A model generated the notes under the pieces. That model searched no databases. It saw only the letters and a list, made by a program, of their open reading frames with translations, and was not told where the DNA came from. A program made the translations under genes and the position numbers. From an uncultured Spirochaetaceae bacterium (lineage in GTDB: Bacteria > Spirochaetota > Spirochaetia > Sphaerochaetales > Sphaerochaetaceae), in assembly GCA_944392965.1 (NCBI GenBank), contig CALXYM010000007.1:1-64000 (forward strand): a stretch of DNA of 64,000 nucleotides. The letters are read 5' to 3'. Each line of letters begins with the position of its first letter. Within the stretch, counting starts at the first letter, position 1. Below are positions 1-64,000 of this stretch, one piece after another.

Positions 1-18
1 CCCATAGATTGATATCAC
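1..18 (-). CDS. 5' end of a gene leaving the window, paralogous start to the gene at 1499
   Basis: Six minus-strand codons starting with GTG at 18 read MISIYG. The gene at 1499 begins MISIEG in the same position relative to a near-identical ~120 bp upstream repeat. This suggests that a second gene with a shared 5' region starts here and continues off the left edge. Only six codons are visible, so this rests on the parallel with the second repeat copy. Confidence 0.35.
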
Positions 19-126
19 TGGTACGTTTTTGGGAAAAAATAGCTTATTCCTGACATAATATGGAAAATATGTAGAAAGTAAGTACTTACAGGATAATAGG
101 ATATAAATGGGCTCAAAATGTCTTTT
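7..126. repeat. Direct repeat copy A, left flank of cassette
   Basis: About 120 bp matching copy B at 1488-1619 almost base for base. It runs from GATTGATATCACTGGTACG through AGGATAATAGGATATAAATG to AAATGTCTTTTT. The main differences are an extra ~9-11 bp tandem TACGTTTTT unit in copy B and single substitutions. The similarity stops abruptly after TGTCTTTTT in both. The two copies bound the three minus-strand genes between them. Confidence 0.85.
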
Positions 127-171
127 TGATTGCAATATAGGTGCGCTGCTTCATGCTTCGGGTGCCTCCTT

Positions 172-717
172 TCACTTGATACGGTTTTGTCCGCTTTTCA
201 GGTGTGCCTTGATGCTTTCGATTGTTTCAGGAACAGTCTGATTAGTTGTATCAATTACATTTGCTTCGTATTTCCCTAAATCGCAGAACTGTTCCCACAT
301 GACTTCTACTAACTCGGTGTTAGTTTTCAAATCCAGCTTCGACCGTTCCACTGCCCGTCTCAGTGTTATTTCTCTGGAAGCTCGCAGCACAATGTAATGC
401 ACATCATATCCTTCGCGTGCTGCCCCCAGCCACGGCTCTAAAAACCACGGACCGACAATCCCATCTACATACACATCGTAGCCGCCTCTGACAAATCGTT
501 TTGCAGTCTCCAAAAACGCTTCAATCACCACACCGTTTTGTGCGTTTGACTCCGGCAAATGTGGAGGGATTGCACCTTTTTTGAGATAGTGAAAGAAATC
601 ATCTGTCCTAATACAAACGGACTTCTCCATATCCGATTCCATAGCCGCTTTATCAGCCACAGTGCTTTTACCTGTCCCGGGTGATCCGGTTATAATAGTG
701 ATTCTTCCGTGTGTCAT
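172..717 (-). CDS. P-loop ATPase/kinase-like protein
   Basis: 181 aa. A Walker A motif GSPGTGKST lies at residues 11-19, directly after the first beta strand, as in shikimate-kinase-like and chloramphenicol-phosphotransferase-like small-molecule kinases. DDFFHYL near residue 40 sits where such enzymes carry a catalytic acidic residue, and RRAVERSKLD near residue 122 resembles an arginine-rich lid. A phosphotransfer role is therefore likely, but the substrate cannot be told. It is the last of three minus-strand genes in the repeat-flanked cassette. Its codon use looks less AT-biased than the flanking repeats, consistent with transfer from another bacterium (inference). Confidence 0.7.
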   Translation of the reverse strand: MTHGRITIITGSPGTGKSTVADKAAMESDMEKSVCIRTDDFFHYLKKGAIPPHLPESNAQNGVVIEAFLETAKRFVRGGYDVYVDGIVGPWFLEPWLGAAREGYDVHYIVLRASREITLRRAVERSKLDLKTNTELVEVMWEQFCDLGKYEANVIDTTNQTVPETIESIKAHLKSGQNRIK

Positions 718-775
718 CTACTCAGCATCCTTATGTTCTTGTTTATTCAATATCGTTCTTATTACAAATTAGGGC

Positions 776-979
776 TTACTTCTTGTTCGGGTTGATTTTC
801 CCTTTGGTAAGAACGGTAACAGCAGTACCGCCCACCATTACGACAACGCCCAGCGCCGCTTTTCCAGCTCTTTTTATTTGCTGCGCCCGCTCGCTACGGC
901 AGTGCTCGCAGTATTTATACTTGTACCCTTCCGGTAGCGGACGCTGACACTTTTTATTTTTGCAAAGTTTCTGGCTCAT
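776..979 (-). CDS. Small zinc-ribbon protein with a hydrophobic C-terminal segment
   Basis: 67 aa from the ATG at 979. An in-frame ATG at 1027 lies deeper inside the preceding gene and adds 16 residues that do not look like part of the domain. CKNKKCQRPLPEG followed by CEHCR gives two cysteine pairs of a zinc ribbon. Residues ~40-60 (AALGVVVMVGGTAVTVLT) could be a single membrane segment. The start overlaps the end of the upstream gene by 26 bp, suggesting translational coupling. Function unknown; similar short ribbon proteins are common in accessory regions of Firmicutes. Confidence 0.6.
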   Translation of the reverse strand: MSQKLCKNKKCQRPLPEGYKYKYCEHCRSERAQQIKRAGKAALGVVVMVGGTAVTVLTKGKINPNKK

Positions 980-1499
980 CTTTCTGTTCCTCCGAACACA
1001 GTGTAGGGCTATTGCTCGGCAACGCAAAGATTCGGTTCTCTATCTCGGGCAGCTTTTGCGTCCAATAATTTTCCGGTGACGGGTCAATCATGTCCAGCCT
1101 CTCAACGAATTCCTTTGTTTCAAGATAGGTTCTCTGGATGAACTTTGCGTAATACTCCAAACTTACCTTTGCCGCTTCGGTTTCTCCCATTTCCTGATAT
1201 GCTATGGCTTCGGCAAGAGATACCATGTTTATGGCGCATAAGCTTTCTCGCAGTTCATTCATCCGTGCATTTATCTTTTCAGGCGTTGCGCCGGATAAAA
1301 TCTTGCCCCATGTAGACTCCGGCTGATTTTTAATAAACGCGGCATTTGCGCTTTGGCTCTGCATCAACAGATTGCGGCTGTTTTCGGCATCCGACACAAG
1401 CTGCATGAGAGCCATTTTCTTTTGACTGGATGTTATGTCTTGGAAAGTGTAAATGTTCTTTTTTGATGATGATATCCATGTTCCCTCGATTGATATCAC
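954..1499 (-). CDS. Unknown protein of the repeat-flanked cassette
   Basis: 181 aa, GTG start at 1499 located inside direct repeat copy B. No family recognised. The sequence is soluble and predicted helical, with an SSSKK-rich start, a QKKMALMQLVSDAENSRNLL helix and a C-terminal half rich in E/K (AAKVSLEYYAKFIQRTYLE). It has no signal peptide or membrane segment. It is the first gene of a three-gene minus-strand unit, followed by the zinc-ribbon protein (26 bp overlap) and the P-loop protein. The start lies in the repeat, so it may share expression signals with the gene leaving the left edge. Confidence 0.55.
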   Translation of the reverse strand: MISIEGTWISSSKKNIYTFQDITSSQKKMALMQLVSDAENSRNLLMQSQSANAAFIKNQPESTWGKILSGATPEKINARMNELRESLCAINMVSLAEAIAYQEMGETEAAKVSLEYYAKFIQRTYLETKEFVERLDMIDPSPENYWTQKLPEIENRIFALPSNSPTLCSEEQKDEPETLQK

Positions 1500-1619
1500 T
1501 GGTACGTTTTTGGTACGTTTTTAAGAAAAAATAGCTTATTCCTGACATAATATGGAAAATATGTAGAAAATAAGTACTTACAGGATAATAGGATATAAAT
1601 GGGCTCAAAATGTCTTTTT
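1488..1619. repeat. Direct repeat copy B, right flank of cassette
   Basis: Second copy of the repeat at 7-126. It contains an internal tandem duplication of GGTACGTTTTT (about 1500-1522). In both copies the repeat is the 5' flank of a minus-strand GTG-start gene beginning MISI. The similarity ends at TGTCTTTTT; the next bases, TTGCATTTTGTTGCAT, lead into the arcC upstream region. Spacing between copies is about 1.48 kb. Confidence 0.85.
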
Positions 1620-1668
1620 ATGTTGCATTTTGTTGCATCTGTGTTAAGCTGTACTTAGGAGTGAAAGA

Positions 1669-2613
1669 GTGGAGAAGAAACTCATTGTAATCGCAATAGG
1701 GGGAAACTCCCTGATTGAGGACAGCAAGCATGTTACCGTCAGTGCGCAATACAAGGCTGCAAGTAAGACGGCACATCACATTGCAAGATTGATTAAAGAA
1801 GGACATAAGGTGGTAATTGTCCACGGTAATGGCCCTCAGGTCGGATATATACTCCTCAGGGCTGAGTATGCGAGGAAGATACTGCATACGGTTCCTCTCG
1901 ACAGCTGTGTCGCAGACACTCAGGGGGCAATCGGCTACCAACTGCAGAAAGCCCTTGGCAACGAGTTGAACCTGCTTGGCATGGAACTCGATGTCGCAAC
2001 AGTAGTCACGCAGGTACTTGTAGATGACTCGGATCCGTCCTTTTCAAATCCCACGAAGCCGATTGGTTCCTTCATGCAGAAGGAGGAAGCGGAATACCAT
2101 AGGGATAATGATGGCTGGGCCGTAGTCGAGGACGCAGGTAGGGGCTGGAGACGTGTCGTCGCCTCTCCAGAGCCGAAGGAGATCATAGAGTCCGGTACGA
2201 TCAGGAAACTGATAGATTCCGGAGTTATCGTAATTGCTGCTGGGGGAGGGGGAATCCCTGTTGTAAGAGAGGATGACGGGCTTCTTTATGGAAGAGAGGC
2301 TGTCGTAGACAAGGACCTTGCCGCAGCTCTTCTTGCAAAGCAGATAGGTGCTGATATGTTCGTAATCTCGACGGCGGTTGAGAAGGTATGTCTTAACTAC
2401 AATAAGAGCAACGAGAAGAAGCTGGATACCATTACGGTTAAGGAGGCCAGGGAGTATATGGCAGAGGGACATTTTGCTCCCGGTTCGATGCTTCCAAAGA
2501 TGAAGGCCATTACCGACTTCGTCTCCTCCACAGGAGGCTTGGGGCTGATAACCGATCCTGCACACCTCTATGATGCGCTTTATTCTGATGCGGGAACGAA
2601 GATTGTGAGATAA
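1669..2613 (+). CDS. arcC: Carbamate kinase
   Basis: 314 aa, the usual family length. Carbamate kinase interconverts ATP + carbamate and ADP + carbamoyl phosphate, in arginine deiminase, agmatine or purine/allantoin breakdown. The N-terminus has the amino-acid-kinase glycine loop IAIGGNSLI; VHGNGPQVGYIL, AAGGGGIPVV and FAPGSMLPKM follow in family order. The GTG start at 1669 is preceded by a TTAGGAG ribosome site. No ornithine carbamoyltransferase or arginine deiminase gene is next to it. Homologues (YqeA) occur in selenium-dependent xanthine dehydrogenase clusters, and such an operon lies at 35819, so a purine-degradation role is possible. Confidence 0.93.
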   Translation: MEKKLIVIAIGGNSLIEDSKHVTVSAQYKAASKTAHHIARLIKEGHKVVIVHGNGPQVGYILLRAEYARKILHTVPLDSCVADTQGAIGYQLQKALGNELNLLGMELDVATVVTQVLVDDSDPSFSNPTKPIGSFMQKEEAEYHRDNDGWAVVEDAGRGWRRVVASPEPKEIIESGTIRKLIDSGVIVIAAGGGGIPVVREDDGLLYGREAVVDKDLAAALLAKQIGADMFVISTAVEKVCLNYNKSNEKKLDTITVKEAREYMAEGHFAPGSMLPKMKAITDFVSSTGGLGLITDPAHLYDALYSDAGTKIVR

Positions 2614-2620
2614 TGAAAAC

Positions 2621-2642
2621 AGCACCTCGTTGGCGGGGTGCT
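2621..2642 (+). terminator. Hairpin after arcC
   Basis: AGCACCTCG-TTGG-CGGGGTGCT forms a 9 bp stem with one G-T pair, 7 bp after the arcC stop codon. The following bases (GCTTACTTACT) are only moderately T-rich, so this is a weak intrinsic terminator or a stabilising 3' hairpin. Confidence 0.55.
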
Positions 2643-2655
2643 GCTTACTTACTGT

Positions 2656-3663
2656 TCATTTTATGTTTATTGCGATACCCGTATAGGATGCAACCTCAAA
2701 CGTGATAGTCCTTTCTCCTTTGGGAAAAGTCTTGCCACTTGATGTATTTCCAGTGTCTATCGTGTAATCTATCGTCTCATAATCTGTTATGATGTTGATG
2801 ACCTGATCAGCCTGAGGGTAAAGCTCTATGGCGGCTTTCAGCAGGTCATTATACCCGATTCCTCCGACCCTCACTTTTCCATCGACAATCTCATAGCTCT
2901 CTTCGACAATCACAGGCCCCAGTATCTCAATATCCCTTTCAAGATTCAGAATGAGATCTTCATCCGCATCATTTATTCCGGATTCAACGGTGTTCTGGGC
3001 CAAAAGAGCATCGAATCTCGTCTTTTTAGGAACCTCTTTCTCCAAATCCCCATCATAAACATCATAATCATCCGCTGCAGCCCATCCTATGAACTTATAT
3101 CCTCGCGGGATTATCCTTCCATCTGGTTCTCCAGGGTATCTGTACTCCTCGCTCTGCAGTGTGGAGGCCCACAGCTCCCCGTTTACATAGAACCTTATGA
3201 CGGGAACCAGGAAGGCATCATATCTTAGAACACCTTCTTTTGCTCCCTCCCAATTCATGATCACTTCATCGCTGCCTTCAGGCTTCCAGCCCCTGAAAGC
3301 GATGGAACTTGAGCTCAGGTATGGCATTCCAGGGTCTTTATCAAGCTGATTGAATGGGATGCTCTTCCATAGTCTGCCATCGACATAGAATTCTACTATA
3401 TCTGTTATTACGGCATCGAACCTTACATCCCCTTCGGGCATCTCGTCCCATGTGGTATATACCTCATCGGATCCTTCAATGCTCCAGCCCTCGAATATCC
3501 TATTTTCAGAAAGTGGAGGATCTGCCGGTTTTCCAAAATCCTTCTCACCCTGGCTTATGTAATACTCTCCATCCACGTAATAGTCGGATGTGAACGTCTG
3601 ACATGATGGGAAGATCAGGAGAATAAGAACTGAAAGTGTGACAATATGGATGACTTTTCTCAT
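2656..3663 (-). CDS. Lipoprotein with tandem InlB-B/Flg_new-type repeats
   Basis: 335 aa from the ATG at 3663, chosen because an AAGGAAGG ribosome site precedes it. An upstream ATG at 3690 would put extra residues before the signal peptide. MRKVIHIVTLSVLILLIFPSC is a lipoprotein signal with Cys at 21. Then come about three ~55-residue repeats ending in FEGW, FRGW and FIGW plus a following RFDA/RYDA motif, typical of InlB B-repeat/Flg_new domains. The C-terminal ~120 residues show no recognised domain. Probably an outer-surface or periplasmic lipoprotein; the binding partner is unknown. Confidence 0.75.
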   Translation of the reverse strand: MRKVIHIVTLSVLILLIFPSCQTFTSDYYVDGEYYISQGEKDFGKPADPPLSENRIFEGWSIEGSDEVYTTWDEMPEGDVRFDAVITDIVEFYVDGRLWKSIPFNQLDKDPGMPYLSSSSIAFRGWKPEGSDEVIMNWEGAKEGVLRYDAFLVPVIRFYVNGELWASTLQSEEYRYPGEPDGRIIPRGYKFIGWAAADDYDVYDGDLEKEVPKKTRFDALLAQNTVESGINDADEDLILNLERDIEILGPVIVEESYEIVDGKVRVGGIGYNDLLKAAIELYPQADQVINIITDYETIDYTIDTGNTSSGKTFPKGERTITFEVASYTGIAINIK

Positions 3664-3774
3664 TTTTCCTTCCTTTTTCCTAAGGAGCATGGTTTATCTG
3701 AATCCATATCTCCCATCCCTGCTAGAATTAGACTAAGTCTATCATCAAGATGTCTGATTGTAAATCTTTCATGC

Positions 3775-5016
3775 TCAAAGACTGTTTTTGTCCTTGATGT
3801 AAAAATGTCTTGTTATATTTATCAGGTAGATGGTTGCCATGAGCATCATCAGGCTTAGGTTTTCCTGTATGAACACATCTGGAAAGATAGCCTTGAAGAT
3901 GAATCCGATACAAAGAAGGGTGATGGATACGAGGGAGAATGCGTATCTCTTGTTCTCCCTCCTTCCCCTTATTGCCTCTGCAGCCATTATGATGATGAGA
4001 GGATTTGCATATAAGAGGTTTGAGTTGTAATAGGTGACGCTGTGATTCGTGAAACACATCATGAAAAGAAGTACCGCACTTAGTACGGTAAGATATATGT
4101 AGATTAGGGCCAGAAGTATGTCTGAAAGGCGGTTAAATGCTCTTTTTTTAGATGAGTAGAGAAGAAGAGTGAGGAAATAAAGGACAATGGAGAAGATGAG
4201 TGTCCATGCTTCAAGACTCAGAGTCCTGTATGTCGTCCTGCTTTCGGACGTGTTTATAACCTGACTTTCCACGTTCTCGTATTCCTCTACGGCATGCATG
4301 AGCGTTAATGGAAGGAAGCAGGCCTGGTAGAGGTTTACGGGATTGTCTATCAAAGGACCTTCAAGATAGTTCAAGGTGAAAGAGACGAAAGGATTCTTAT
4401 CAAGATGGAGGTTCGCCCAGTCCCTCAGGCTTCGACCGGTACGTATTCCCTCTGCCCATGCTTTGAAATCTCCACCTGTTGCCTCATTGTAGATATCTCT
4501 TACCCTTGTTGCACAGTTGTCGAGATAGTAATCATAGAGATAGGTGTTGTTTTCCTCCCTCGTGTTATATCTGAGAAATGCGAATATCGCGTTCTCCATC
4601 TCCGTGCTCAGATTCAAGGCCGTTCTATGTACACTCCTGTCAGCTTCTTGAAAGCTAGCGATTCTAGCATTCCCATCCGTAGCATATACATTATAGAAGA
4701 GACGTCCGAGGAGGAAGTTGCGATAGAATCCATCGTTGAATGAGAAGTACCCGTAGTCGTAAAAAAGCGTAGGATAGCCGGGAATCAGTATTTCCAGACT
4801 CGTGTGTCCGAAATAGGAGTATATCTCGCCACCGGTCTCGGTAGTGATCAGATTGATCTTCAGCTCAGGAAAATCCACAACCTGGTTCTCAAAATCAAAT
4901 GCTTTCAGATTCTCCTCAGATGGAAATGGGTTCTCAAGACTCTCTCCGCTGATGGAGATGGCGAGAAGATCTGAAAAGGACAGAATGAGGACTAAGGCGA
5001 GGATAACTCTTTTCAT
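3775..5016 (-). CDS. Lnb-like (DUF4105) membrane protein
   Basis: 413 aa: an N-terminal signal segment (1-20), a periplasmic domain to about residue 255, then about five membrane helices to the C-terminus. The periplasmic part carries YFGHTSLEI (His71) and YYLDNCATRVRD (Cys168), the two conserved positions of the DUF4105 family. That family includes Lnb, which N-acylates lipoproteins in Bacteroides (family knowledge). The domain order, soluble catalytic domain followed by a membrane bundle, also matches Lnb. Spirochaetes have many lipoproteins and a downstream neighbour here is one, so a role in lipoprotein maturation is plausible but inferred. It is divergent from recO across 60 bp. Confidence 0.7.
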   Translation of the reverse strand: MKRVILALVLILSFSDLLAISISGESLENPFPSEENLKAFDFENQVVDFPELKINLITTETGGEIYSYFGHTSLEILIPGYPTLFYDYGYFSFNDGFYRNFLLGRLFYNVYATDGNARIASFQEADRSVHRTALNLSTEMENAIFAFLRYNTREENNTYLYDYYLDNCATRVRDIYNEATGGDFKAWAEGIRTGRSLRDWANLHLDKNPFVSFTLNYLEGPLIDNPVNLYQACFLPLTLMHAVEEYENVESQVINTSESRTTYRTLSLEAWTLIFSIVLYFLTLLLYSSKKRAFNRLSDILLALIYIYLTVLSAVLLFMMCFTNHSVTYYNSNLLYANPLIIIMAAEAIRGRRENKRYAFSLVSITLLCIGFIFKAIFPDVFIQENLSLMMLMATIYLINITRHFYIKDKNSL

Positions 5017-5040
5017 GTTGGTAACAATATAACCTTTCAG

Positions 5041-5070
5041 TTGACATTTTTCACCCTGAAAAGCTATTTT
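5041..5070 (+). promoter_or_regulatory. recO promoter giving a leaderless mRNA
   Basis: TTGACA at 5041-5046, an 18 bp spacer, and TATTTT at 5065-5070. The predicted transcription start falls on the ATG at 5077, and no Shine-Dalgarno sequence is present. Confidence 0.6.
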
Positions 5071-5076
5071 TTTTTC

Positions 5077-5814
5077 ATGGAAAGGGATCAGAAGGGATTA
5101 TGTACCGTACTTAATTCAGAGCGTAGTGGAGAGCGGGACCGCATTTTCACGCTATTCTCTCCCTCCCTCGGTCTAATCAAGGCACGTTCCTATGGGGCAC
5201 AGAAGAGTGCAAAGAGCATAAAGGCCCCTCTTTTTTCCGATGGTGTGTTCTCCCTTTATTCCGCAGGTGGAAATAGGATATCGATAAAGGATGTGGATAT
5301 CGTGAATCTCAGGGATGGAATTACTGAGGATATCGATAAGACTACTGCAGCCCTTCTTTTCTCTGAACTCTCCATTCTGGCAAAGTCCTACGATGAGGAG
5401 CTTTACATGCTTCTGACCCGAGCTCTTGATGCTCTTGACATCGGTATTTGTTATAAGAGGGTCGTCATAATGTTCATAATCAAGTACCTCTCCATTTCCG
5501 GTTCCTTCGGAGATTATGAAAGGTGTCCTGTATGTCAGAAGGTATATTCAGAGAGTGAGGTTCTCGGCTATAATAGCTTGATTGGAGCTTCTTGCTGTCA
5601 GGATTGTTCAACAGGGGAGGAGAGCCTTCTCCTGCCTCCTAAGGCGAGGGCTTTCATACGTGAGTGTGTCAAAGCTGACAGCATGGCGATTTTTTCTTTC
5701 CGGATCAGTGAGAATCAGGAGGACAGGATTTTCCGTTTCCTGCTGCGTCTGCTGAAAGCGTCGTTTCCTCTTGAGATCAAGACGCTGTCATCAGGCATAT
5801 GGCCTCTCTTATAA
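5077..5814 (+). CDS. recO: DNA repair protein RecO
   Basis: 245 aa. RecO loads RecA on SSB-coated DNA in the RecFOR recombination pathway. The N-terminal OB-fold part shows RSGERDRIFTLFSPSLGLIKARSYGAQKS. A zinc finger follows at CPVCQKVY and CCQDC in the second half, as in most RecO proteins. The start at 5077 is chosen from protein alignment and because TTGACA/TATTTT places transcription at that base. A TTG at 5041 would be the -35 box itself. The gene ends 12 bp before the recJ start, so recO and recJ probably form one operon. Confidence 0.88.
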   Translation: MERDQKGLCTVLNSERSGERDRIFTLFSPSLGLIKARSYGAQKSAKSIKAPLFSDGVFSLYSAGGNRISIKDVDIVNLRDGITEDIDKTTAALLFSELSILAKSYDEELYMLLTRALDALDIGICYKRVVIMFIIKYLSISGSFGDYERCPVCQKVYSESEVLGYNSLIGASCCQDCSTGEESLLLPPKARAFIRECVKADSMAIFSFRISENQEDRIFRFLLRLLKASFPLEIKTLSSGIWPLL

Positions 5815-5825
5815 AGGGTTTTATA

Positions 5826-7940
5826 ATGATATATGATATAAACAGGGTAGATGCCTCAAAGGTGAGGAAGATTAGCGAAGAATACGGGCTTGATATGCTC
5901 TCTGCCACGATTTTAAGCCGCAGAGGGATGGATGATAAGGAGAGCCTGAAATTCCTTTTTGAGAATGATCTGGTCTACCAGTATTCACCTTTTCTCTTTG
6001 ATGATATGGACAGTGCGGTGGAGAGGGTGAATGACGCCATCGAGAATGAGGAGAAGATATACATCTTCGGAGACAGGGATGTCGATGGTATCACGAGTAC
6101 CGCAATCCTTTATAAGGAGCTTACAAGGCTTGGCGCGAAAGATATAACATGCCGTTTACCACTTAATGATGAACCATATGGACTTACGTCGGATATCGTT
6201 GGAGAGGTCGTTGATTCTGGTTCCACGCTGCTTATCACCGTCGATAACGGGATAAGCGCCATCGAGGAGGTTAAGGTTCTCAGGGAGGAGGGAGTAGACA
6301 CCATAATCCTTGATCATCATATCGCGGGAGAAGTCTTTCCTCCGGCCCTTGCCATAATAGATCCTAAGATCCCCGGTTCCGGTTATCCTTTTGATGGGCT
6401 TGCCGGGTGTATGGTCGCATTCAAGTTCGCCTATGCCCTCCGTTTCTCCAGAACTCCTCTTTACCAGAGCGAGTGCATATTCTTCCATGCCCGCCCAGGA
6501 CAGGACACGGTGAAGATGAGTGCCGTGAAGATGGTCAACTTCGTCTTAGAGGATGAGCTGAGTGAGGAGCTGAGCGTCAACATGGTACCAAGCAGTGAGA
6601 GCCGAATGGTACGTTTTCTTGATCAGGGACTTCCCATCATCGTGATGGATAAGCAGCAGGAACTGAGTCTTTTGAATAAGGCGTTCAGTGATTCTGTGGA
6701 AATTGTACTCAATGATGTGCGGTCAGACATCGAGTCCGTAATCGCCTCTGTCAGAGGAAAGAGCCTCTTTACGCTCTCCAATATTTCCCGGGCAGTCAGG
6801 TATTCCGATTTCGATGATAGAGAGCTTTCAACCCTGATAAGTCTTTTCCGTTCCGCAATGCTCTATAAGAGCAGGACGCTCAGGGATGGGCTGGATGAGA
6901 GTCTTGCCCTTGCCGCTATCGGAACGGTAGCCGATCTTATGCCGATGAGGGGGGAGAACAGACTTTTCGTGAAGCTTGGACTCAGAATACTGGAAAAGAG
7001 TGCTCCTGATTATTTGAAGCCGGTGCTCTCCAGTTTCGATTTGATAGGGAAAAGAATCACAAGCCGTGACATATCCTTTTATATTGCACCTCTTATCAAC
7101 TCCTCAGGACGCCTTGGCAGGCCTGATGTCGCACTCTCACTCTTTCTTTCCTGCAAAAGGGAAGAGATTGAGAGGCTTTCTGAAGAGCTTATTAGGATGA
7201 ACAGGGAGAGAAAGAGCAATACCGAGAGTGCTATCGACAGTGTAAGGGAGGAGGCAGAGGATTCCCTCCACTTTTATCTGAACAGGTTCATCCTTGTGGA
7301 AAAGGATGTTCCGCGTGGTCTTACAGGAGCCATCGCGAGCAGGCTTTTGAATGAGTACGGTAAACCGACTCTCATCCTTGCAAGCATGGCCGATGGCAGG
7401 ATAAGTGCAAGTATGAGGACCAGAAAGAATTTCAATGCCCGTTCATTCCTCGATCATTTCTCTTCCCTTTTCCAGGATTTCGGAGGACATAGCTGTGCTG
7501 CTGGCTTTTCCATGGAAAAGTCGAATCTGGAAAGATTCAAAACAGAACTTAATGACGTCATATTCTCCCTTGATGATAAAGAGGAGGAAGAGTGCATCTC
7601 TGTGGATGCCGAACTTCCTGAGAGCTATATGAGCAAGGAGATATGGAAGATAAGGGATCTCTTTGAGCCATATGGACAGGAGAATGAGAGTTTGAAATTC
7701 CATATCAGAAGGGCCACTGTGGAGGATGTGCTTCCGAACAGGAACGGGGGCACCTATCTCCGCTTCTCGATACTATATAACAGGGAGATATGGCCTGCGG
7801 TATTCTGGGATTATGATATCTCAAAGGGGGAGGTCCATAAAGGCAGTACAGTGGAACTCATCTTCTCTCCGGAGGTGAATACATATAAGGGCTTGAGCCG
7901 TCTACAGCTCAATGTCTCGGCTCTTGAGGTGATAGAGTGA
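5826..7940 (+). CDS. recJ: Single-stranded-DNA-specific exonuclease RecJ
   Basis: 704 aa. RecJ degrades single-stranded DNA 5' to 3' in recombination and mismatch repair. DHH-family motifs are seen in order: FGDRDVDGITS, TVDNGISA, LDHHIAGE and then AAIGTVADLMP. The DHHA1 nucleic-acid-binding motif FGGHSCAAGFS follows, then a C-terminal OB domain. About 160 residues of poorly conserved sequence separate DHH motif III (LDHH) from GTVADL, longer than in enterobacterial RecJ. The start at 5826 leaves AGGG upstream. The last 28 codons recur, diverged, at 9910-9996. Confidence 0.92.
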   Translation: MIYDINRVDASKVRKISEEYGLDMLSATILSRRGMDDKESLKFLFENDLVYQYSPFLFDDMDSAVERVNDAIENEEKIYIFGDRDVDGITSTAILYKELTRLGAKDITCRLPLNDEPYGLTSDIVGEVVDSGSTLLITVDNGISAIEEVKVLREEGVDTIILDHHIAGEVFPPALAIIDPKIPGSGYPFDGLAGCMVAFKFAYALRFSRTPLYQSECIFFHARPGQDTVKMSAVKMVNFVLEDELSEELSVNMVPSSESRMVRFLDQGLPIIVMDKQQELSLLNKAFSDSVEIVLNDVRSDIESVIASVRGKSLFTLSNISRAVRYSDFDDRELSTLISLFRSAMLYKSRTLRDGLDESLALAAIGTVADLMPMRGENRLFVKLGLRILEKSAPDYLKPVLSSFDLIGKRITSRDISFYIAPLINSSGRLGRPDVALSLFLSCKREEIERLSEELIRMNRERKSNTESAIDSVREEAEDSLHFYLNRFILVEKDVPRGLTGAIASRLLNEYGKPTLILASMADGRISASMRTRKNFNARSFLDHFSSLFQDFGGHSCAAGFSMEKSNLERFKTELNDVIFSLDDKEEEECISVDAELPESYMSKEIWKIRDLFEPYGQENESLKFHIRRATVEDVLPNRNGGTYLRFSILYNREIWPAVFWDYDISKGEVHKGSTVELIFSPEVNTYKGLSRLQLNVSALEVIE

Positions 7941-7978
7941 CAGCATTGGATAAACTTATTTAGATATTGGAGATATGT

Positions 7979-9718
7979 ATGAGGAAAATAATTATTGTTT
8001 TACTTGCTTTTTTTGTTTGCTCCTGTTCTACTTTTTTTAATACGCCTAATGATACGCCTAATGATTCAGAAGCGATGACTGAATTAAAAAATGAATTGGC
8101 TGGCGTTGATTTTATGGAATATTTTGATTTCAGATATCTTCCTTATTATAGTGTCGAAGCCGTATATAAAAGTTTAGATGCTGCCGCAATGTTAGGGGAA
8201 TACGTTCATGTGAGCGATGATGATACAATCTTTCATAATGTGTTTGCAGTAATTAAATATTATCAAAATTTTGATGAATACGAAGAAAATCCAGAGTATG
8301 TAGAAGAAGCCTTTTCGATTTTTATAAACGGAGAGGATGGTTTTGATAATTACTTTTCTCCAATGCTCTCTGGAAATGTTTTTTCTGCTTATGCTGGCTC
8401 TTATGCCAGGAATCGAATAAGCGATACATATTATAGTTATCAACAAATACAAAAGGAAGCATCTCCTTTTGGAGAATTTTATACCGATGTCCTTTTTAAT
8501 AGTTATAAAGAAGCATTAGGTTATTATGTTGCTGCTAATCTTGCTGGAAGTTTGAGTGAGGAGGAAAAAGCGATAATCTCATCATTTGGAATCACACCAG
8601 AATATTTAGAAAACAACTGCGAAAACTATTTAGATACGTATTTTAGAAGTCATTATGCCCCTAATATTTTTGAAAGAGTTGAGGAGGTGTATGTACATAC
8701 TGGTTTAAAATTCTCTCTTGATATATCTGTCATATACGATGTCGTAGAGGACTACATTCAGGATCTCCTTTATTCAACTGAAGAGAATTTCTCTAAGATT
8801 TGGGATAATCGGGGATATCCTATAAATCTTTATTCTGAGTTAAAGGCTCTCGGTGGTGATGGCAAATTGTATGAAAGCCTTATCGCAACTGCCCAGACTG
8901 CATTTAAGTTTGAGATTGATAATGCTCAAAGTATTGAGGAAATTCATGAAATACAGAGTAAATCTGCATATGTACAATTAGGAATGGAAGAGTATGCGCA
9001 AAGTGCTATTGACGCTATCTATACAAGAAATGTGGTGGAATATGAAGGGAAATACAATGAATTGCTTTCTGTTATTTATGGCGAAGTAACACCGAGCGCA
9101 GAACGGTATTCAGAGGTAATAAACGCTTGTATTGAATTTTTCAACATTTTTAATTCAGGAAAAGAAATGGATGACGCTTCAAAGTGGAAGGAGTTTCCAT
9201 TCATTACAGAGAAAACCATGAAAGATGTTTCTGATATTTATGACAATAATGTAAAGGCTTTAGACCTGCTTAACTGGATGTCGTCAGAACGTTACTCTTT
9301 TATTATTGATTCTATCCCCTCAGAGTTTATAGATGCTCCTCTGTATATTGGGCACAATGGGATTGCATACAAAAATACAGATACAACCCTGAGAGAATGT
9401 ATTTCTTCTCATAATTTGAAAGATATTGAGCTAATTATTACTCCAACAGGATACTTTGATGATAAGATACTAATTGAGCAGTTCTTTGAATCTTTTAGTT
9501 GGTCATGGGGAAAAAATATTCGGTATGAGCTTTCAATGACGGTTTCTATTGATGCACAGGGCAATGCCGTTATTGAATCTGCTTCAGATGATACGCAATT
9601 AATTTATTACTCAGAGAATTATAAGGATATCGAATATGTATTTAATAAGGTATTTTCAGGATCTGCTGAGGATGAATACATGGCGGATTTGATTTGGTAT
9701 AGCTTGTTTAATTCTTGA
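7979..9718 (+). CDS. Large putative lipoprotein inserted behind recJ
   Basis: 579 aa from the ATG at 7979. MRKIIIVLLAFFVCSCSTFF is a lipoprotein signal with Cys17. The rest is acidic and helical with many aromatic residues, and no domain was recognised. A short duplication NTPNDTPND follows the lipobox. The DNA is clearly more AT-rich than recJ or rpmB. The gene lies between the real recJ 3' end and a second, diverged recJ 3' end (9910-9996), so it probably arrived as a unit by recombination at recJ. Function unknown; likely exported and membrane-anchored. Confidence 0.6.
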   Translation: MRKIIIVLLAFFVCSCSTFFNTPNDTPNDSEAMTELKNELAGVDFMEYFDFRYLPYYSVEAVYKSLDAAAMLGEYVHVSDDDTIFHNVFAVIKYYQNFDEYEENPEYVEEAFSIFINGEDGFDNYFSPMLSGNVFSAYAGSYARNRISDTYYSYQQIQKEASPFGEFYTDVLFNSYKEALGYYVAANLAGSLSEEEKAIISSFGITPEYLENNCENYLDTYFRSHYAPNIFERVEEVYVHTGLKFSLDISVIYDVVEDYIQDLLYSTEENFSKIWDNRGYPINLYSELKALGGDGKLYESLIATAQTAFKFEIDNAQSIEEIHEIQSKSAYVQLGMEEYAQSAIDAIYTRNVVEYEGKYNELLSVIYGEVTPSAERYSEVINACIEFFNIFNSGKEMDDASKWKEFPFITEKTMKDVSDIYDNNVKALDLLNWMSSERYSFIIDSIPSEFIDAPLYIGHNGIAYKNTDTTLRECISSHNLKDIELIITPTGYFDDKILIEQFFESFSWSWGKNIRYELSMTVSIDAQGNAVIESASDDTQLIYYSENYKDIEYVFNKVFSGSAEDEYMADLIWYSLFNS

Positions 9719-9807
9719 TTCCTAGGGCCTCTCGCAAATATAAAGTTAAATCCAATTGGAATTTGGCGATTCGTTTGTTCGATTTGATTTTCAGAGGAAT
9801 TGATCCA

Positions 9808-9833
9808 TCTACTTGAAAAATCGAGTAGGTGGA
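9808..9833. other. Imperfect hairpin in the 9719-10135 gap
   Basis: CATCTACT and AGTAGGTG can pair around TGAAAAATCG. A shorter palindrome around TCCAATTGGA lies at about 9753. Neither is followed by a T-run, so neither reads as a terminator. The rest of 9719-9909 shows no gene. Confidence 0.3.
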
Positions 9834-9909
9834 GGCTCTGGAAAGGATTGAAGTTTTGAAGGCTTACAGAGGATATCAAGTGTTAAAGGTTTATGAAGAA
9901 TGCACTAGG

Positions 9910-9996
9910 GAGCTTATCTTCTCTTCTGAGGTGAATACCTATAAGGGCTTGAGCCGTCTGCAGTTAAATGTAACGGCCCTTGAAGTTATCTCATGA
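9910..9996 (+). pseudogene. Orphan duplicate of the recJ 3' end
   Basis: Encodes ELIFSSEVNTYKGLSRLQ and then LNVTALEVIS-stop. This is the same as the last 28 residues of recJ (7854-7940) except for a few substitutions. The DNA differs mainly at synonymous third positions (ACA/ACC, CTA/CTG, GAG/GAA), so it is a diverged homologous copy and not a recent duplication. It has no start and cannot make RecJ. It marks the right junction of the segment carrying the 7979-9718 lipoprotein gene. Confidence 0.85.
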
Positions 9997-10040
9997 TGGG
10001 TACGAGGTATACGGGTTTGGACAAATTTCCCTCTTTGGTA

Positions 10041-10070
10041 TTTACAAATCCTTAACCTTTTTGCTATAGT
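10041..10070 (+). promoter_or_regulatory. rpmB promoter
   Basis: TTTACA at 10041-10046, an 18 bp spacer, and TATAGT at 10065-10070. This predicts a leader of about 60 nt before the rpmB ATG, which has an AAGGTGG ribosome site. It contrasts with the leaderless promoters elsewhere in the window. Confidence 0.6.
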
Positions 10071-10135
10071 CAGTTTGTTGCCTCCGTGATGGAGTGTTAG
10101 AAATAGCATTTACTTAAGTAAGGTGGAATATAATC

Positions 10136-10366
10136 ATGGCTAGAAGATGTGATATTTGTGGAAAGGGAACGGTATCAGGATCCATTGTTCCTCGCAAAGG
10201 TCAGGCTAAGAAGAAAGGTGGTGTAGGACAGCACATTGGAGTTACGAAGAAGCGTGTCTTCAGACCGAACATCGTTTCTGTTAAGGCTTTAATCGACGGT
10301 ACACCAAGAACAATCAAAGTATGTACACGCTGCCTCAGAAGTGGAAAAGTCCAGAAGGTCGTGTAA
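10136..10366 (+). CDS. rpmB: 50S ribosomal protein L28
   Basis: 76 aa. Begins MARRCDICGKG and has KRVFRPNI and a C-terminal KVCTRCLRSGKV. The two CxxC pairs make this the zinc-binding form of L28. It is a structural component of the large ribosomal subunit. Transcribed alone, from the promoter at 10041 to the terminator at 10391. L33, often next to L28, is not here. Confidence 0.96.
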   Translation: MARRCDICGKGTVSGSIVPRKGQAKKKGGVGQHIGVTKKRVFRPNIVSVKALIDGTPRTIKVCTRCLRSGKVQKVV

Positions 10367-10390
10367 ACTTTAGATTTTTTTAGCTTAGGA

Positions 10391-10422
10391 AGAACAGAGC
10401 TGTAGGCCCTGTTCTTTTTTTT
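10391..10422 (+). terminator. rpmB terminator
   Basis: AGAACAG and CTGTTCT pair around AGCTGTAGGCC and are followed by eight Ts. Intrinsic terminator. Confidence 0.8.
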
Positions 10423-10478
10423 CACTTGAGACAATAGCTATAATTTTGCATAATTGATTTCAGCTAGGGGGTTGATAG

Positions 10479-12896
10479 ATGCAGAGTGATTATATGGTTC
10501 ATGCCATTGAAGGTGTGATGGTATCTACCAGAAGCGGTATTTTAAAGCTCTTGGAGCTGTTTAAGAATGGTGGAGAGGCCCATCAGGTATTTGTCATCTC
10601 CCCTGTAAAGGATAATGAGCTCAGCCTTACAGGACTTCTTGAGAGGGCAGAGAGCAAGGATGAGAAGCTCTGGGCCGTGATAGAAAGAAGCCGCAATTCA
10701 TGGCTGGAGCTGAGTGAGAACAGTCTGGAAAGTGATGTTACAAGTTCGGTCACAGAGGCGATCAACGCCTCCTTTGCAAAGGTTGAGGATATATTGAAGG
10801 CCGTATGGCTTTTGGAAAAGAGCAGTGAGCAGAGTAGGATATACCTTGAGAGCATGACGAGCTTCTTCCTCGCTTCAATTCTTTCCTCCCTCATGGAGGT
10901 AAACGGTTTTGATGCGAGCCTTTTCGATGTCAGTGATGCCGTCAGGCGTTCTTCCTTCCCATCCGGTGCGTCATTCGTATATGGAAAGCTCCTTGTTCCC
11001 GACACGGAAAGGAAGGATGCTCTTGGCAGGGTCAGAAGTGAAGGTGAGAGTGAATATACAGCTTCAATAATCGCATCGAACCTGAACTGTCCTCTCACAT
11101 TCTGGAATCATCGATCTCTTTTAAGGACTGCGAGCGTGAAAGATGTTCCAAGTGCAGAGGTCATAAAAAAACTCAGCTATGCGGAGGCCACCGAGCTCTC
11201 GTTCTTCGGCGCACCGATCGTACACCCTCATTCTTTCATCCCCGCGGAGGCCAAGGGAATACCCATCCGTCTCAGGTTCTGGGGAGATATCCAGGACGAG
11301 GGAACTCTTGTCTCAAAAGAGATCATCAAAGATAAGGATAAGAGTGTTAAGGCTTTCTCCGTCGTCCGCAACGTCTCCCTTATAAACGTTGAAGGTAGCG
11401 GAATGTCCGGTGTCCCAGGTGTCTCATCCAGGCTTTTCACAGCCCTAAGAAACGAAAGGATAAGCGTAATCTTCATCAGCCAGGCATCCAGTGAGTATTC
11501 AATCTGTTTCGCCGTTCCAAAATCGGACAGCGCCGGAGCTCTCAGGATAATAAAGAAGGAATTCAGTGAGGAGCTTGCGAAGAAGGCGATAAACAACATA
11601 GAGGTGGAGAACGATTGTGCAATCCTTGCTGTAGTCGGTGAGGAGATGTCCGGTTCAATAGGAGTTGCCGGTAAGTTCTTCTCCTCTCTTGCAAAGAGCA
11701 ACGTCAACGTCAGGGCAATCGCGCAGGGTTCCAGTGAGAGAAACATCTCTGCCGTCATTAAGATGGCAGATTCTGCAAAGGCACTAAGAAGCCTCCACTC
11801 TGGATTCTTCATGTTCGCACAGACCCTCTCTGTCGGTCTTTTCGGCCCAGGAAACATAGGGGGAACACTGCTGGACCAGATATCGAGGGAATCAGAGAGG
11901 CTCAAGAAGCAGTTCGATCTCGATATAAGGATCCGCGGTATCGCAACAAGTACTAAGATGCTTCTCTCCGATGAGGGGATCGATCTTACTTCCTGGCGTG
12001 AGAGATTTGAGAAGTACTCCGTCGTCTATAATGAGAAGATATTCATGGAGCATATTGCAGCCACGTACTACCCCCATAAGGTCATCATCGACTGTACTTC
12101 CAGTCAGGACAGGGCTTTGACTTATAAGGGGCTGCTTGATGCAGGATTCCATATCATAACGCCTAATAAGAAGGCAAACAGCGCCTCTTATGATTACTAC
12201 AGGAGTCTTATAGATACGTCTCGTAAGACGGGAAGCAAATATTATTATGAGACGACAGTTGGTGCGGGACTTCCAATCATAACGACACTCAAGGATCTCA
12301 GGGAGACTGGGGATGACATCCTCAAGGTGGAGGGGATGGTGTCTGGAACCCTTGCATGGCTTTTCAGCTCCTACGATGGTTCGGTCCCTTTCAGCTCCCT
12401 AGTTTTGAAAGCGAAGAGTATGGGGTATACGGAACCCGATCCGAGGGATGACCTCTCGGGGATGGATGTTGCGAGAAAGACCGTCATCCTTGCACGGGAG
12501 CTCGGGTATAGGACAGAGGTTGAGGACATCGAGATCCGATCCCTTGTCCCAGAGGCTCTGCGGACTGCGAGCAAAGATGAGTTCCTCTCCCGCCTTGACC
12601 AGATGGATGAGGAGATGCAGAGTCTCTATTCCAGTGCGAGGAAGCAGGGAATGAACCTGCGTTATGTCGGAAAAGTCGCGGAGGATGGTAAGTGTTCCGT
12701 AGGATTGGAGCTCTATCCAGATGATCATCCGTTCTCTCAGGCAAAAGGAACGGATAACGTCATCGCTTTTACAACCAGAAGATATTATGATCAGCCGCTT
12801 GTAATAAAGGGGCCGGGAGCTGGACCAGAGGTCACAGCTGCCGGGGTATTTGCGGATATGCTGCGTCTGGGGGCATATCTTGGAAGCAGGATTTGA
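10479..12896 (+). CDS. thrA: Homoserine dehydrogenase fused to a degenerate aspartokinase domain
   Basis: 805 aa with the layout of bifunctional ThrA: aspartokinase (1-290), ACT domains (~300-450, with SSEYSICF and SSERNISA) and homoserine dehydrogenase (~450-805). The dehydrogenase looks intact: FGPGNIGG nucleotide loop, DCTSSQ, ITPNKKANSASYDYYR, GAGLPIITTL and GYTEPDPRDDLSGMDVARK. The kinase part lacks the essential KFGGTS loop; AIEGVMV is in its place. GRNGSDYS is replaced by GRVRSEGESEYT, and the TDVDGVYTADPR segment by NHRSLLRTASVK. It should therefore make homoserine from aspartate semialdehyde but not phosphorylate aspartate. SD AGGGGG precedes the ATG; thrC follows by 12 bp. Confidence 0.85.
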   Translation: MQSDYMVHAIEGVMVSTRSGILKLLELFKNGGEAHQVFVISPVKDNELSLTGLLERAESKDEKLWAVIERSRNSWLELSENSLESDVTSSVTEAINASFAKVEDILKAVWLLEKSSEQSRIYLESMTSFFLASILSSLMEVNGFDASLFDVSDAVRRSSFPSGASFVYGKLLVPDTERKDALGRVRSEGESEYTASIIASNLNCPLTFWNHRSLLRTASVKDVPSAEVIKKLSYAEATELSFFGAPIVHPHSFIPAEAKGIPIRLRFWGDIQDEGTLVSKEIIKDKDKSVKAFSVVRNVSLINVEGSGMSGVPGVSSRLFTALRNERISVIFISQASSEYSICFAVPKSDSAGALRIIKKEFSEELAKKAINNIEVENDCAILAVVGEEMSGSIGVAGKFFSSLAKSNVNVRAIAQGSSERNISAVIKMADSAKALRSLHSGFFMFAQTLSVGLFGPGNIGGTLLDQISRESERLKKQFDLDIRIRGIATSTKMLLSDEGIDLTSWRERFEKYSVVYNEKIFMEHIAATYYPHKVIIDCTSSQDRALTYKGLLDAGFHIITPNKKANSASYDYYRSLIDTSRKTGSKYYYETTVGAGLPIITTLKDLRETGDDILKVEGMVSGTLAWLFSSYDGSVPFSSLVLKAKSMGYTEPDPRDDLSGMDVARKTVILARELGYRTEVEDIEIRSLVPEALRTASKDEFLSRLDQMDEEMQSLYSSARKQGMNLRYVGKVAEDGKCSVGLELYPDDHPFSQAKGTDNVIAFTTRRYYDQPLVIKGPGAGPEVTAAGVFADMLRLGAYLGSRI

Positions 12897-12908
12897 TTTG
12901 GAGGTAAT

Positions 12909-14162
12909 ATGTTTTTTGTTTCTACGAGAGATGAGAATGGAAGGAAATTCACGGCTACAGAGGCCATAATGAAAGGGCTTGCTCCCGATGGAGGGCTTTT
13001 CGTCCCTGAGACGATACCCTCTCTAAGCTCCACTTTCACGATGGAGAAGGGGTATGCTTATGCCGCATATGAGGTGCTTAAACCCTATTTCGAGGGGGAT
13101 GAGTCAGAATCTGATCTCTATGATATCTGTCAGAAGGCTTTCAATTTCCCTGTAAGTATCCATCAGAATGGAGGAAAGGATACCTTAGAGCTTTACTACG
13201 GCCCGACATCCGCGTTCAAGGACTTCGGGGCACGCTTCCTCGCTTTTTTCATGGAAAACAGGCTGAGAAAGATAGGAGAGGATCTGACGGTACTTGTCGC
13301 CACAAGTGGAGATACAGGAGGAGCTGTTGCCGCAGCTTTCCATGAGAGGGAGCACATAAATGTCAAGGTCCTTTTCCCTAAGGGGGGTGTCTCTGACAGA
13401 CAGATGAGGCAGCTTACCTGCTTTGATGGCAATGTTGAGGCTTTCGAGGTCGATGGCACGTTCGATGATTGCCAGAAGATGGTAAAGGATGCTTTCATGG
13501 ATCCCACACTCAAAGGCCTTACCAGTGCCAACAGTATAAATCTCGGTCGCCTTCTTCCCCAGGTCGTTTACTATGTATGGTCATCTTTCATCTATAAGGC
13601 AAGATATGGAAAAGAGGCTGTATTCATCGTTCCAAGCGGTAATGTCGGGAACTCAACCGGGGCATTCTGGGCGAAGGCCATGGGGGCGCCCATAAAGCAT
13701 ATCGAACTTGCGGTGAATGCGAACAGGACGATTCCTGATTATCTCGAAAGCGGGGAGTACAAGCCGAGAAGGAGCTGTCACACCCTTGCAAATGCGATGG
13801 ATGTCGGGGCTCCAAGCAATATGGAGAGGCTCTTCAATCTTTTCAAGACATATGATGAGTTCAAAAAGAACGTGACGAGCCACAGTGTTGATGATTTCAA
13901 GATAAGGACGACGATAAAGGATGTATATGACGAGAGTGGATACATCATCTGTCCACATACCGCATGTGCTGAATACGTGAGAAGGCATTTCTATGCTGAT
14001 GAGCCTACCGTTGTCGTCTCAACTGCACATCCTGCGAAGTTCGAGAGCATAGTAGAGACCGTGATTGGTAGAAGCGTACCTATCCCTGAGACCCTATATG
14101 ATATGATAACCCGTGACTGCTCGTACACGGAGATCGGAATAAACTACAGGGATCTGTTTTAA
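12909..14162 (+). CDS. thrC: Threonine synthase
   Basis: 417 aa, a PLP enzyme turning O-phosphohomoserine into threonine. GPTSAFKDFGARF holds the PLP lysine, and VATSGDTGGAVAAAF and IVPSGNVGNSTG bind cofactor and phosphate. It starts with MFFVSTRDENGRKFTATEAI as in the long (non-plant) form. A clear GGAGGTAAT ribosome site precedes the ATG, and thrA lies 12 bp upstream, so the two form a threonine operon. Homoserine kinase (thrB), needed between them in the pathway, is not in the window. Confidence 0.94.
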   Translation: MFFVSTRDENGRKFTATEAIMKGLAPDGGLFVPETIPSLSSTFTMEKGYAYAAYEVLKPYFEGDESESDLYDICQKAFNFPVSIHQNGGKDTLELYYGPTSAFKDFGARFLAFFMENRLRKIGEDLTVLVATSGDTGGAVAAAFHEREHINVKVLFPKGGVSDRQMRQLTCFDGNVEAFEVDGTFDDCQKMVKDAFMDPTLKGLTSANSINLGRLLPQVVYYVWSSFIYKARYGKEAVFIVPSGNVGNSTGAFWAKAMGAPIKHIELAVNANRTIPDYLESGEYKPRRSCHTLANAMDVGAPSNMERLFNLFKTYDEFKKNVTSHSVDDFKIRTTIKDVYDESGYIICPHTACAEYVRRHFYADEPTVVVSTAHPAKFESIVETVIGRSVPIPETLYDMITRDCSYTEIGINYRDLF

Positions 14163-14168
14163 AAGTGT

Positions 14169-14196
14169 TCAGGCCAGGAGATTTTCCCTGGCCTGA
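14169..14196. terminator. Bidirectional terminator between thrC and rlmN
   Basis: TCAGGCCAGG and CCTGGCCTGA form a perfect 10 bp stem with an 8-base loop between two converging genes. T-tracts on either side are short. Confidence 0.65.
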
Positions 14197-14200
14197 TTAA

Positions 14201-15205
14201 TCATTCTATATTTGAAGCAAGCTGTCCGCATGCCCCTGAGATGTCCCGTCCTTTACTCCTTCTTATCGAGTAATTGATGTTCCTCTTTCTCAGTTCATTC
14301 GTGAAAGCTCTTATCTCCTCATCTGTAGGTGTTTTGAAATCCATACCCTCAATCGGGTTCCATGGAATGAGGTTCACCAGCGCGTCAAGACCGCTTAAGA
14401 ATTTCCTCAGCTTCTCCGCATCCTCTTCTCCCGTGTTATAGGAGGAGAGCATGCAGTACTCAAGGGTTATCCTCTTGTTCTCCCTCCTCTGGAAGGAGAT
14501 CAGGGCCTTTTTCAACTCTCCAAGAGGATATGTCCTATTGATACGCATCAGTCTGCTTCTCTTCTCATCATCTGCCGTTACGAGGCTTACTGCGAGCTTC
14601 AGAGGAAGCTCAAGTTCACATAGCTTATGGATTCCTGGCACATAACCTGAGGTGCTTATGGTTATTTTCCGGTATGAGATGTCGAACTGTTCTCTGTCAT
14701 GGAACGTCTGTATGGCTTCCATCAGAGAAGAGAAGTTGTTCAAGGGCTCTCCCATGCCCATGAATACTATGTGGCTTATCTTCTCTCCGAGTTTCTCAAG
14801 ATGAACGAACTGTTCGATTATCTCTCCTTCTTCAAGGTTCCTCTTCAGTCCCATCGTACCGGTCTTACAGAATGCACAGCCCATCGCACATCCTACCTGA
14901 CTTGAGAGGCAGGCGGTATATCTGTCCTTCCCATCACTGAGGCGTACACATTCAACGATGAGACCGTCAGAGAGTCTTAGGGCAAGTTTCACTGCTGATT
15001 CACTTTCCTGCTTCTCTATGACCGTCGTTGTCATCGCATCCCTTGTCAGCCTTTCCCTGTCCTTTTTGCTGAGGCTCGTCATCTTGGAGAAATCCGTCAC
15101 ACCCTTGATAAGGTTGTCCCTGACGATGCGTGCCTGGAACTTTTTTTCAAATCCCAGCTCTTCCATCATCTCTTCCAGCTTCATACCATACAGGCTTTTT
15201 CTCAT
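14201..15205 (-). CDS. rlmN: Dual-specificity RNA methyltransferase RlmN
   Basis: 334 aa radical-SAM enzyme that methylates C2 of A2503 in 23S rRNA and A37 in some tRNAs. The iron-sulfur cluster motif CAMGCAFC lies at residues 106-113 (Cys106/110/113), and GMGEPLNN is the SAM-binding motif. A C-terminal GRDISGACGQL carries the mechanistic Cys326. The N-terminal RlmN accessory domain is present (GFEKKFQARIV). Monocistronic and convergent with thrC. Confidence 0.95.
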   Translation of the reverse strand: MRKSLYGMKLEEMMEELGFEKKFQARIVRDNLIKGVTDFSKMTSLSKKDRERLTRDAMTTTVIEKQESESAVKLALRLSDGLIVECVRLSDGKDRYTACLSSQVGCAMGCAFCKTGTMGLKRNLEEGEIIEQFVHLEKLGEKISHIVFMGMGEPLNNFSSLMEAIQTFHDREQFDISYRKITISTSGYVPGIHKLCELELPLKLAVSLVTADDEKRSRLMRINRTYPLGELKKALISFQRRENKRITLEYCMLSSYNTGEEDAEKLRKFLSGLDALVNLIPWNPIEGMDFKTPTDEEIRAFTNELRKRNINYSIRRSKGRDISGACGQLASNIE

Positions 15206-15349
15206 AAATTAAATATTTCCTTCTTAAATAAAAAGATATTTTTCATGGTCGCAAAATGCAGGTTTATTATTACTTTTTTGTCTTTACTTTTCAAGGCTTA
15301 TCGATATAAGCTAACAATATAGGCATTGCCTAAATTCTATTAAGGGGAA

Positions 15350-15365
15350 GCCAAATCTTTTTGGC
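15350..15365 (+). promoter_or_regulatory. Hairpin in the leader of the 15376 gene
   Basis: GCCAAA-TCTT-TTTGGC forms a 6 bp stem ending 10 bases before the ATG at 15376. Two more small palindromes lie upstream: GCTTAT-CGAT-ATAAGC at 15296-15311 and TAGGCATTGCCTA at 15320-15332. They may affect mRNA stability or translation of this short outer-membrane-like gene. Confidence 0.35.
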
Positions 15366-15375
15366 GTGTAAGAGA

Positions 15376-15876
15376 ATGAAAAAGAGAGTTTTAATCATCG
15401 CTCTTCTCATAGCCTTGATTCTTGTTCCTGTCTCAGCAGCAAGCTATAGAGGTTCAGAGAGAGACGGCGCATTCGGAATCGGTCTTAACCTTGGTACAAA
15501 CACAGGTGTCGGCCTTAAGTTCGGTATGGGAAACTTCGATATCCTCGCTAATATCGGTATTGATAAATTCGGCTTTGATCCATTTAGCCTTGGTGGAGAT
15601 GTTGCTGTTTCTTACGAGGTCTATGACTTCGATTTCGGCGGTGGACATCATATGCCTCTTACCGTAGGTCTGGGTGCTAACATGGGCTTTATCTTTGCTG
15701 ATAATTTCGGTTTTGATCTTGCTGTTGTTGTTCCTGTCGGTATTTCTTATCAGATTCCAGATTTCCCGATGCAGTTCTATCTCAGGCTTGCTCCTGGTGT
15801 TGGAATCATGGATAATTCCAAGCTTGATCCATATTTTGCATTCGCAGGATATCTTGGAGCACTCTGGATGTTCTAA
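15376..15876 (+). CDS. Small outer-membrane beta-barrel-like protein
   Basis: 166 aa from the ATG at 15376; an upstream TTG at 15361 lies inside a leader hairpin. MKKRVLIIALLIALILVPVSAASY is a Sec signal peptide cleaved after VSA or SAA. The rest is a series of short alternating, glycine- and aromatic-rich strands (GAFGIGLNLGTNTGVGLKFG, FAFAGYLGALWMF) ending in a C-terminal Phe. This is the usual form of small outer-membrane barrels. No specific family recognised. Its own strong terminator follows, so it is transcribed alone. Confidence 0.65.
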   Translation: MKKRVLIIALLIALILVPVSAASYRGSERDGAFGIGLNLGTNTGVGLKFGMGNFDILANIGIDKFGFDPFSLGGDVAVSYEVYDFDFGGGHHMPLTVGLGANMGFIFADNFGFDLAVVVPVGISYQIPDFPMQFYLRLAPGVGIMDNSKLDPYFAFAGYLGALWMF

Positions 15877-15894
15877 TTTCCTTACTGGAAAAGG

Positions 15895-15920
15895 TGGGAG
15901 CTTCGGCTCCCATTTTTTTT
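15895..15920 (+). terminator. Terminator after the 15376 gene
   Basis: TGGGAGC-TTCG-GCTCCCA followed by eight Ts: a classic intrinsic terminator with a UUCG tetraloop. Confidence 0.9.
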
Positions 15921-15945
15921 ATCTCTAAATTTTTCTGTTCATTCA

Positions 15946-15954
15946 TGGTATAAT
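15946..15954 (+). promoter_or_regulatory. Extended -10 promoter, leaderless start
   Basis: TGG-TATAAT at 15946-15954, with 6 bases before the ATG at 15961. No clear -35 and no Shine-Dalgarno, so the mRNA should start at the AUG. Confidence 0.6.
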
Positions 15955-15960
15955 ATTTTT

Positions 15961-17589
15961 ATGGAAAAGTATTTGAAGCCCATCACCACTGGAAACAGTA
16001 ATTTCAAGGAGCTTATAGAGCATGGGAATATCTATGTTGATAAAACCAGATATCTTCTTGATCTGATAGAAGGTGAGGGAAGTGAGAAATATTATTTTCT
16101 GTCCCGCCCCAGAAGATTTGGAAAAAGCCTCACTGTTGATACTCTTCTGAATATCTTTTCTGGAAACAAATATTTGTTTGAGAGTCTCTACATATATGAT
16201 AAATACTGCTTTGATGTTAATCCCGTAATAAAGATAAATCTTAATAACGTATCAGTTTCCAGTCTTTCAGATTTTCTTACGACGCTTAAATTGGATGTTC
16301 TTTATCCGATAGCACAGCAATATGGAGTAGATGAGAACTTTCCTCTCGGTGAGAATATTCCTTCTCTCTGGATGAATTATATCATCAGTGCCGTTAGTGA
16401 GAAATACAAGAGGCAGGTTGTCATATTGATTGATGAGTATGATTATCCTCTCCTCGATTCTATACATGATGATGTGTTTTCAATGGTTCGTGACAGCTTA
16501 GAAAGTTTCTTCAGCGTCTTGAAAGCTAGAGAGGAGGATATCAAATTCTGTTTCATCACTGGAATAACGAGATTTTCTCAGGTTTCTCTTTTCTCTAAGC
16601 TTAATAACCTTGTGGATATCTCGGATGATCCCAGATATGCGTCAATCTGCGGCTATACGGATCAGGAACTTGATTATTATTTTTCTCCTTATATGGAGAA
16701 GTATTATCAGGAGAATGGTGTTTCCAATGAGGATGGAAAAGCTGATTTCAGGAATAGAATAAGGTCTTATTATGATGGATACCGTTTTTCCCCGAGATCA
16801 GCAGTATGTGTATATAATCCCGTCTCCATCGGATTCTTTTTCAAGCGAGGATGTAATTTCTGGGTTACTACCGGTTCTCAACGCCTTGTCAGGGAGATAG
16901 TCTCCCTGTACCCGTCTTATTTCGAAGAAGGGGATGTATATAAACTCCCAAGTGCAAGAGCAAAGAGTTTTGAGGTAAGAGCTATTTTCTCAGGAAATGC
17001 AGATCGTACATATGTATATTCATATTTTTTACAGGCGGGGTATCTTACTATCAGGGATGAGAAAAACGGGGTCTATGAACTCTCTTATCCAAATGAGGAA
17101 GTCCGAGATGCGATTTCCGCGTCTGTTTTAAATACTTACGGTCTTTCTGCCGAAGCTGAGATGGTGAGAGCTGTCAGAACAGCATTCAGAGAGGGATGTG
17201 TCGAAGATATTATCGATATTTACAGGAATTTCTTTTCTTCCTTTCCTTATGATCTTTTTTTAGATAAGGAAAGAGGCTATCAGATAGCATTTTTCTCCTC
17301 TTTAAAAACAATAGGTCTGGAGGCTAGGGCTGAGGAACATACGAGCATAGGTCGCATGGATATAAGCGTCCGGCTTGAAAAGTACGGACAGTTTTATGCG
17401 ATGGAGCTTAAACTTGATGACAGTGCGGAGAATGCTTTAGCTCAGATAAAGGATAGGAAATACCATGAGATTTTTGAACAGGATGGATGTGTTATCCATC
17501 TGGTCGGGATAAATTTCTCCTCTGAAAAGAGGAATATAGAATCGTGGTGTGAGGAGGTGTTGAATCATTCCAATGAGAATTTTTCATAG
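15961..17589 (+). CDS. AAA-ATPase-like / PD-(D/E)XK nuclease family protein
   Basis: 542 aa. The N-terminal AAA-ATPase-like domain (PF09820 type) has YVDKTRYLLDLI, then SRPRRFGKSLTVDTLLNIF (Walker A) and VVILIDEYDYPLLDS (Walker B). The C-terminal ~110 residues have the PD-(D/E)XK nuclease core: RMDISVRLEK, then MELKLD, then ALAQIKDRKY. The family is expanded in gut anaerobes and spirochaetes, with unknown biological role. A second, frameshifted member lies at 45526. Translation should be leaderless. The 3' end overlaps hflX (opposite strand) by 25 bp. Confidence 0.85.
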   Translation: MEKYLKPITTGNSNFKELIEHGNIYVDKTRYLLDLIEGEGSEKYYFLSRPRRFGKSLTVDTLLNIFSGNKYLFESLYIYDKYCFDVNPVIKINLNNVSVSSLSDFLTTLKLDVLYPIAQQYGVDENFPLGENIPSLWMNYIISAVSEKYKRQVVILIDEYDYPLLDSIHDDVFSMVRDSLESFFSVLKAREEDIKFCFITGITRFSQVSLFSKLNNLVDISDDPRYASICGYTDQELDYYFSPYMEKYYQENGVSNEDGKADFRNRIRSYYDGYRFSPRSAVCVYNPVSIGFFFKRGCNFWVTTGSQRLVREIVSLYPSYFEEGDVYKLPSARAKSFEVRAIFSGNADRTYVYSYFLQAGYLTIRDEKNGVYELSYPNEEVRDAISASVLNTYGLSAEAEMVRAVRTAFREGCVEDIIDIYRNFFSSFPYDLFLDKERGYQIAFFSSLKTIGLEARAEEHTSIGRMDISVRLEKYGQFYAMELKLDDSAENALAQIKDRKYHEIFEQDGCVIHLVGINFSSEKRNIESWCEEVLNHSNENFS

Positions 17590-18815
17590 TAGGGGATGAG
17601 ATCTTTTTTCACTCTTATCCTCATATGGATTGCATCCTCTTTATATTCCACTGAGATGATCGTGTCTCCCTTTCTGATTTTACTGAATATGGTGCCATCT
17701 AAAGGTGCTTTTATCTCGATCGTTTCCTCTTCCAGTTCGGTTATATCTTCGAGTTTCTGTAGCAGCTCATCAAGTCCTATGTTCTCTTTCACGCTTGTCA
17801 CCACATAGTCATATCCATAGTTCTTGAGCCTTATCGTGTTATAGTCATCATATTCTTTATCCACCTTATTCAGCACGAGCAGTTTTACCTTCTCCTCCGC
17901 TCCAAGTTCCTTAAGAGTATTCACCGTGGTAAGGAAATTGTCATAGCTGTTAGGGCTTTCGAGGTCCTGTACGATTATCAGGGCATTTGCATCAAGGGCT
18001 TCGTTCAGGGTGGAAGAGAATGCGCTTATCAGGCGGTGGGGAAGGTCCTCTATGAAACCGACGGTATCTGAGAGGAGCACGATCTCTCCGTTTTTTAATT
18101 TCATTTTCCTCGTCGTCGTATCGAGGGTTGCAAAGAGCTTATCCTCAATAAGGACATCGGCCCCTGTGAGGGCATTCATTATCGAGCTTTTTCCAGCATT
18201 CGTGTATCCTACGAGTGCGAATGAGAACACCGTACCATCTTTTCTCTCTTTCTTCTGCGTGGCTCTTATCTTTTCAATCCTCTCCAGTTCTTTTGTAAGG
18301 ACATTGATCCTTCTGTCAAGTTTTCTTCTATCCAGCTCGATGAGTCTCTCTCCAAGTCCTTTTGAGCCTTTGACTCCTCCTCTCTGCTGTTCAAGGTTAT
18401 CCAGTCTTCCCCTCAGCCTAGGTCTCAGATACTCGGCTTCCGCTTTCTCTATCTGAAGGAGTGCTTCTTTTGAATGGGCGTTTTTAAGGAATATAGAGAG
18501 TATGACGCTCTCCCTGTCCATCAGAGGGAGGGAAAGGATCGATGTAAGGTTCTTCTCCATCCGAGCGGAAATGAAGGAGTTTATGACTACTATGTCACAT
18601 TCTGTCTCATTCGCGATTCTTGATGCCTCCACAGCCTGTCCCGGTCCTATGAGGGTATTCGGATTCTCTTCTTTGACTGTAAAGGGGATATGGAATGCAA
18701 CCCTTATAGAGAGTGTTTCTAAAAGGCTTCTTATCTCCATCTCCTTATAGTAGGCTTCCCTAGGATTGCTTCCTGGGATGTTGATTGTTATTAAAAGTGC
18801 ACTCTTATCTTCCAT
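17565..18815 (-). CDS. hflX: GTPase HflX
   Basis: 416 aa ribosome-associated GTPase that splits stalled or heat-damaged ribosomes. It has the N-terminal HflX domain (GPGQAVEASRIA), the conserved LRPRLRGRLDNLEQQRGGVKG linker region, G1 GYTNAGKSS, the T-rich switch FATLDTTTRK, G3 DTVGFIEDLP and G4 NKVD. A TGGACA/TATAAT promoter (TATAAT at 18825-18830) ends nine bases before the ATG, with AAGGA between, so the leader is only 2-3 nt. It converges on the AAA/nuclease gene. Confidence 0.94.
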   Translation of the reverse strand: MEDKSALLITINIPGSNPREAYYKEMEIRSLLETLSIRVAFHIPFTVKEENPNTLIGPGQAVEASRIANETECDIVVINSFISARMEKNLTSILSLPLMDRESVILSIFLKNAHSKEALLQIEKAEAEYLRPRLRGRLDNLEQQRGGVKGSKGLGERLIELDRRKLDRRINVLTKELERIEKIRATQKKERKDGTVFSFALVGYTNAGKSSIMNALTGADVLIEDKLFATLDTTTRKMKLKNGEIVLLSDTVGFIEDLPHRLISAFSSTLNEALDANALIIVQDLESPNSYDNFLTTVNTLKELGAEEKVKLLVLNKVDKEYDDYNTIRLKNYGYDYVVTSVKENIGLDELLQKLEDITELEEETIEIKAPLDGTIFSKIRKGDTIISVEYKEDAIHMRIRVKKDLIPYYEKFSLE

Positions 18816-18896
18816 TCCTTATTGATTATAGTAATGAGACAAGGCACTGTCCATCAGAGTTCTTTTGTGTTAAAGTACGGATTTGAGGTAAAGTTC

Positions 18897-20003
18897 ATGA
18901 GTTTGAATTGTGGAATAGTAGGATTACCTAATGTTGGAAAATCGACGATATTCTCAGCCGTGACATCGGCTCCTGCGGAGGCTGCGAATTATCCCTTCTG
19001 CACCATAGACCCTAATGTCGGAATCGTAGCCGTTCCAGATGAGCGTCTGGACAGGATAGCTGAGCTCATTCCTCCTGAGAGGAAGATTCCTGCGACGGTT
19101 GAGTTCGTGGACATCGCAGGTCTTGTAAAAGGCGCAAGCAAAGGAGAGGGGCTTGGAAACCGATTTCTTGCATCCATAAGGGAAGTCGGTGTTGTTGCCC
19201 ATGTCGTACGTTGTTTCGATGATCCGGATATCGTGCACGTGAATAATAAGATCGATCCTGCGGGAGACATCGAGACTATAAACATAGAGCTTGCCCTCGC
19301 TGATTATGACAGCGTGGAGAAGAGATATCAGAAGCAGGGGAAGATGGCCAGGGTGAGCAAGGAAGCCCAGAAGGAGACTGAAAGGCTCCTGCCAATCTAT
19401 GAGAAGCTCATGAAAGGTCTCTCCGATGGCCAGAGTGCAAGGAGTATCATTACCGATGAGGATGAGAGGGAGGCTGTCTATGACCTTCATCTTCTGACGA
19501 TGAAACCCGTCATCTATGTCTGCAACGTGGACGAGAACTCGATCGGCAACGATAACGATTACGTTAAGACCGTAAGGGCCATCGCAGAGAAGGAGGGAAG
19601 CCAGTGCATTGTGATCTGTGGAAAGATCGAGAGTGAGATTGCCTCCCTTGAGAGTGCAGAGGAGCGTCAGGAATTCCTCGAGTCTGTTGGCCTGACTGAA
19701 AGTGGCCTGAATCCTCTCATCAGGGCTGCATATAAGACTCTTGGACTGAGGACGTTCTTTACCGCAGGCAAGGACGAGGACCGGGCTTGGACGTTCAAGG
19801 AAGGGGCGAAGGCTCCTGAGTGTGCTGGAATAATCCACTCCGATTTTGAGAAGGGATTTATAAAGGCTGAAGTCTATAACGCCGAGGATCTATTCAAATA
19901 TGGATCCGAACAGAAGGTGAAGGAGAATGGAAAACTCCGTCTTGAGGGCAGGGATTATGTAGTCCAGGATGGCGATATAATGTTCTTCAAATTCAACGTA
20001 TGA
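18897..20003 (+). CDS. ychF: Ribosome-binding ATPase YchF
   Basis: 368 aa Obg-family NTPase that prefers ATP and binds ribosomes. Motifs: MSLNCGIVGLPNVGKSTIFS, FVDIAGLVKGASKGEGLGN and a C-terminal TGS-like domain (IHSDFEKGFIKAEVY). The ATG at 18897 is chosen from the conserved N-terminus and the GAGGTAA ribosome site; upstream in-frame starts are unsupported. The 3' end overlaps the convergent glycosidase gene by 11 bp. Confidence 0.95.
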   Translation: MSLNCGIVGLPNVGKSTIFSAVTSAPAEAANYPFCTIDPNVGIVAVPDERLDRIAELIPPERKIPATVEFVDIAGLVKGASKGEGLGNRFLASIREVGVVAHVVRCFDDPDIVHVNNKIDPAGDIETINIELALADYDSVEKRYQKQGKMARVSKEAQKETERLLPIYEKLMKGLSDGQSARSIITDEDEREAVYDLHLLTMKPVIYVCNVDENSIGNDNDYVKTVRAIAEKEGSQCIVICGKIESEIASLESAEERQEFLESVGLTESGLNPLIRAAYKTLGLRTFFTAGKDEDRAWTFKEGAKAPECAGIIHSDFEKGFIKAEVYNAEDLFKYGSEQKVKENGKLRLEGRDYVVQDGDIMFFKFNV

Positions 20004-21672
20004 CGAGGCGCTCGCTTATCCTCCTCATTCCATCGATGGGGACTTTAATGCGTTTCCTGTCATAACTTACAAGGCCGTTCGTCTCCTGTTCTACATCACT
20101 TAACTGCGTGTAGATGGCAGCCGAAAGGCCTTTTTCTATATTTGAGATGACATCCCTTTTGTACATCTTTTCTATCTCTTTTAACAGAGTCTCACTGTCA
20201 GAGGCATCCTTGTAGGTGAACTTCCGTGCCTTGCTATCTTTTTCCTCTCCCATGCCTATGCCTCCGAACTCAGAGAGGATCACACATCTGTTTTTCCTGT
20301 CTTTCTTGAATCTGTAAGGCTTGAAATAGACGTGTTTTGACAAAAAATCCCCATCCCCCTGGTCATACCAGCCGGAGGTGATGTCTATTGTACGCGTATC
20401 ATCGAGTTTCCTTATTTCTGAGAGTATGCGTGATGAGTCGAACTGTCCCCAGCCCTCGTTGAAGATACACCACATTCCTATGCACGGAACCGAATATAGA
20501 TATGTTATGCTTTCTTTTATGAAGCTCTCGTATTTTCTTTTCTCCTCATCGGTTCTTCTGGAAAGCAAATGGTTGTTCCTGTCCTTTAAAAATGAGAATG
20601 TGAAGAGGGGGAGGGTGACTACGATGTCGTTATAATCTGCACCTCCGCTCACCATGTCCTGCCATACGATGAGTCCGAGCCTCGTCGCATGGTAGTACCA
20701 TCTGGGACTCTCAATCTTTATATGTTTTCTTATGGTGTTGAATCCCATCTCCTTTACCATTTTCAGATCGTTTATGATCGCCTCATCGCTCTCGTATGTC
20801 ATGAGGCTCCCTTTCATATATCCCTGGTCGAGAATGCCATGGTGGAAAATGGGCCTGTTGTTCAGAGCAAGTCTTTTTATCCCTTTCTCATCCTCCATTA
20901 ATGAGAACTTCCTCAGCGCACTATAGCTTTCGACCTCATCAAGGCCATACCTGATTTTAAAGTAATAGATGAATGGATCCTCCGGTGACCAGGGATGGGG
21001 ATTGTCTATTCTAACTTCTTCTATTCTGTCCGTCTGAATAGATAATTTTCTGTCATCTATCTCAAGCTCAGCCATTCCTCCCTCTCTCGTGTTCGTAACG
21101 ACGAGGATCCTGAATACGGATGTGTCAAGATCTGGGGTAACTATTATCTTCTCTATATAGGAGAGAGGAACCTTCTCTAAATATACGCTCTGCCATATCC
21201 CGCTCTGTGCAGGATACCATATCCTATGAGGCCTCAGACTCTGCTTTCCTCTTTCTATGTAGCTTGTATCGGAAGGATCCTTTACATGGAGTTTTATCTC
21301 AAGGCTTCCATTTTCAATGTAATCGGTTATATCGGATGAAAATGGCAGGTAGCCCCCTTCATGTTTTAGAACTTCCCTCCCGTTTATGAAGAGGGTTGCA
21401 TAGTAATCGACTGCGAGAAATGTCAGAATATAGCGGTATCCTTCCTCTTTTTGCAAAGAGAGACATTTTCTGTAATAGGATGTCTCATCGCTCTTGAGTT
21501 CTCTTTTTATCCCGCTTTTTTCCGTCTCTGGAGAAAACGGTACGAGGATCTTCATATTAAACTCCTCTTTTACTCCCGTGTTGACTCCATAATCCCATGG
21601 TCCGTTCAAAACCCATGTATCCTTTCTTTTTAGATCTGGTCTTGGATGCTCTGCTAATACCGTCATTTCCAT
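19993..21672 (-). CDS. Glycoside hydrolase family 2 protein (beta-glycosidase-like)
   Basis: 559 aa. Layout: an N-terminal sugar-binding jelly-roll (WVLNGPWDYGVNT, HEGGYLPFSSDITDYI), an immunoglobulin-like domain and a TIM barrel. Catalytic residues can be placed: acid/base Glu406 in CIFNEGWGQ and nucleophile Glu468 in VILSEFGG. No signal peptide, so it acts in the cytoplasm. Substrate (beta-galactoside, -glucuronide or -mannoside) cannot be told. The start at 21672 is supported by TGC-TATAAT seven bases upstream and by the N-terminal sequence; no Shine-Dalgarno exists. Divergent from the Crp/Fnr gene. Confidence 0.85.
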   Translation of the reverse strand: MEMTVLAEHPRPDLKRKDTWVLNGPWDYGVNTGVKEEFNMKILVPFSPETEKSGIKRELKSDETSYYRKCLSLQKEEGYRYILTFLAVDYYATLFINGREVLKHEGGYLPFSSDITDYIENGSLEIKLHVKDPSDTSYIERGKQSLRPHRIWYPAQSGIWQSVYLEKVPLSYIEKIIVTPDLDTSVFRILVVTNTREGGMAELEIDDRKLSIQTDRIEEVRIDNPHPWSPEDPFIYYFKIRYGLDEVESYSALRKFSLMEDEKGIKRLALNNRPIFHHGILDQGYMKGSLMTYESDEAIINDLKMVKEMGFNTIRKHIKIESPRWYYHATRLGLIVWQDMVSGGADYNDIVVTLPLFTFSFLKDRNNHLLSRRTDEEKRKYESFIKESITYLYSVPCIGMWCIFNEGWGQFDSSRILSEIRKLDDTRTIDITSGWYDQGDGDFLSKHVYFKPYRFKKDRKNRCVILSEFGGIGMGEEKDSKARKFTYKDASDSETLLKEIEKMYKRDVISNIEKGLSAAIYTQLSDVEQETNGLVSYDRKRIKVPIDGMRRISERLVIR

Positions 21673-21679
21673 GGAAATG

Positions 21680-21712
21680 ATTATAGCATCAAGCGTCGCT
21701 TGCTGATATCAT
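21680..21712. promoter_or_regulatory. Divergent leaderless promoters, GH2 gene and Crp/Fnr gene
   Basis: Minus strand: TGC-TATAAT (hexamer at 21680-21685), 7 bases before the GH2 ATG at 21672. Plus strand: TGA-TATCAT (hexamer at 21707-21712), 6 bases before the regulator ATG at 21719. Only 46 bp separate the two start codons, so any operator must overlap both promoters. Confidence 0.6.
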
Positions 21713-21718
21713 TTATCT

Positions 21719-22387
21719 ATGGATAACTTACTCTCATACATACCTTTTTCATCCAGTCTGAGCGAAGAGGAGGGGAAAGAGGTTTTGAATAATATCAAAT
21801 CACTGTCATTCAAAAAAGGGGAAAAGGTGAATCCTGCAGGGGAATGCAGTGGTTTCATCATCATCCATTCTGGACAGTTAAAGGTGTATTCCCTTTCAGA
21901 GGATGGGAGGGAGATAACACTTTTCCGTCTTTTTGAGCGGGATCTATGCATATTCACAGCCTCCTGCCTCCTTAAAGATATCGATTTCAGTGTCAACATC
22001 CTATCTGAGGAGGATTCGGAGTGTGTTCTTATTCCAACTTTCATCGTTGACAAGATAAGAAGGAAGAACATAGGAGTCTCTTCATATATCTGTTCCGTTC
22101 TCTCTGTTCATCTGAGCGATCTGATGTGGCTTATTGACCAGATACTGAACAAAAGACTGGATTCGCGTCTTGCGGCGTATCTCTGTGAGGAGGCGGATTT
22201 AAAAGGCACCTATTCATTGAAGATCACCCACGAGGAGGCTGCTCATCATCTTGGATCAAGACGGGAGGTAATAACCAGGACTCTTTCGTATCTTGAGAAG
22301 GAGGGGGAAGTTGAGTTAAGACGGGGAGAGATTGAGATAAAAAATATCGAGAGGCTTTCCCTGAGGGCTAAGGACAGTCTTAGGTGA
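21719..22387 (+). CDS. Crp/Fnr-family transcriptional regulator
   Basis: 222 aa. N-terminal cyclic-nucleotide-binding-type beta barrel (FKKGEKVNPAGECSGFIIIHSG, LFRLFERDLCIFTASCLL) and a C-terminal winged helix (ITHEEAAHHLGSRREVITRT). The three cysteines near the barrel do not form an obvious Fnr iron-sulfur motif. It precedes trxA by 58 bp, so it may control redox genes, but trxA has its own ribosome site and possible promoter. Leaderless start. Confidence 0.85.
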   Translation: MDNLLSYIPFSSSLSEEEGKEVLNNIKSLSFKKGEKVNPAGECSGFIIIHSGQLKVYSLSEDGREITLFRLFERDLCIFTASCLLKDIDFSVNILSEEDSECVLIPTFIVDKIRRKNIGVSSYICSVLSVHLSDLMWLIDQILNKRLDSRLAAYLCEEADLKGTYSLKITHEEAAHHLGSRREVITRTLSYLEKEGEVELRRGEIEIKNIERLSLRAKDSLR

Positions 22388-22445
22388 CATTATCACTTTT
22401 CTTTATTTCATTTCGTATTATCTTATTGGCATAGGAGAATAGAAA

Positions 22446-22754
22446 ATGGCAGTAGAACATATCAATGAGAAAGATTTTGAGAGTGTGGTACTCAATTCTG
22501 ATAAACCGGTCCTCGTGGACTTCTTCGCGACATGGTGCGGACCTTGCAAGCAGCTTGCGCCCGTTTTAGATAAGATTGCAGAGGAGAGGTCGGATGTCAG
22601 GATCGTGAAGGTCGATGTCGATGAGAATCAGGCACTTGCATCACAGTTTGGTGTCATGAGCATCCCGACCCTCATTTATTTCAAGGGTGGAAAGGCTGTG
22701 TCCCAGGCCGTAGGTGCGAGAAGCAAGGCGGCCCTGGAGGCGATGCTTGTATGA
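22446..22754 (+). CDS. trxA: Thioredoxin
   Basis: 102 aa disulfide reductase of the cytoplasm. The active site WCGPCK lies near residue 31; the cis-proline loop MSIPTLIYFKGG follows. AGGAG ribosome site upstream. Located directly after the Crp/Fnr regulator and closed by a terminator, so it may be read alone or with the regulator. Confidence 0.95.
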   Translation: MAVEHINEKDFESVVLNSDKPVLVDFFATWCGPCKQLAPVLDKIAEERSDVRIVKVDVDENQALASQFGVMSIPTLIYFKGGKAVSQAVGARSKAALEAMLV

Positions 22755-22755
22755 G

Positions 22756-22808
22756 ATGAGAGAAGGTAGGGCCTCTCATGCTCCTTGCTCCTTTGCAAGG
22801 GGCTTTTT
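22756..22808 (+). terminator. Double hairpin terminator after trxA
   Basis: First hairpin ATGAGAG/CTCTCAT at 22756-22779. The second, GCTCCTTGC/GCAAGGGGC (one G-T pair) at 22780-22803, is followed by TTTTTA. The second is the intrinsic terminator. Confidence 0.8.
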
Positions 22809-22855
22809 ATTTCTTCAGTGTGCTCCCGTTCATTTAAAGCCTACTCCTTTCTATA

Positions 22856-22884
22856 TTGACAAATAGAAAGGAAAAAGATAGATT
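22856..22884 (+). promoter_or_regulatory. Candidate rpsD promoter
   Basis: TTGACA at 22856-22861, a 17 bp spacer and TAGATT at 22879-22884, giving a leader of about 45 nt before the GGAGG site of rpsD. Confidence 0.5.
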
Positions 22885-22935
22885 AACAAAGTTGCTGTAA
22901 TATGCACAATCAAAACTACCGGAGGGTAAAAATCT

Positions 22936-23529
22936 ATGGCAAGAAACACAAGTCCTAGATTCAAGCAGTGTAGAAGGCTTGGGGTAAATTATTGTGGACA
23001 TCCCAAGGCAATGAAGAGAGCGGGAAATCCTGCTTTCCAGAAGAGGAAGAAGCCTACTGATTATTCAAGGCAGCTTACCGAGAAGCAGAAGCTGAAGGCT
23101 TACTATGGCGTTTTAGAGAAGCAGCTTCACCACTATTATGAGAAGGCTCTCAAGTCTACCATGATGACTGGTGATGCACTCGTTATCTCTCTTGAGAGAA
23201 GACTTGACAACGCTGTATACCGCATCGGTTTCGGTAACTCGATCCGCCTTGCCCGTCAGCTTGTTACTCACGGACACATTCTTGTAAATGGCAAGAAGGT
23301 AGATATTCCTTCCTACCAGATCCAGGTCGGTGATGTGATCAGCTTGAAGGAGAAATCAAGGAAGAATGAGCTTTTCAAGACTAACTTCCTCGGACATCCA
23401 GCATTCAATCTTCCGTACTTTGAAAGGAACGAAGAGGATTTCTCTGGTAAGTTCACAAGACTCCCAGAGCGCGCAGAGATTCCTGTAGAAGTTAACGACC
23501 AGCTCGTAGTAGAGTTCTACTCGAAGTAA
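22936..23529 (+). CDS. rpsD: 30S ribosomal protein S4
   Basis: 197 aa, a primary assembly protein of the small subunit. It has [15 protein letters not shown] and [20 protein letters not shown], the S4 RNA-binding domain. GGAGGG ribosome site. It stands alone rather than in the alpha operon (rpsM-rpsK-rpsD-rpoA). No clear terminator is seen after it. Confidence 0.96.
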
Positions 23530-23778
23530 GATTGAGCTGAGGGAACTGCTATCCTACCACAAAGGAGAGGTGGAGAAGAAAGGACCATTCCAGTTTATTT
23601 CCTTCTTGCTCCCGCGTTTTCCCGACGGCTGCCCTCAAAAGGGAAGACGAATAAGGTTCCTGAATTTTAATGAAGCATGGGTTGATTATATATCAGCCCT
23701 GTTTTTTTACACTCTTTACACATATTATACTATTTCTCAGTTCGAAATTGGAGTTTTGGTGTATTTGGGTTTTATCCT

Positions 23779-23807
23779 TTGCTAATTATTCCTTACATCA
23801 ATATTAT
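23779..23807 (+). promoter_or_regulatory. Promoter of the two-component operon, leaderless start
   Basis: TTGCTA at 23779-23784, a 17 bp spacer and TATTAT at 23802-23807; the ATG follows 7 bases later at 23815, with no Shine-Dalgarno. The rest of 23530-23778 shows no clear gene or terminator. Confidence 0.6.
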
Positions 23808-23814
23808 TAATGGT

Positions 23815-24510
23815 ATGAAGCTGATTTACATTGTAGAAGATCATGAGGTTATACGTAATGGAGTTGTCCAGTACCTGGAACTTTCCGGATTTGATGTGAA
23901 AGGATTCGGCACGCTGGAGGAAGCGAGGGCTGCATTCTCGTCCCGTGTCCCTGACATGCTTATTCAGGATGTCATGCTCCCCGACGGGGACGGCTTCTCT
24001 TTTGTCAAAGAAGTAAGGGGAAAGAATCAGAAACTTCCCATCATCTTCCTTACTGCAAGGATCGATGAATCTGATAAAATACTTGGCTTTGAGCTTGGAT
24101 GTGATGATTATATTACCAAGCCGTTCAGTCCAAAGGAACTTGTGCTCCGTGTTGAGGCACTATTCCGTCGTGTGGATTCTGAGACGAGTCCTTCTTCTTC
24201 CCGTTCCTATTCCCTTGGTGGAAGTGTTCTCGTCATCGATGAGGATGAACACAAGCTTACGATTGATGGAGAGGATATTTCCCTGACTGCGGCGGAGTGG
24301 AGGATCGTTGCGTATCTTGCATCCAATTCTCCGAATCTGATATCACGTGCACAGATTCTCGAGGAGTGTTTCGATTACAGCTTTGAGAGTTATGAGCGTG
24401 TTGTAGATACCCATATAAAGAATATAAGGGCTAAGCTCAAGAAAGAGGCCTGGATAGAGACCGTGAGGGGATATGGCTATCGTTTTGCGGGAAAAAAGAT
24501 AGATAAGTGA
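23815..24510 (+). CDS. OmpR-family response regulator
   Basis: 231 aa. Receiver domain: IYIVEDHEV acidic pair, phosphoacceptor Asp in IQDVMLPDGDGF, LTAR and KPFSPKEL. C-terminal winged helix: SLTAAEWRIVAYLASN and RVVDTHIKNIRAKL. The start at 23815 fits the receiver fold and the promoter. The stop overlaps the kinase start (TGATG), so the pair is translationally coupled. Target genes unknown. Confidence 0.92.
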   Translation: MKLIYIVEDHEVIRNGVVQYLELSGFDVKGFGTLEEARAAFSSRVPDMLIQDVMLPDGDGFSFVKEVRGKNQKLPIIFLTARIDESDKILGFELGCDDYITKPFSPKELVLRVEALFRRVDSETSPSSSRSYSLGGSVLVIDEDEHKLTIDGEDISLTAAEWRIVAYLASNSPNLISRAQILEECFDYSFESYERVVDTHIKNIRAKLKKEAWIETVRGYGYRFAGKKIDK

Positions 24511-26048
24511 TGCGTAGGAATATCTACATAAGGCTGCTTTTATCGATTGTCGGCATAACGGTTCTCGTAATGGCCATACAGGTCGTGATGCTTCTCGTCT
24601 CAACCCGGATTGCGGAACGCACTTGGAAGGAGAGGGTTTTCGATGATTATGCCCAGACCCTTTCCACGACATTTCAGGATGCGGGGAGGATATCATTTGC
24701 AGATCTTCTTTATATCCTTGTTGACAGTGCATCAGACAGGGTTGCAGGCCTTTTAGTCCGTGATGATGTCGGTAAGATAAGTATTTCCATTGGCTCTTCG
24801 AGCCGAGGGGGGCTCATCCCTCAGCCTTATGGTGGCGGAGGACGCCTTCTGGATTCCTATAATTCATCCTCTATGGCTATTCCGAGCTCTTTTACGATAT
24901 CTGTAAGTACCACCGAGGACTATATCAATGAGGAGATACGGGTTCCTGAATACCGCATTGATTTATCAACCCGTCCAATTGCTGGAAATGTGATAGTAGA
25001 GGATATCAGAGTAAGTGAGACCGGCCTGGAGGGAACTGAAGCAGTCAGCCTTCCCAGCGTCATTACCCGTGATGATATCGCCGGTTCGATCGTGCTGTAC
25101 AATAATGGTACGGTTTATGGTTATATCGATATAATCGTTTTCGATATTGACGTGTATGGCCCCACTGAAATGCTGTTAAAAGATTTCGCGGGAAAATTCC
25201 TGATTTTCCTTCCCATCGCTGTCTTAATATCCCTTTTGGCAGGATATTTCATCTCCAAGCGTAATGCGAACATGATAAGGGAGATCAGAAGGGCATTAAG
25301 AGAACTCTCAATAGGCAATTATGATGTCTCTATCGACAAGAAACTGGTCAATTATGATGATTTTTCTGTCATTGCGGATAGTATTGAGCATCTGGGTATT
25401 GCTCTTGAAAGGCATCGAAAGTCAAGAAAGGAGTGGCTGAGGAACATAAGCCATGATCTCAATACCCCCGTCACAAGCATGAATATTCTCCTCTCTGGCG
25501 CGGAAGACGGGGTATTCCCTGTTAACAATGATCTTATAAAAGCCGTGAAGAAGGAGAATGATATCCTTTCTGAACGTATCGCAAGTGTTGCCTATTACTC
25601 CAATCTTCTTTATGAGGACAGTACTGTGAACCTTGTTGAGACGGATATCTTTGACGTGATCTCCTCCGCTTTAGAGCACAGGAGCGGATACAAGATCGAA
25701 GGGGATTACGGAAATGTATTCGTAAAGGTTGATTTTGAGCTTATAAAGAGGGCTCTCAAGGAGGTTCTTGATAATGCTGAAGAGTACGGAGAGAAAGGAA
25801 ATGATATCATAATCGAGGTAAAGAAGAATTCTGATGATGTCATCCTTACTGTTACGAACAGGGGTAAGCTACCAGAGCCCAGGCCACCATTTTTTGAACC
25901 ATGGGCGAGGGGAGATGATTCCAGACATGAAGGTGGTTCAGGACTGGGGCTTCCAATAGTGCATCAGATAATGGAGATGCATCATGGATCGGTCCTGATA
26001 GATGAGAAGGATGGTTGCGTATCCGTACGGCTCAGATTTCCTGTATGA
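24510..26048 (+). CDS. Sensor histidine kinase
   Basis: 512 aa inner-membrane sensor. First membrane segment ~8-30; an extracytoplasmic domain of about 200 residues without a recognised fold; second segment ~233-255; HAMP-like linker; H-box WLRNISHDLNTPVTS; N-box VLDNAEEYGEK; and G-box GGSGLGLPIVHQI. A GTG three bases upstream is an alternative start. It partners with the response regulator ahead of it. The 3' end overlaps the convergent phosphodiesterase by 17 bp. Confidence 0.9.
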   Translation: MRRNIYIRLLLSIVGITVLVMAIQVVMLLVSTRIAERTWKERVFDDYAQTLSTTFQDAGRISFADLLYILVDSASDRVAGLLVRDDVGKISISIGSSSRGGLIPQPYGGGGRLLDSYNSSSMAIPSSFTISVSTTEDYINEEIRVPEYRIDLSTRPIAGNVIVEDIRVSETGLEGTEAVSLPSVITRDDIAGSIVLYNNGTVYGYIDIIVFDIDVYGPTEMLLKDFAGKFLIFLPIAVLISLLAGYFISKRNANMIREIRRALRELSIGNYDVSIDKKLVNYDDFSVIADSIEHLGIALERHRKSRKEWLRNISHDLNTPVTSMNILLSGAEDGVFPVNNDLIKAVKKENDILSERIASVAYYSNLLYEDSTVNLVETDIFDVISSALEHRSGYKIEGDYGNVFVKVDFELIKRALKEVLDNAEEYGEKGNDIIIEVKKNSDDVILTVTNRGKLPEPRPPFFEPWARGDDSRHEGGSGLGLPIVHQIMEMHHGSVLIDEKDGCVSVRLRFPV

Positions 26049-26568
26049 CGGAATCATCTGCCATCCTTTTTAAATAGATTCTTCCATCGATGTAAAGAGC
26101 ATAGGAGCGGTCCTGTCCTCCTTTGGGAATTGAGATTGAACCAGGATTGAGAAATATTGTTTCTCCCTCTTTTTTCAATACATGAAGATGCGTATGCCCG
26201 CTGAAAAAGTGGGTATATCCCATTTGGGGCCTGTTTTCCTCATTATATATATGTCCGTGAGTGAGGAATATCGTATTACCATCGGCATATACCAGAGCCT
26301 CCTGGCTCAGGCAAGGGAAGGAGAGCACCATCTGATCCACCTCAGCCTCACAGTTACCCCTTACTGCGAGGATCTTTGGTGCTATCTTCTCCAGCTCTTC
26401 AATCACTCTCTTCGGCTCGTAATTCTGAGGAATGTCGTTTCTCGGTCCGTGGTAGAGGATATCTCCAAGAATGAGTACCTTGTCAGGCATCTCCTCCTCC
26501 GTCTTCTTTACGATGAACTTTGCACTGTCCGAGCATCCGTGTATATCTGAGAAAATTAGAAATTTCAT
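26032..26568 (-). CDS. YfcE-type metallophosphodiesterase
   Basis: 178 aa. Calcineurin-like phosphoesterase motifs: FSDIHG, LGDILYHGPRND, VRGNCE, LTHGH and SGHTH. This set matches YfcE/MJ0936 phosphodiesterases, active on artificial phosphodiesters, with unknown cell substrate. TTGAAG, a 17 bp spacer and TATAAT (26575-26580) lie 6 bases before the ATG: a near-consensus leaderless promoter. Confidence 0.88.
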   Translation of the reverse strand: MKFLIFSDIHGCSDSAKFIVKKTEEEMPDKVLILGDILYHGPRNDIPQNYEPKRVIEELEKIAPKILAVRGNCEAEVDQMVLSFPCLSQEALVYADGNTIFLTHGHIYNEENRPQMGYTHFFSGHTHLHVLKKEGETIFLNPGSISIPKGGQDRSYALYIDGRIYLKRMADDSVIQEI

Positions 26569-26574
26569 GCCCTG

Positions 26575-26642
26575 ATTATAGGTAGCTTTTCCATTATCTT
26601 CAATTACTTGGTTGTCAGGAGTGGCTTCTGATGTGTTATTAT
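26575..26642. promoter_or_regulatory. Divergent leaderless promoters, YfcE-like and hydrolase genes
   Basis: Minus strand: TTGAAG (26598-26603), 17 bp, TATAAT (26575-26580), 6 bases, ATG at 26568. Plus strand: TTGTCA (26612-26617), TGT-TATTAT (hexamer at 26637-26642), 6 bases, ATG at 26649. The whole intergenic space is 80 bp, and the two -35 boxes are back to back. Confidence 0.65.
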
Positions 26643-26648
26643 AAAGCT

Positions 26649-27419
26649 ATGAGGATAATAGAAAAAAAGATTGGAAGAAAGGATGCGGGACTCAGAGTGT
26701 TCCTTCATCATGATTTTTCGTCGGAAGACCATGAGGATATGGTTTTCCCTACTAAGAGGAGAGCCGTCCTTGTCATACCCGGAGGAGCTTATATCCGCGT
26801 TTCAGAGAGGGAGGCAGAACCGATAGCCATCGCCTTTTTCAACAAGGGATATGAGGTTGCGATTCTCAATTATTCTGTTGGTGAGGATATAAGGGAATCA
26901 AATCCGATAGAGGAGGCTTCTCTTGCCATATCCTATCTGAAGAGTCTTGAGAGCGTGGATTCTGAGAAAGTCTGTGCGATAGGATTCTCAGCTGGCGGAC
27001 ACCTTGCCGCGATGCTTGCTGAATATGGAAAGAACTTTAATCAGGACGCCGAACTAAATGCGGTAATTCTTGCCTATCCAGTAATTACGATGGGCGAACA
27101 TGCTCATGCCCTCTCTCGGGACATGATCACCATGGGGGATGAAAGTAAGCGTGACTTATATAGTGCGGAGAAGAATGTGACCTCGTTGTTTCCTCCCTGC
27201 TTCATATGGAGCACGAGAAGCGATGCATCGGTTCCTGTGGAGAACAGTCTCATGATGTACTCATCTCTCGTGAAAAACGGGATATATTCTGAACTTCATG
27301 TCTATCCAAAGGGAAGACACGGTCTTTCTCTTGCAACCAGAGAGACGGGTGTTGAGGAGGAGTATGTCACGTCATGGATCGATGAGTGCTTCCGCTTCCT
27401 AGATAGCGTCCTCTGCTAG
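26649..27419 (+). CDS. Alpha/beta hydrolase (esterase/xylan-esterase-like)
   Basis: 256 aa, no signal peptide. VLVIPGGAYIRVSEREAEP supplies the oxyanion region (GGAY replacing HGGG). The nucleophile elbow is GFSAGGHLAAML, the acid is probably Asp in STRSDASVPVENS, and the His lies in YPKGRHGLSLA. The shape matches BD-FAE/acetylxylan-esterase-like proteins. An in-frame ATG at 26631 would overlap the -10 box, so 26649 is preferred. Converges on the flavoprotein gene with a 4 bp overlap. Confidence 0.85.
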   Translation: MRIIEKKIGRKDAGLRVFLHHDFSSEDHEDMVFPTKRRAVLVIPGGAYIRVSEREAEPIAIAFFNKGYEVAILNYSVGEDIRESNPIEEASLAISYLKSLESVDSEKVCAIGFSAGGHLAAMLAEYGKNFNQDAELNAVILAYPVITMGEHAHALSRDMITMGDESKRDLYSAEKNVTSLFPPCFIWSTRSDASVPVENSLMMYSSLVKNGIYSELHVYPKGRHGLSLATRETGVEEEYVTSWIDECFRFLDSVLC

Positions 27420-28696
27420 AAATACCGGATCATACCCTCGCTTGCCCTTATTCCGCTGGCCCAGGCTCCGGTTATTCCGCGGCTTGTGCCGGCTCCATCT
27501 CCTGCGAAGAACACACCCTCTGCAACCTGGAAGTTCTCATCCTTGTACTCAGGTTTGTTAGCATAGAGCTTTATCTCAGGATAATACATGATCGTAGATG
27601 GATGGAGTACGCCAGGGACTATTGTATCGAGGTTCTTCATTGCCGACCAGATGTAGCGGAGAATCTTGCTCGGCATGGCAAGAGAGATGTCAGAAGGGCA
27701 GGCATCCAGGCTTGGCTTGAAGTCATAAAGGTCTCCATTGAACGTCGCTGCTTTGCTTCTCCTTCCTAGCCGGAAATCCCCTACACGCTGCATCAAGGGC
27801 TTTCCTCCTCCCATGAGGGCGGCAAGAAGTCCCAGATGTTCCGCGAAGCACTGTCCGGAAGCAAGTGGCTCTGTAAAACGTACCGTCTTTAGAAGTGCGA
27901 AGTTCACAAGACCGTTATTCCTGCTCTCGTCTGCTTTGAACGCATGTCCGTTGACGCTGTACCAGATATCTCCACGTTCGGTTGCATACTTCTCTTTTAC
28001 GACATGTGCGTTCCCGCTGTTCGTACAGAAGGTCCTGACCTTTTCCTTGAAGTAGAACTTCGGATCGTAGTAATCCTTTACGATAGGATAGTGTTCGATT
28101 CTCGTCTCTACTCTTATTCCCACGTCGATGATGTTGTCCATGTATTTGATATTAAGCTGATGCATTACATCCTGTAGGAAATGGAAGCCCTGACGGCCAG
28201 GGGCGATCAGTATGCTTTTATATCTGATCTCCCTCTTATCTGTCTTTATAATCTTCTTCTCATTATCTATTGTGAGCATTTCCTCTCCAAGACTGAGCGT
28301 GACGCCAGCTTCAGAGAGCTTTTTCAACAGCTCTTTTATCAGTTCAAGTCCTCCGTCCGTACCAAGATGTGTCTGCTTTATCTCAAGTAGCGAACAGCCG
28401 AGTCTCTCCGCCCTCGCCTGATATGTTTTTATGTTGCTTTTTGAAAGGATGTTCGGCTGGAGGAACTCTATGACCTCATCAAGATACCTGTTTGCATCTT
28501 CTTCATTCCAGTATTCAAATGGAAAACCGATGGGGAATGTGAAATTCATCTTGCAGTCATTTCTCATACCGCCTGTGCTATAGCTTCTCTTATCGAGCAT
28601 CAGGATGCGTGCATCCTTCTTCCTTTTCAGGATTGAAAACGCAGCTCCCATCCCCGCAGGTCCCGATCCTACGATGATTGCATCATACTTCTCCAT
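27416..28696 (-). CDS. FAD-dependent dehydrogenase/oxidoreductase
   Basis: 426 aa. The FAD Rossmann motif is DAIIVGSGPAGMGAAFS at the N-terminus, with a second FAD contact GVFFAGDGAGTSRGITGAWASGIRAS at the C-terminus. The middle part (LIAPGRQGFHFLQ) resembles the family of uncharacterised NAD(P)/FAD-dependent dehydrogenases common in anaerobes. The ATG at 28696 has a strong AAGGAGGAG site; a TTG at 28714 would include that site in the protein. Substrate unknown. Confidence 0.8.
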   Translation of the reverse strand: MEKYDAIIVGSGPAGMGAAFSILKRKKDARILMLDKRSYSTGGMRNDCKMNFTFPIGFPFEYWNEEDANRYLDEVIEFLQPNILSKSNIKTYQARAERLGCSLLEIKQTHLGTDGGLELIKELLKKLSEAGVTLSLGEEMLTIDNEKKIIKTDKREIRYKSILIAPGRQGFHFLQDVMHQLNIKYMDNIIDVGIRVETRIEHYPIVKDYYDPKFYFKEKVRTFCTNSGNAHVVKEKYATERGDIWYSVNGHAFKADESRNNGLVNFALLKTVRFTEPLASGQCFAEHLGLLAALMGGGKPLMQRVGDFRLGRRSKAATFNGDLYDFKPSLDACPSDISLAMPSKILRYIWSAMKNLDTIVPGVLHPSTIMYYPEIKLYANKPEYKDENFQVAEGVFFAGDGAGTSRGITGAWASGIRASEGMIRYF

Positions 28697-28802
28697 GTTC
28701 TCCTCCTTGGACAAGCGTTTAGTCTATCGCATTAATCAGATTTATTTAATACTGAATTAGTTAATATACTGTAAAATCCACATTAAACATAATATATTTT
28801 TG

Positions 28803-28831
28803 TTGTTTATATTCCAAAATCGGAGTAAAAT
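28803..28831 (+). promoter_or_regulatory. Promoter of the Fic-like/aminoacylase operon, leaderless start
   Basis: TTGTTT at 28803-28808, a 17 bp spacer and TAAAAT at 28826-28831, with 6 bases to the ATG at 28838. A GGAG at 28822-28825 is upstream of the -10 box and would not be in the mRNA. Confidence 0.65.
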
Positions 28832-28837
28832 GAAACC

Positions 28838-29725
28838 ATGAAATATATCGATGTCAGTCAAGCAGCTAAGCGCTGGGGGCTTTCGGATAGAAGAATACGA
28901 TATCTCTGCAACGAGGGCAGAATAGACGGGGCCATAAAGATGGGCTGGTCCTGGACCATTCCTGAGGATGCTCCACGTCCGAGGGATGGAAGGGTTTTGA
29001 GACATTTCAAGAACATGGACATCCGTCCTGGCGGAGTTGATGTCGATCGTCTTTTGGAACTTGAAATCCTTCATCCCGTCTCAAGTCAGCTTAAGAGCGA
29101 CAAGAGACTGGCTTCCCTAATCCTCTCTTCTCTCCTTTTCCTCCTTGATAAGGAGAACATACTGATTGAAGAGAAGGATGTTAAACGTATCCTTTCTGGG
29201 AAGATTGTAGCATCAGTAAGCTTGGAATACCACCTCCTAATTGTTAATTTCCGCTCTGTTTTGTTATCTCTGGCGGATATGAAGGATCCTTGGACGGACA
29301 GGGACATGAGGCTCGTCTATTCCCGTCTCATGCAGGGGATAGATGATGTTAATTCCATGAACTACCGTGACGGATACAGCCTAAGGGAGGTTAGGGGAAA
29401 GGACAAGGTCAGGGTCGACGTGCAGATGGAGACACTGCTTGCTCAGTATGAGAGCTGGAAGAATCTGAATGGGATCGTATCAGGAGTAATGCTCTATGGA
29501 GAGCTTGAGAGGATCAGTCCGTTCGAGAAGTACTCGTCTTTCTTCTCCTATCTGGTACTCTCTGGGGAACTATTGAGAAACAACATCCTTCCTCCTCTTT
29601 TCACTCTTGGGGACAAGGATGAATTTGATGGGGCGTACTTCATTGCCTTGAAGAGGGGAAACTACAAGGATTTCACATCATTCATTGAAAGTAGGGTGAT
29701 AAGGAGTTACAGGATAAATGTATGA
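28838..29725 (+). CDS. HTH protein with a degenerate Fic domain
   Basis: 295 aa. Residues 1-52 (YIDVSQAAKRWGLSDRRIRYLC, MGWSWTIPEDA) form the helix-turn-helix head typical of HTH-Fic proteins. Residues ~165-285 follow a Fic fold. Where active Fic enzymes have HPFxDGNGR, this protein has ISPFEKYSSFF: catalytic His is Ser227, and the anion-binding GNGR and Arg are absent. NNILPPLFTLGDKDEFDGAYFIAL then aligns with the usual Fic C-terminal helices. It is probably unable to AMPylate and may have become a DNA-binding or scaffold protein. Overlaps the aminoacylase start by 8 bp. Confidence 0.7.
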   Translation: MKYIDVSQAAKRWGLSDRRIRYLCNEGRIDGAIKMGWSWTIPEDAPRPRDGRVLRHFKNMDIRPGGVDVDRLLELEILHPVSSQLKSDKRLASLILSSLLFLLDKENILIEEKDVKRILSGKIVASVSLEYHLLIVNFRSVLLSLADMKDPWTDRDMRLVYSRLMQGIDDVNSMNYRDGYSLREVRGKDKVRVDVQMETLLAQYESWKNLNGIVSGVMLYGELERISPFEKYSSFFSYLVLSGELLRNNILPPLFTLGDKDEFDGAYFIALKRGNYKDFTSFIESRVIRSYRINV

Positions 29726-31253
29726 TTACGTTTTCAGGAACGCTCTTATCGTAGACGGTACGGGAGAAAAACCTTACCGGGGAGATGTGGCTGTATATTC
29801 ATCCATAATCTGCCTCATCGCAGCTCCTGGTTCTCTTAGTGGAAAACACGTGATAGAGAAGCCTGATATGGTGCTCTCACCAGGATTCATAGACATCCAC
29901 AGCCATGATGATCTTGAAGTTCTTAAAAGGCCGTGGATGGAGGCTAAGCTGACCCAGGGGATAACTCTTGACGTGAACGGGAACTGTGGCATCGGCCTCT
30001 TTCCTCTTCCTGCGGAAACGGATGATCTGATCTCGCTTGTTGAGGATGTCCTTGGATGCTATGAGGGGGAGTGGAACTGGAAAGATTTCTCAACATATAA
30101 AAGTAAGATAGAAGAGGTCGGTCTCGGGATAAACATGGCATTTCTCACTTCCCATTCCGCTCTCCGTCTTTCCGCTCTTGGAAAGGATGTGAGACGTAAA
30201 GCATCAAAGGATGAGGTTTCTCTGATGTGCTCACTGTTGGATATGCAATTGAAAGAAGGTTCAATAGGTTTTTCCACTGGGTTTTATTACTCTCCATGCC
30301 TCTTTGCTGATGAATATGAGCTCCTTTCTCTTCTTGAGGTTGTGAAAGCGAGAAACGGTATGTTCTCAGTACATCACAGATGTGAAGGAGATGATATCCT
30401 TCCGTCATTGAAAGAAGTCCTCTCCCTTGCTCAGAGAAGTGGTGTTCAGCTTGAGATATCACATCTGAAAGCCATAGGAATGAGGAATCAGGATAAGGTT
30501 GAAGAGGCTCTTCGTCTGATTGAGGAGTACAGGGACAATGGGGTTGATGTGAAGTTTGACCAGTATCCATATGAGTACGGTTCAACAAGCCTTTTCTCAT
30601 TGCTGCCGCCCGAGTTCCAGAAGCTTACCAGGATAGAACAGCGTCTTGCTGTCTCTCTTGAAAATGAGAGGGAGGAGATAAAGAGAGAGATTATTTCCCC
30701 TTCCGGCTGGGATAGCATATATTCTCTCGTCGGACCGGAGAATATAAAGATGCTATCTCTTGACAGCCAGAAGGAACTCGAGGGTTTTACTCTTTCTGAG
30801 ATTGCAGAAAAGAGGAATTCCGATCCCTTGGATGTCCTGCTGGATATCCTTGCAGATGAGACGGGGAAGGCAGTGATGATGGATATCACGGAGACAAAGG
30901 ACAACCTCGTCAGGATAATGCGTCACCCCCTGATGGGATTTGGAACGGATTCTCTTTTTTCATCCCCATCTCCTCATCCCCGTACTAGAGAGGCTGCGAT
31001 GCATCTCATAAGGGACTATGTCATTAAAGAAAAGGTGTTGACCCTTGAGGACGCGGTCAGGAGGATGAGCGGAGAGAATGCATTGCGTCTCCGTCTCAAG
31101 GACAGAGGATTCATAAAAGAGGGAATGAAGGGTGACCTTGTATTGTTCAATGCAAAAGAAGGGTGTGTTGATACCGTACTGGTGAACGGTAAGGCCGCTG
31201 TTCTCGATGGCAGATGCATGAAGGACCTTCATGGCATGATCATTACCAGATGA
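29718..31253 (+). CDS. N-acyl-D-amino-acid deacylase family amidohydrolase
   Basis: 511 aa. Metal-site motif FIDIHSHDDLEVL, GNCGIGLFPL with the bridging-Cys position, VHHRCEGDD, ISHLKAIG and GTDSLFSSPSPHPRT identify the D-aminoacylase branch of the amidohydrolase superfamily. These are cytoplasmic zinc enzymes cleaving N-acyl-D-amino acids, useful for D-amino acids from peptidoglycan. Coupled to the Fic-like gene by an 8 bp overlap. A DtxR-type regulator starts 7 bp after it. Confidence 0.87.
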   Translation: MYDYVFRNALIVDGTGEKPYRGDVAVYSSIICLIAAPGSLSGKHVIEKPDMVLSPGFIDIHSHDDLEVLKRPWMEAKLTQGITLDVNGNCGIGLFPLPAETDDLISLVEDVLGCYEGEWNWKDFSTYKSKIEEVGLGINMAFLTSHSALRLSALGKDVRRKASKDEVSLMCSLLDMQLKEGSIGFSTGFYYSPCLFADEYELLSLLEVVKARNGMFSVHHRCEGDDILPSLKEVLSLAQRSGVQLEISHLKAIGMRNQDKVEEALRLIEEYRDNGVDVKFDQYPYEYGSTSLFSLLPPEFQKLTRIEQRLAVSLENEREEIKREIISPSGWDSIYSLVGPENIKMLSLDSQKELEGFTLSEIAEKRNSDPLDVLLDILADETGKAVMMDITETKDNLVRIMRHPLMGFGTDSLFSSPSPHPRTREAAMHLIRDYVIKEKVLTLEDAVRRMSGENALRLRLKDRGFIKEGMKGDLVLFNAKEGCVDTVLVNGKAAVLDGRCMKDLHGMIITR

Positions 31254-31260
31254 GGAAAAG

Positions 31261-31644
31261 ATGTTAAGAGCAGGAGAAGATTACTTAGAGGCGATTTTAC
31301 AACTTGAGAAGGCTCAGGAGAGGGCTGGAGTAAGGATTACGGATATCGCGAAGAAACTTGAGGTTACGAAACCGAGCGTCATCAGGGCGATGAAACAGCT
31401 GCATGCAGAAGGTTATATCGAGCAGGAGGCATATGGGGACATATATCTGACGGAGAAGGGCCGGATGAAGGCCTCGCAGGTCTATCACAGGCACAGTGTC
31501 CTGACCCGGTTCTTCCGTGATGTCCTTTCTGTCGATCCGGTTCAGGCGGAGAAGGACGCATGCCTCATCGAACATTATATCTCACCTGAGAGCATGGAGA
31601 AGCTTGCCTCTTTCGTAGAGGCGGAGACGGGAGAAATCAGATGA
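31261..31644 (+). CDS. DtxR/MntR-family metal-dependent repressor
   Basis: 127 aa. Winged-helix head: EDYLEAILQLEKAQ, VRITDIAKKLEVTKPSVIRAMK, GYIEQEAYGDIYLTEKG. The metal-binding and dimer part (YHRHSVLTRFF, KDACLIEHYIS) lacks the SH3-like C-terminal domain, like MntR. Probably a manganese- or iron-responsive repressor. AGGAA site 4-8 bases upstream; its stop overlaps the HAD gene start, so they are coupled. Confidence 0.88.
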   Translation: MLRAGEDYLEAILQLEKAQERAGVRITDIAKKLEVTKPSVIRAMKQLHAEGYIEQEAYGDIYLTEKGRMKASQVYHRHSVLTRFFRDVLSVDPVQAEKDACLIEHYISPESMEKLASFVEAETGEIR

Positions 31645-32216
31645 GCCTTTATATTTTCGATATGGGGGATGTCGTCCTCCTGGGAGTCAGAACGCTCAGA
31701 AGGATGGCAGACCAGTTCGGCATTGACTATAAGGAGTTCAGAGCTGATTATGCCCTCTATGACAAGCCACTGATGGATGGGTACATGGCACCTGAAGACT
31801 ATTACAGGCATATGGAGATGAGATGGGGGATAAGCATAGAGGAGGATCTTTTCAGGAAATACTTCGACCCGGTACTTAATACACAGCTTATTTCCTATGT
31901 CGATGAACTGAGAGCGAGAGGGGATATCGCGGTAATTGGATCGAATACTTTTGCTCCGCACTGGGATTATATGAAGATCGCCTATAAGGAGATTCCCGAG
32001 CATTTTGACAGGCTATATGCTTCTCATTTGATGCATATATCGAAACCTGTGAAGGCGTTCTGGGAATATATAATGAAGGAAGAGGATGCGACTTCTGATG
32101 AGACCTATTTCATCGATGACAAAAAGGAGAACATAGAGGCCGCTGAAAGCCTTGGAATCAAATGCTTTGAGTTCCTTGGTGACAACGGCGCTCTAAAAGA
32201 GTTCTTAAACCTCTGA
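31641..32216 (+). CDS. HAD-superfamily hydrolase (YihX-like)
   Basis: 191 aa. Motif I is FDMGDVVL (nucleophile Asp, with Gly in place of the usual second Asp, as in YihX-like FDxGN enzymes). The other motifs are GSNTF, a lysine in ISKPVKAFWEYI and FIDDKKENIEAAESLG. Probably a sugar-phosphate phosphatase; substrate unknown. The start overlaps the regulator stop by 4 bp; the 3' end overlaps convergent thiI by 12 bp. Confidence 0.82.
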   Translation: MSLYIFDMGDVVLLGVRTLRRMADQFGIDYKEFRADYALYDKPLMDGYMAPEDYYRHMEMRWGISIEEDLFRKYFDPVLNTQLISYVDELRARGDIAVIGSNTFAPHWDYMKIAYKEIPEHFDRLYASHLMHISKPVKAFWEYIMKEEDATSDETYFIDDKKENIEAAESLGIKCFEFLGDNGALKEFLNL

Positions 32217-33401
32217 TATTTCTTCCTCTCCTAGAGGATTGAAGTAGTAGGTGTCCATGTTTGCTATGGCCTTGTCTATCTCTTCATCCATTTCAAGTGC
32301 ATCGTAGTGCTTTCTCGACTCAGCCTTATCTGGATGAGTGACAGGGTGTTTGGGGGAGAATATCACGCAGCAGTCCTCGTAGGGCAGGATTGACGTCTCG
32401 TATGTCCCAATCTCCTTTGCTGTCTTTATTATCTCTTCCTTGTCCATTCCGACAAGAGGTCTGATGACAAGCATTTCCGTCATGCTGTCCGTGAAACTCA
32501 TTGCATCGAGTGTCTGGGATGCGACCTGGCTTAACGCCTCTCCCGTTACTATAGCACTTGCTCTTCTCTCTTTCGCTATCTTCTCGGCAGTCTGCATCAT
32601 GCTTGCTCTGAACATCAGCGTAGTTTCATCAGGGTAGCTCAGTTTCTTTATTCTGAGCTGTCCGTCTGTGAATGGGACCACATAGAGCCTCGTACCCCCA
32701 AGATATGGGGCGATCAGGGATGCAAGCTTCTTAACCTTCTCCAGTGCAAGATCACTCGTATAAGGATATGCATGGAAGTATATGCAGTCTATCTTCATTC
32801 CTCTTTTTGCCGCTCTTATTGCCGCAACAGGACTGTCAATTCCTCCTGAGAGGAGGAGCATGCCCCTTCCCGCCGTCTGTACGGGAAGTCCTCCCGGTCC
32901 TTTCTCATCATCAGTATAGAGATATGCTTTTTTCCTTATCTCCACGTGGAGGGTATAATCCGGATGTTTTAAATCCACATCCAGAGATGGATACATCTCG
33001 TGAACAGTATCCGCAAGACGGAGTGAAATTTCATAGCTTGAAAGGGGAAAGCTCTTGTCCTCCCTTCTTGCTTCGATCTTGAAAGAGCCCTTTTTGCCGA
33101 AAGGATTCTCCTTCAAGACTTTCTTCGCCGTTTCAACAATCATCTCGATGTCCTTTTCCGTCTCGTATGCCCGTGCGAATCCCGTGATTCCGAACGTGCT
33201 AGAAAGGGCTTTTCTCACCACATCGTCATCTGCATTCTCATCAAGGTGGAGATAGAGCCTTCCTTTCTGCTTCTCAACATTCGCATTCCACTTTTTAAGC
33301 TTGTCCTTTATATTGTGTCTGAGTCTCTTTTCAAAGAGCCCCCTGTTTCCACCTTTTAAGGATATCTCACCTTCTTTTATAAGATAGAGTTTAGATCCCA
33401 C
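32205..33401 (-). CDS. thiI: tRNA 4-thiouridine synthetase ThiI
   Basis: 398 aa. ThiI adenylates U8 of tRNA and installs sulfur; it can also feed thiazole synthesis. N-terminal ferredoxin-like and THUMP domains (KEGEISLKGGNRGLFEKRL), PP-loop LLLSGGIDSPVAA, and a ThiI C-terminal region. No rhodanese tail is present, so sulfur must come from a separate carrier. GTG start at 33401 lies inside the end of the cysteine desulfurase gene (11 bp overlap). Confidence 0.93.
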   Translation of the reverse strand: MGSKLYLIKEGEISLKGGNRGLFEKRLRHNIKDKLKKWNANVEKQKGRLYLHLDENADDDVVRKALSSTFGITGFARAYETEKDIEMIVETAKKVLKENPFGKKGSFKIEARREDKSFPLSSYEISLRLADTVHEMYPSLDVDLKHPDYTLHVEIRKKAYLYTDDEKGPGGLPVQTAGRGMLLLSGGIDSPVAAIRAAKRGMKIDCIYFHAYPYTSDLALEKVKKLASLIAPYLGGTRLYVVPFTDGQLRIKKLSYPDETTLMFRASMMQTAEKIAKERRASAIVTGEALSQVASQTLDAMSFTDSMTEMLVIRPLVGMDKEEIIKTAKEIGTYETSILPYEDCCVIFSPKHPVTHPDKAESRKHYDALEMDEEIDKAIANMDTYYFNPLGEEEISEV

Positions 33402-34518
33402 GTGTTATCTCCTTGATCGCTTTTATGAGGGCATCAACCTCATCTTCTTCCGTCTCGTCTGAAAGGGAAATCCTGACTGAGGAACGTGCCCTCTTGTTTC
33501 CATAACCCATTGCCTCTATGATGTTCTCACCTTTTTTCGCATTGTTCGAGCATGCAGAACCTGAGGAGATCGCAAATCCCCTGTCGTCCAGCATCCGTGT
33601 GAACACCTCGCTGGGAAGGGGAGTGGAGATGTTTATGATATAGGGGCTCACATTTCCCTCACTGTTCAGTTCTAGCCCTGTCTCCAGTATGCTCTCCTTT
33701 ATCCTTTCAGAGAGCTTTCTCACTCTCTCTTCCTTCTCCTCTCTTTTTTCGTATGCATCCTCCAGTGCAGAAGCGAATGAGATTATGGAGGCAAGGTTCT
33801 CTGTCCCCCCTCTCAGTCCGCCTTCCTGACCTCCTGCTCCTGCAAGAGGTCTGATGGCGTTCCTGTTTCTCAGATACAGCATTCCAACACCCCGTGGACC
33901 TTTGATCTTATGTGCAGAAAATGATGCGGCATCAACCCCACTTCCATCCAAGTCTAGATCAGTCTTTGCAAGGGCCTGAACGCTGTCTGAGAAGAATAAT
34001 ATCTTATGTTTAATACTCTTTTCGTACTCTCTGATTACCGATGCAATTGCAGGGATATCTTCAATTGCTCCGTTCACGTTGTTCACGTTCATTACTGAGA
34101 CCAGCCGTGTGTTCTCATTGAGAGCATTTCTCACGTCTTCCGGATTCACGAAGCCCTTTTTTGCCCTGAGTGTGACGACGTCCCATCCCTTCTCCTTTAA
34201 AAGAGGTATGAAGGATTTCACCGCGTCATGTTCTACCCTTGAGATCAGCACGCGCCCGGGATTCTTCTGCCATAGGAGGCTGGAGAACACCATTGATATT
34301 GCTTCGGTCGCCCCGCTGGTGAAAATCACCTCATCCTCTCTTATTCCTAGTATGGATGAGACTTTTTTTCTTGCCTCCTCAAGCGCCTTATGTGCGAGAA
34401 TCCCACCTGTGTGGATCGAGGATGGATTCAGAGGAAAATCATGTGCGGCCCTGACATAGCTCTCAATGGCCTTAGCACTCATCGGACTTGTCGCCGCATG
34501 GTCGAAATAGTTAAGCAT
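33391..34518 (-). CDS. nifS: Cysteine desulfurase (NifS/IscS family)
   Basis: 375 aa from the ATG at 34518, the canonical N-terminus MLNYFDHAATSP. An in-frame ATG at 34581 adds a non-conserved hydrophobic stretch. The PLP lysine is in SFSAHKIKGPRG, and the active Cys in SSGSACSNNAKKGE on the long NifS/IscS loop. It releases sulfur from cysteine. Tight coupling to thiI indicates that it supplies tRNA thiolation here. Confidence 0.92.
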   Translation of the reverse strand: MLNYFDHAATSPMSAKAIESYVRAAHDFPLNPSSIHTGGILAHKALEEARKKVSSILGIREDEVIFTSGATEAISMVFSSLLWQKNPGRVLISRVEHDAVKSFIPLLKEKGWDVVTLRAKKGFVNPEDVRNALNENTRLVSVMNVNNVNGAIEDIPAIASVIREYEKSIKHKILFFSDSVQALAKTDLDLDGSGVDAASFSAHKIKGPRGVGMLYLRNRNAIRPLAGAGGQEGGLRGGTENLASIISFASALEDAYEKREEKEERVRKLSERIKESILETGLELNSEGNVSPYIINISTPLPSEVFTRMLDDRGFAISSGSACSNNAKKGENIIEAMGYGNKRARSSVRISLSDETEEDEVDALIKAIKEITRGI

Positions 34519-34623
34519 AGGACATATGTTAATTAAGAAGAGGGTAAAAAGGCAAGAAAGGGGAGCATTCTTGATTTTCAAAGAAAACCTTTTGTGCTAA
34601 TTTTCCCTTATGGAGGTGTCAGG

Positions 34624-35691
34624 ATGGAGAAGAAGTTCAGTGTCGGCCTTGCCGGGGGAGCGGTGACCAATGTGCTTTTCGCAAAAGATATAAAGGACCT
34701 TTCAAATGCCCTCTCTTCATATGGGGAGAACGTGTTCTGGGTCTTTGACACGAACAGCGCACGCCTTTTTTCCTCTCTTCCTGAGAAGCGGATTGTTCTT
34801 GAGAGTGGGGAAGTCAACAAGAATATGAAAAGTCTTGAGGCGATAATCTCTTCTGCGCTCTCCTTCTCTTCAGCCCGGGATACCAGGTTCATCGCTTTTG
34901 GTGGAGGTGTCGTATGTGACATGACGGCACTCGCATCGTCTTTGTATATGAGGGGAACACGCCTTACCCTTGTTCCAACGACACTTTTATGCATGGTAGA
35001 TGCCTCTGTCGGTGGAAAAACCGCGATAGACTATATGGGGGGAAAGAACCTCGTTGGAACATTCTATCCCGCGGATGATGTGATAATAAGCGTAGATACA
35101 CTCAGGACACTTCCTGAGAAGGAATTCAGATGTGGCCTCGGGGAAGTTATAAAACACGCATTTTTAAGTGAGGATTCAACCCTTTTCAATTTTCTTTCGG
35201 AAAACAGGGACAGGATAATGAGGAAAGAGAAGGCGGCTCTTGAGGAACTCGTCTATCTCTCTCTTTCTGTCAAGTGTTCCTTCATTGAGAAGGATCCCCT
35301 TGAGAAGAAGGGAATAAGAAGTTATCTCAATCTGGGACACACGTTTGCCCATGCGCTTGAAAGCATGGCAGGCTATAAAATCAGTCATGGAGAGGCCGTT
35401 GCATGGGGGCTGGGCAGGGCATTAGAGGCATCTACTTTTATGGGTCTTGTATCTTCCTCTTTCGCCGAGAGCGGGATAAGTCTTTTGAAGAGCTACGGTT
35501 ATGACATGGACTACCGCATAGGAAGAGGGGATTGGATATCTTTTGCGAAAGCTCTTATGAAGGATAAGAAGAAGAGCATGGGATGTGTGAAGTTCGTTCT
35601 TCTTTCAGGTTTCGGACATCCCCAGCTTATGAGCCTGGATAACACTCTGGTACAGAAATTGTGCATTGAGAGTGCAAGGGTGAAATTCTGA
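34624..35691 (+). CDS. aroB: 3-dehydroquinate synthase
   Basis: 355 aa, second step of the shikimate pathway (DAHP to 3-dehydroquinate, NAD- and metal-dependent). GGGVVCDMTALASSLYMRG, VPTTLLCMVDASVGGKTAID, KNLVGTFYPAD, GLGEVIKHAF and LGHTFAHALE are the hallmark motifs with the zinc ligands. GGAGGTGTCAGG precedes the ATG at 34624. TGC-TAATTT just upstream gives a leader of about 14 nt. No other aro gene is adjacent. Confidence 0.95.
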   Translation: MEKKFSVGLAGGAVTNVLFAKDIKDLSNALSSYGENVFWVFDTNSARLFSSLPEKRIVLESGEVNKNMKSLEAIISSALSFSSARDTRFIAFGGGVVCDMTALASSLYMRGTRLTLVPTTLLCMVDASVGGKTAIDYMGGKNLVGTFYPADDVIISVDTLRTLPEKEFRCGLGEVIKHAFLSEDSTLFNFLSENRDRIMRKEKAALEELVYLSLSVKCSFIEKDPLEKKGIRSYLNLGHTFAHALESMAGYKISHGEAVAWGLGRALEASTFMGLVSSSFAESGISLLKSYGYDMDYRIGRGDWISFAKALMKDKKKSMGCVKFVLLSGFGHPQLMSLDNTLVQKLCIESARVKF

Positions 35692-35746
35692 TTTTCCTCT
35701 TTTCCTTCTTTCAACAATTTTGCTACTTTTCTTTCCCTTTTGGGTG

Positions 35747-35752
35747 TATAAT
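35747..35752 (+). promoter_or_regulatory. -10 box of the molybdenum hydroxylase operon
   Basis: TATAAT at 35747-35752; the matching -35 region is poor. It gives a leader of about 60 nt before the ATG at 35819. A second in-frame ATG at 35765 is possible but has no conserved residues behind it. Confidence 0.45.
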
Positions 35753-35818
35753 CGAAATGGGAATATGAAAATGGGGTTAATTCCTCATTGTATAAAGAAA
35801 AAGATAATGGAGTGCTAT

Positions 35819-37960
35819 ATGGCAGCAACACGAATTGACGATAAGATCAGGCGTAGTGATGCGCTTAGCAAGGCCAGAGGAGAGGCGAAGTACGTATCCG
35901 ATTACTTTTTTGATGGTATGTTATATGCCATGATGCTCAGAAGTACCGAGGCACGTGCTGATATCGTGGGCATCACACATCCCGTCCTTCCCGAGGGCTA
36001 TTATTTCATCACTGCTGATGATATCCCGGAAAACGGTGTCAACAGCCTTCACATGATAGGAAAGGACTGGAGGTGTTTTGCTTCCGGAGATGTGAAATAT
36101 GTGGGAGAGACGATAGGGCTTTTCGTCGGGCCATCCCGTGCAGTTCTTAAAAGTCTTGTTGAGAACACGAAAGTTGAATACGCGGTCAAGGAAGCCGCGG
36201 TTTCGATAGATGATGCTATCGCCGTAAAAGGTGGTGCCATTCTCCCAGAGAAGGATAACGACGTGATGTGCCAGCTTTACTGTCAGAAAGGAAGGGAGAT
36301 GGATGATGTGTTCAAGGACGCTGATATGACGCTCTCAGAGACTTTCGAGACGGGGTTCCAGGAACATGTACATCTTGAGACGAATGGTGCGATCGTTACA
36401 GAGGAGGGGGACAGCTATGTGTTCTATATTTCCGCCCAGTGCCCGTTCTATGTTCGCAAGTCTGTCGCAGGGCTCTTAGGGCTTCCTCTTGATAAAGTCA
36501 TCGTTCGGCAGACGGTCACGGGAGGGGCCTTTGGAGGAAAAGAGCATTTCCCCGATGTCCTTGCCGGTCCGCTTCTTGTTGCAGAGAGCAAGATACATAA
36601 ACCCATCAAGCTGATATTCGACAGGGAGGAGGACATGGAATTCTCCGTCAAGCGTCATCCGTCGAAGGTCATTTATAAGTCGGCTATCAAGGACGGCAAG
36701 CTCATTGGGACAAAGGGAACCATCTATTACAATTGCGGTGCGTATCTCTCTGCATCCTATGTCGTTCTGCAGCGTGGTGTGTTCCATGCCAACGGCGTAT
36801 ATGATATCCCGAACACCTATCTTGAGGGGTATGGAATGGCGACGAACACGTTCCCCAGCGATGCGTTCAGAGGCTTTGGTGCTCCACAGACGCTCTTTGC
36901 AATCGAGATGCATATGAGCCATATTGCACGAAGACTAGGCATTGATCCTGCTGATTTCAAAAAGAGCATGTTCATAAAGAAAGGAGGGGAAACCGTTACC
37001 AATGGTCATGTCGTTGAGGAAGTCATGCTCAATGACATGTTCGATAACATTGCAAAGGAATCCGATTACTACCGTAAGAGCAGGGAGTATGGATACGGTT
37101 CCGGTCGTGGAATCGGTGTAAGCTTCTACAACCATGGAGGCGCGTTCACCGGCAATGGAGAGCAGGCGATAATCAAGGCCCATGCGAGATTGAAGAAAAG
37201 TGGGGAGAAGGTGACTATCGAGGTCGGTTCTACCGAGATGGGACAGGGCTTCCAGACCTCGCTTAGAAAGATAGCGGCGACCGTACTTGAGATTCCCATT
37301 GAGGATGTGGATTATCCTAATCCTGATACTTCCATCGTCCCAGACTCCGGTCCGACTGCCGCATCACGTTCGACCATGGTCGTAGGAAAACTCATTGAAC
37401 GCTGTGCCATCGAGATGAAGGAACGGTGGAATGAGGGAGATTTCTCCGTCGAAAAGGAATATGAGCATCCCGAAGGTTTTCCATGGGATCAGGAGACGTT
37501 CCGCGGAGATGCTTATCTCGGATATGGATGGGGAGCTGCGATCGTAGAGCTTGAGATAGATAGGAGAACAAACGAGGTCCTCGTGAAAGGTGTATGGACG
37601 AGCCACGAGATAGGAAAAGCTATTGATGAGCTCATCGTGCATGGCCAGATAAACGGTGGCGTCATACAGAGCCTCGGTTATGCCTCAATGGAGAAGATGG
37701 AGAATAAAAATGGTCACTTCAAGCAGACGAGCATGTCTGATTATGTGATTCCGACCAGCATGGATTTCCCGAAACAGTACTACCATATTCAGGAGAATCC
37801 CTATCAGTTCGGACCATTCGGAGCAAAGGGTATGGGAGAGCTCGTATTCAACGGTGTGGATGCCGCATACGTGGATGCCCTTGAACGTGCGATAGGAAAA
37901 GAGGTTTATAAGATTCCTCTGCCACCGGAGGACATTGAGGAGGCACTTGAAAATGCTTGA
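35819..37960 (+). CDS. Molybdenum hydroxylase large (Mo-cofactor) subunit, xanthine dehydrogenase family
   Basis: 713 aa. Molybdopterin-binding motifs in order: GGAFGGKEHF, DAFRGFGAPQ, GSTEMGQGFQ and FGAKGMGE near the C-terminus, which carries the base-catalysis Glu. It hydroxylates purines or related heterocycles with water as oxygen source. SD TGGAG at the ATG 35819. The iron-sulfur subunit overlaps its 3' end and the FAD subunit follows, giving a separate-subunit XdhABC-type enzyme. The selenium genes at 50-54 kb suggest the selenium-dependent form. Substrate not determinable. Confidence 0.88.
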   Translation: MAATRIDDKIRRSDALSKARGEAKYVSDYFFDGMLYAMMLRSTEARADIVGITHPVLPEGYYFITADDIPENGVNSLHMIGKDWRCFASGDVKYVGETIGLFVGPSRAVLKSLVENTKVEYAVKEAAVSIDDAIAVKGGAILPEKDNDVMCQLYCQKGREMDDVFKDADMTLSETFETGFQEHVHLETNGAIVTEEGDSYVFYISAQCPFYVRKSVAGLLGLPLDKVIVRQTVTGGAFGGKEHFPDVLAGPLLVAESKIHKPIKLIFDREEDMEFSVKRHPSKVIYKSAIKDGKLIGTKGTIYYNCGAYLSASYVVLQRGVFHANGVYDIPNTYLEGYGMATNTFPSDAFRGFGAPQTLFAIEMHMSHIARRLGIDPADFKKSMFIKKGGETVTNGHVVEEVMLNDMFDNIAKESDYYRKSREYGYGSGRGIGVSFYNHGGAFTGNGEQAIIKAHARLKKSGEKVTIEVGSTEMGQGFQTSLRKIAATVLEIPIEDVDYPNPDTSIVPDSGPTAASRSTMVVGKLIERCAIEMKERWNEGDFSVEKEYEHPEGFPWDQETFRGDAYLGYGWGAAIVELEIDRRTNEVLVKGVWTSHEIGKAIDELIVHGQINGGVIQSLGYASMEKMENKNGHFKQTSMSDYVIPTSMDFPKQYYHIQENPYQFGPFGAKGMGELVFNGVDAAYVDALERAIGKEVYKIPLPPEDIEEALENA

Positions 37961-38429
37961 TAACAAGATATCGTTCACACTTAACGGAAAAAAAGTTGAA
38001 TTCATAGGTGATCCCCTTCGCCGTCTTATAGATACCCTGAGGGAGGATTTCGGACTCACGGGTGTCAAAGAAGGTTGCGGAGAAGGGGAGTGCGGTGCTT
38101 GCTCCGTGATAAAGGATGGGAAACTGGTTACAAGCTGCATAATCCCGATGGGATCTGTAGCAGGATCTGACATCTGGACGATTGAGGGAATCAGAGACAC
38201 TGAGCTCGGGGCCATAATCATAGAGGCTTTCGCAGATGGAGGTGCGGTGCAGTGTGGATTCTGTATTCCCGGTATGGTACTTGCGTCCTATGTTCTCCTC
38301 TCGGAGAAGACGAATCCAAGTGAACTTGAGATAAGGGAGGCCATAAGCGGAAACATCTGCCGCTGTACAGGTTATGATCTCATCGTTGAGAGCATCCGGC
38401 TTGCCGATTCAAGAAGGAGGGGCGTATGA
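37953..38429 (+). CDS. [2Fe-2S] subunit of molybdenum hydroxylase
   Basis: 158 aa. The plant-type ferredoxin domain has GCGEGECGACSVIKDGK with its fourth Cys in TSCI. The all-helical second domain has QCGFCIPGMVLAS and GNICRCTGYD. All eight cluster cysteines are present, in contrast to the fused protein at 39969. It passes electrons from Mo to FAD. The start overlaps the large-subunit stop; its stop overlaps the FAD-subunit start. Confidence 0.93.
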   Translation: MLDNKISFTLNGKKVEFIGDPLRRLIDTLREDFGLTGVKEGCGEGECGACSVIKDGKLVTSCIIPMGSVAGSDIWTIEGIRDTELGAIIIEAFADGGAVQCGFCIPGMVLASYVLLSEKTNPSELEIREAISGNICRCTGYDLIVESIRLADSRRRGV

Positions 38430-39289
38430 GCGCATCCTGTTATATACCGGAAAATCTAACAGAAGCTTTGGAGATAAGGAAGAAGGTCCATGCTATCCCT
38501 CTGGCTGGAGGAACGGATCTCATGGTGCAGGCAAAGAGGGGAATTGGTATAAATCCTGTTTTTCCTGCTCCTATCATGATCATAACGAATCTTGAGGAAT
38601 TAAAAGGAATACGCGTGGAAGAGGATGGAACACTCGTGATAGGAGCGCTCACGACGAGTGCAGAGATCGCCTCAGATGAGAGGGTGTTCTACCATATCCG
38701 TAAGGCCGCATCCCTGATGGGAGCCGTCTCTCTGCGCAATTCCGCTACGATAGGAGGAAATATCGCGAATGCATCTCCCAAAGGAGATCTTCCTCAGCCA
38801 CTGATTCTCTTAGATGCTGAAGTGGTACTCTCTTCAATCGACGGAGAAAGGAGTATGAAGGTGGATGATTTCATCACGGGAGCAAAAAAGACTGCCCTCA
38901 AGGATGATGAGATTATAAAGGAGATCAGGGTGAGGCCAGTGAAGGCGACACATCTTTTCTACCATAAGATAGGAACAAGAAGGGCGAATGCGATAAGCAA
39001 GCTCTCTCTTTCTATACTTGCGGACGTGGAGGATGGGATTGTAAAAGATTTCAGGGCTTCCAGCGGAGCTGCGGGAAACAAGGTGAAAAGGGACAGAAAT
39101 GTCGAGATGATCCTTATCGGAAAGCATATAGAGGAACTTCCTTCCCTTGTCGAGGAGTTCACCAGTGCATGGGATGGAATACTCTCTCCTCATGCGATGC
39201 CGAAATATAGAAGGGAGAGCACGAGGAGAATGCTCTCTTATTTCTTGGAACGGATTGCTGCCGGTGCGGAACCTGGAATAATTGAATAG
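38426..39289 (+). CDS. FAD subunit of molybdenum hydroxylase
   Basis: 287 aa. FAD-binding motifs LAGGTDLMVQAKRG and SLRNSATIGGNIANASPKGDL, followed by the CO-dehydrogenase flavoprotein C-terminal domain. ATGA overlap with the iron-sulfur gene. With its two upstream neighbours it forms a complete three-subunit enzyme; it is 5 bp from the next gene. Confidence 0.92.
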   Translation: MSASCYIPENLTEALEIRKKVHAIPLAGGTDLMVQAKRGIGINPVFPAPIMIITNLEELKGIRVEEDGTLVIGALTTSAEIASDERVFYHIRKAASLMGAVSLRNSATIGGNIANASPKGDLPQPLILLDAEVVLSSIDGERSMKVDDFITGAKKTALKDDEIIKEIRVRPVKATHLFYHKIGTRRANAISKLSLSILADVEDGIVKDFRASSGAAGNKVKRDRNVEMILIGKHIEELPSLVEEFTSAWDGILSPHAMPKYRRESTRRMLSYFLERIAAGAEPGIIE

Positions 39290-39294
39290 GAGGG

Positions 39295-39969
39295 ATGATG
39301 AGGGATCTTGTAAGGATAAACTCTTTGAAAGAGGCTTTCAGTAAAAATGGTATCCTCCTTGCGGGAGGAACGGAGGTCCTACGTTTGAATTCTCCATTGA
39401 AAAAGGACATGCCTCTGATAGACATATTGCCATTTTTAAGTGATGAGATAAGAAAGGATGGAGAAAAGCTTTCCATAGGATCTGCTGCGACGTTTGCTTC
39501 CATACTCTCTTGCCCGTATTCTCCCGAGTATTTGAAAGAGGCTGTTTCATATATGCCTTCTCCTCAGCTGAGAAATCAGGCGACGATTGGAGGAAATATC
39601 GCCTCATGGCGTGATGATTCCTATCTCATACCCACACTTTCTGCTTCTGGAGCTGTCCTCTTTGTCCTGAATCAGGATGGAAAAGAGGAGAGAATCCCAA
39701 TCATGGAATACTGCAAGAAAGGGGGAATAATCCTTTCTGTCTCAATCAGAGGGGATGAGAAGGTTAGGAATTTCAGGGAAGGCCTTACAAGCCACTCCCA
39801 TGCTGTAGTCACGGCTTCATTCTCTTCCAAGAGTGAGTGTTACGCGATTAAAGGATCGGGTATATTCTTCTCTCTTGAGCAAGCCGAGTTCTGTTCTGAC
39901 ATGTATGGCAGAGCCGAGTATAAGAGTTATCTTGCGTCTCTTTACAGGAAAGAGAGCGGGAGGGCGTAA
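39295..39969 (+). CDS. Short FAD-binding subunit, YgfM-like
   Basis: 224 aa. A second, reduced FAD subunit: LLAGGTEVLRLNSP, QLRNQATIGGNIASWRDDSYLIPT. It is shorter than the subunit before it and missing much of the C-terminal domain. E. coli pairs YgfM with XdhD (YgfN) in the same order, so this is probably the electron partner of the protein at 39969. TAATG overlap with that gene. Confidence 0.82.
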   Translation: MMRDLVRINSLKEAFSKNGILLAGGTEVLRLNSPLKKDMPLIDILPFLSDEIRKDGEKLSIGSAATFASILSCPYSPEYLKEAVSYMPSPQLRNQATIGGNIASWRDDSYLIPTLSASGAVLFVLNQDGKEERIPIMEYCKKGGIILSVSIRGDEKVRNFREGLTSHSHAVVTASFSSKSECYAIKGSGIFFSLEQAEFCSDMYGRAEYKSYLASLYRKESGRA

Positions 39970-42845
39970 TGGAAATCAGGGTTAAGATAAACGGTAAGAG
40001 TTTAAAACTGAAAGGTGAACCCTTATGTGATCTAAGGAGGGTTCTCTATGATGCCGGCTACACGTCTGTCCGGGACAGTGATGACAGAGAGGGCTTTGCT
40101 GGAAGCGATACCATAATCTTCAATTCCCGTCTCATGTATTCGAACCTGATTCCCTTCTTCCGTGCAGAGGGGGCGGAAATCTATACGCCCGAGTGCCTTG
40201 TGAAAGAAAGGAAGATAAACGACGTACAGCGTGCAATGATCGATGCGGGAATCGTCCAGAGTGCTTACAATGCACCTGCTGCGGCTCTTATTTTGACATA
40301 TCTGCTGGAGAAGAAGCCTGATGCTACGAGAAGTGATGTGAAGGAGGCCCTTTCCGGTATCTTCATAAGAGATGCGGGGTATGAGCATTATTATCTTGCT
40401 GTCCGTCTTGTTCAGGAGAAGAGGAGAAGCGGGAAATATGAGACTAAGATAGCACCTTCTTTCAGGGAGAATCTGGACTATGTGGGAAAACCTACGGGAA
40501 AGATCGACGGAGAGGCTCTTGTCTCCGGAGAGAAGGTGTTCGTGGAGGATAAGGTTCTTCCCGGTTACAGCGTCCTGAGAGTTCTCAGAAGTCCGTATGC
40601 CCATGCTTATATCAAGAGTATAGACTCAAGCGAGGCTGAGGCCCTTGATGGGGTTGATGCTGTGATAACATGCTTTAATTGTCCTGATGTGTATTATATG
40701 CAGGCAGGACAGGGAAATCCGGAACCAAGTCCTCATGACAGGAGGCTTTTAAACAGGAAAGTACGTCATGTCGGGGATCGTGTCGCTGCAGTTGTCGCAG
40801 ATAACGATGAGATCGCGGAGAAGGCCCTTTCTCTCATAAAGGTCGAGTATGAGCCTCTTGGGGCCGTATTCACGGTAGAGGAGGCGATGGCTGAGGGTGC
40901 TCCCCTTGTGCATAACGGTATCGTGGAGTACCGTTCGGGGGCTCCCGATGATCTAGAAGAATATAACAAGAGTGCTAATCCTCTAGATGGCAAGGTCATA
41001 TACCAGTTCCCTCTGCACGGGGATATAAGGCATAACATCGCCGCAGGTGCCCACGGTGGTATCGGAGATATCGAAAAAGGATTTGAAGAGGCCGATGCGA
41101 TCGTAGATTCAACCTATCAGACGAGTCAGGTACAGTGTACTCCTCTTGAACCGCATGTATGTTACTGTCGCCTTGAGAATGGACGGCTTGTGATACATGC
41201 GTCGACGCAGGTTCCCTACCATGTTAGAAGGATAGTCTCATGGGTCTGTCAGATTCCTGAGCATAAGATCCACGTCATCAAGGAACGTGTGGGTGGAGGT
41301 TACGGCAGTAAGCAGGATATCCTTGTTGAGGATCTTGCCGGGTATGCTACATGGATTACCGGTAAACCTATCTACTATAGGAACTCAAGAGAGGAGGAGT
41401 TCTGGGCGAACTCAACGAGGCATCCTATGAGGGTGCGTGTCAAGATGGGTGGAAAAAAGGATGGGACAATCACTGCCATCTACATGGACGTGAGGGCGAA
41501 CACGGGACCTTATGGTAACCACTGTCTCACCGTTCCTATGAACGCTTCAAGTAAGACCCTCCCTATATTCGCCGTAGAGAACATGTATTATGATCTCCTC
41601 ACTTATTATACGAACATTCCTCCGACAGGGGCATATCAGGGATATGGTGCGCCGAAGGGTTATTTCGGAATAATAAGTGCGATGGGAGAACTTGCTGAGA
41701 AGCTTGGTATCGATCCACTTTTGATGGCTAAGAAGAACATCGTTCATTCCGGATATATGCTGGAAATCCTCAAAGGTCTTGGAGAGGGAAGGGAAGGAGC
41801 TGTCGTTCCTGTCGGTTCCTGTGGCCTTGAGGAGGCCCTTGATAGGGGTGCTGAGATGATGAACTGGGGAGTGAAGGAGGAATCTGATGATCCTGACTGG
41901 GCCATTGGCAAGGGCTTTGCGATGATACAGCAGGGATCTGGACTTCCAGGCCTGGATCACTCGAACGCACAGGTCAAGCTTGTAAGTGATGGAACTTTCC
42001 TCGTTCTCTCCGGAGGTGCTGATATCGGAACGGGACTGGATACCATAAGCGCCAAGTGTTGTGCTGAGATAATGAAATGTCCCCTTGAGAATGTTTCTGT
42101 CGTCTCTGGCGATACAGATTCTTGTCTCTTTGATACCGGTGCATACGCCTCCAGCGGAACGTATTTCAGCGGAAATGCATCCCTTAATGCCGCGAAGGAT
42201 TTAAGGAAGAAGGTCTTGAAGGAAGCTTCTCTTCAGATGGAGGAGGCGGAGGAGGATCTTGAGCTGGAGTACCCGGGTAAGGTTGTTTCCAAAAAGAGTG
42301 GAAGGGAACTTACCTATGCCTCTCTTATCCATACCGCGCTCTCTGGCGGAGGACGGGGTGCGATTGTCGGAACGGGATGTTTCGTGACTCCTAATTTCGC
42401 TGTCCCTTATGGAGCTCATTTTGCCCAGGTCGCCGTCAACAAGAAGACGGGTAAGGTCAAGGTTCTTAAATTCTATGCGCTTCAGGACGCGGGAACGCCT
42501 ATCAATCCAGAGCTCGCGCTCTGCCAGATGTATGGGGCAGTGCAGAAGAGCATAGGGCATACCCTTTATGAGAACATGATACTCGATGAGAATGGCAGGT
42601 GTATCAACGGGAACTTCACCGATTACGGAGCCCCTATGATAGAAGAGGCCCCTGAGGATTTCAAGGCAGTCCTCATCGATGTCAATGATCAGTATGGACC
42701 ATTCGGAGCGAAATCAATTTCCGAGATTGCGACTAACGGAGCGGCTCCTGCCATTGCAATGGCGATAGCCGATGCCGTAGGCGTATGGGTACGTTCTTGG
42801 CCGATAACCCCTGAGAAGATTCTGAGAGGTATGAAGAAGATCTAA
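39969..42845 (+). CDS. xdhD: XdhD-type selenium-linked molybdenum hydroxylase with cysteine-less ferredoxin domain
   Basis: 958 aa, matching the E. coli XdhD/YgfN layout: residues 1-160 a ferredoxin-like domain, the rest the Mo-cofactor subunit (VGGGYGSKQD, GAYQGYGAPKG, GGADIGTGLD, GPFGAKSISE). In the ferredoxin part every cluster cysteine position is changed: GFAGSDTIIFN, VQSAYNAPAA and GIFIRDAGY replace the usual Cys motifs. The same replacements are, as far as I recall, a family feature of XdhD, so this is not local decay. It likely acts in purine conversion and takes electrons through other subunits. It ends 4 bp inside the convergent tetR gene. Confidence 0.87.
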   Translation: MEIRVKINGKSLKLKGEPLCDLRRVLYDAGYTSVRDSDDREGFAGSDTIIFNSRLMYSNLIPFFRAEGAEIYTPECLVKERKINDVQRAMIDAGIVQSAYNAPAAALILTYLLEKKPDATRSDVKEALSGIFIRDAGYEHYYLAVRLVQEKRRSGKYETKIAPSFRENLDYVGKPTGKIDGEALVSGEKVFVEDKVLPGYSVLRVLRSPYAHAYIKSIDSSEAEALDGVDAVITCFNCPDVYYMQAGQGNPEPSPHDRRLLNRKVRHVGDRVAAVVADNDEIAEKALSLIKVEYEPLGAVFTVEEAMAEGAPLVHNGIVEYRSGAPDDLEEYNKSANPLDGKVIYQFPLHGDIRHNIAAGAHGGIGDIEKGFEEADAIVDSTYQTSQVQCTPLEPHVCYCRLENGRLVIHASTQVPYHVRRIVSWVCQIPEHKIHVIKERVGGGYGSKQDILVEDLAGYATWITGKPIYYRNSREEEFWANSTRHPMRVRVKMGGKKDGTITAIYMDVRANTGPYGNHCLTVPMNASSKTLPIFAVENMYYDLLTYYTNIPPTGAYQGYGAPKGYFGIISAMGELAEKLGIDPLLMAKKNIVHSGYMLEILKGLGEGREGAVVPVGSCGLEEALDRGAEMMNWGVKEESDDPDWAIGKGFAMIQQGSGLPGLDHSNAQVKLVSDGTFLVLSGGADIGTGLDTISAKCCAEIMKCPLENVSVVSGDTDSCLFDTGAYASSGTYFSGNASLNAAKDLRKKVLKEASLQMEEAEEDLELEYPGKVVSKKSGRELTYASLIHTALSGGGRGAIVGTGCFVTPNFAVPYGAHFAQVAVNKKTGKVKVLKFYALQDAGTPINPELALCQMYGAVQKSIGHTLYENMILDENGRCINGNFTDYGAPMIEEAPEDFKAVLIDVNDQYGPFGAKSISEIATNGAAPAIAMAIADAVGVWVRSWPITPEKILRGMKKI

Positions 42846-43381
42846 GAAATCATCAGTATTTCTTTTACCTTCTTCTCCATCTGATTCAGATCGATATCCC
42901 TTTCATCCGTCACATAGCGGATGAGGGGATTTATTATTGCCGCAGCCGAGGCATCCTCCCTCATATCATTCTCAAAAGAATATTCTTTCGTAAATTTATT
43001 TGAAAGATAGTATTTGACACAGTCCAAAAGTTTTGAATAGAAGGAGAATCTGTTTGCTTTCTCCAGAAGGGCTTTCACCCCTTTTTTATTCTCTGCGAAT
43101 ACAGAGAACACATTTTCCATGTATGTGCCCAGTTCCTCATCGAGAGAGATGTTCAAAATGTCTGCAATGAGAGCATTCTCCGTCTCTTCTACGACATCTT
43201 CAATTCTTTCAAAGTACGCATAAAACGTACTTCTCTCCACATCTGCCCTTTCAATCAGTGTCCTTACTGAAATATTCTCTTTCTCCTCTAATAACATTGA
43301 GATAAGAGCATCCTGCATCTTATACTCTGCCGATGTAATGTTGCCTTTTATATACTCTTTCACGTATGAGTACCTGTTCAT
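42842..43381 (-). CDS. TetR-family regulator
   Basis: 179 aa. N-terminal helix-turn-helix: YKMQDALISMLLEEKENISVRTLIERADVERSTFYAYFERIEDV (residues ~20-65) has the TetR pattern ending in S/T-FYxYF. The C-terminal ligand domain is unrecognised. It follows uvrD by 15 bp with AGGAGAT before its ATG, so the two are co-transcribed. It converges on the hydroxylase operon, which it might regulate, but no operator was identified. Confidence 0.82.
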   Translation of the reverse strand: MNRYSYVKEYIKGNITSAEYKMQDALISMLLEEKENISVRTLIERADVERSTFYAYFERIEDVVEETENALIADILNISLDEELGTYMENVFSVFAENKKGVKALLEKANRFSFYSKLLDCVKYYLSNKFTKEYSFENDMREDASAAAIINPLIRYVTDERDIDLNQMEKKVKEILMIS

Positions 43382-43395
43382 TTTTTCATCTCCTC

Positions 43396-45396
43396 TCAGG
43401 TGAAATCAAGATCATCAAGTATGCTGCACTCGCTCATGTCACCTTGGAAGAAATCACCTTCTATCGCACCATCTTCCTCGATGTTCACCATCTCTACAAG
43501 ATTAAAATCAAGATCATTAAGAAAATAGGGACATTTTGACGCTTCCAGTTCATAGGCCCTAACGCTCTTCGTATTCCTCATTATATACAGATCGTCTTTT
43601 GCCCTTGTAAGTGCCACATAGAGGCAACGTCTCTCTTCCTCAACTTCCTCCATTCCATCTGCATATGCCCTCTCTGTCGGAAACGCATAAGGGGAGACAT
43701 CTATTACGAAACAGATGGAACTTTCAAGTCCTTTTGCCGAGTGTATCGTTGAGAGTACGACATAGTCATCAGTACTTTCATCTGTTCTCATCGTCTCTTC
43801 CAGTCGTGGAGAGAGTACAAAGTCGGAAATGAAGGAATCAAGACTCTTGGCAATTTCTGCAAGGGAGAAAAGTACCTCAAAATCCTTCTTCCTGTAAACC
43901 CATTCCTCCTTGTAGAGGATTTGCAATCTCTCTTCAAGTGCATTGTATGATGCTTTGACCGCACTCAGGGCATTTTCCCTGTTCTCACTGATCCTCTCAA
44001 GTGTGTCGGTTATGACCTTCGGCGTTTTCTTAAGTTTCAATGTCTTTATCGCCTCATCCGTATTCCCCACATCCCTTATAGCTTCTATGTATTTTAATGC
44101 GCTTTTTTCTCCAATCCCCCTGAAAAGGGTGAGAAAGCGCATCCATGCAATCTCATCATGGATGTTCAAAACGACACGTATTGGAGAGATGACATCCCTT
44201 ATGTGTTTTGATTCTATGAGAGAACTTCCCCCATATAGACGGTAGGGGATGTTCTTCTCTATGCATACGGCTTCTACGCGTCTTAATCCCATTACGGTGC
44301 GCGATAGTACCATATGGTCTATGTAGTCGTAATCATGCTCAGTGATGTTCTCAAGTATCTTATCTGTGATATAGTTTGCTTCCTCATAACCGTTATCAGT
44401 GTGTACGAGTTTTGGCTTTATCCCGCTCTTTCCCTTTTTCGCGATAAGATGTTTATCATAATGCAGGGGGCTTTGGGCAAGGAGCCAGTTGGAGACGGCA
44501 AGAATCTCATCATAGCTTCTGTAATTCGTTCTGAGCTTATAGGTCTTTGAATCAGGGACGATGGAAGTGAATCGGTGAATGCTGTTGAAATCTGAACCGC
44601 GGAAGGCGTAGATCGACTGTGCGTCATCTCCCACTGCATATATATGTGAGTTCTCATAGAAAGATGAGAGAAGCTCATATTGCAATGGATTCGTGTCCTG
44701 CATCTCATCAATTAATATGTGCTCATATCTTCTCGATATGTATTCTCTTGCCTTCTCATTTACCTTGAGAGTCCTTGCGACCGTATAGAGAAGATCATCA
44801 TAGTCAAGATATCTGTGTGCTGCCTTATAGCGTACATATGCCTCTATCGCATTACGGTAGTGAACTGCATATTTTTTTATGTAGTCCTCCAGTTCCGTCT
44901 CCGGATATGTCCTTCTCAGTTTCATCCTTATGGCCTCTGTAAGGCTTTTTCTGGTGTTGACCATGAATGAATAGACGTCATGAATATCCTTTCCTTTTAT
45001 AGGAAGAGGGGAAGCCTCATCACGTGGAAACGTGTAACGGAATATGCTGTCCGCGTCATCCTCGTCTATGAGGGAGTAGGTGCTTTCCTTGAATATACCA
45101 GGATTGCTTTTTATCAATTCGTAGCACCATGAATGAAATGTCTGCCCTGTCAGGGCCGACTTCTCTTTTATACTTATTTCGCTTTTTACCCTCTCTGCAA
45201 TCTCCCTTGCACTTTTACGGGTGAAGGAGAGTATTAATATCCTGCTTGGCCGTACCCCTTTTTCTAAAAGGTATGCCGCCCTCGATATTATGACACGGGT
45301 CTTTCCGCTTCCCGCTCCGGCAAGAACAAGCACATGCTTCTCTTCCGCCTTAACAGCTTCCAGCTGTTCTTCATTCAGGCTTTCCAGATAATCCAT
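43396..45396 (-). CDS. uvrD: UvrD/PcrA-family DNA helicase
   Basis: 666 aa SF1A helicase. Q-motif LNEEQLEAVKA, Walker A LAGAGSGKTRV, FTRKSAREIAERV, GQTFHSWCYELI, DEMQDTNPLQY, GDDAQSIYAFRGSD, TNYRS, STIHSAKGLE and LYVALTRAKD are all present. It is shorter than most UvrD (~720 aa) and has an acidic C-tail. TGC-TATGTT lies 6 bases before the ATG, giving a leaderless mRNA. Confidence 0.92.
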   Translation of the reverse strand: MDYLESLNEEQLEAVKAEEKHVLVLAGAGSGKTRVIISRAAYLLEKGVRPSRILILSFTRKSAREIAERVKSEISIKEKSALTGQTFHSWCYELIKSNPGIFKESTYSLIDEDDADSIFRYTFPRDEASPLPIKGKDIHDVYSFMVNTRKSLTEAIRMKLRRTYPETELEDYIKKYAVHYRNAIEAYVRYKAAHRYLDYDDLLYTVARTLKVNEKAREYISRRYEHILIDEMQDTNPLQYELLSSFYENSHIYAVGDDAQSIYAFRGSDFNSIHRFTSIVPDSKTYKLRTNYRSYDEILAVSNWLLAQSPLHYDKHLIAKKGKSGIKPKLVHTDNGYEEANYITDKILENITEHDYDYIDHMVLSRTVMGLRRVEAVCIEKNIPYRLYGGSSLIESKHIRDVISPIRVVLNIHDEIAWMRFLTLFRGIGEKSALKYIEAIRDVGNTDEAIKTLKLKKTPKVITDTLERISENRENALSAVKASYNALEERLQILYKEEWVYRKKDFEVLFSLAEIAKSLDSFISDFVLSPRLEETMRTDESTDDYVVLSTIHSAKGLESSICFVIDVSPYAFPTERAYADGMEEVEEERRCLYVALTRAKDDLYIMRNTKSVRAYELEASKCPYFLNDLDFNLVEMVNIEEDGAIEGDFFQGDMSECSILDDLDFT

Positions 45397-45402
45397 AAGA
45401 TT

Positions 45403-45411
45403 AACATAGCA
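45403..45411 (-). promoter_or_regulatory. uvrD extended -10 promoter, leaderless start
   Basis: On the minus strand TGC-TATGTT (hexamer at 45403-45408), 6 bases before the ATG at 45396. A CTGCAA about 18 bp upstream may be the -35. No Shine-Dalgarno. Confidence 0.55.
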
Positions 45412-45510
45412 TAGTTGGGGAAAAAGTTGCAGGAAAATGTTTTCAGATTATCTTTGCTAATTAGACTTTTGATTTACCTTTAATCTCAGAAGGAATTTTT
45501 CTATCATGTA

Positions 45511-45519
45511 TGATATATT
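45511..45519 (+). promoter_or_regulatory. Extended -10 promoter of the frameshifted AAA/nuclease gene
   Basis: TGA-TATATT at 45511-45519, 6 bases before the ATG at 45526. This is the same arrangement as the intact paralogue at 15961. Confidence 0.5.
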
Positions 45520-45525
45520 AATAAC

Positions 45526-47142
45526 ATGGCAGAAAGACTTAAATATTTAGCAACGGATTCCAGATCCTTACAGGAACTTATTCAAGGTGGGTACCTTTAT
45601 GTTGATAAGACGGAACATCTTTACCAGATGATTAGGAAAGGTTCTCCTTCAAAATACTGGTTCTTAGCACGTCCTCGTCGATTTGGGAAAAGTCTTACTG
45701 TAGATACTTTTCTTAATATTTTTTTCTGGATGTAAGGAATTATTTAAAGATACATATATATACGATAAGCATGATTTCTCTTCATTTCCTGTAATAAGAC
45801 TGAATATGAACAATACTGATAATTATGGGCTTGAGGAGTTTTTATATACTTTAAAAAACAATGTTATTCTTCCTGTCGCGGATGAATTGGGAGTAATAGA
45901 GGATTTTCCTTTTGATGCGGTTACTCCCTCTACATGGCTGAACTATCTGCTCGATTCTGTTTCAAAGAAGTATGGAAAACAGGTCGTAGTACTCATTGAT
46001 GAATATGATTATCCTTTGCTTGATTCAATTCCAAATAAGACTTTCGAGGAGATAAGTAAGAGAATAGAGAGCTTCTATAGTGCATTGAAAGCACGTGAGG
46101 AGAGAATAAAGTTTTGCTTTATTACAGGTATAACAAGATTTTCTCAGGTGTCCATATTCTCAAAGCTTAATAATTTGATAGACATATCCAATGATCCAGA
46201 TTATACAGCTCTTTGCGGGTATACGGATGATGAGATAAATCGGTATTTTTCTTCTTTTTTCAGACAGTATTTTGAAAAGGAAAATATAGATTCAGAAGAA
46301 GAGAAAAGGAAGTTCAGATCGGAAATAAAAGAGTATTATGATGGATACCGTTTTAGTCTGGATAGTGATATAAGCGTATATAATCCTGTTTCCATAGGCA
46401 GGTTTTTTACTAATGGCTGCCGATTTGAGAATTACTGGATAGAAACAGGAGCTCAGTCATTAGTCGATAAGATTATAACGGGACATCCTGAATTATTCAG
46501 GGAAGGAACTGTCTTTTCTGTAGAAGAAGCTGCTACGAGAACATTCAAGATTGATGAAATTTTTTCTCAAAATCCTGTTAAAGATTCTATTTACTCATAC
46601 CTTATACAGGCCGGATATCTTACAATGAAGTGTAACGATTATGGCAATATAATTCTCGATTATCCGAATAGGGAAGTCCGAGATACCATGAATGCAAAAG
46701 TGATAGCACATATGGTTTGACAGTCGGAGGGGCTAGGATCCAGCATTTGAAAAAGGCTTTTATGGAAGGAGATACTAAGGGCATAATAAAGATGTTTCAA
46801 GAAGCATACATGAATATCCCTTATGATATGTTCTTGGAAAAAGAAAGAAACTATCAGATAGCTTTTTTTACCGTACTCATGTTATTAGGTTTCGACAGAG
46901 TCGAAGCGGAGGAGAGGACAAATATAGGAAGAATAGATATCACTGTCACTGTAAAAAAAGGACTTGTCTATATAATAGAACTAAAATTGGATGAGAATGC
47001 AGACACTGCTCTTAATCAGATAAAAGAGAAAAAATATTACGAAAAATATTTGGAGGAAGGTAATACCATCCATCTTTTGGGTATAAACTTCTCTTCTATA
47101 GAACGCAATATAACGGATTGGAAGGAAGAAGTGATTTCTTGA
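45526..47142 (+). pseudogene. AAA-ATPase-like/PD-(D/E)XK family gene broken by two frameshifts
   Basis: Paralogue of the gene at 15961 (YVDKTEHLYQMI, ARPRRFGKSLTVDT, VVVLIDEYDYPLLDS, RIDITVTVKKG, IIELKLD). Frame 1 runs to 45735 and is shifted by one base at a run of seven Ts (45719-45725); six Ts would continue NIFSGCKELFKD as in the paralogue. The second frame continues to 46720 and ends after IAHMV, where one missing base near 46705-46710 would restore YGLTVGGARIQHLKKAF. The last frame runs to 47142. Both shifts compensate overall. Likely a pseudogene, or phase-variable at the T-run, or an assembly error. Confidence 0.8.
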
Positions 47143-47256
47143 GACTTTATATTTGTAATATGACTTATAGTATTCTGCTTCTCACTTTCTCTATTAAGGA
47201 AGATAAGTTTTCTAACAATATTTAGATTTTAAAATTACCCATTTTTCGTACTGTCA

Positions 47257-47345
47257 GAAGGGTATAAAAATAGGACAGTAAAACATTATGGTTTAATGTG
47301 AAAAAACACCGTAAATATTGACCGGAAAAAAAAATACCCTATTCT
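47257..47345 (+). promoter_or_regulatory. Palindromes and candidate promoter upstream of the BspA-like lipoprotein
   Basis: In the 299 bp gap: TACTGTC/GACAGTA inverted repeat (18-base loop) at about 47257-47281, ACATTA/TAATGT around 47284-47300, then TTGACC (47318-47323), a 16 bp spacer and TATTCT (47340-47345). The gap holds no gene. Confidence 0.4.
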
Positions 47346-47441
47346 TAGCCATGATTGGGGTAGGCTTTAAGTTATATTTTTATCTCTTAATCTTTCTGCC
47401 TTGAATTTAAATCGGAATCTATGAAAAAAAAGGAAAAGAGA

Positions 47442-49808
47442 ATGAAAAAAACAAATGTACTCTGGTGTTTTATTGCAGTTGTTCTTATTCTTTTCCAGTC
47501 ATGTGCTCCCGCAGGTGAAGGCGGTACGTCATCTCAACTGTACGGAACATGGAAAAGTAATAATGAAGTAATGATAAGCAATTATCCTTCTGATTATTTT
47601 GAAGGATATGTTTATGCAGCATTTTCAGATGACAAGGTTATTTTCTATATGGATGCTCTGGGATCTTCTGACAGCCTGGATTATACCTATGATTCAACCA
47701 GTCATGCTCTGACGATTGTTGATTCAACGGGTTCCCATATGGTGAGTGCCTTTAATTTAAATGGAGTTCTCACTTTAACAGGACTTCAAGAGTTGGATTT
47801 CTTCACTGGATTGGTTGGTGCCCCTCAGATGAATAAAACATCAGATACGATAGATATTGAACCTAACTTGCCACCAAGCTCGGAAGAAGAGAAAGACACT
47901 GTAAGTGGAAAGAAATGGATAATCAAGGAAAATGATAATTCATTACTTTTTGAATTCGATAATGGAAACGTCACCATAACGGAGAACTGGAATAGTGATA
48001 TGCAGACCATAAATGCTCAATATGAGATTAATGATGGCATTATCTCCATCTCTTCAGATGAAAATGCATTTACCTCTCTTTTCGGTTCTTCATCTTTCAC
48101 AGCTTCTCAGGATGGAGACAATCTCATTCTATCTGGAATAACTTGGACAGATGGCAGGGATTATGATAATACTGCTGTCCCAGATGATGGAAGTGGAGAG
48201 GATCCGGATAAGCCCGTAACGGGAGATAGTTATTTCTTTGGTACTTGGGAAACTGTTAATGATGTTACATGGCGACCTGTTGATGATCCATCTAATGTAA
48301 TAATGGGGAAGGTCAGAGCTTCCTTTACAGATGAAACTGTGGTCGTCTGGATGAGTGCTACAGGATCCTCTGCAGCAATGCCATATACTTATGAAAAACA
48401 GGCAGAAGGGACATATCTTCTTAACATAGAAGGTGAAATTTCTATCTTAGCTATGGATCTGAATGGGCATTTGTCAATGACGGGACTTTTGAATGTAAAG
48501 TTCTTTGATGGAAACATAACAGGAGATGGAATGTTTGATAGAATCTCTTCCACTCCTGATGTCGATCCTAATCTTCCTCCTGGGGGAGAATCTGGTGACG
48601 GCGGAGATGAAGAAGGTGGTAGTGATTTCACCATCGATGGCTCCACTATTACCGAATACCATGGAGATGATACCGAGATAATTATTCCTTCTTCTGTCAA
48701 TGGTGTCACAATAACAAGAATCGATGAACGGGCATTTAGCGGCAATAAGGAAATAATCTCTGTAGAAATACCCAGTACCGTTGTAAGTATAGGGAGCATG
48801 GCATTCTATGAATGTAGTAATCTTCGTGAGGTAACTTTAGAACCTTCTTCTGAATACAGGTCAATTGGAGGAGGTGCTTTTTCTCGTACTGCAATTGAAG
48901 AAATCACCATTCCGAGTAAGACATTGGTAAGTGGCACTTATAGTTCAACCAATGGAGTTTTTGAGGAATGTGAAAAACTTGTTTCTGTTACTATCGCCGA
49001 TGGCATTACTTTAGGACACAATTGTTTTAATGGATGTACATCTCTGAAAGAAGTTAATCTTCCTGAAACACTGGAGGAAATTCAATATGGCGCTTTTGAA
49101 GGATGTGTGGCTCTTGAATCAATAATTTTGCCCGACGGACTTGAGACAATAGAAGAGACGGCATTCAAGAATACGGGACTGAAAAGTATTAATATTCCTG
49201 CATCTGTGACAGATATTAGAGGAAATGCTTTTAACGATACATCTGCAGTTGTCACAGTTTCCCCTTCAAACAGGGTCTATGCTGTCGATGAAAACAATCA
49301 TATAGTACGAAAGGCATCGAGAACGACACTTGCGGCTTATGTAGGCGATGTCATGGCAGAGATGGTAATCCCTTCTGGTTATACGGAAATTCTTAATATT
49401 TTTGAATCTTCCGAGGAGATTGAGAGTATAACCATACCTGCAACCCTTGAAGTTATCGGATCATCCGCATTCCGTTTCTGTGAGAATCTTTCTGAAGTAA
49501 AATTTGAAGAAGGAAGCAATCTGAAGGAGATCAAGGGCATTGCTTTCTACAACTGTGGAAGTATGAAAAGCATCTATCTTCCAGAAGGCCTTGAAAGTAT
49601 TGGGTATGATGCGTTCAGAGGGGTATATCTGAAAGAGATCGGTTATCCGAAGAGCATGAAGAAGCTTGAAAACTCCTTTATATCGAATGGACAGAGATTG
49701 ACGGTCAATTTCTATGGAACGCAGGCTGAATGGGATGCAATGCCTGATGAGGCAAAACCTCAGATATATTACTGGATGGATCTTGTCTGCCTAGGCGATT
49801 CCATTTGA
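47442..49808 (+). CDS. BspA-like leucine-rich-repeat surface lipoprotein
   Basis: 788 aa from the ATG at 47442, which has AAGGAAAAGAG upstream. MKKTNVLWCFIAVVLILFQSC is a lipoprotein signal. Two ~110-residue copies of a domain follow (YGTWKSNNE... and FGTWETVND...), each ending in DIEPNLPP or DVDPNLPP. A shorter unit lies between them and an acidic Gly/Asp linker follows. The last ~400 residues are BspA-type LRR_5 repeats (ITRIDERAFSGNKEIISVEIP, LEEIQYGAFEGCVALESIILP). Such proteins are exposed and bind host or bacterial surfaces. Possibly laterally acquired; it lies beside the broken AAA/nuclease gene. Confidence 0.85.
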   Translation: MKKTNVLWCFIAVVLILFQSCAPAGEGGTSSQLYGTWKSNNEVMISNYPSDYFEGYVYAAFSDDKVIFYMDALGSSDSLDYTYDSTSHALTIVDSTGSHMVSAFNLNGVLTLTGLQELDFFTGLVGAPQMNKTSDTIDIEPNLPPSSEEEKDTVSGKKWIIKENDNSLLFEFDNGNVTITENWNSDMQTINAQYEINDGIISISSDENAFTSLFGSSSFTASQDGDNLILSGITWTDGRDYDNTAVPDDGSGEDPDKPVTGDSYFFGTWETVNDVTWRPVDDPSNVIMGKVRASFTDETVVVWMSATGSSAAMPYTYEKQAEGTYLLNIEGEISILAMDLNGHLSMTGLLNVKFFDGNITGDGMFDRISSTPDVDPNLPPGGESGDGGDEEGGSDFTIDGSTITEYHGDDTEIIIPSSVNGVTITRIDERAFSGNKEIISVEIPSTVVSIGSMAFYECSNLREVTLEPSSEYRSIGGGAFSRTAIEEITIPSKTLVSGTYSSTNGVFEECEKLVSVTIADGITLGHNCFNGCTSLKEVNLPETLEEIQYGAFEGCVALESIILPDGLETIEETAFKNTGLKSINIPASVTDIRGNAFNDTSAVVTVSPSNRVYAVDENNHIVRKASRTTLAAYVGDVMAEMVIPSGYTEILNIFESSEEIESITIPATLEVIGSSAFRFCENLSEVKFEEGSNLKEIKGIAFYNCGSMKSIYLPEGLESIGYDAFRGVYLKEIGYPKSMKKLENSFISNGQRLTVNFYGTQAEWDAMPDEAKPQIYYWMDLVCLGDSI

Positions 49809-49834
49809 TCGAATAGGTTCTAATTTTTAGTACT

Positions 49835-49876
49835 ACCTCTCATTCAGCATTTCATAGGTTGGATGAGAGGTTTTTG
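49835..49876 (+). terminator. Terminator after the BspA-like gene
   Basis: ACCTCTCAT and ATGAGAGGT pair perfectly (9 bp) around a 19-base loop and are followed by TTTTG. Located between convergent genes. Confidence 0.75.
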
Positions 49877-49888
49877 TTTTAATGATGA

Positions 49889-50830
49889 TTACTCTAAAAG
49901 TTTGAATAGTACCTTCGCATTTCCCCCGCATGCCATGGCAAGGGGACTTTCTGTTTCAAGGACGAAATCCTTTACTTTGAATTTTTCTCCACACCTCAGC
50001 ATTTTTCTGGCTTCTTTTATGCATTCCATCTCAATAGCCCCACCTCCGACTGTTGAGAATGAGTCTCTCTCCGTTACCGCCATCTCCGCTCCCTTCTCCC
50101 TTGGTCCAGAGCCTTCCTTTTCAATTATCCTGACAAGAATGAGTTTCTCTTCCTCCCTCTCAAGGTATTCCAGCATGCTATAGTCGATAGCAAGCTGTTT
50201 TTTATCCTCCCTGTACGTCTTTATTATCTCCGCTAGGATTGAGACTGCGATTTCCGCAGGGCTTTGTGCCATGATCTCAATTCCGATGGGCGCATGGACT
50301 TTTTCTAAAAGAACTCTTCCTATTCCTCTCTTTTCCAGATTGGAATAGGTGAGGGCTATCTTTTTTTTGCTTCCTATCATACCTACATATCTTGAGTTAT
50401 AGTTTTTAAGTACGTAATAAAGAGCCTCTTCATCTGCCTTATGTCCGTGGGTGAATATGAGAAAATAGGGATTTTCAAATGCGTATCTTTTTTTGAAGAT
50501 GTTGTCAAAATCATCAATGATTATCTCGGCATTAGAATAATCACCGTCTTCTAAAATGTTCTTCCTGTCGTCGAAAATGACTAAGGGAAAGTCCAGAAGG
50601 GAATCCATCTTATAGATGTTTTTCCCGATGTGCCCAAACCCGAATAGTACAAGGGTAGGCCGGAGTGCGATCACCTCTTCCGTATATAGTTCGGGCATGC
50701 TGTATCCTGCTGTTGAGAGTATAAGCTCTTCATTCTTATATATTCCCTCTTCTCCCGTTTTTAAATCAGTGATCCTCTTTACAGCTCCTTTTTCAAGGAG
50801 TTCTCTTAGTTTTCCGTAGTACTCTCTCAT
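49889..50830 (-). CDS. XdhC/CoxI-family molybdenum hydroxylase maturation factor, permuted domain order
   Basis: 313 aa. XdhC proteins bind molybdenum cofactor and help insert or sulfurate/selenate it. Here the Rossmann part comes first (LVLFGFGHIGKNIY near residue 60, VIFDDRKN, FTHGHKADEEAL, GMIGSKKK). The XdhC_CoxI part comes last (VRIIEKEGSGPREKGAEMAV, TVGGGAIEMECIKEA, AMACGGNAKVLF). The usual order is the reverse. The start overlaps the end of the class V aminotransferase by 4 bp. Its place in the selenium module suggests service to the hydroxylases at 35819-42845. Confidence 0.82.
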   Translation of the reverse strand: MREYYGKLRELLEKGAVKRITDLKTGEEGIYKNEELILSTAGYSMPELYTEEVIALRPTLVLFGFGHIGKNIYKMDSLLDFPLVIFDDRKNILEDGDYSNAEIIIDDFDNIFKKRYAFENPYFLIFTHGHKADEEALYYVLKNYNSRYVGMIGSKKKIALTYSNLEKRGIGRVLLEKVHAPIGIEIMAQSPAEIAVSILAEIIKTYREDKKQLAIDYSMLEYLEREEEKLILVRIIEKEGSGPREKGAEMAVTERDSFSTVGGGAIEMECIKEARKMLRCGEKFKVKDFVLETESPLAMACGGNAKVLFKLLE

Positions 50831-51954
50831 CTTACTTCCTCTTTTAATGCAGCCAGAGTCTCTTCTATCTCATCTTTTGTCGTGAACGGTCCTGGAGATA
50901 ACCTGATGGTCCCTTCCGGATATGTACCTATCGCCTTATGAGCCGCAGGTGCGCAGTGCAGGCCAACCCTCGTCTCTATGCCATGCTTTTGCAACAGGTT
51001 CTCTGCTAAAAGTGCGTTATCCATCTTCTCTGTAGTTATGCTTATCACGGAGTTCCGATCTTCTTTCTTTTCTCCATGTACTGTAATACCATTGATTCTA
51101 AGTAATCCTTGAAGGAGGAGGGTAGTGTTATCCTTCTCTCTTTTTCTGAGCTCTTCAAGATTATTCATGACATATTCAACGCTCTCGTAAAGGCCGTAGA
51201 AGCCAGGAAGATTCCTTGTTCCCGCTTCGAACTTATCTGGAAAGAGCTCTGGCTGGATGAATGAGTCCGAAAGGCTTCCCGTTCCTCCCGTATAGAGAGG
51301 CTCAATGCGTTCAGCAAAAGACCTCTCTAATGCAAAACCTCCCGTTCCTTCAGGCCCAAGCAATCCTTTATGACCTGAAAAACATACTGCGCTTATCCCC
51401 CTCTCATCCATTTTTACCTCTACAAAAGGGAGTGCCTGAGCCGTATCTATTATCAGCGGAAGTTGTAGGTCCCGTGCAATGGATGCAAGCTTTTCAACAT
51501 CCTCGTTTACGCCTGTTACATTTGAGGAGATTGAGAAGATTATCGCTTTCGTGTCATTTCGTTTAAGTTTTCTTAGTTCATCAAGATTGTTTCTGCCCGT
51601 TTTATCCGTTTTAGGAGTGGAGTACTCTAAGCCGAGTGAACATAGCGTTCTCATTACAGCGTTATGCTCCGTTGATGATGTTATGACATGGTCTCCTGCC
51701 TTAAGAAAGCCACGGATGACGGTATTTATTGACTCAGTTAGACCCGAGTTCAAAAATACGGTATCTTCTCCCTCGTGTCCAATGAGGCGTGCTATATCCA
51801 TTCTCAGTGTTATGAGGTCATTGACAGTCTCATATCCTTTTTCACTGTTCGTCCTGTTTATGTTTCTTCCATTCTCTTTTAGAAAGGAATAGACTCTTTC
51901 TGCGACTTTCGGCGCTTTAGGAAAACTGGTGGATGCATTGTCTAGGTAAATCAT
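50827..51954 (-). CDS. Class V aminotransferase, cysteine desulfurase/selenocysteine-lyase-like
   Basis: 375 aa. IYLDNASTSFPKAPKV start, PLP lysine in CFSGHKGLLGPEGTGG, and a catalytic Cys in RVGLHCAPAAHKAIGT, the short-loop SufS/CsdB style. It is distinct from NifS at 33391. Genes of this type accompany yedE and selD in selenium-using anaerobes, so it may mobilise selenium or sulfur for cofactor maturation. TATAAT lies 6 bases before the ATG; the intervening GAGGAT is too close to act as a normal Shine-Dalgarno. Confidence 0.86.
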   Translation of the reverse strand: MIYLDNASTSFPKAPKVAERVYSFLKENGRNINRTNSEKGYETVNDLITLRMDIARLIGHEGEDTVFLNSGLTESINTVIRGFLKAGDHVITSSTEHNAVMRTLCSLGLEYSTPKTDKTGRNNLDELRKLKRNDTKAIIFSISSNVTGVNEDVEKLASIARDLQLPLIIDTAQALPFVEVKMDERGISAVCFSGHKGLLGPEGTGGFALERSFAERIEPLYTGGTGSLSDSFIQPELFPDKFEAGTRNLPGFYGLYESVEYVMNNLEELRKREKDNTTLLLQGLLRINGITVHGEKKEDRNSVISITTEKMDNALLAENLLQKHGIETRVGLHCAPAAHKAIGTYPEGTIRLSPGPFTTKDEIEETLAALKEEVR

Positions 51955-51960
51955 ATCCTC

Positions 51961-52007
51961 ATTATAACGTTTTTTTCATTGTAATTGGAAAAACATAATG
52001 GTAAGAT
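51961..52007. promoter_or_regulatory. Divergent leaderless promoters of the selenium module
   Basis: Minus strand: TATAAT (51961-51966), 6 bases before the aminotransferase ATG at 51954. Plus strand: TTGTAA (51979-51984), 17 bp, TGG-TAAGAT (hexamer at 52002-52007), 6 bases, yedE ATG at 52014. Both arms of the module start within 59 bp, so they could be controlled together. Confidence 0.65.
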
Positions 52008-52013
52008 GTTCTC

Positions 52014-53084
52014 ATGATTGCTTCTATAAAGGAAAAACGGAATTTAGCTGTCACAGGAGCCCTGATAGGTATTATCGCGGTTGTTCTGATGCATTTTGGG
52101 AATCCGGGAAACATGGGATTCTGTATCGCCTGTTTCATCCGTGATATCGCAGGATCTTTGAATCTGCATAACGCTTCAGCAGTGCAGTATATGAGGCCGG
52201 AGATAATAGGAATCGTACTGGGCTCTTTTATCATCAGTGTGATGAAAGGGGAGTTTAAGCCCCGTTCAGGAAGCAGCCCGATAATACGGTTCATGCTTGG
52301 TTTTTTCATGATGGTCGGAGCTCTCGTGTTCCTTGGCTGTCCACTTCGGATGGTACTCCGTCTTGCCGCAGGGGATCTTAACGCTCTTGTCGGACTTTTC
52401 GGGTTTATCGCAGGAATTGGAATCGGGGCGTTCTTCTTGAATAACGGTTTCTCCTTAGGCCGTGCGAGAACAGGTGATAGAATAGAAGGAGTGGCATTCC
52501 CGTTTATCAACATTGTCCTGCTCTTCATCCTTCTTTTCTTTCCAACCCTTTTGAAATTCAGTGAGAGTGGACCGGGAAGCATGCATGCCCCTGTATTCCT
52601 CTCTCTCTTACTGGCTCTGGTAGTAGGAGCTGCGGCCCAGCGTACGAGGCTTTGCATGGCAGGGGGTATAAGGGATATCTTCCTTATCAAGGATTTCACG
52701 CTCATTACAGGATTCGTATTCATCTTCCTTGCGGCATTGATTGGTAATCTCATAATAGGTAATTTTCACCTTGGATTTGCAGATCAGAGCATTGCCCATG
52801 ATAAGCACCTCTGGAATTTCTTATCGATGACTCTCGTCGGCCTTACTGCGGCGATGCTTGGAGGTTGTCCTCTAAGACAGCTTATTCTCGCAGGAGAGGG
52901 AAACAGTGACAGTGCTGTCACCGTTCTTGGCATGGTGCTTGGAGCCGCGTTCAGCCATAATGCAGGAGCGGCAGCCTCTGCAGGAACAGGTCCTGCTTTA
53001 ATTGGCAAGGTAAGCGTTGTTGTCGGCATAGTGTTCTGTATCGCTCTATCAGTGATGATTACGAAGAAAAGGAGAGCAGAATGA
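52014..53084 (+). CDS. yedE: YedE-family putative selenium transporter
   Basis: 356 aa integral membrane protein with about ten helices. Two YeeE/YedE-type repeats carry conserved Cys motifs: GFCIACFIRD, VFLGCPLRMVLRLAAGD, RTRLCMAGGIRDIFL, MLGGCPLRQLILAGEGN. This pattern matches the selenium-metabolism YedE family. Probably imports a selenium or sulfur species. First gene of a five-gene operon; ATGA overlap with yedF. Confidence 0.92.
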   Translation: MIASIKEKRNLAVTGALIGIIAVVLMHFGNPGNMGFCIACFIRDIAGSLNLHNASAVQYMRPEIIGIVLGSFIISVMKGEFKPRSGSSPIIRFMLGFFMMVGALVFLGCPLRMVLRLAAGDLNALVGLFGFIAGIGIGAFFLNNGFSLGRARTGDRIEGVAFPFINIVLLFILLFFPTLLKFSESGPGSMHAPVFLSLLLALVVGAAAQRTRLCMAGGIRDIFLIKDFTLITGFVFIFLAALIGNLIIGNFHLGFADQSIAHDKHLWNFLSMTLVGLTAAMLGGCPLRQLILAGEGNSDSAVTVLGMVLGAAFSHNAGAAASAGTGPALIGKVSVVVGIVFCIALSVMITKKRRAE

Positions 53085-53287
53085 AAGAAGTTGATGCTAT
53101 GGGATTAAGTTGCCCGGAACCGGTTATCATGGCGAAGAGAGCTTTGAAGGACAGTCCCGATGGAATAGATATTCGTGTAGATAATGTGGCAAGCAAGGAA
53201 AACGTCTCAAGATATCTTGAGGCTATGGGATGCAAGGTTGATATAGTGGAAGGAAAGGGAGAATGGCTGATAAAGGGGAGGAGGTAG
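53081..53287 (+). CDS. yedF: YedF/TusA-like sulfur/selenium carrier
   Basis: 68 aa single-domain TusA fold: VDAMGLSCPEPVIMAKRAL with the conserved CPxP, whose Cys can carry persulfide or perselenide. It usually acts downstream of a transporter or desulfurase. Overlaps yedE by 4 bp; its stop TAG overlaps the next start (TAGTG). Confidence 0.9.
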   Translation: MKEVDAMGLSCPEPVIMAKRALKDSPDGIDIRVDNVASKENVSRYLEAMGCKVDIVEGKGEWLIKGRR

Positions 53288-53493
53288 TGATAACATTCTT
53301 CTCCCATTATGAGGCAGTGAAAGCAAAGAGGATCATCGGAGAGGGAACGCTAATTCCCGTTCCCCGTGCCCTCTCCTCCTCGTGTGGGACGGCACTCTCT
53401 GTCAGGAGAGATGTTTTCATGTCTAATCATGCCTTTACATATGATAGGGCATATCTGAGAAAGGAGGAGGGATGGTCCGTCTTACAAGTCTAG
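53287..53493 (+). CDS. DUF3343 putative Se/S carrier protein
   Basis: 68 aa from the GTG at 53287, which has GGGGAGGAGG just upstream and forms TAGTG with the yedF stop. An ATG at 53263 would add eight residues and lacks a site. TFFSHYEAVKAKRI, then LIPVPRALSSSCGTAL with a conserved Cys, are the DUF3343 signature. The family is linked with selenium genes. Overlaps selD by 22 bp. Confidence 0.85.
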   Translation: MITFFSHYEAVKAKRIIGEGTLIPVPRALSSSCGTALSVRRDVFMSNHAFTYDRAYLRKEEGWSVLQV

Positions 53494-54497
53494 TTAAAAC
53501 ATCAGGTTGTGCTGCAAAGCTCAGCCCGAAGGATCTCGAAAGGGTTCTTTCTGAGATCCCGATTATGGAATCTGATGATCTTCTTGAGGGATTTGAACAC
53601 TCTGATGATGCCCTTGTCTATGATATGCGTGATGGCAGGGTCCTGATAGAAACTGTTGATTTCTTTCCTCCCATGGTTGATGATCCTTTCACATTTGGTC
53701 AGATCGCTGCAGCCAATGCCCTTTCCGATATTTATGCAATGGGAGCAGAGCCCGTTCTTGCTATGAACCTCATGTGTTTTCCCCATTGCTTGGATCTCTC
53801 TGTTATGAAGGAGATAATTCTTGGTGGAATGTCGAAGGTGAGAGAGGCGGGAGCTGTAATTGCAGGAGGGCATACGATCAGTGACAGGGAGCCCAAGTAT
53901 GGACTTTCTGTGACAGGATTCTCCAAAAAAGAGGATGTCTGGTATAACAGGGGACTCAGGACGGGTGATAAGCTCATTCTTACAAAGAAGATAGGCGTGG
54001 GAATAATAAATACTGCAAATAAGGTTGATGAAGCAGATGAGGAGAGCGTAAGAGAGGCTGTTGAGTCAATGACCACGCTTAATAAGATGGCGAGGGATAA
54101 TGCCCGTACGCTTTCTGTTCATGCTGCGACGGATGTTACTGGATTCTCCCTTCTTGGACATCTTAGAGAGATGGCTAAAGCTTCAGAAAAGACTGTCGTA
54201 CTGCATTACGACTGGGTTCCTCAAATACAGGGTGCTTTGGAACTAGCACGCTTTGGGTTCCTCCCTGAAGGTGCATATAACAACAGGGATTTCATCGCTC
54301 CAGATGTTGATTTCTCCCCAAAGGTGAAAAGGGAAGAGGAAGATATTCTCTTTGATCCTCAGACCTCGGGAGGACTTCTTCTTGCCCTTAGTGCAGAGGA
54401 TGCGGATGAGTTTTTGAAAAGAATGAGAGGAACTCCAGCTGCCATAGTAGGAGAAGTCTCTGAGCCTGATGATAAACTGATAAAAGTCATCAGGTGA
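53472..54497 (+). CDS. selD: Selenide, water dikinase
   Basis: 341 aa. SelD makes selenophosphate from selenide and ATP. LVKTSGCAAKL carries the catalytic position as Cys, not selenocysteine, with the nearby Lys. GQIAAANALSDIYAMGAEP, GGHTISDREPKYGLSVTG and LFDPQTSGGLL are the ATP/metal motifs. AAGGAGGAGGG site before the ATG. No selA, selB or selenocysteine tRNA is seen here, so selenophosphate may serve the hydroxylase cofactor. Confidence 0.95.
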   Translation: MVRLTSLVKTSGCAAKLSPKDLERVLSEIPIMESDDLLEGFEHSDDALVYDMRDGRVLIETVDFFPPMVDDPFTFGQIAAANALSDIYAMGAEPVLAMNLMCFPHCLDLSVMKEIILGGMSKVREAGAVIAGGHTISDREPKYGLSVTGFSKKEDVWYNRGLRTGDKLILTKKIGVGIINTANKVDEADEESVREAVESMTTLNKMARDNARTLSVHAATDVTGFSLLGHLREMAKASEKTVVLHYDWVPQIQGALELARFGFLPEGAYNNRDFIAPDVDFSPKVKREEEDILFDPQTSGGLLLALSAEDADEFLKRMRGTPAAIVGEVSEPDDKLIKVIR

Positions 54498-54529
54498 AAA
54501 AAACTTCTTTTTCCTGTATCATCGCATCT

Positions 54530-55228
54530 ATGAAACGGGAGATGGTATATCGTATATCATTCTATCTTGTGGGGCTTTTGTTCCTCGCTTTTGGGTTGAC
54601 CCTCAATACAACTACAGGTCTTGGTGTTTCTGCGATAATATCTGTCTCCCATGCACTTTCTGTAATACTCGGAATGCAGATAGGGGATACCACGTTTTGT
54701 CTTTATTCCCTATTTGTCGTGATAGAACTTATAATCCACTATACGATGAAAAGAAAGGATCCTTCCTTTCCCTTTAAAAAACAGGCTGTTCTAGATATCC
54801 TACAGCTTCCTTTAAGCTTGGTTTTTACCCGTGTAATGAACATTTTTGCCTTATTCCTCCCAATGCTGACGGAGCTTGAAGATACTCTGTGGAGTACATT
54901 TCCTCTGCGTTTTGCCGCACTCATCATAGCCATAATCTTTACAGGAATAGGGGCCGCGATGAGCCTGGACATGCGTATCATACCTAATCCCGGGGATGGG
55001 CTTGTCCAAGCGTTTTCTGATGTATTTAAAAAGGATGTGGGAACGATGAAGAACATAATAGATCTCGTCAATATCGTCATAGCCATCATAATAGGCTACC
55101 TTTTTCTCGGACGTCTTGTTTCTGTAGGCATTGGCACAGTCTGTGCCGTAATCGGGGTAGGCAGGGTAATCCATCTTTTCAATGGGCTTTGTCTGGCGAA
55201 GATGAAAAGGCTTTCAGGCCTGACCTGA
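54530..55228 (+). CDS. YczE/YitT-like membrane protein
   Basis: 232 aa with about five membrane helices (LVGLLFLAFGLTLNTTTGLG, LYSLFVVIELIIHY, FAALIIAIIFTGIGAAMSL, IIDLVNIVIAIIIGYLFLG). NPGDGLVQAFSD near residue 150 is typical of YczE/DUF6198 proteins. Function unknown; its position after selD hints at a transport role in the module. TATCAT (54517-54522) ends 7 bases before the ATG with no Shine-Dalgarno, so it may also have its own leaderless transcript. Confidence 0.75.
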   Translation: MKREMVYRISFYLVGLLFLAFGLTLNTTTGLGVSAIISVSHALSVILGMQIGDTTFCLYSLFVVIELIIHYTMKRKDPSFPFKKQAVLDILQLPLSLVFTRVMNIFALFLPMLTELEDTLWSTFPLRFAALIIAIIFTGIGAAMSLDMRIIPNPGDGLVQAFSDVFKKDVGTMKNIIDLVNIVIAIIIGYLFLGRLVSVGIGTVCAVIGVGRVIHLFNGLCLAKMKRLSGLT

Positions 55229-55274
55229 TAGTAGATGATTCATTTTTATTTATAGATTTAAAATTGTATCCTAA

Positions 55275-55280
55275 TATAGT
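55275..55280 (+). promoter_or_regulatory. Candidate -10 box of the cas operon
   Basis: TATAGT at 55275-55280; the -35 region is weak. It gives a leader of about 30 nt before cas9, which has TGGAGA as ribosome site (around 55306-55312). Confidence 0.35.
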
Positions 55281-55316
55281 CTTGTAGTACAAAATTTTTC
55301 TTTTCATGGAGACTAT

Positions 55317-58300
55317 ATGGATAAGAGAAAATCTAGAACTTATATCGCTATGGCAGCTGACATAAGCGAGAGGCTAGGAGATAGGGAGTATTCTGTTGGT
55401 TTTGATTTGGGAGTAGGCTCAACAGGGGTCGCTGTTGTCGCTTTGGAGCCAGATGAGCAAGGTGATTTATATCCAACAGATCTGATTCATGCTACAAGCC
55501 GTATCTTTCCCTCATCCAAAGGTGCCGAAGAGCGAAGGATGAAACGAGGACAGAGGAATGCGATCCGGCATAAGTCTCACCGGATGAGATGGCTTTGGAA
55601 GGTTCTAAGTGAAAAGGATTTAATGCTTCCTTTTTCAGATGAGGAAGTATCAGATCCTGCACGACTTCGCTTTGATGATGAGGAAATCAGGAAAGATCCA
55701 TATTCTCTCCGTGTGAAAGGTTTAAGAGAACAACTTACATTACATGAGCTTGGCATAGCTCTTTACCATATAGCAGGACATCGGGGCTCCTCATCGATTC
55801 GAACATTTTTGGATTCTGGTGATTTAAAAGATGATGAGAAAGCTAAGATGAGGACAACGGAGGAGATAAGCAAGACTTATGGCCTGAACACTTACATAGA
55901 AGTTCTATATGAATCGAGAAGAATAAATAACACCAATTTCAGAAACAGTTTGAACGCCAGTGAGAAAACACCTCTTCCTACAAGGGATATCATAGAGAAT
56001 GAAGTTGAGGTGCTTCTTGAGAAGCAGAAGAAGTTTTATCCTGATGTTCTAAGTGATGAATATGTTCAGAAAATAAAGGATGTGATGTTTTATGAAAATG
56101 AGAAGCTGGTTCCAGAAGCGGGTAATTGTCCTTACTTCCCGAATGAGAAAAAACTACCAAGAGTTGCTTTCATAAATGAGGAAAGGAGGATATGGGAAGC
56201 GGTTAATAATATCCGGATAAAAATCGAGATTCAGGAAGAGAACCGATTTAAGACAATCTCTGAACCCTTGTCGGGAGAAAAGAAGAAAATACTGTTTGAT
56301 TTCCTGCGTAGTGGAAAGGATCTGACAGTGACTGAGTTCAAGAGGTTGTTTTCTGAATATAAGAATTCCTCAGAAATAAGGCTGCAGGGTACAACGAAAG
56401 GTTCCCAACAGATAAAAGGATTTAGGTTCAAAGAATTAGAGGATTCGCCATGGTTTTCCTCTCTTTCTGAAAATGAGAGACTACATTTCCTGGAGTGTTA
56501 TATCAACTGTCCGGATGATAAGAAGTTGAAAGATATTTTGAAGAGAGAGTTTTGCCTATCTGATGAGAATGTTCAGGAGGCTCTTCATATGAAACTCGTA
56601 GAAGGTTATGCTCCTGTAGGGCTTTCTGCGATGAAAATAATTCTGAATTATATCGTAGAGGAGGGGATAAGCTATCAGGAAGCGGAGGCAAAAGCAGTAG
56701 AAGAAGGAAGGCTTGCATGCTTTACATCTGATATCGTATTCGATTCTCTTCCTTATTATGGGATGGTTATTCCTGCCAGTACTCAGGCCCTTATGGGAAA
56801 AGCCTGGCACTCTTCTTTTGTTGAAAAGAGGGCAAGGAAGAGTTTTACTTATCCTGAGACAAATAGAGATGAGGAGAAGTATGGGAGAATAGCTAATCCT
56901 GTAGTTCATCAGTGTTTGAATGAACTAAGAAAACTGATTAATGAACTTATTGAAATACTCGGTAAGAAACCTAAGACTATCTGCGTGGAACTCTCTAGAG
57001 ATCTCAAAGTCGGACAGGATAAAAGGGATGAGATAAACAGGAGGAATAATGAGAAGGAGCGGGAGAATAAGCGAATTTTTGATACTTACTGCAAGCCTAA
57101 CAATCTTTCTAAATCATATATAAAGAAATTCCGTCTTTACGAAGAACAGAAGGAAAAATGCCCATACTGTCTTAGGTCGATAAGTGTAAATGACATCATA
57201 ACCAATAATGTTGATATCGATCATATTTTCCCTAAAGAGGATACGGGTGATTCTTCTTATGATAACCTGGTACTTGCTCATAAAACCTGCAATGAGACGA
57301 AAAAAGTTAAGAAGATTCCATATGTTGCATATGGCTCAGAGCAGAGATTATGGTCAAATATTGAACAGTATCTTTCTAGTACGACAATGTCTGTCAGAAA
57401 ACGCCATAAGTTTAACATTACAGAGGAGGAATACGAGAAATACCTTGAGCAGCAGTCTTTTTTGCCTCGATTTAATCCCGATAACGCGTATATAGCTAGA
57501 GTCGCTTGCCAATACCTGCAATCTCTCTATCCAAAAGAAGAGAAGAGAAAAGCTGTAAGGACGATAAGAGGTCATGAGACAGCTCTTTTGCGTCGGGCGT
57601 GGAAACTGAATGATATAACCAATGGTCTTGCAGAATCCATCGGATTGATAAGAGAAGATGAGTATACCGATGAGAAAAATCGTACGGATAATCGACATCA
57701 CGCATTGGATGCGATAGTTGCTGCTTATTTTACTCAGAATTATGCTACGGTAATTCAGACAGCTGCTTCAAGAGGCATTAAAACTGATGTCATACTCAAG
57801 CGTCTGCCGATTCCTAAATACTATAGACAGGACAAGGAACTTGCAAAACTTGAACAGGTCAGGGAGTTCAGTTCTTATATAAGAAACTTCATGGAAACAA
57901 AGACATTCGTCTCGCGAAAACAGGTGACAAGTAGAAATGGCGAACTCGTTAAGGATACCCAGTATTCCGTACTTGCTAGAAGCAAGGATGACGTTATCTT
58001 ATGTACGAAAAAATCCATTAAGGATATAGGTGCTTCTTCCGTTCATGGGGATAAGAGGGGTTCCTTAGAGTTTGCACTTAACAAAGACTTTAAACTACCT
58101 ACATTTCTTACGGAGACAGCGAGTAAAAACATAACCGTTCTTCAGGAGAATAATAAAAAGAAATTCAAGGATATTATTGCTTGTTTGGAGAGAGCAAGGG
58201 AAAGCCTTGAGGAAAGCAATAAGCAGAGGATATCAAGTGGAAAGAAAGCAAAACAGATAACGGAAAAGAATATACTGGCTATCGCCTGTGAAATGGTCGG

Positions 58301-58829
58301 AGGTGTGTATTATCAGATTAGCAATCAGAAAGCTAATAAGTTGTACATTAGAAATACGACAAATTCCGCATTTGATACGGGAGATAATTTCAGCCTTGAT
58401 CTTTATCTGGGGGAGAAAGAAAAGGTTCAAGGAGAGGTTATAAGAAAGATTAACGCGATGAAAAAGGATTATGTTCCTGAATATAAGCAAAAAGGTTTTA
58501 CACTGCTGGAAAGGATATATCCCAAGGATGTTCTGGAAATAGATTTGATTTCTGCAGCAGGAAGCAGTAAGAAGGCTTTATCGCAGAGTATTGTATCTCC
58601 TAATGCTCCAGAAGGCAGGACTTTTGTCGTAGTAGATACTTTTACGGAAATAGGAAAAACAATTCAGATTTGGTATACGCCTTTATCTATTTCAAACGAA
58701 GTCGTTAAGTCGTCTTTTTGTGTTTCTGGCATAGAAAACATGAACGTACGTAAGGTTGTTTTAAGCAGTCTGGGCTTAGTTGTTTATAGATCAAGATTTA
58801 TAAAAGGAGCAGGAGCGTGTGGAGATTGA
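55317..58829 (+). CDS. cas9: Cas9 endonuclease, type II-C
   Basis: 1170 aa. RuvC-I SVGFDLGVGSTGVAVV (Asp30); arginine-rich bridge helix RRMKRGQRNAIRHKSHRMRW; RuvC-II KTICVELSRDLKVG; HNH domain with CPYC and VDIDHIFPKEDTGD (catalytic His636), then YDNLVLAHKTCNETK; RuvC-III DNRHHALDAIVAAY (Asp798). All nuclease residues are present, so it should be active. No csn2 or cas4 gene, and cas9-cas1-cas2 order, define subtype II-C. Length is between the compact (~1000 aa) and long forms. PAM-recognition sequence cannot be predicted. It overlaps cas1 by 13 bp. Confidence 0.96.
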   Translation: MDKRKSRTYIAMAADISERLGDREYSVGFDLGVGSTGVAVVALEPDEQGDLYPTDLIHATSRIFPSSKGAEERRMKRGQRNAIRHKSHRMRWLWKVLSEKDLMLPFSDEEVSDPARLRFDDEEIRKDPYSLRVKGLREQLTLHELGIALYHIAGHRGSSSIRTFLDSGDLKDDEKAKMRTTEEISKTYGLNTYIEVLYESRRINNTNFRNSLNASEKTPLPTRDIIENEVEVLLEKQKKFYPDVLSDEYVQKIKDVMFYENEKLVPEAGNCPYFPNEKKLPRVAFINEERRIWEAVNNIRIKIEIQEENRFKTISEPLSGEKKKILFDFLRSGKDLTVTEFKRLFSEYKNSSEIRLQGTTKGSQQIKGFRFKELEDSPWFSSLSENERLHFLECYINCPDDKKLKDILKREFCLSDENVQEALHMKLVEGYAPVGLSAMKIILNYIVEEGISYQEAEAKAVEEGRLACFTSDIVFDSLPYYGMVIPASTQALMGKAWHSSFVEKRARKSFTYPETNRDEEKYGRIANPVVHQCLNELRKLINELIEILGKKPKTICVELSRDLKVGQDKRDEINRRNNEKERENKRIFDTYCKPNNLSKSYIKKFRLYEEQKEKCPYCLRSISVNDIITNNVDIDHIFPKEDTGDSSYDNLVLAHKTCNETKKVKKIPYVAYGSEQRLWSNIEQYLSSTTMSVRKRHKFNITEEEYEKYLEQQSFLPRFNPDNAYIARVACQYLQSLYPKEEKRKAVRTIRGHETALLRRAWKLNDITNGLAESIGLIREDEYTDEKNRTDNRHHALDAIVAAYFTQNYATVIQTAASRGIKTDVILKRLPIPKYYRQDKELAKLEQVREFSSYIRNFMETKTFVSRKQVTSRNGELVKDTQYSVLARSKDDVILCTKKSIKDIGASSVHGDKRGSLEFALNKDFKLPTFLTETASKNITVLQENNKKKFKDIIACLERARESLEESNKQRISSGKKAKQITEKNILAIACEMVGGVYYQISNQKANKLYIRNTTNSAFDTGDNFSLDLYLGEKEKVQGEVIRKINAMKKDYVPEYKQKGFTLLERIYPKDVLEIDLISAAGSSKKALSQSIVSPNAPEGRTFVVVDTFTEIGKTIQIWYTPLSISNEVVKSSFCVSGIENMNVRKVVLSSLGLVVYRSRFIKGAGACGD

Positions 58830-59713
58830 TTGATATCGCAGGAGACGGTTATTATTTCCATGTTAAGAATAAAAATATATGCATTGAGAAAGATGGAAAG
58901 AAGATAGAATCCGTTGCTTTTGCCGATATCAATTCAATCATTGTTCATGGTAAGCAGAACAGTTATTCAGAAGAGTTTCTTGCCTGTTGCGCATCTTATT
59001 CCATTCCATTTACAATCTGTGATGAGAAACATATGCCTTTGGGAATGCTTCTTCCTTGGTATCAGCATACAGAGTCTTCAATTCGACAGGAAAAGCAGAT
59101 AAATGCAAAATTGCCGAAGAAGAAGCAGGTATGGCAGAAAATAATAAAAGCAAAAGTTTTAAATCAGGCAAAACTTCTACAGTTAACCGATAATTATGAA
59201 GAATCCAAGGTACTGGAGGTCATGAGCAGCCATATTCTTTCTGGAGATAGCACAAATATAGAGGCTCAGGCAGCAAGAACGTATTTCCCCGCATTATTTG
59301 GTACATCTTTTATACGGCAGGATGAAGAGGAGGGTATAAATGCTCTTTTAAATTATGGCTATACGATTGCACGGTCAATGGTTGCGAGAGCTGTCGTCGG
59401 AACTGGTCTTTGTCCATCAATAAGTATATTTCATTCTAATAGGGTGAATCCGTTCGCTCTTTGTGATGATCTTGTTGAACCAATTAGACCTTTCATCGAT
59501 AAAACGGTACAAGAACTTTCAAAAGAAAAGGAATACATTTGTCTTTCTCCCGAAGTGAAGAAACAGCTTATCTCGATAATAACCTGTCCTGTGAGAATTT
59601 TTAACATGGATTATGAACTGACGAAAGCGATAGAGATCTATGTTTACAGTTACTATAGATTTATTTCAGGGGAGAGAAGTGATATCGAATATCCTAAGTT
59701 CAGAGGAGAATAA
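58817..59713 (+). CDS. cas1: Cas1 integrase
   Basis: 298 aa, the metal-dependent integrase that inserts new spacers together with Cas2. Conserved metal ligands: Glu in TNIEAQAARTYFPALFG, His in IFHSNRVNPFALCDDLVEPIRP, and the acidic pair after it. The GTG start at 58817 overlaps the cas9 end by 13 bp; GGAGCAGGAGC lies upstream. Complete. Confidence 0.95.
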   Translation: MWRLIDIAGDGYYFHVKNKNICIEKDGKKIESVAFADINSIIVHGKQNSYSEEFLACCASYSIPFTICDEKHMPLGMLLPWYQHTESSIRQEKQINAKLPKKKQVWQKIIKAKVLNQAKLLQLTDNYEESKVLEVMSSHILSGDSTNIEAQAARTYFPALFGTSFIRQDEEEGINALLNYGYTIARSMVARAVVGTGLCPSISIFHSNRVNPFALCDDLVEPIRPFIDKTVQELSKEKEYICLSPEVKKQLISIITCPVRIFNMDYELTKAIEIYVYSYYRFISGERSDIEYPKFRGE

Positions 59714-60042
59714 TGGCTGTAGGAGCATATGAGGCGGTGTGGTTATTTGTAGGATTTGATTTGCCGACATTGACTAATGAGGATAGGAAAAGAGCCAATA
59801 GATTCAGGAATGATTTATTAGACTTAGGTTTTAGAATGTTCCAGTTATCATTTTATTCTTATTATTTTACTTCTAAAGCACAAGCTGATACAGTTGCTTC
59901 CCGGATAGAGCGGTTAGTCCCCCAAAATGGAAGTGTCTCCATATTTTATATAACGGATAAACAATTCAGTATGATAAGAACATTTTACGGAGGAAAAGTA
60001 AAACAGATAGAGGAGCCCGAACAAGGATTGTTGTTTTCATAA
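59713..60042 (+). CDS. cas2: Cas2
   Basis: 109 aa, structural partner of Cas1 in spacer acquisition. WLFVGFDLPTLTNEDRK carries the beta1 Asp motif, and FRMFQLSFYSYYF and SVSIFYITDKQF complete the ferredoxin-like fold. TAATG overlap with cas1. Its end lies at the tracrRNA terminator on the opposite strand, so the two transcripts converge. Confidence 0.94.
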   Translation: MAVGAYEAVWLFVGFDLPTLTNEDRKRANRFRNDLLDLGFRMFQLSFYSYYFTSKAQADTVASRIERLVPQNGSVSIFYITDKQFSMIRTFYGGKVKQIEEPEQGLLFS

Positions 60043-60119
60043 AAAATGAGCCTCCAAAAAGGGAGGCAGCTTACGACCAGTGTCTTATTAGAAACACTAG
60101 CTTAAATAAAGTATGTTGA
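60041..60119 (-). ncRNA. Predicted tracrRNA
   Basis: Minus strand, about 80 nt. Anti-repeat at 60087-60117 pairs with 31 consecutive bases of the crRNA repeat, using several G-U pairs. Then come a small nexus-like hairpin GAC-ACUG-GUC and a terminator hairpin GCCTCC-CTTTTT-GGAGGC with a T-run (60041-60067). A promoter TTGATT (60147-60152), 17 bp, TAATAA (60124-60129) puts the start at about 60118, just before the anti-repeat. It lies between cas2 and the array. Confidence 0.88.
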
Positions 60120-60159
60120 TTTATTATTATCATCGATACTGTTAAAAATCAAGAAAAAT

Positions 60160-60194
60160 AAAAAAAGAGGATAAAACAACATGTGCTTATCCTC
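60160..60194 (-). terminator. Terminator of the CRISPR array transcript
   Basis: On the minus strand GAGGATAA and TTATCCTC pair around 12 bases, followed by seven Ts. It would stop pre-crRNA transcripts running from the array before the tracrRNA gene. Confidence 0.75.
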
Positions 60195-60200
60195 AAATTC

Positions 60201-60257
60201 AAGGAAAAACTTTTCCTTTTAACTATTGATAAGATAAATAATAATTTTATCAATAGT
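60201..60257. repeat. Inverted repeats at the cas-proximal edge of the array
   Basis: AAGGAAAA-AC-TTTTCCTT at 60201-60218. ACTATTGATAA (60222-60232) pairs with TTATCAATAGT (60247-60257), an 11 bp perfect inverted repeat whose right arm includes the first three bases of the first CRISPR repeat. This is a candidate leader or integration-anchoring site. Confidence 0.6.
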
Positions 60258-61477
60258 ATAACATACTTTACTTAAGCTAGCATTCCCAACACGGTTAATG
60301 CAATAGTGTTTTTCCTTCTCAGTATAACATACTTTACTTAAGCTAGCATTCCCAACCAAAGGAATGCTATAGCTATTGGCGCAACGAGTATAACATACTT
60401 TACTTAAGCTAGCATTCCCAACAAGGCATTGGGTGGGTATCATCTACCCTGAAGTATAACATACTTTACTTAAGCTAGCATTCCCAACCATCACTATCGT
60501 GTGCCGTAGAACCAGGACAGTATAACATACTTTACTTAAGCTAGCATTCCCAACCATAGATGTTCTAATTACTGAATATCTATTAGTATAACATACTTTA
60601 CTTAAGCTAGCATTCCCAACGGCCTAAGCTGGGAACTTGGGTCAGTTCCCAGTATAACATACTTTACTTAAGCTAGCATTCCCAACATCAATATAATACG
60701 GACGCTGCAAATATCCAGTATAACATACTTTACTTAAGCTAGCATTCCCAACTTTTGCTCCGGAGAGTACGGAGATAAGTTCAGTATAACATACTTTACT
60801 TAAGCTAGCATTCCCAACGTCTTGTGGTGGCATATCTCCGCAACGCCGAGTATAACATACTTTACTTAAGCTAGCATTCCCAACATCCAAAAGTAGCAGT
60901 ACCTGAAACCTTATAGTATAACATACTTTACTTAAGCTAGCATTCCCAACTATACATTGTCATTTAACTACTTCCTTTTCAGTATAACATACTTTACTTA
61001 AGCTAGCATTCCCAACACCGAAGCATTGGTTACAAGTGAACTTGAAAGTATAACATACTTTACTTAAGCTAGCATTCCCAACTCAATCATGTGCGGAGTG
61101 ACTAGACAGCATAGTATAACATACTTTACTTAAGCTAGCATTCCCAACGAATCTGCAAAGACGCTAAATCCACAACAGAGTATAACATACTTTACTTAAG
61201 CTAGCATTCCCAACTCTTTCGTTGCCGCTACCTTTGTAGTCCCGAGTATAACATACTTTACTTAAGCTAGCATTCCCAACAACAGATATGCCCGTCCTGA
61301 GTATCAAGTCAGTATAACATACTTTACTTAAGCTAGCATTCCCAACTCAGACTTTCAAGTGACATTGTATCTATAAAGTATAACATATTTTACTTAAGCT
61401 AGCGTTCCCAACTTTACGGAGAAGGTCAGAATGGTGTTTCTAAGTATATCATTTTCATTTAAGTTAGTATTCTTAAT
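60255..61477 (-). CRISPR. CRISPR array, 19 repeats of 36 bp and 18 spacers of 30 bp
   Basis: Repeats occur every 66 bp from 60255. The first 17 copies (last at 61311-61346) are identical; the copy at 61377 has two changes; the last, at 61443-61477, is degenerate and one base shorter. On the crRNA strand (minus) the repeat begins GTTGGGAATGCTAGC and ends GTATGTTATACT. The tracrRNA anti-repeat fixes this direction. All 18 spacers are 30 bp and no two look alike. The repeat end contains TGT-TATACT, an extended -10 box. Protein-like reading frames through it are artefacts. Confidence 0.98.
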
Positions 61478-61497
61478 CGTAATTACGATTTTTTCTA
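61476..61497. terminator. Palindrome between the array and dinB
   Basis: AATCGTAA/TTACGATT, a 16-base palindrome followed on the plus strand by TTTTTTC. It lies just after the dinB stop and beyond the degenerate repeat. As a perfect palindrome it has little loop, so its terminator function is uncertain. Confidence 0.35.
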
Positions 61498-62658
61498 TTC
61501 TTTTTTCAGCGTTCTTGCTTTTACGATTTTCACACCTTTGTTTTTTGTGTTGATGTCTAAGATAGCTTTTTCTATCAGGCGTTCTTTCTCGCTCTTTTCC
61601 CTGAAAAGCTCCTTCTGTTCCACATCCTCACCGTCATAGACTTGTGCAAGAGTAAGACCGAGCAGTCTTACGCCCTGGTTATTATATATCTTTTTCAGCA
61701 AGGCCTCTGCGTGTTTGAATATGTCAGAGGAGGAGTATATCGCCTCTTCCGGGGTCGTCTGAGCATTATAAGTGGAGAAATCACCATAGCGTATTTTTAT
61801 TCCAATCGTACGTGGTATTACCTTCTCTTCCAGAGCTCTGAATGAAAGCTCTTGGGACATCTCTAAAAGCAGGCTTGAAAGTGTTTCTATTCCATATACA
61901 TCGGGGTAGTAGGTGTTCTCGGTTGATATCGAATGGCTCTTTGCCTCTCCCTGATATATCCCGGGATCTATTCCTCTTGATGCCTTGTACAGGTAGTCAG
62001 CAAGGGAGTTACCGAACATCGTTTTCAGCCGTTCATAGGGGATTTCCCTGAGTATCTTCGTGGAACTTATTCCTTTTTTAAGAAGGCGTTCATATGTCTT
62101 TTCCCCGATTCCCCAGAGTTTACGCAGGCCGACTTTATCAATGAATTCCTCATTTCTTTCTGGAGGTACGATCGTAAGTCCATCCGGCTTATGATAGTCC
62201 GATGCGAGTTTTGCAAGAAACCGGGAGGAGGCAACTCCAATTGACACGGAGAGGTTGGTTTCCTCCCTTATCTTCTTTTTTAAAAGTTTAGCAGCTTTCC
62301 CCGGTAGTCCGTATATGTTCTCCATGTTGCTTAAATCCAGGAATGCCTCATCAACGCTTACCTGAAGGAAGCCCGGGGCAAAAGACCTTATTATGTTCAT
62401 GACTTCCCGGCTCTTCTCGCTGTAACGTTTCATCCTTGGTCTCACAACCAGTGCATTCGGACATAGCTTTAGTGCCGTGACCATCGGCATTGCGGAATGC
62501 ACCCCGTATTTTCTTGCCTCATATGAGCACGTAGAGACCACGCTTCTCTCACTTCTTGAGCCTATGATCAGCGGTTTACCCTTGTATTCTGGATTGTCGA
62601 GTATCTCCACAGCGGCGAAGAAAGCGTCAAGGTCTATATGGAAGAATACGGTACTCAT
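61495..62658 (-). CDS. dinB: DNA polymerase IV
   Basis: 387 aa Y-family translesion polymerase. FFHIDLDAFFAAVEI metal site, CSYEARKYGVHSAMPM, SVDEAFLDLSN (second metal site), SIGVASSRFLAKLASD, KLWGIGEKT and the little-finger domain are all there. The ATG at 62658 has TGC-TATCAT six bases upstream and no Shine-Dalgarno (leaderless); an ATG at 62676 would overlap that promoter. No beta-clamp-binding motif was clear at the C-terminus (KIVKARTLKKE). Confidence 0.94.
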   Translation of the reverse strand: MSTVFFHIDLDAFFAAVEILDNPEYKGKPLIIGSRSERSVVSTCSYEARKYGVHSAMPMVTALKLCPNALVVRPRMKRYSEKSREVMNIIRSFAPGFLQVSVDEAFLDLSNMENIYGLPGKAAKLLKKKIREETNLSVSIGVASSRFLAKLASDYHKPDGLTIVPPERNEEFIDKVGLRKLWGIGEKTYERLLKKGISSTKILREIPYERLKTMFGNSLADYLYKASRGIDPGIYQGEAKSHSISTENTYYPDVYGIETLSSLLLEMSQELSFRALEEKVIPRTIGIKIRYGDFSTYNAQTTPEEAIYSSSDIFKHAEALLKKIYNNQGVRLLGLTLAQVYDGEDVEQKELFREKSEKERLIEKAILDINTKNKGVKIVKARTLKKE

Positions 62659-62664
62659 ATTCTT

Positions 62665-62721
62665 ATGATAGCACAAGGAGGTTTGTTTTTCGTTCCAAAC
62701 TGTTTATCTTTCTGCTATAGT
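62665..62721. promoter_or_regulatory. Divergent leaderless promoters, dinB and the 62728 gene
   Basis: Minus strand: TGC-TATCAT (hexamer at 62665-62670), 6 bases, dinB ATG. Plus strand: TTCCAA (62693-62698), 17 bp, TGC-TATAGT (hexamer at 62716-62721), 6 bases (AGGGGT), ATG at 62728. No LexA-like box was recognised. Confidence 0.6.
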
Positions 62722-62727
62722 AGGGGT

Positions 62728-63762
62728 ATGCGCAGGAAGGTAACGTTTTTCTTTCTTATTCTCATCATAGTGATGGCGGAGGTGTTCTCTGTTCCCACTT
62801 CATCTTACGGCTATGATGATCTAAGTTTTTCCGCGCTTTATAATCCTTCCTATTTCGACAGAATAGAGGATGCCATGATAAACCCCAGTGCCCTCAGCCG
62901 TGTTGAGACGGATGATCAGATGTATTTCACATTTATTATGTCCGAATCCTGGGATACTCCGATAATGAGAAGAAAAGAGGATATGTATGCTCTTCAAAAT
63001 CTGAATACGGAGGTGCATTTCAGTTTCGTTGGAAATACATTGAGTCTTACTGCCATTACCTCCACATGGTTTTCAGATCGCATGATCTCAGAGTCTGGGT
63101 TGAGTTTTGATATATACAACAGGATCGGAATACAGATAGACTGGTCAGGCTCTTTTGACTTCTTCTCTTTCGGTGTAAGAATAAAGGGGGGTGGGGATAT
63201 GCGTCGTCGCAATAGGACCGTCACAGGTGTTATAAACGCCATTGAGAACGCATATTTCGGTTCTTTTGATAATGTAGATGGCTCTGAGTTCTTCGATATT
63301 GGAGCATCTCTTGCTCTTAACTTCAATGTATTCTCCCTCTCTTACTTCGTAGAGAACATAATAAGTTACAGGAGCAATGAACTCTATTTCGGATGGCAGG
63401 AGATTCTCGACTCGTCCTCTTTTGGGATATCACTACGCTATCCACAGTTCACACGAAGGGGGGATCTTAATCTCTTCCGTCCACGTATCGGGTATTCAAT
63501 CAGAGGAAACATCTTCGATACTGCTACGGTGACGTTCAATGCGGGCATCGAGATGCAGCTTCTGCCTACGCTTTCTATTCATCTTGCTACGGCTTATAGG
63601 GAATATGATCATCGTGCATTCAATTTCAACAGAGAAAACGGTGTACTGATGTTCGCACTTGCTGCCGAAGGTGATAGTTATGCCGTCCAGCTGATGTGCA
63701 ATGTTGATACCGCTAGCTTTTCCAGAGTGTATCCTGCGATCGCGTTCACCCTTTCAAGGTAG
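62728..63762 (+). CDS. Predicted outer-membrane beta-barrel protein
   Basis: 344 aa. MRRKVTFFFLILIIVMAEVFSVP is a signal peptide. The rest has many alternating aromatic/polar strands (VHFSFVGNTLSLTAITSTWF, FDFFSFGVRIKGGG, NVFSLSYFVENIISYRS) and an NPSAL motif near the start. UPF0164/FadL-like spirochaete proteins begin this way with an early ...NPA/S motif. It ends with an aromatic-rich strand. Role unknown, perhaps hydrophobic-compound uptake. It is followed 4 bp later by the next gene. Confidence 0.65.
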   Translation: MRRKVTFFFLILIIVMAEVFSVPTSSYGYDDLSFSALYNPSYFDRIEDAMINPSALSRVETDDQMYFTFIMSESWDTPIMRRKEDMYALQNLNTEVHFSFVGNTLSLTAITSTWFSDRMISESGLSFDIYNRIGIQIDWSGSFDFFSFGVRIKGGGDMRRRNRTVTGVINAIENAYFGSFDNVDGSEFFDIGASLALNFNVFSLSYFVENIISYRSNELYFGWQEILDSSSFGISLRYPQFTRRGDLNLFRPRIGYSIRGNIFDTATVTFNAGIEMQLLPTLSIHLATAYREYDHRAFNFNRENGVLMFALAAEGDSYAVQLMCNVDTASFSRVYPAIAFTLSR

Positions 63763-63766
63763 TGCC

Positions 63767-64000
63767 ATGCTCTATTTAAGCATACTGGATTACAGAAAAG
63801 AAGCGGATGCCTTAAGAAGTGCATATGAGATGGACGGAGAGGAAAGGGCAAGGAGAGAGAAAAGGATAAGAAAGGAGAGTGGAAATACCCCTCTGCTTCT
63901 ATTGATCACTTGTACGCGTATTGAGGCCTATTCAACAGATCGCCCTGTCTCATTTGAAAGTATGGAGAGGGCTTTCTCTCTTAATCACATCAGGAGCATG
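63767..64000 (+). CDS. hemA: Glutamyl-tRNA reductase-like protein (5' part)
   Basis: 78 residues visible before the window ends. LLLLITCTRIEAYS resembles the catalytic STCNRTEIY segment of HemA, with Thr in place of Asn. A basic, divergent N-terminus precedes it. HemA reduces glutamyl-tRNA to start tetrapyrrole (haem, B12) synthesis. AAGG lies near the ATG; the gene is probably co-transcribed with the barrel protein. Identification rests on one short motif. Confidence 0.45.
   Translation, partial: MLYLSILDYRKEADALRSAYEMDGEERARREKRIRKESGNTPLLLLITCTRIEAYSTDRPVSFESMERAFSLNHIRSM

Follow-up and report, generated by a model that had tools for sequence, protein, structure and literature searches.

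One means by which a gene can come to be flanked by a long direct repeat is insertion with long target duplication, which was reportedly described in Helicobacter by Nobusato et al. in 2000. Another kind of event is illustrated by e14, a prophage of Escherichia coli that encodes a site-specific recombinase. This element is a 15-kb prophage at icd, with 163 bp of the icd 3′ end displaced (PMC6379469). At rhs loci, incoming 3′ ends displace resident ones, and the latter are left downstream as dissociated tips (PMC2935791). Finally, for the type VI secretion system (T6SS) immunity arrays of Vibrio, homology-facilitated illegitimate recombination has been proposed (PMC5361080).

The geometry of 3′-end displacement is also present in an uncultured spirochete, where, within a window comprising the whole 64,000-nucleotide stretch of DNA analyzed, an intact recJ gene is followed by an insert and then by a second recJ 3′ end. 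Unlike e14, a 15-kb prophage with a recombinase, this insert is 2 kb in length and holds one lipoprotein gene and no recombinase. The likeness lies in a target gene that would have been completed by a supplied 3′ end, with its own end left beyond the insert, as the account of icd has it (PMC6379469). A displaced resident 3′ end kept downstream is likewise a feature of rhs; there, however, the ends are described as variable alternatives (PMC2935791), whereas here the gene is a housekeeping one and its protein end is nearly identical in both copies. With the Vibrio arrays, the locus would share homology anchoring one side, an illegitimate joint on the other, and the retention of displaced pieces (PMC5361080), but the displaced immunity gene has a likely use there, whereas the tail here appears dead. 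The features of the locus, by position in the window, are as follows.

5829–7940, plus strand: recJ, intact, 703 aa (TIGR00644, 471 bits against a cut-off of 397; DHH, DHHA1, and RecJ_OB domains)
7854–7940, plus strand: tail copy 1, the end that recJ uses, comprising its final 28 codons and stop (from repeat and codon comparison)
7941–7978, plus strand: spacer between recJ and the lipoprotein gene
7979–9718, plus strand: predicted lipoprotein gene, 579 aa, without a known family
9719–9886, no strand: stretch of unknown origin between the lipoprotein gene and the second tail (recJ similarity not above shuffles)
9887–9909, plus strand: weakly recJ-like lead-in to copy 2 (tblastn match from 9886; 17 of 30 identical at 9886–9915)
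9910–9996, plus strand: tail copy 2, 28 recJ codons and stop, without a recJ body (from repeat and codon comparison)
9997–10135, plus strand: ancestral recJ-rpmB spacer with a conserved rpmB promoter (from alignment with the relatives G071, G063, and G017 and a promoter scan)
10136–10366, plus strand: rpmB, 95–99% identical in five relatives

The last of these genes is one that we take to be rpmB, encoding ribosomal protein L28, and the promoter scan placed its promoter (TTTACA-18-TATAGT) at 10041–10070. Downstream of the lipoprotein gene, a hairpin of 12–13 bp that lacks a T run occurs at 9803–9834.

The preliminary description of this DNA held that a lipoprotein gene sits between two diverged recJ ends, nearly identical in protein but with many synonymous differences, and this was clearly borne out: repeat analysis, tblastn, and codon comparison all agree that the last recJ codons recur approximately 2 kb downstream. 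A direct repeat pairs 7831–7933 with 9887–9989 (spacing, 2056; 78% ungapped identity), and a tblastn search of the genome with its own recJ detected the second tail at 9886–9990 (residues 668–702, 77%, E 2e-8). Over the last 28 codons (7854–7937 versus 9910–9993), the copies share 80% of their nucleotides and 25 of 28 amino acids, with 12 synonymous and five amino acid-changing differences (dS 1.18, dN 0.083); 12 of the 17 nucleotide differences fall in third positions. Similarity is strong from 7860/9916, weak over 7830–7859/9886–9915, and absent further upstream, and the identical runs inside the repeat measure 9, 11, and 20 bases, the first being 7860–7868, with none at a clear border. Over 9719–9909, a search for a further part of recJ ahead of copy 2 found nothing that exceeded shuffles. 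Of the 95 ORF tails in the window, that of recJ is the only one to be partially repeated close by in this way; the remaining matches were between two AAA/PD-(D/E)XK paralogues, together with one weak match (E 0.003). These two AAA-ATPase_like/PD-(D/E)XK paralogues, at 15961–17589 and ~45572–47142, are themselves diverged; the Pfam analysis covered the first.

The synonymous divergence of the two tails matches that between recJ genes of different species, as dS from copy 1 is 1.16 to G071 and 0.82 to G017, versus 1.18 between the copies. Decay was simulated in 4000 runs at each of three divergence levels, with omega (0.1) and kappa (2) set by our own choice. When one copy decayed freely, five or fewer amino acid-changing differences arose in none of the runs with a matching synonymous count (0/126, 0/1195, and 0/1341), and on average ~21 to 27 such differences would be expected rather than the five observed. 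When both copies were constrained, this number was reached in about 1025 of 1533 matching runs (0.67) at t = 0.4 and in 0.26 of 1329 at t = 0.6, and adding ~0.05 or 0.1 free changes per site lowered the fraction at t = 0.4 to 0.23 or 0.06, respectively. Under this model, the data therefore fit two constrained copies with at most ~0.05–0.1 free changes per site, and neutral decay after a local duplication is rejected. Since simulated decay never gives the observed pattern, both tails would have diverged inside working recJ genes, with copy 2 falling out of use later. One tail thus came from outside or from a second recJ that has been lost, and the proposal that it derives from another recJ allele fits the coding-constrained divergence of the copies.

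The arrangement is a derived one. Comparison of the recJ-rpmB interval was suggested at the outset, as an arrangement shared by all relatives would mark an old tandem duplication; in all five of the nearest relatives, recJ instead runs straight into rpmB over a spacer of ~115–135 bp, and both the lipoprotein gene and the second tail are missing. Moreover, none of the 47 other genomes of the genus, to which Candidatus Ornithospirochaeta stercorigallinarum also belongs, has a second recJ tail; one tail was found in 44, which were scorable, while two of the remaining three gave no match and one was cut before the tail. The tail-lipoprotein-tail arrangement is therefore new in this lineage, and an old duplication common to the relatives is rejected. 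The downstream side of recJ was read in 31 relatives, and rpmB occurs there in five, all insert-free. The gene following recJ (L003–L031) is rpmB in one group, apparently rpsU-like in many others (ORFs read by eye), with several relatives differing from both, which makes this a gene border that has frequently been broken.

As for which tail is native, copy 2 runs into a spacer common to G071, G063, and G017 (0 of 1000 shuffles were as good), including GTTTGGACAAATTT, which is common to G071. Because it abuts this ancestral spacer and the rpmB promoter, copy 2 is likely to be the resident tail, which incoming DNA with a recJ end and the lipoprotein gene would have displaced. The best explanation of the locus, to which we would assign a probability of roughly one half, is accordingly that one-sided recombination displaced the recJ 3′ end. 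A related spirochete would have supplied a DNA fragment bearing its own recJ end (or more) and then the lipoprotein gene, and this fragment would have paired by homology with the resident recJ on the left; on the right, an illegitimate joint would have formed past the lipoprotein gene and just inside the resident recJ tail. The outcome would be a complete recJ with the incoming tail (copy 1) and a new lipoprotein gene behind it, with the resident tail (copy 2) remaining as a relic before its own spacer and the rpmB promoter. All that this requires is a donor with a lipoprotein gene behind recJ, although no genome with that order was found among the 48 of the genus. The general process is already known; here, it is met at a housekeeping gene.

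The lipoprotein gene itself is open across 579 aa and has a lipoprotein-like start, with a signal peptide and cysteine as judged by eye. As previously described, it is AT-rich, with a GC content of ~0.32–0.35 in windows within the gene versus 0.44–0.51 in recJ, and a GC3 of 0.27 versus 0.54. No Pfam, NCBIfam, or PADLOC match was obtained, a PHROGs search gave a single match (E 0.66), and fold prediction from the single sequence was poor (pLDDT 44). The gene looks foreign and is sporadic, occurring in three of the 48 genomes of the genus, its own included. The relative in G020 is distant (34%) and seemingly broken by a stop, while that in G064 is 41% identical over a part and adjoins an IS110-like transposase (ORF read by eye); neither is at recJ, as both are on contigs that differ from those of recJ in their genomes. 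A profile of the three lipoproteins, run against 394 genomes of the class, recovered the same three and no others, and relatives sought in genome contigs, viral contigs, and phage and plasmid records were not found.

It is conceivable, albeit unlikely, that an integrating element instead left the locus behind as a relic. Like e14 at icd, such an element would have attached at the recJ 3′ end and brought a replacement tail with it; it would either have shrunk since then to the lipoprotein gene or have depended for its movement on an integrase gene located elsewhere. The order of the parts is the same as at icd (a gene with a supplied end, the element, and the displaced 3′ end), homology is confined to the gene end, and seven Phage_integrase matches occur in the genome. 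None of these seven places, however, is on contig C7, and neither an integrase nor any known mobile family was found in the insert, the lipoprotein and two other ORFs of 86 aa all being without a Pfam match. Moreover, no exact core marks the start of the homology, which instead fades out, and there is one insertion at one site (with no second tail in the scorable genomes noted above). No viral contig was found with the recJ tail or the lipoprotein, and phage and plasmid records yielded no lipoprotein match. A search for a tRNA or Rfam target at the insert found none. The resemblance to target-gene regeneration suggested in the preliminary description extends to the geometry alone, as neither a recombinase nor a core site nor a second insertion came to light; that description's remark that the insert has no integrase is supported.

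A mirror image of the favored course, in which copy 1 would be the native tail and the DNA that came in would have run from the lipoprotein gene through copy 2 and the spacer to rpmB, is harder still to credit. Copy 1 is nearer than copy 2 to G071 (77 versus 68% identity) and G017 (79 versus 71%), in a comparison that leaves out G010, whose tail was taken into the tree. Its branch is also shorter. Against the relatives’ majority, four changes fall on copy 1 versus 10 on copy 2, an excess that weakly favors displacement of copy 2 as a tail no longer used, the sites being few. The first 28 nucleotides after copy 1 resemble, in register, the start of the G071 spacer, a likeness equaled by 1 of 1000 shuffles, while three such comparisons, involving copy 2, G063, and G017, were not significant; this likeness and the ~15 extra bases that follow the stop of copy 2 relative to G071 would also suit copy 1 as native. 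The mirror image, however, needs a donor in which the lipoprotein gene already lay beside a headless recJ tail, and the distances of rpmB and thrA to relatives are ordinary. The 84-nucleotide tail tree does not single out the native copy (support 17–69), a crossover sought through distances along recO, recJ, rpmB, and thrA gave no break, and the distances of the window recJ to three relatives are roughly even from end to end. The direction in which copy 1 is incoming and copy 2 resident is therefore favored, not proven. Of the idea that a donor fragment brought its own recJ end and stranded the original tail, the stranding is supported by the ancestral spacer kept at copy 2, whereas the proposed test of tails against phylogeny picked out neither copy as foreign and no donor was found among the genomes of the genus.

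Tandem duplication could have acted in another guise, with a second working recJ diverging before the lipoprotein gene replaced all but its tail. No foreign donor would then be needed to account for the coding-type divergence of the two tails, but the scenario requires a long-lived paralogue followed by its near-complete loss, and no scorable genome of the genus retains a second tail; we regard it as distinctly improbable. Even less credence is due to a chimeric assembly, in which a metagenome bin mixed two related strains or species: the genome comprises 38 contigs and its nearest named relatives are metagenome bins, yet both flanks lie in ancestral order on a single contig, and the longest exact match in the shared stretch, at 20 bases, is too short to cause a misjoin. 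Insertion with a long target duplication in this lineage, after which the spare tail would have decayed neutrally, has geometry alone in its favor and is almost certainly wrong, as copies expected to be identical at the start are here diverged as between species and simulated decay never yields so few amino acid changes. An integron origin was also rejected, as the sequence after the lipoprotein gene and a repeat at 1488–1619 barely fold better than shuffles (z −1.3 to 0.0) and a search for an integron integrase gave none above the cut-off.

Under one-sided recombination, the stranded tail would be a readable scar, suggesting that a core repair gene can take in divergent DNA along with a new lipoprotein gene and that neither recJ nor the rpmB promoter is broken in the process. 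The locus would offer a clean case for studying the placement of sporadic lipoprotein genes in uncultured gut spirochetes, and it cautions that duplications of gene ends need no integrase. It is tempting to speculate, at very long odds, that small recombinase-less cassettes in gut spirochetes carry substitute 3′ ends of core genes and so spread AT-rich surface lipoprotein genes; by this proposal, the substitute ends would make it harmless for them to insert after essential or important genes, recJ being an example.

Elsewhere in the window, a direct repeat of ~125 bp (7–127 and 1488–1619) flanks a 1.36-kb minus-strand gene block that is zeta-toxin/AAA kinase-like and lies upstream of a gene that is presumably carbamate kinase-like. 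Matches to the repeat occur in 43 of the 48 genomes of the genus, at up to 96–98%. A near-identical block is found in G024, where it lies between two repeats and precedes a ppdK-like gene; G071 has part of the block. Eleven of the 18 recJ-linked copies for which the contig extent is known have less than 1.1 kb of contig remaining upstream. The repeat may be a promoter-bearing one by which gene blocks spread. Finally, a tandem repeat at 60255–61412 comprises 17 copies of a 66-nucleotide unit (22 codons if coding).

Follow-up and report, generated by a model that had tools for sequence, protein, structure and literature searches.

The window, the whole stretch of 64,000 nt analysed here, carries a CRISPR-Cas locus made up of three cas genes on the plus strand, a tracrRNA gene and a CRISPR array. 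The first, cas9 (55317-58829), encodes a protein of 1170 amino acids with HNH_4 and RuvC_III domains that scored 478.8 bits against TIGR01865 (cut-off 100), and its RuvC and HNH catalytic residues D30, E558, H636, H795 and D798 are invariant among its relatives (alignment A1). It is followed by a cas1 of the type II, or NMENI, form (58817-59713; TIGR03639, 268.4 bits against a cut-off of 120; PADLOC Cas1_II) and by cas2 (59713-60042; TIGR01573; PADLOC Cas2_II). All three genes exceed curated cut-offs. Neither csn2, found in II-A systems, nor cas4, found in II-B, is present beside the locus, which holds cas9-cas1-cas2 only. A DUF6198 gene lies ahead of cas9, and the next gene beyond the array is that of DNA polymerase IV. 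Elsewhere in the window, at 49889-54497, we recognized by eye a cluster of XdhC-like, class V aminotransferase, YedE-like transporter, TusA/YedF-like and SelD-like genes, which is suggestive of selenium metabolism.

In the array (60255-61442), 18 repeats alternate with 18 spacers; the repeats are 36 nt and the spacers 30 nt long, and the crRNA is read from the minus strand. Seventeen of the repeats are identical and one is near-identical, and every repeat has TGTTATACT, an extended -10 element, at its 3' end. An additional, degenerate first repeat, missing from the preliminary description of this DNA, occupies 61443-61478 on the same strand. Its extended -10, TGATATACT, is retained while the part that would pair with the tracrRNA has decayed, as expected if this repeat served only as the promoter of the oldest spacer. 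In type II-C systems each repeat contains a promoter, new spacers join the array at its downstream end, and the first repeat becomes degenerate (PMC12080349). In the minus-strand transcript the decayed repeat comes at the upstream end (61443), from which we expect the spacer closest to the tracrRNA, at 60291-60320, to be the youngest. The cas gene content (cas9, cas1 and cas2, neither csn2 nor cas4), the neighbouring array and the extended -10 in each repeat together fit type II-C.

Two hairpins lie between the array and the tracrRNA promoter. The one just ahead of the promoter, read from the minus strand at 60160-60195, pairs GAGGATAA with TTATCCTC and is followed by seven Ts; it is likely to be the end of the array transcript, and was left unscored by our terminator scan, which had a loop limit of 8. 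The other is a near-perfect AT-rich hairpin (60218-60257) that begins inside the last repeat, within its final 3 nt, at the end of the array expected to receive new spacers. AT-rich hairpins of differing sequence were also seen at the array end in three relatives (L071, L072 and L048). Searches for protospacers, with the array against phages, plasmids and 139 genomes of the family and with four spacer seeds against viral contigs, gave chance-level matches or none, so that no PAM could be derived.

The tracrRNA gene is about 77 nt long and is read from the minus strand at 60041-60117, with a predicted 5' end at 60117 and a 3' end near 60041. The RNA, the reverse complement of this interval, starts AACATACTTTATTTAAGCTAGTGTTTCTAAT. 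Its 31-nt anti-repeat (60087-60117) pairs with nt 1-31 of the repeat GTTGGGAATGCTAGCTTAAGTAAAGTATGTTATACT with no gap and no mismatch, through 25 Watson-Crick and six G-U pairs, the latter at repeat positions 1, 4, 6, 9, 10 and 20; co-folding gave -53.0 kcal/mol. Outside this site, no stretch of the 64-kb window pairs with the repeat in an uninterrupted run longer than 13, and the entire 2.43-Mb assembly, searched with up to three mismatches, yielded nothing beyond this anti-repeat and the array. Downstream lies a 3-bp nexus, GAC-ACUG-GUC (60075-60084), that would form in the open, guide-bound RNA. It is followed by an intrinsic terminator whose stem, GCCTCC/GGAGGC with loop CTTTTT, spans 60050-60067 and whose T-run extends to 60041, overlapping the cas2 stop codon by 2 nt. 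The terminator scan found this one site against a mean of 0.3 in shuffled sequences; no tracrRNA family in Rfam was matched. The preliminary description had proposed just such an uninterrupted anti-repeat with a small GAC/GUC hairpin and a GC-rich terminator, and each of these elements was recovered in place, with no second anti-repeat in the assembly.

The promoter named in that description, TTGATT-17-TAATAA, is present at 60124-60152 on the minus strand, with a TG extended -10, and remains putative. A consensus promoter scan returned one site against a mean of 2.0 in shuffles and chose the neighbouring AATAAT register, so this promoter taken alone is no better than chance. Its spacing is conserved in relatives, where the hexamers, read by eye wherever readable, lie at an equal distance from the anti-repeat: TTGACA-17-TATTAT in L078, TTGACA-17-TACTAT in L076 and TTGACT-17-TATGAT in G091.

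tracrRNAs of the same form occur in eight relatives, seven from genomes of the same family and one from a Treponema MAG (L076). Their repeats differ, and the adjacent Cas9 proteins are about 41-61% identical over their full length or large parts of it. Wherever a contig shows both, the tracrRNA lies 3' of the cas genes and is read in the opposite direction. In all nine tracrRNAs AAUAAGAC closes the anti-repeat and opens the nexus, and the terminator then follows; across 14 homologues the first two nexus pairs are kept without exception, and the third is C-G in nine and A-U in L083. The covariance model R1 gave the window tracrRNA, itself among the nine sequences that make up the model, 87.2 bits, and scored strongly only these tracrRNAs in searches of 139 family genomes and of samples of 395 genomes of the class and 274 of a second family. 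One weak match (G017, E 0.006) appeared in the family-genome search, and larger searches yielded no further close members.

A remnant that has decayed or fallen silent would be in keeping with the failure to find a spacer target among phages, plasmids, family genomes or viral contigs, but we regard this as very improbable: duplex, nexus, terminator and cas genes are intact, the repeats are nearly uniform and the promoter position is conserved. With anti-repeat, nexus and terminator conserved in eight relatives that have differing repeats, we conclude with high confidence that 60117-60041 (minus strand) is a complete tracrRNA gene belonging to a CRISPR-Cas9 system of type II-C, as first described, a confidence that does not extend to the closed form discussed below. 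Two of the earlier statements hold in part. The locus had been called self-contained: tracrRNA, cas genes and array do lie together, but host RNase III is needed and is encoded on another contig of the assembly (G000:C4). The tracrRNA had also been said to fix the direction of the array. It determines which strand encodes the crRNA but not, in general, how the array is arranged, because two relatives, L079 (G082) and L078 (G019), carry the array in the opposite orientation with respect to tracrRNA and cas9, and tracrRNA and array diverge.

Single-protein searches of genome and viral contigs returned no Cas9 relatives; an alignment search succeeded with genomes but not with viruses. No characterised member of this Cas9 lineage was found in the literature searched. 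Elusimicrobia relatives, with Cas9 proteins 37-42% identical, have a diverged version of the tracrRNA at the same place, with a nexus of GAU/AUC in L082 (by eye) and GAA/UUC in L083; the nexus is kept, with compensatory changes in some. One of them, a Candidatus Parendomicrobium contig (L081), carries two tandem tracrRNA-like copies on the minus strand at ~13.7-13.9 kb. The Elusimicrobia (Endomicrobium) Cas9s L080-L085 are close to the spirochaete clade, which also occurs in the Treponema MAG L076, a distribution that possibly reflects horizontal transfer between gut bacteria. Other genomes of the same genus, G036, G050 and G056 among them, have a different Cas9 of ~1400 amino acids instead, possibly of type II-A.

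The anti-repeats of this clade retain G-U pairs. In the eight loci with known repeats we counted 43 departures from perfect anti-repeat complementarity, 36 of which keep a G-U pair; by our own arithmetic, about one random substitution in six would be expected to keep one. Among members whose repeat begins GTTGGG, positions 1, 4 and 6 form wobble pairs almost without exception. The proposal that the anti-repeat tolerates G-U pairs in place of the bulge seen in type II-A thus proved true for the clade, whose duplexes are bulge-free. Perfect anti-repeats would give duplexes computed to be ~6 to 20 kcal/mol stronger. That difference, like the strong retention of G-U in all loci, is what one would expect if the wobbles served only to prevent the anti-repeat DNA from being used like a repeat, through recombination or the integration of spacers, or to adjust how strong the duplex is, with no second fold involved. 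We consider this explanation possible but doubtful. When an equal number of G-U changes was placed at random given the repeat, the hairpins predicted for the free tracrRNA, described next, were weaker than the native ones (combined p 0.0016, non-redundant members); the effect is driven by G000 and G091/G102 and is absent from G013 and G059.

Folded alone, the free tracrRNA is predicted in nine of nine cases to pair the 3' half of its anti-repeat with the nexus region, leaving the 5' end free. In all nine this closed form has an ensemble probability of 1.00 and is separated from the best structure with an open anti-repeat by 5.7-12 kcal/mol. In the window, the predicted 5' arm, GCUAGUGUUU (60092-60101), lies inside the anti-repeat and the 3' arm, AGACACUGGU (60076-60085), in the nexus region; the 16 nt at 60102-60117 would remain unpaired as an exposed toehold that could bind the repeat with -15.8 kcal/mol (all minus strand). 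The hairpin is stable from 20 to 42 C in these calculations, has two pairs fewer under another parameter set, and is mutually exclusive both with the nexus and with the full repeat duplex. Many of the conserved G-U sites are positions at which one base is able to pair either with the repeat or with the nexus.

RNAalifold on a MAFFT alignment returned the nexus and the terminator and not the closed hairpin. Since the closed arms shift register between species, we relied on swaps and shuffles. Exchanging anti-repeats between species lowered the mean stability to -7.3 from a native -10.2, with 346 of 362880 permutations as good as the native arrangement. With near-identical pairs collapsed, the values were -6.7 and -10.6 and 5 of 5040 permutations were as good; this count ranged from 2 to 56 of 5040 over segment lengths and was stable to dropping any one member. 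Because the clade members are related, the permutation value (~0.001) is only approximately fair. Shuffled anti-repeats gave a combined p of 2e-7 over seven members.

Does the closed hairpin have a function? We think that it probably does not, and that within a real tracrRNA it arises incidentally wherever a U-rich anti-repeat faces the conserved AAGAC of the nexus, self-pairing being perhaps common among free tracrRNAs. A conserved UCU/AGA supplies part of the closed pairing in most members; the Elusimicrobia tracrRNAs, to which we extended the analysis, do not clearly retain the closed form; and self-pairing is predicted for the free L096 tracrRNA and, to some extent, for those of S. pyogenes and N. 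meningitidis, from a set of four controls (S. pyogenes, S. aureus, N. meningitidis and C. jejuni). We dropped the idea that the hairpin is unique to the clade on account of the partial self-pairing in some of these controls. A pure by-product sits less easily with the swaps, which retain UCU/AGA and yet lose stability whichever species is omitted, and with the canonical spirochaete II-C tracrRNAs, eight of nine of which are not closed.

The reading under which the hairpin matters is a tentative one, and on present evidence rather unlikely: the tracrRNAs of the clade would be natural toehold-gated switches, in which the Cas9-binding nexus and the anti-repeat's 3' half stay hidden until a genuine repeat opens the hairpin via the exposed 5' part (~12-17 nt). 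The conserved G-U pairs would be sites with two partners, and the switch would prevent empty tracrRNA and stray cellular RNAs from being loaded into Cas9. We found no description of a closed tracrRNA of this kind in the literature searched, outside which most subscription papers lay, and this is weak evidence of novelty.

Judging from the anatomy of the locus and from known type II biology, the tracrRNA would be transcribed from its own predicted promoter and the pre-crRNAs would start at promoters inside each repeat. The tracrRNA would then pair with the repeat of the pre-crRNA over 31 bp, host RNase III would cleave the duplex, and the dual RNA would load and guide Cas9. Far more tentatively, the toehold model would add a step in which the free tracrRNA shuts, the 3' half of its anti-repeat pairing with the nexus; the 16 free 5' nt would catch the 3' part of a repeat, and strand displacement would free the nexus, so that Cas9 would see it only once a real repeat was bound. 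The computed net binding to the closed tracrRNA is -26 kcal/mol for the full repeat and -10 for a 20-nt repeat. As net binding stays favourable, any such gating would be mainly kinetic.

With this tracrRNA, a Cas9 lineage gains a full guide that can be put to the test. Should the closed form be real, it would explain why clade anti-repeats retain G-U pairs over perfect complementarity, form a natural barrier to noncanonical crRNAs that might serve Cas9 as a safety catch, and offer a natural model for conditional guide RNAs. The gene is otherwise complete and ordinary in kind, and the closed form is its sole feature deserving experiment.

Among known systems, Campylobacter jejuni II-C is like the window in its bulge-free duplex, its tracrRNA at the downstream end of the array and its promoter-like repeat boxes (PMC4607530, PMC8224270), but its tracrRNA has a different nexus and different 3' hairpins. 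The long tracr-L of S. pyogenes, a natural single guide, likewise combines both guide strands in one molecule (PMC11417352). It acts as a guide alone, whereas in the window RNA the downstream nexus is predicted to pair with the anti-repeat, which would block such a guide form. Canonical Treponema-type II-C tracrRNAs share with ours an anti-repeat, a nexus beginning AAG and a CGNAAAATGC-like linker past the nexus; unlike ours, they are encoded upstream of cas9, have a 6-bp nexus stem and a mostly Watson-Crick anti-repeat with a bulged U, and in eight of nine cases are not predicted to close as free RNA. The closest published system is the type II-C locus of Sphaerochaeta globus, with cas9 (1,179 aa), cas1, cas2, no fourth gene and the repeat GTTGGGGATGACCGCTGATTTTTGTTAAGATTGACC (PMC4607530, Table 1). 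This repeat is exactly that of our relative G091, whose Cas9 is 46% identical to that of the window and whose tracrRNA is of a like type; from the shared repeat, the family of the relatives is very likely Sphaerochaetaceae. Repeat and spacers differ from those of the window, the -10 of the S. globus repeat lies a few nt further in, and its tracrRNA mismatches the repeat at two positions, against none here. The S. globus lineage is already listed as II-C, and the window tracrRNA therefore adds to a known type.
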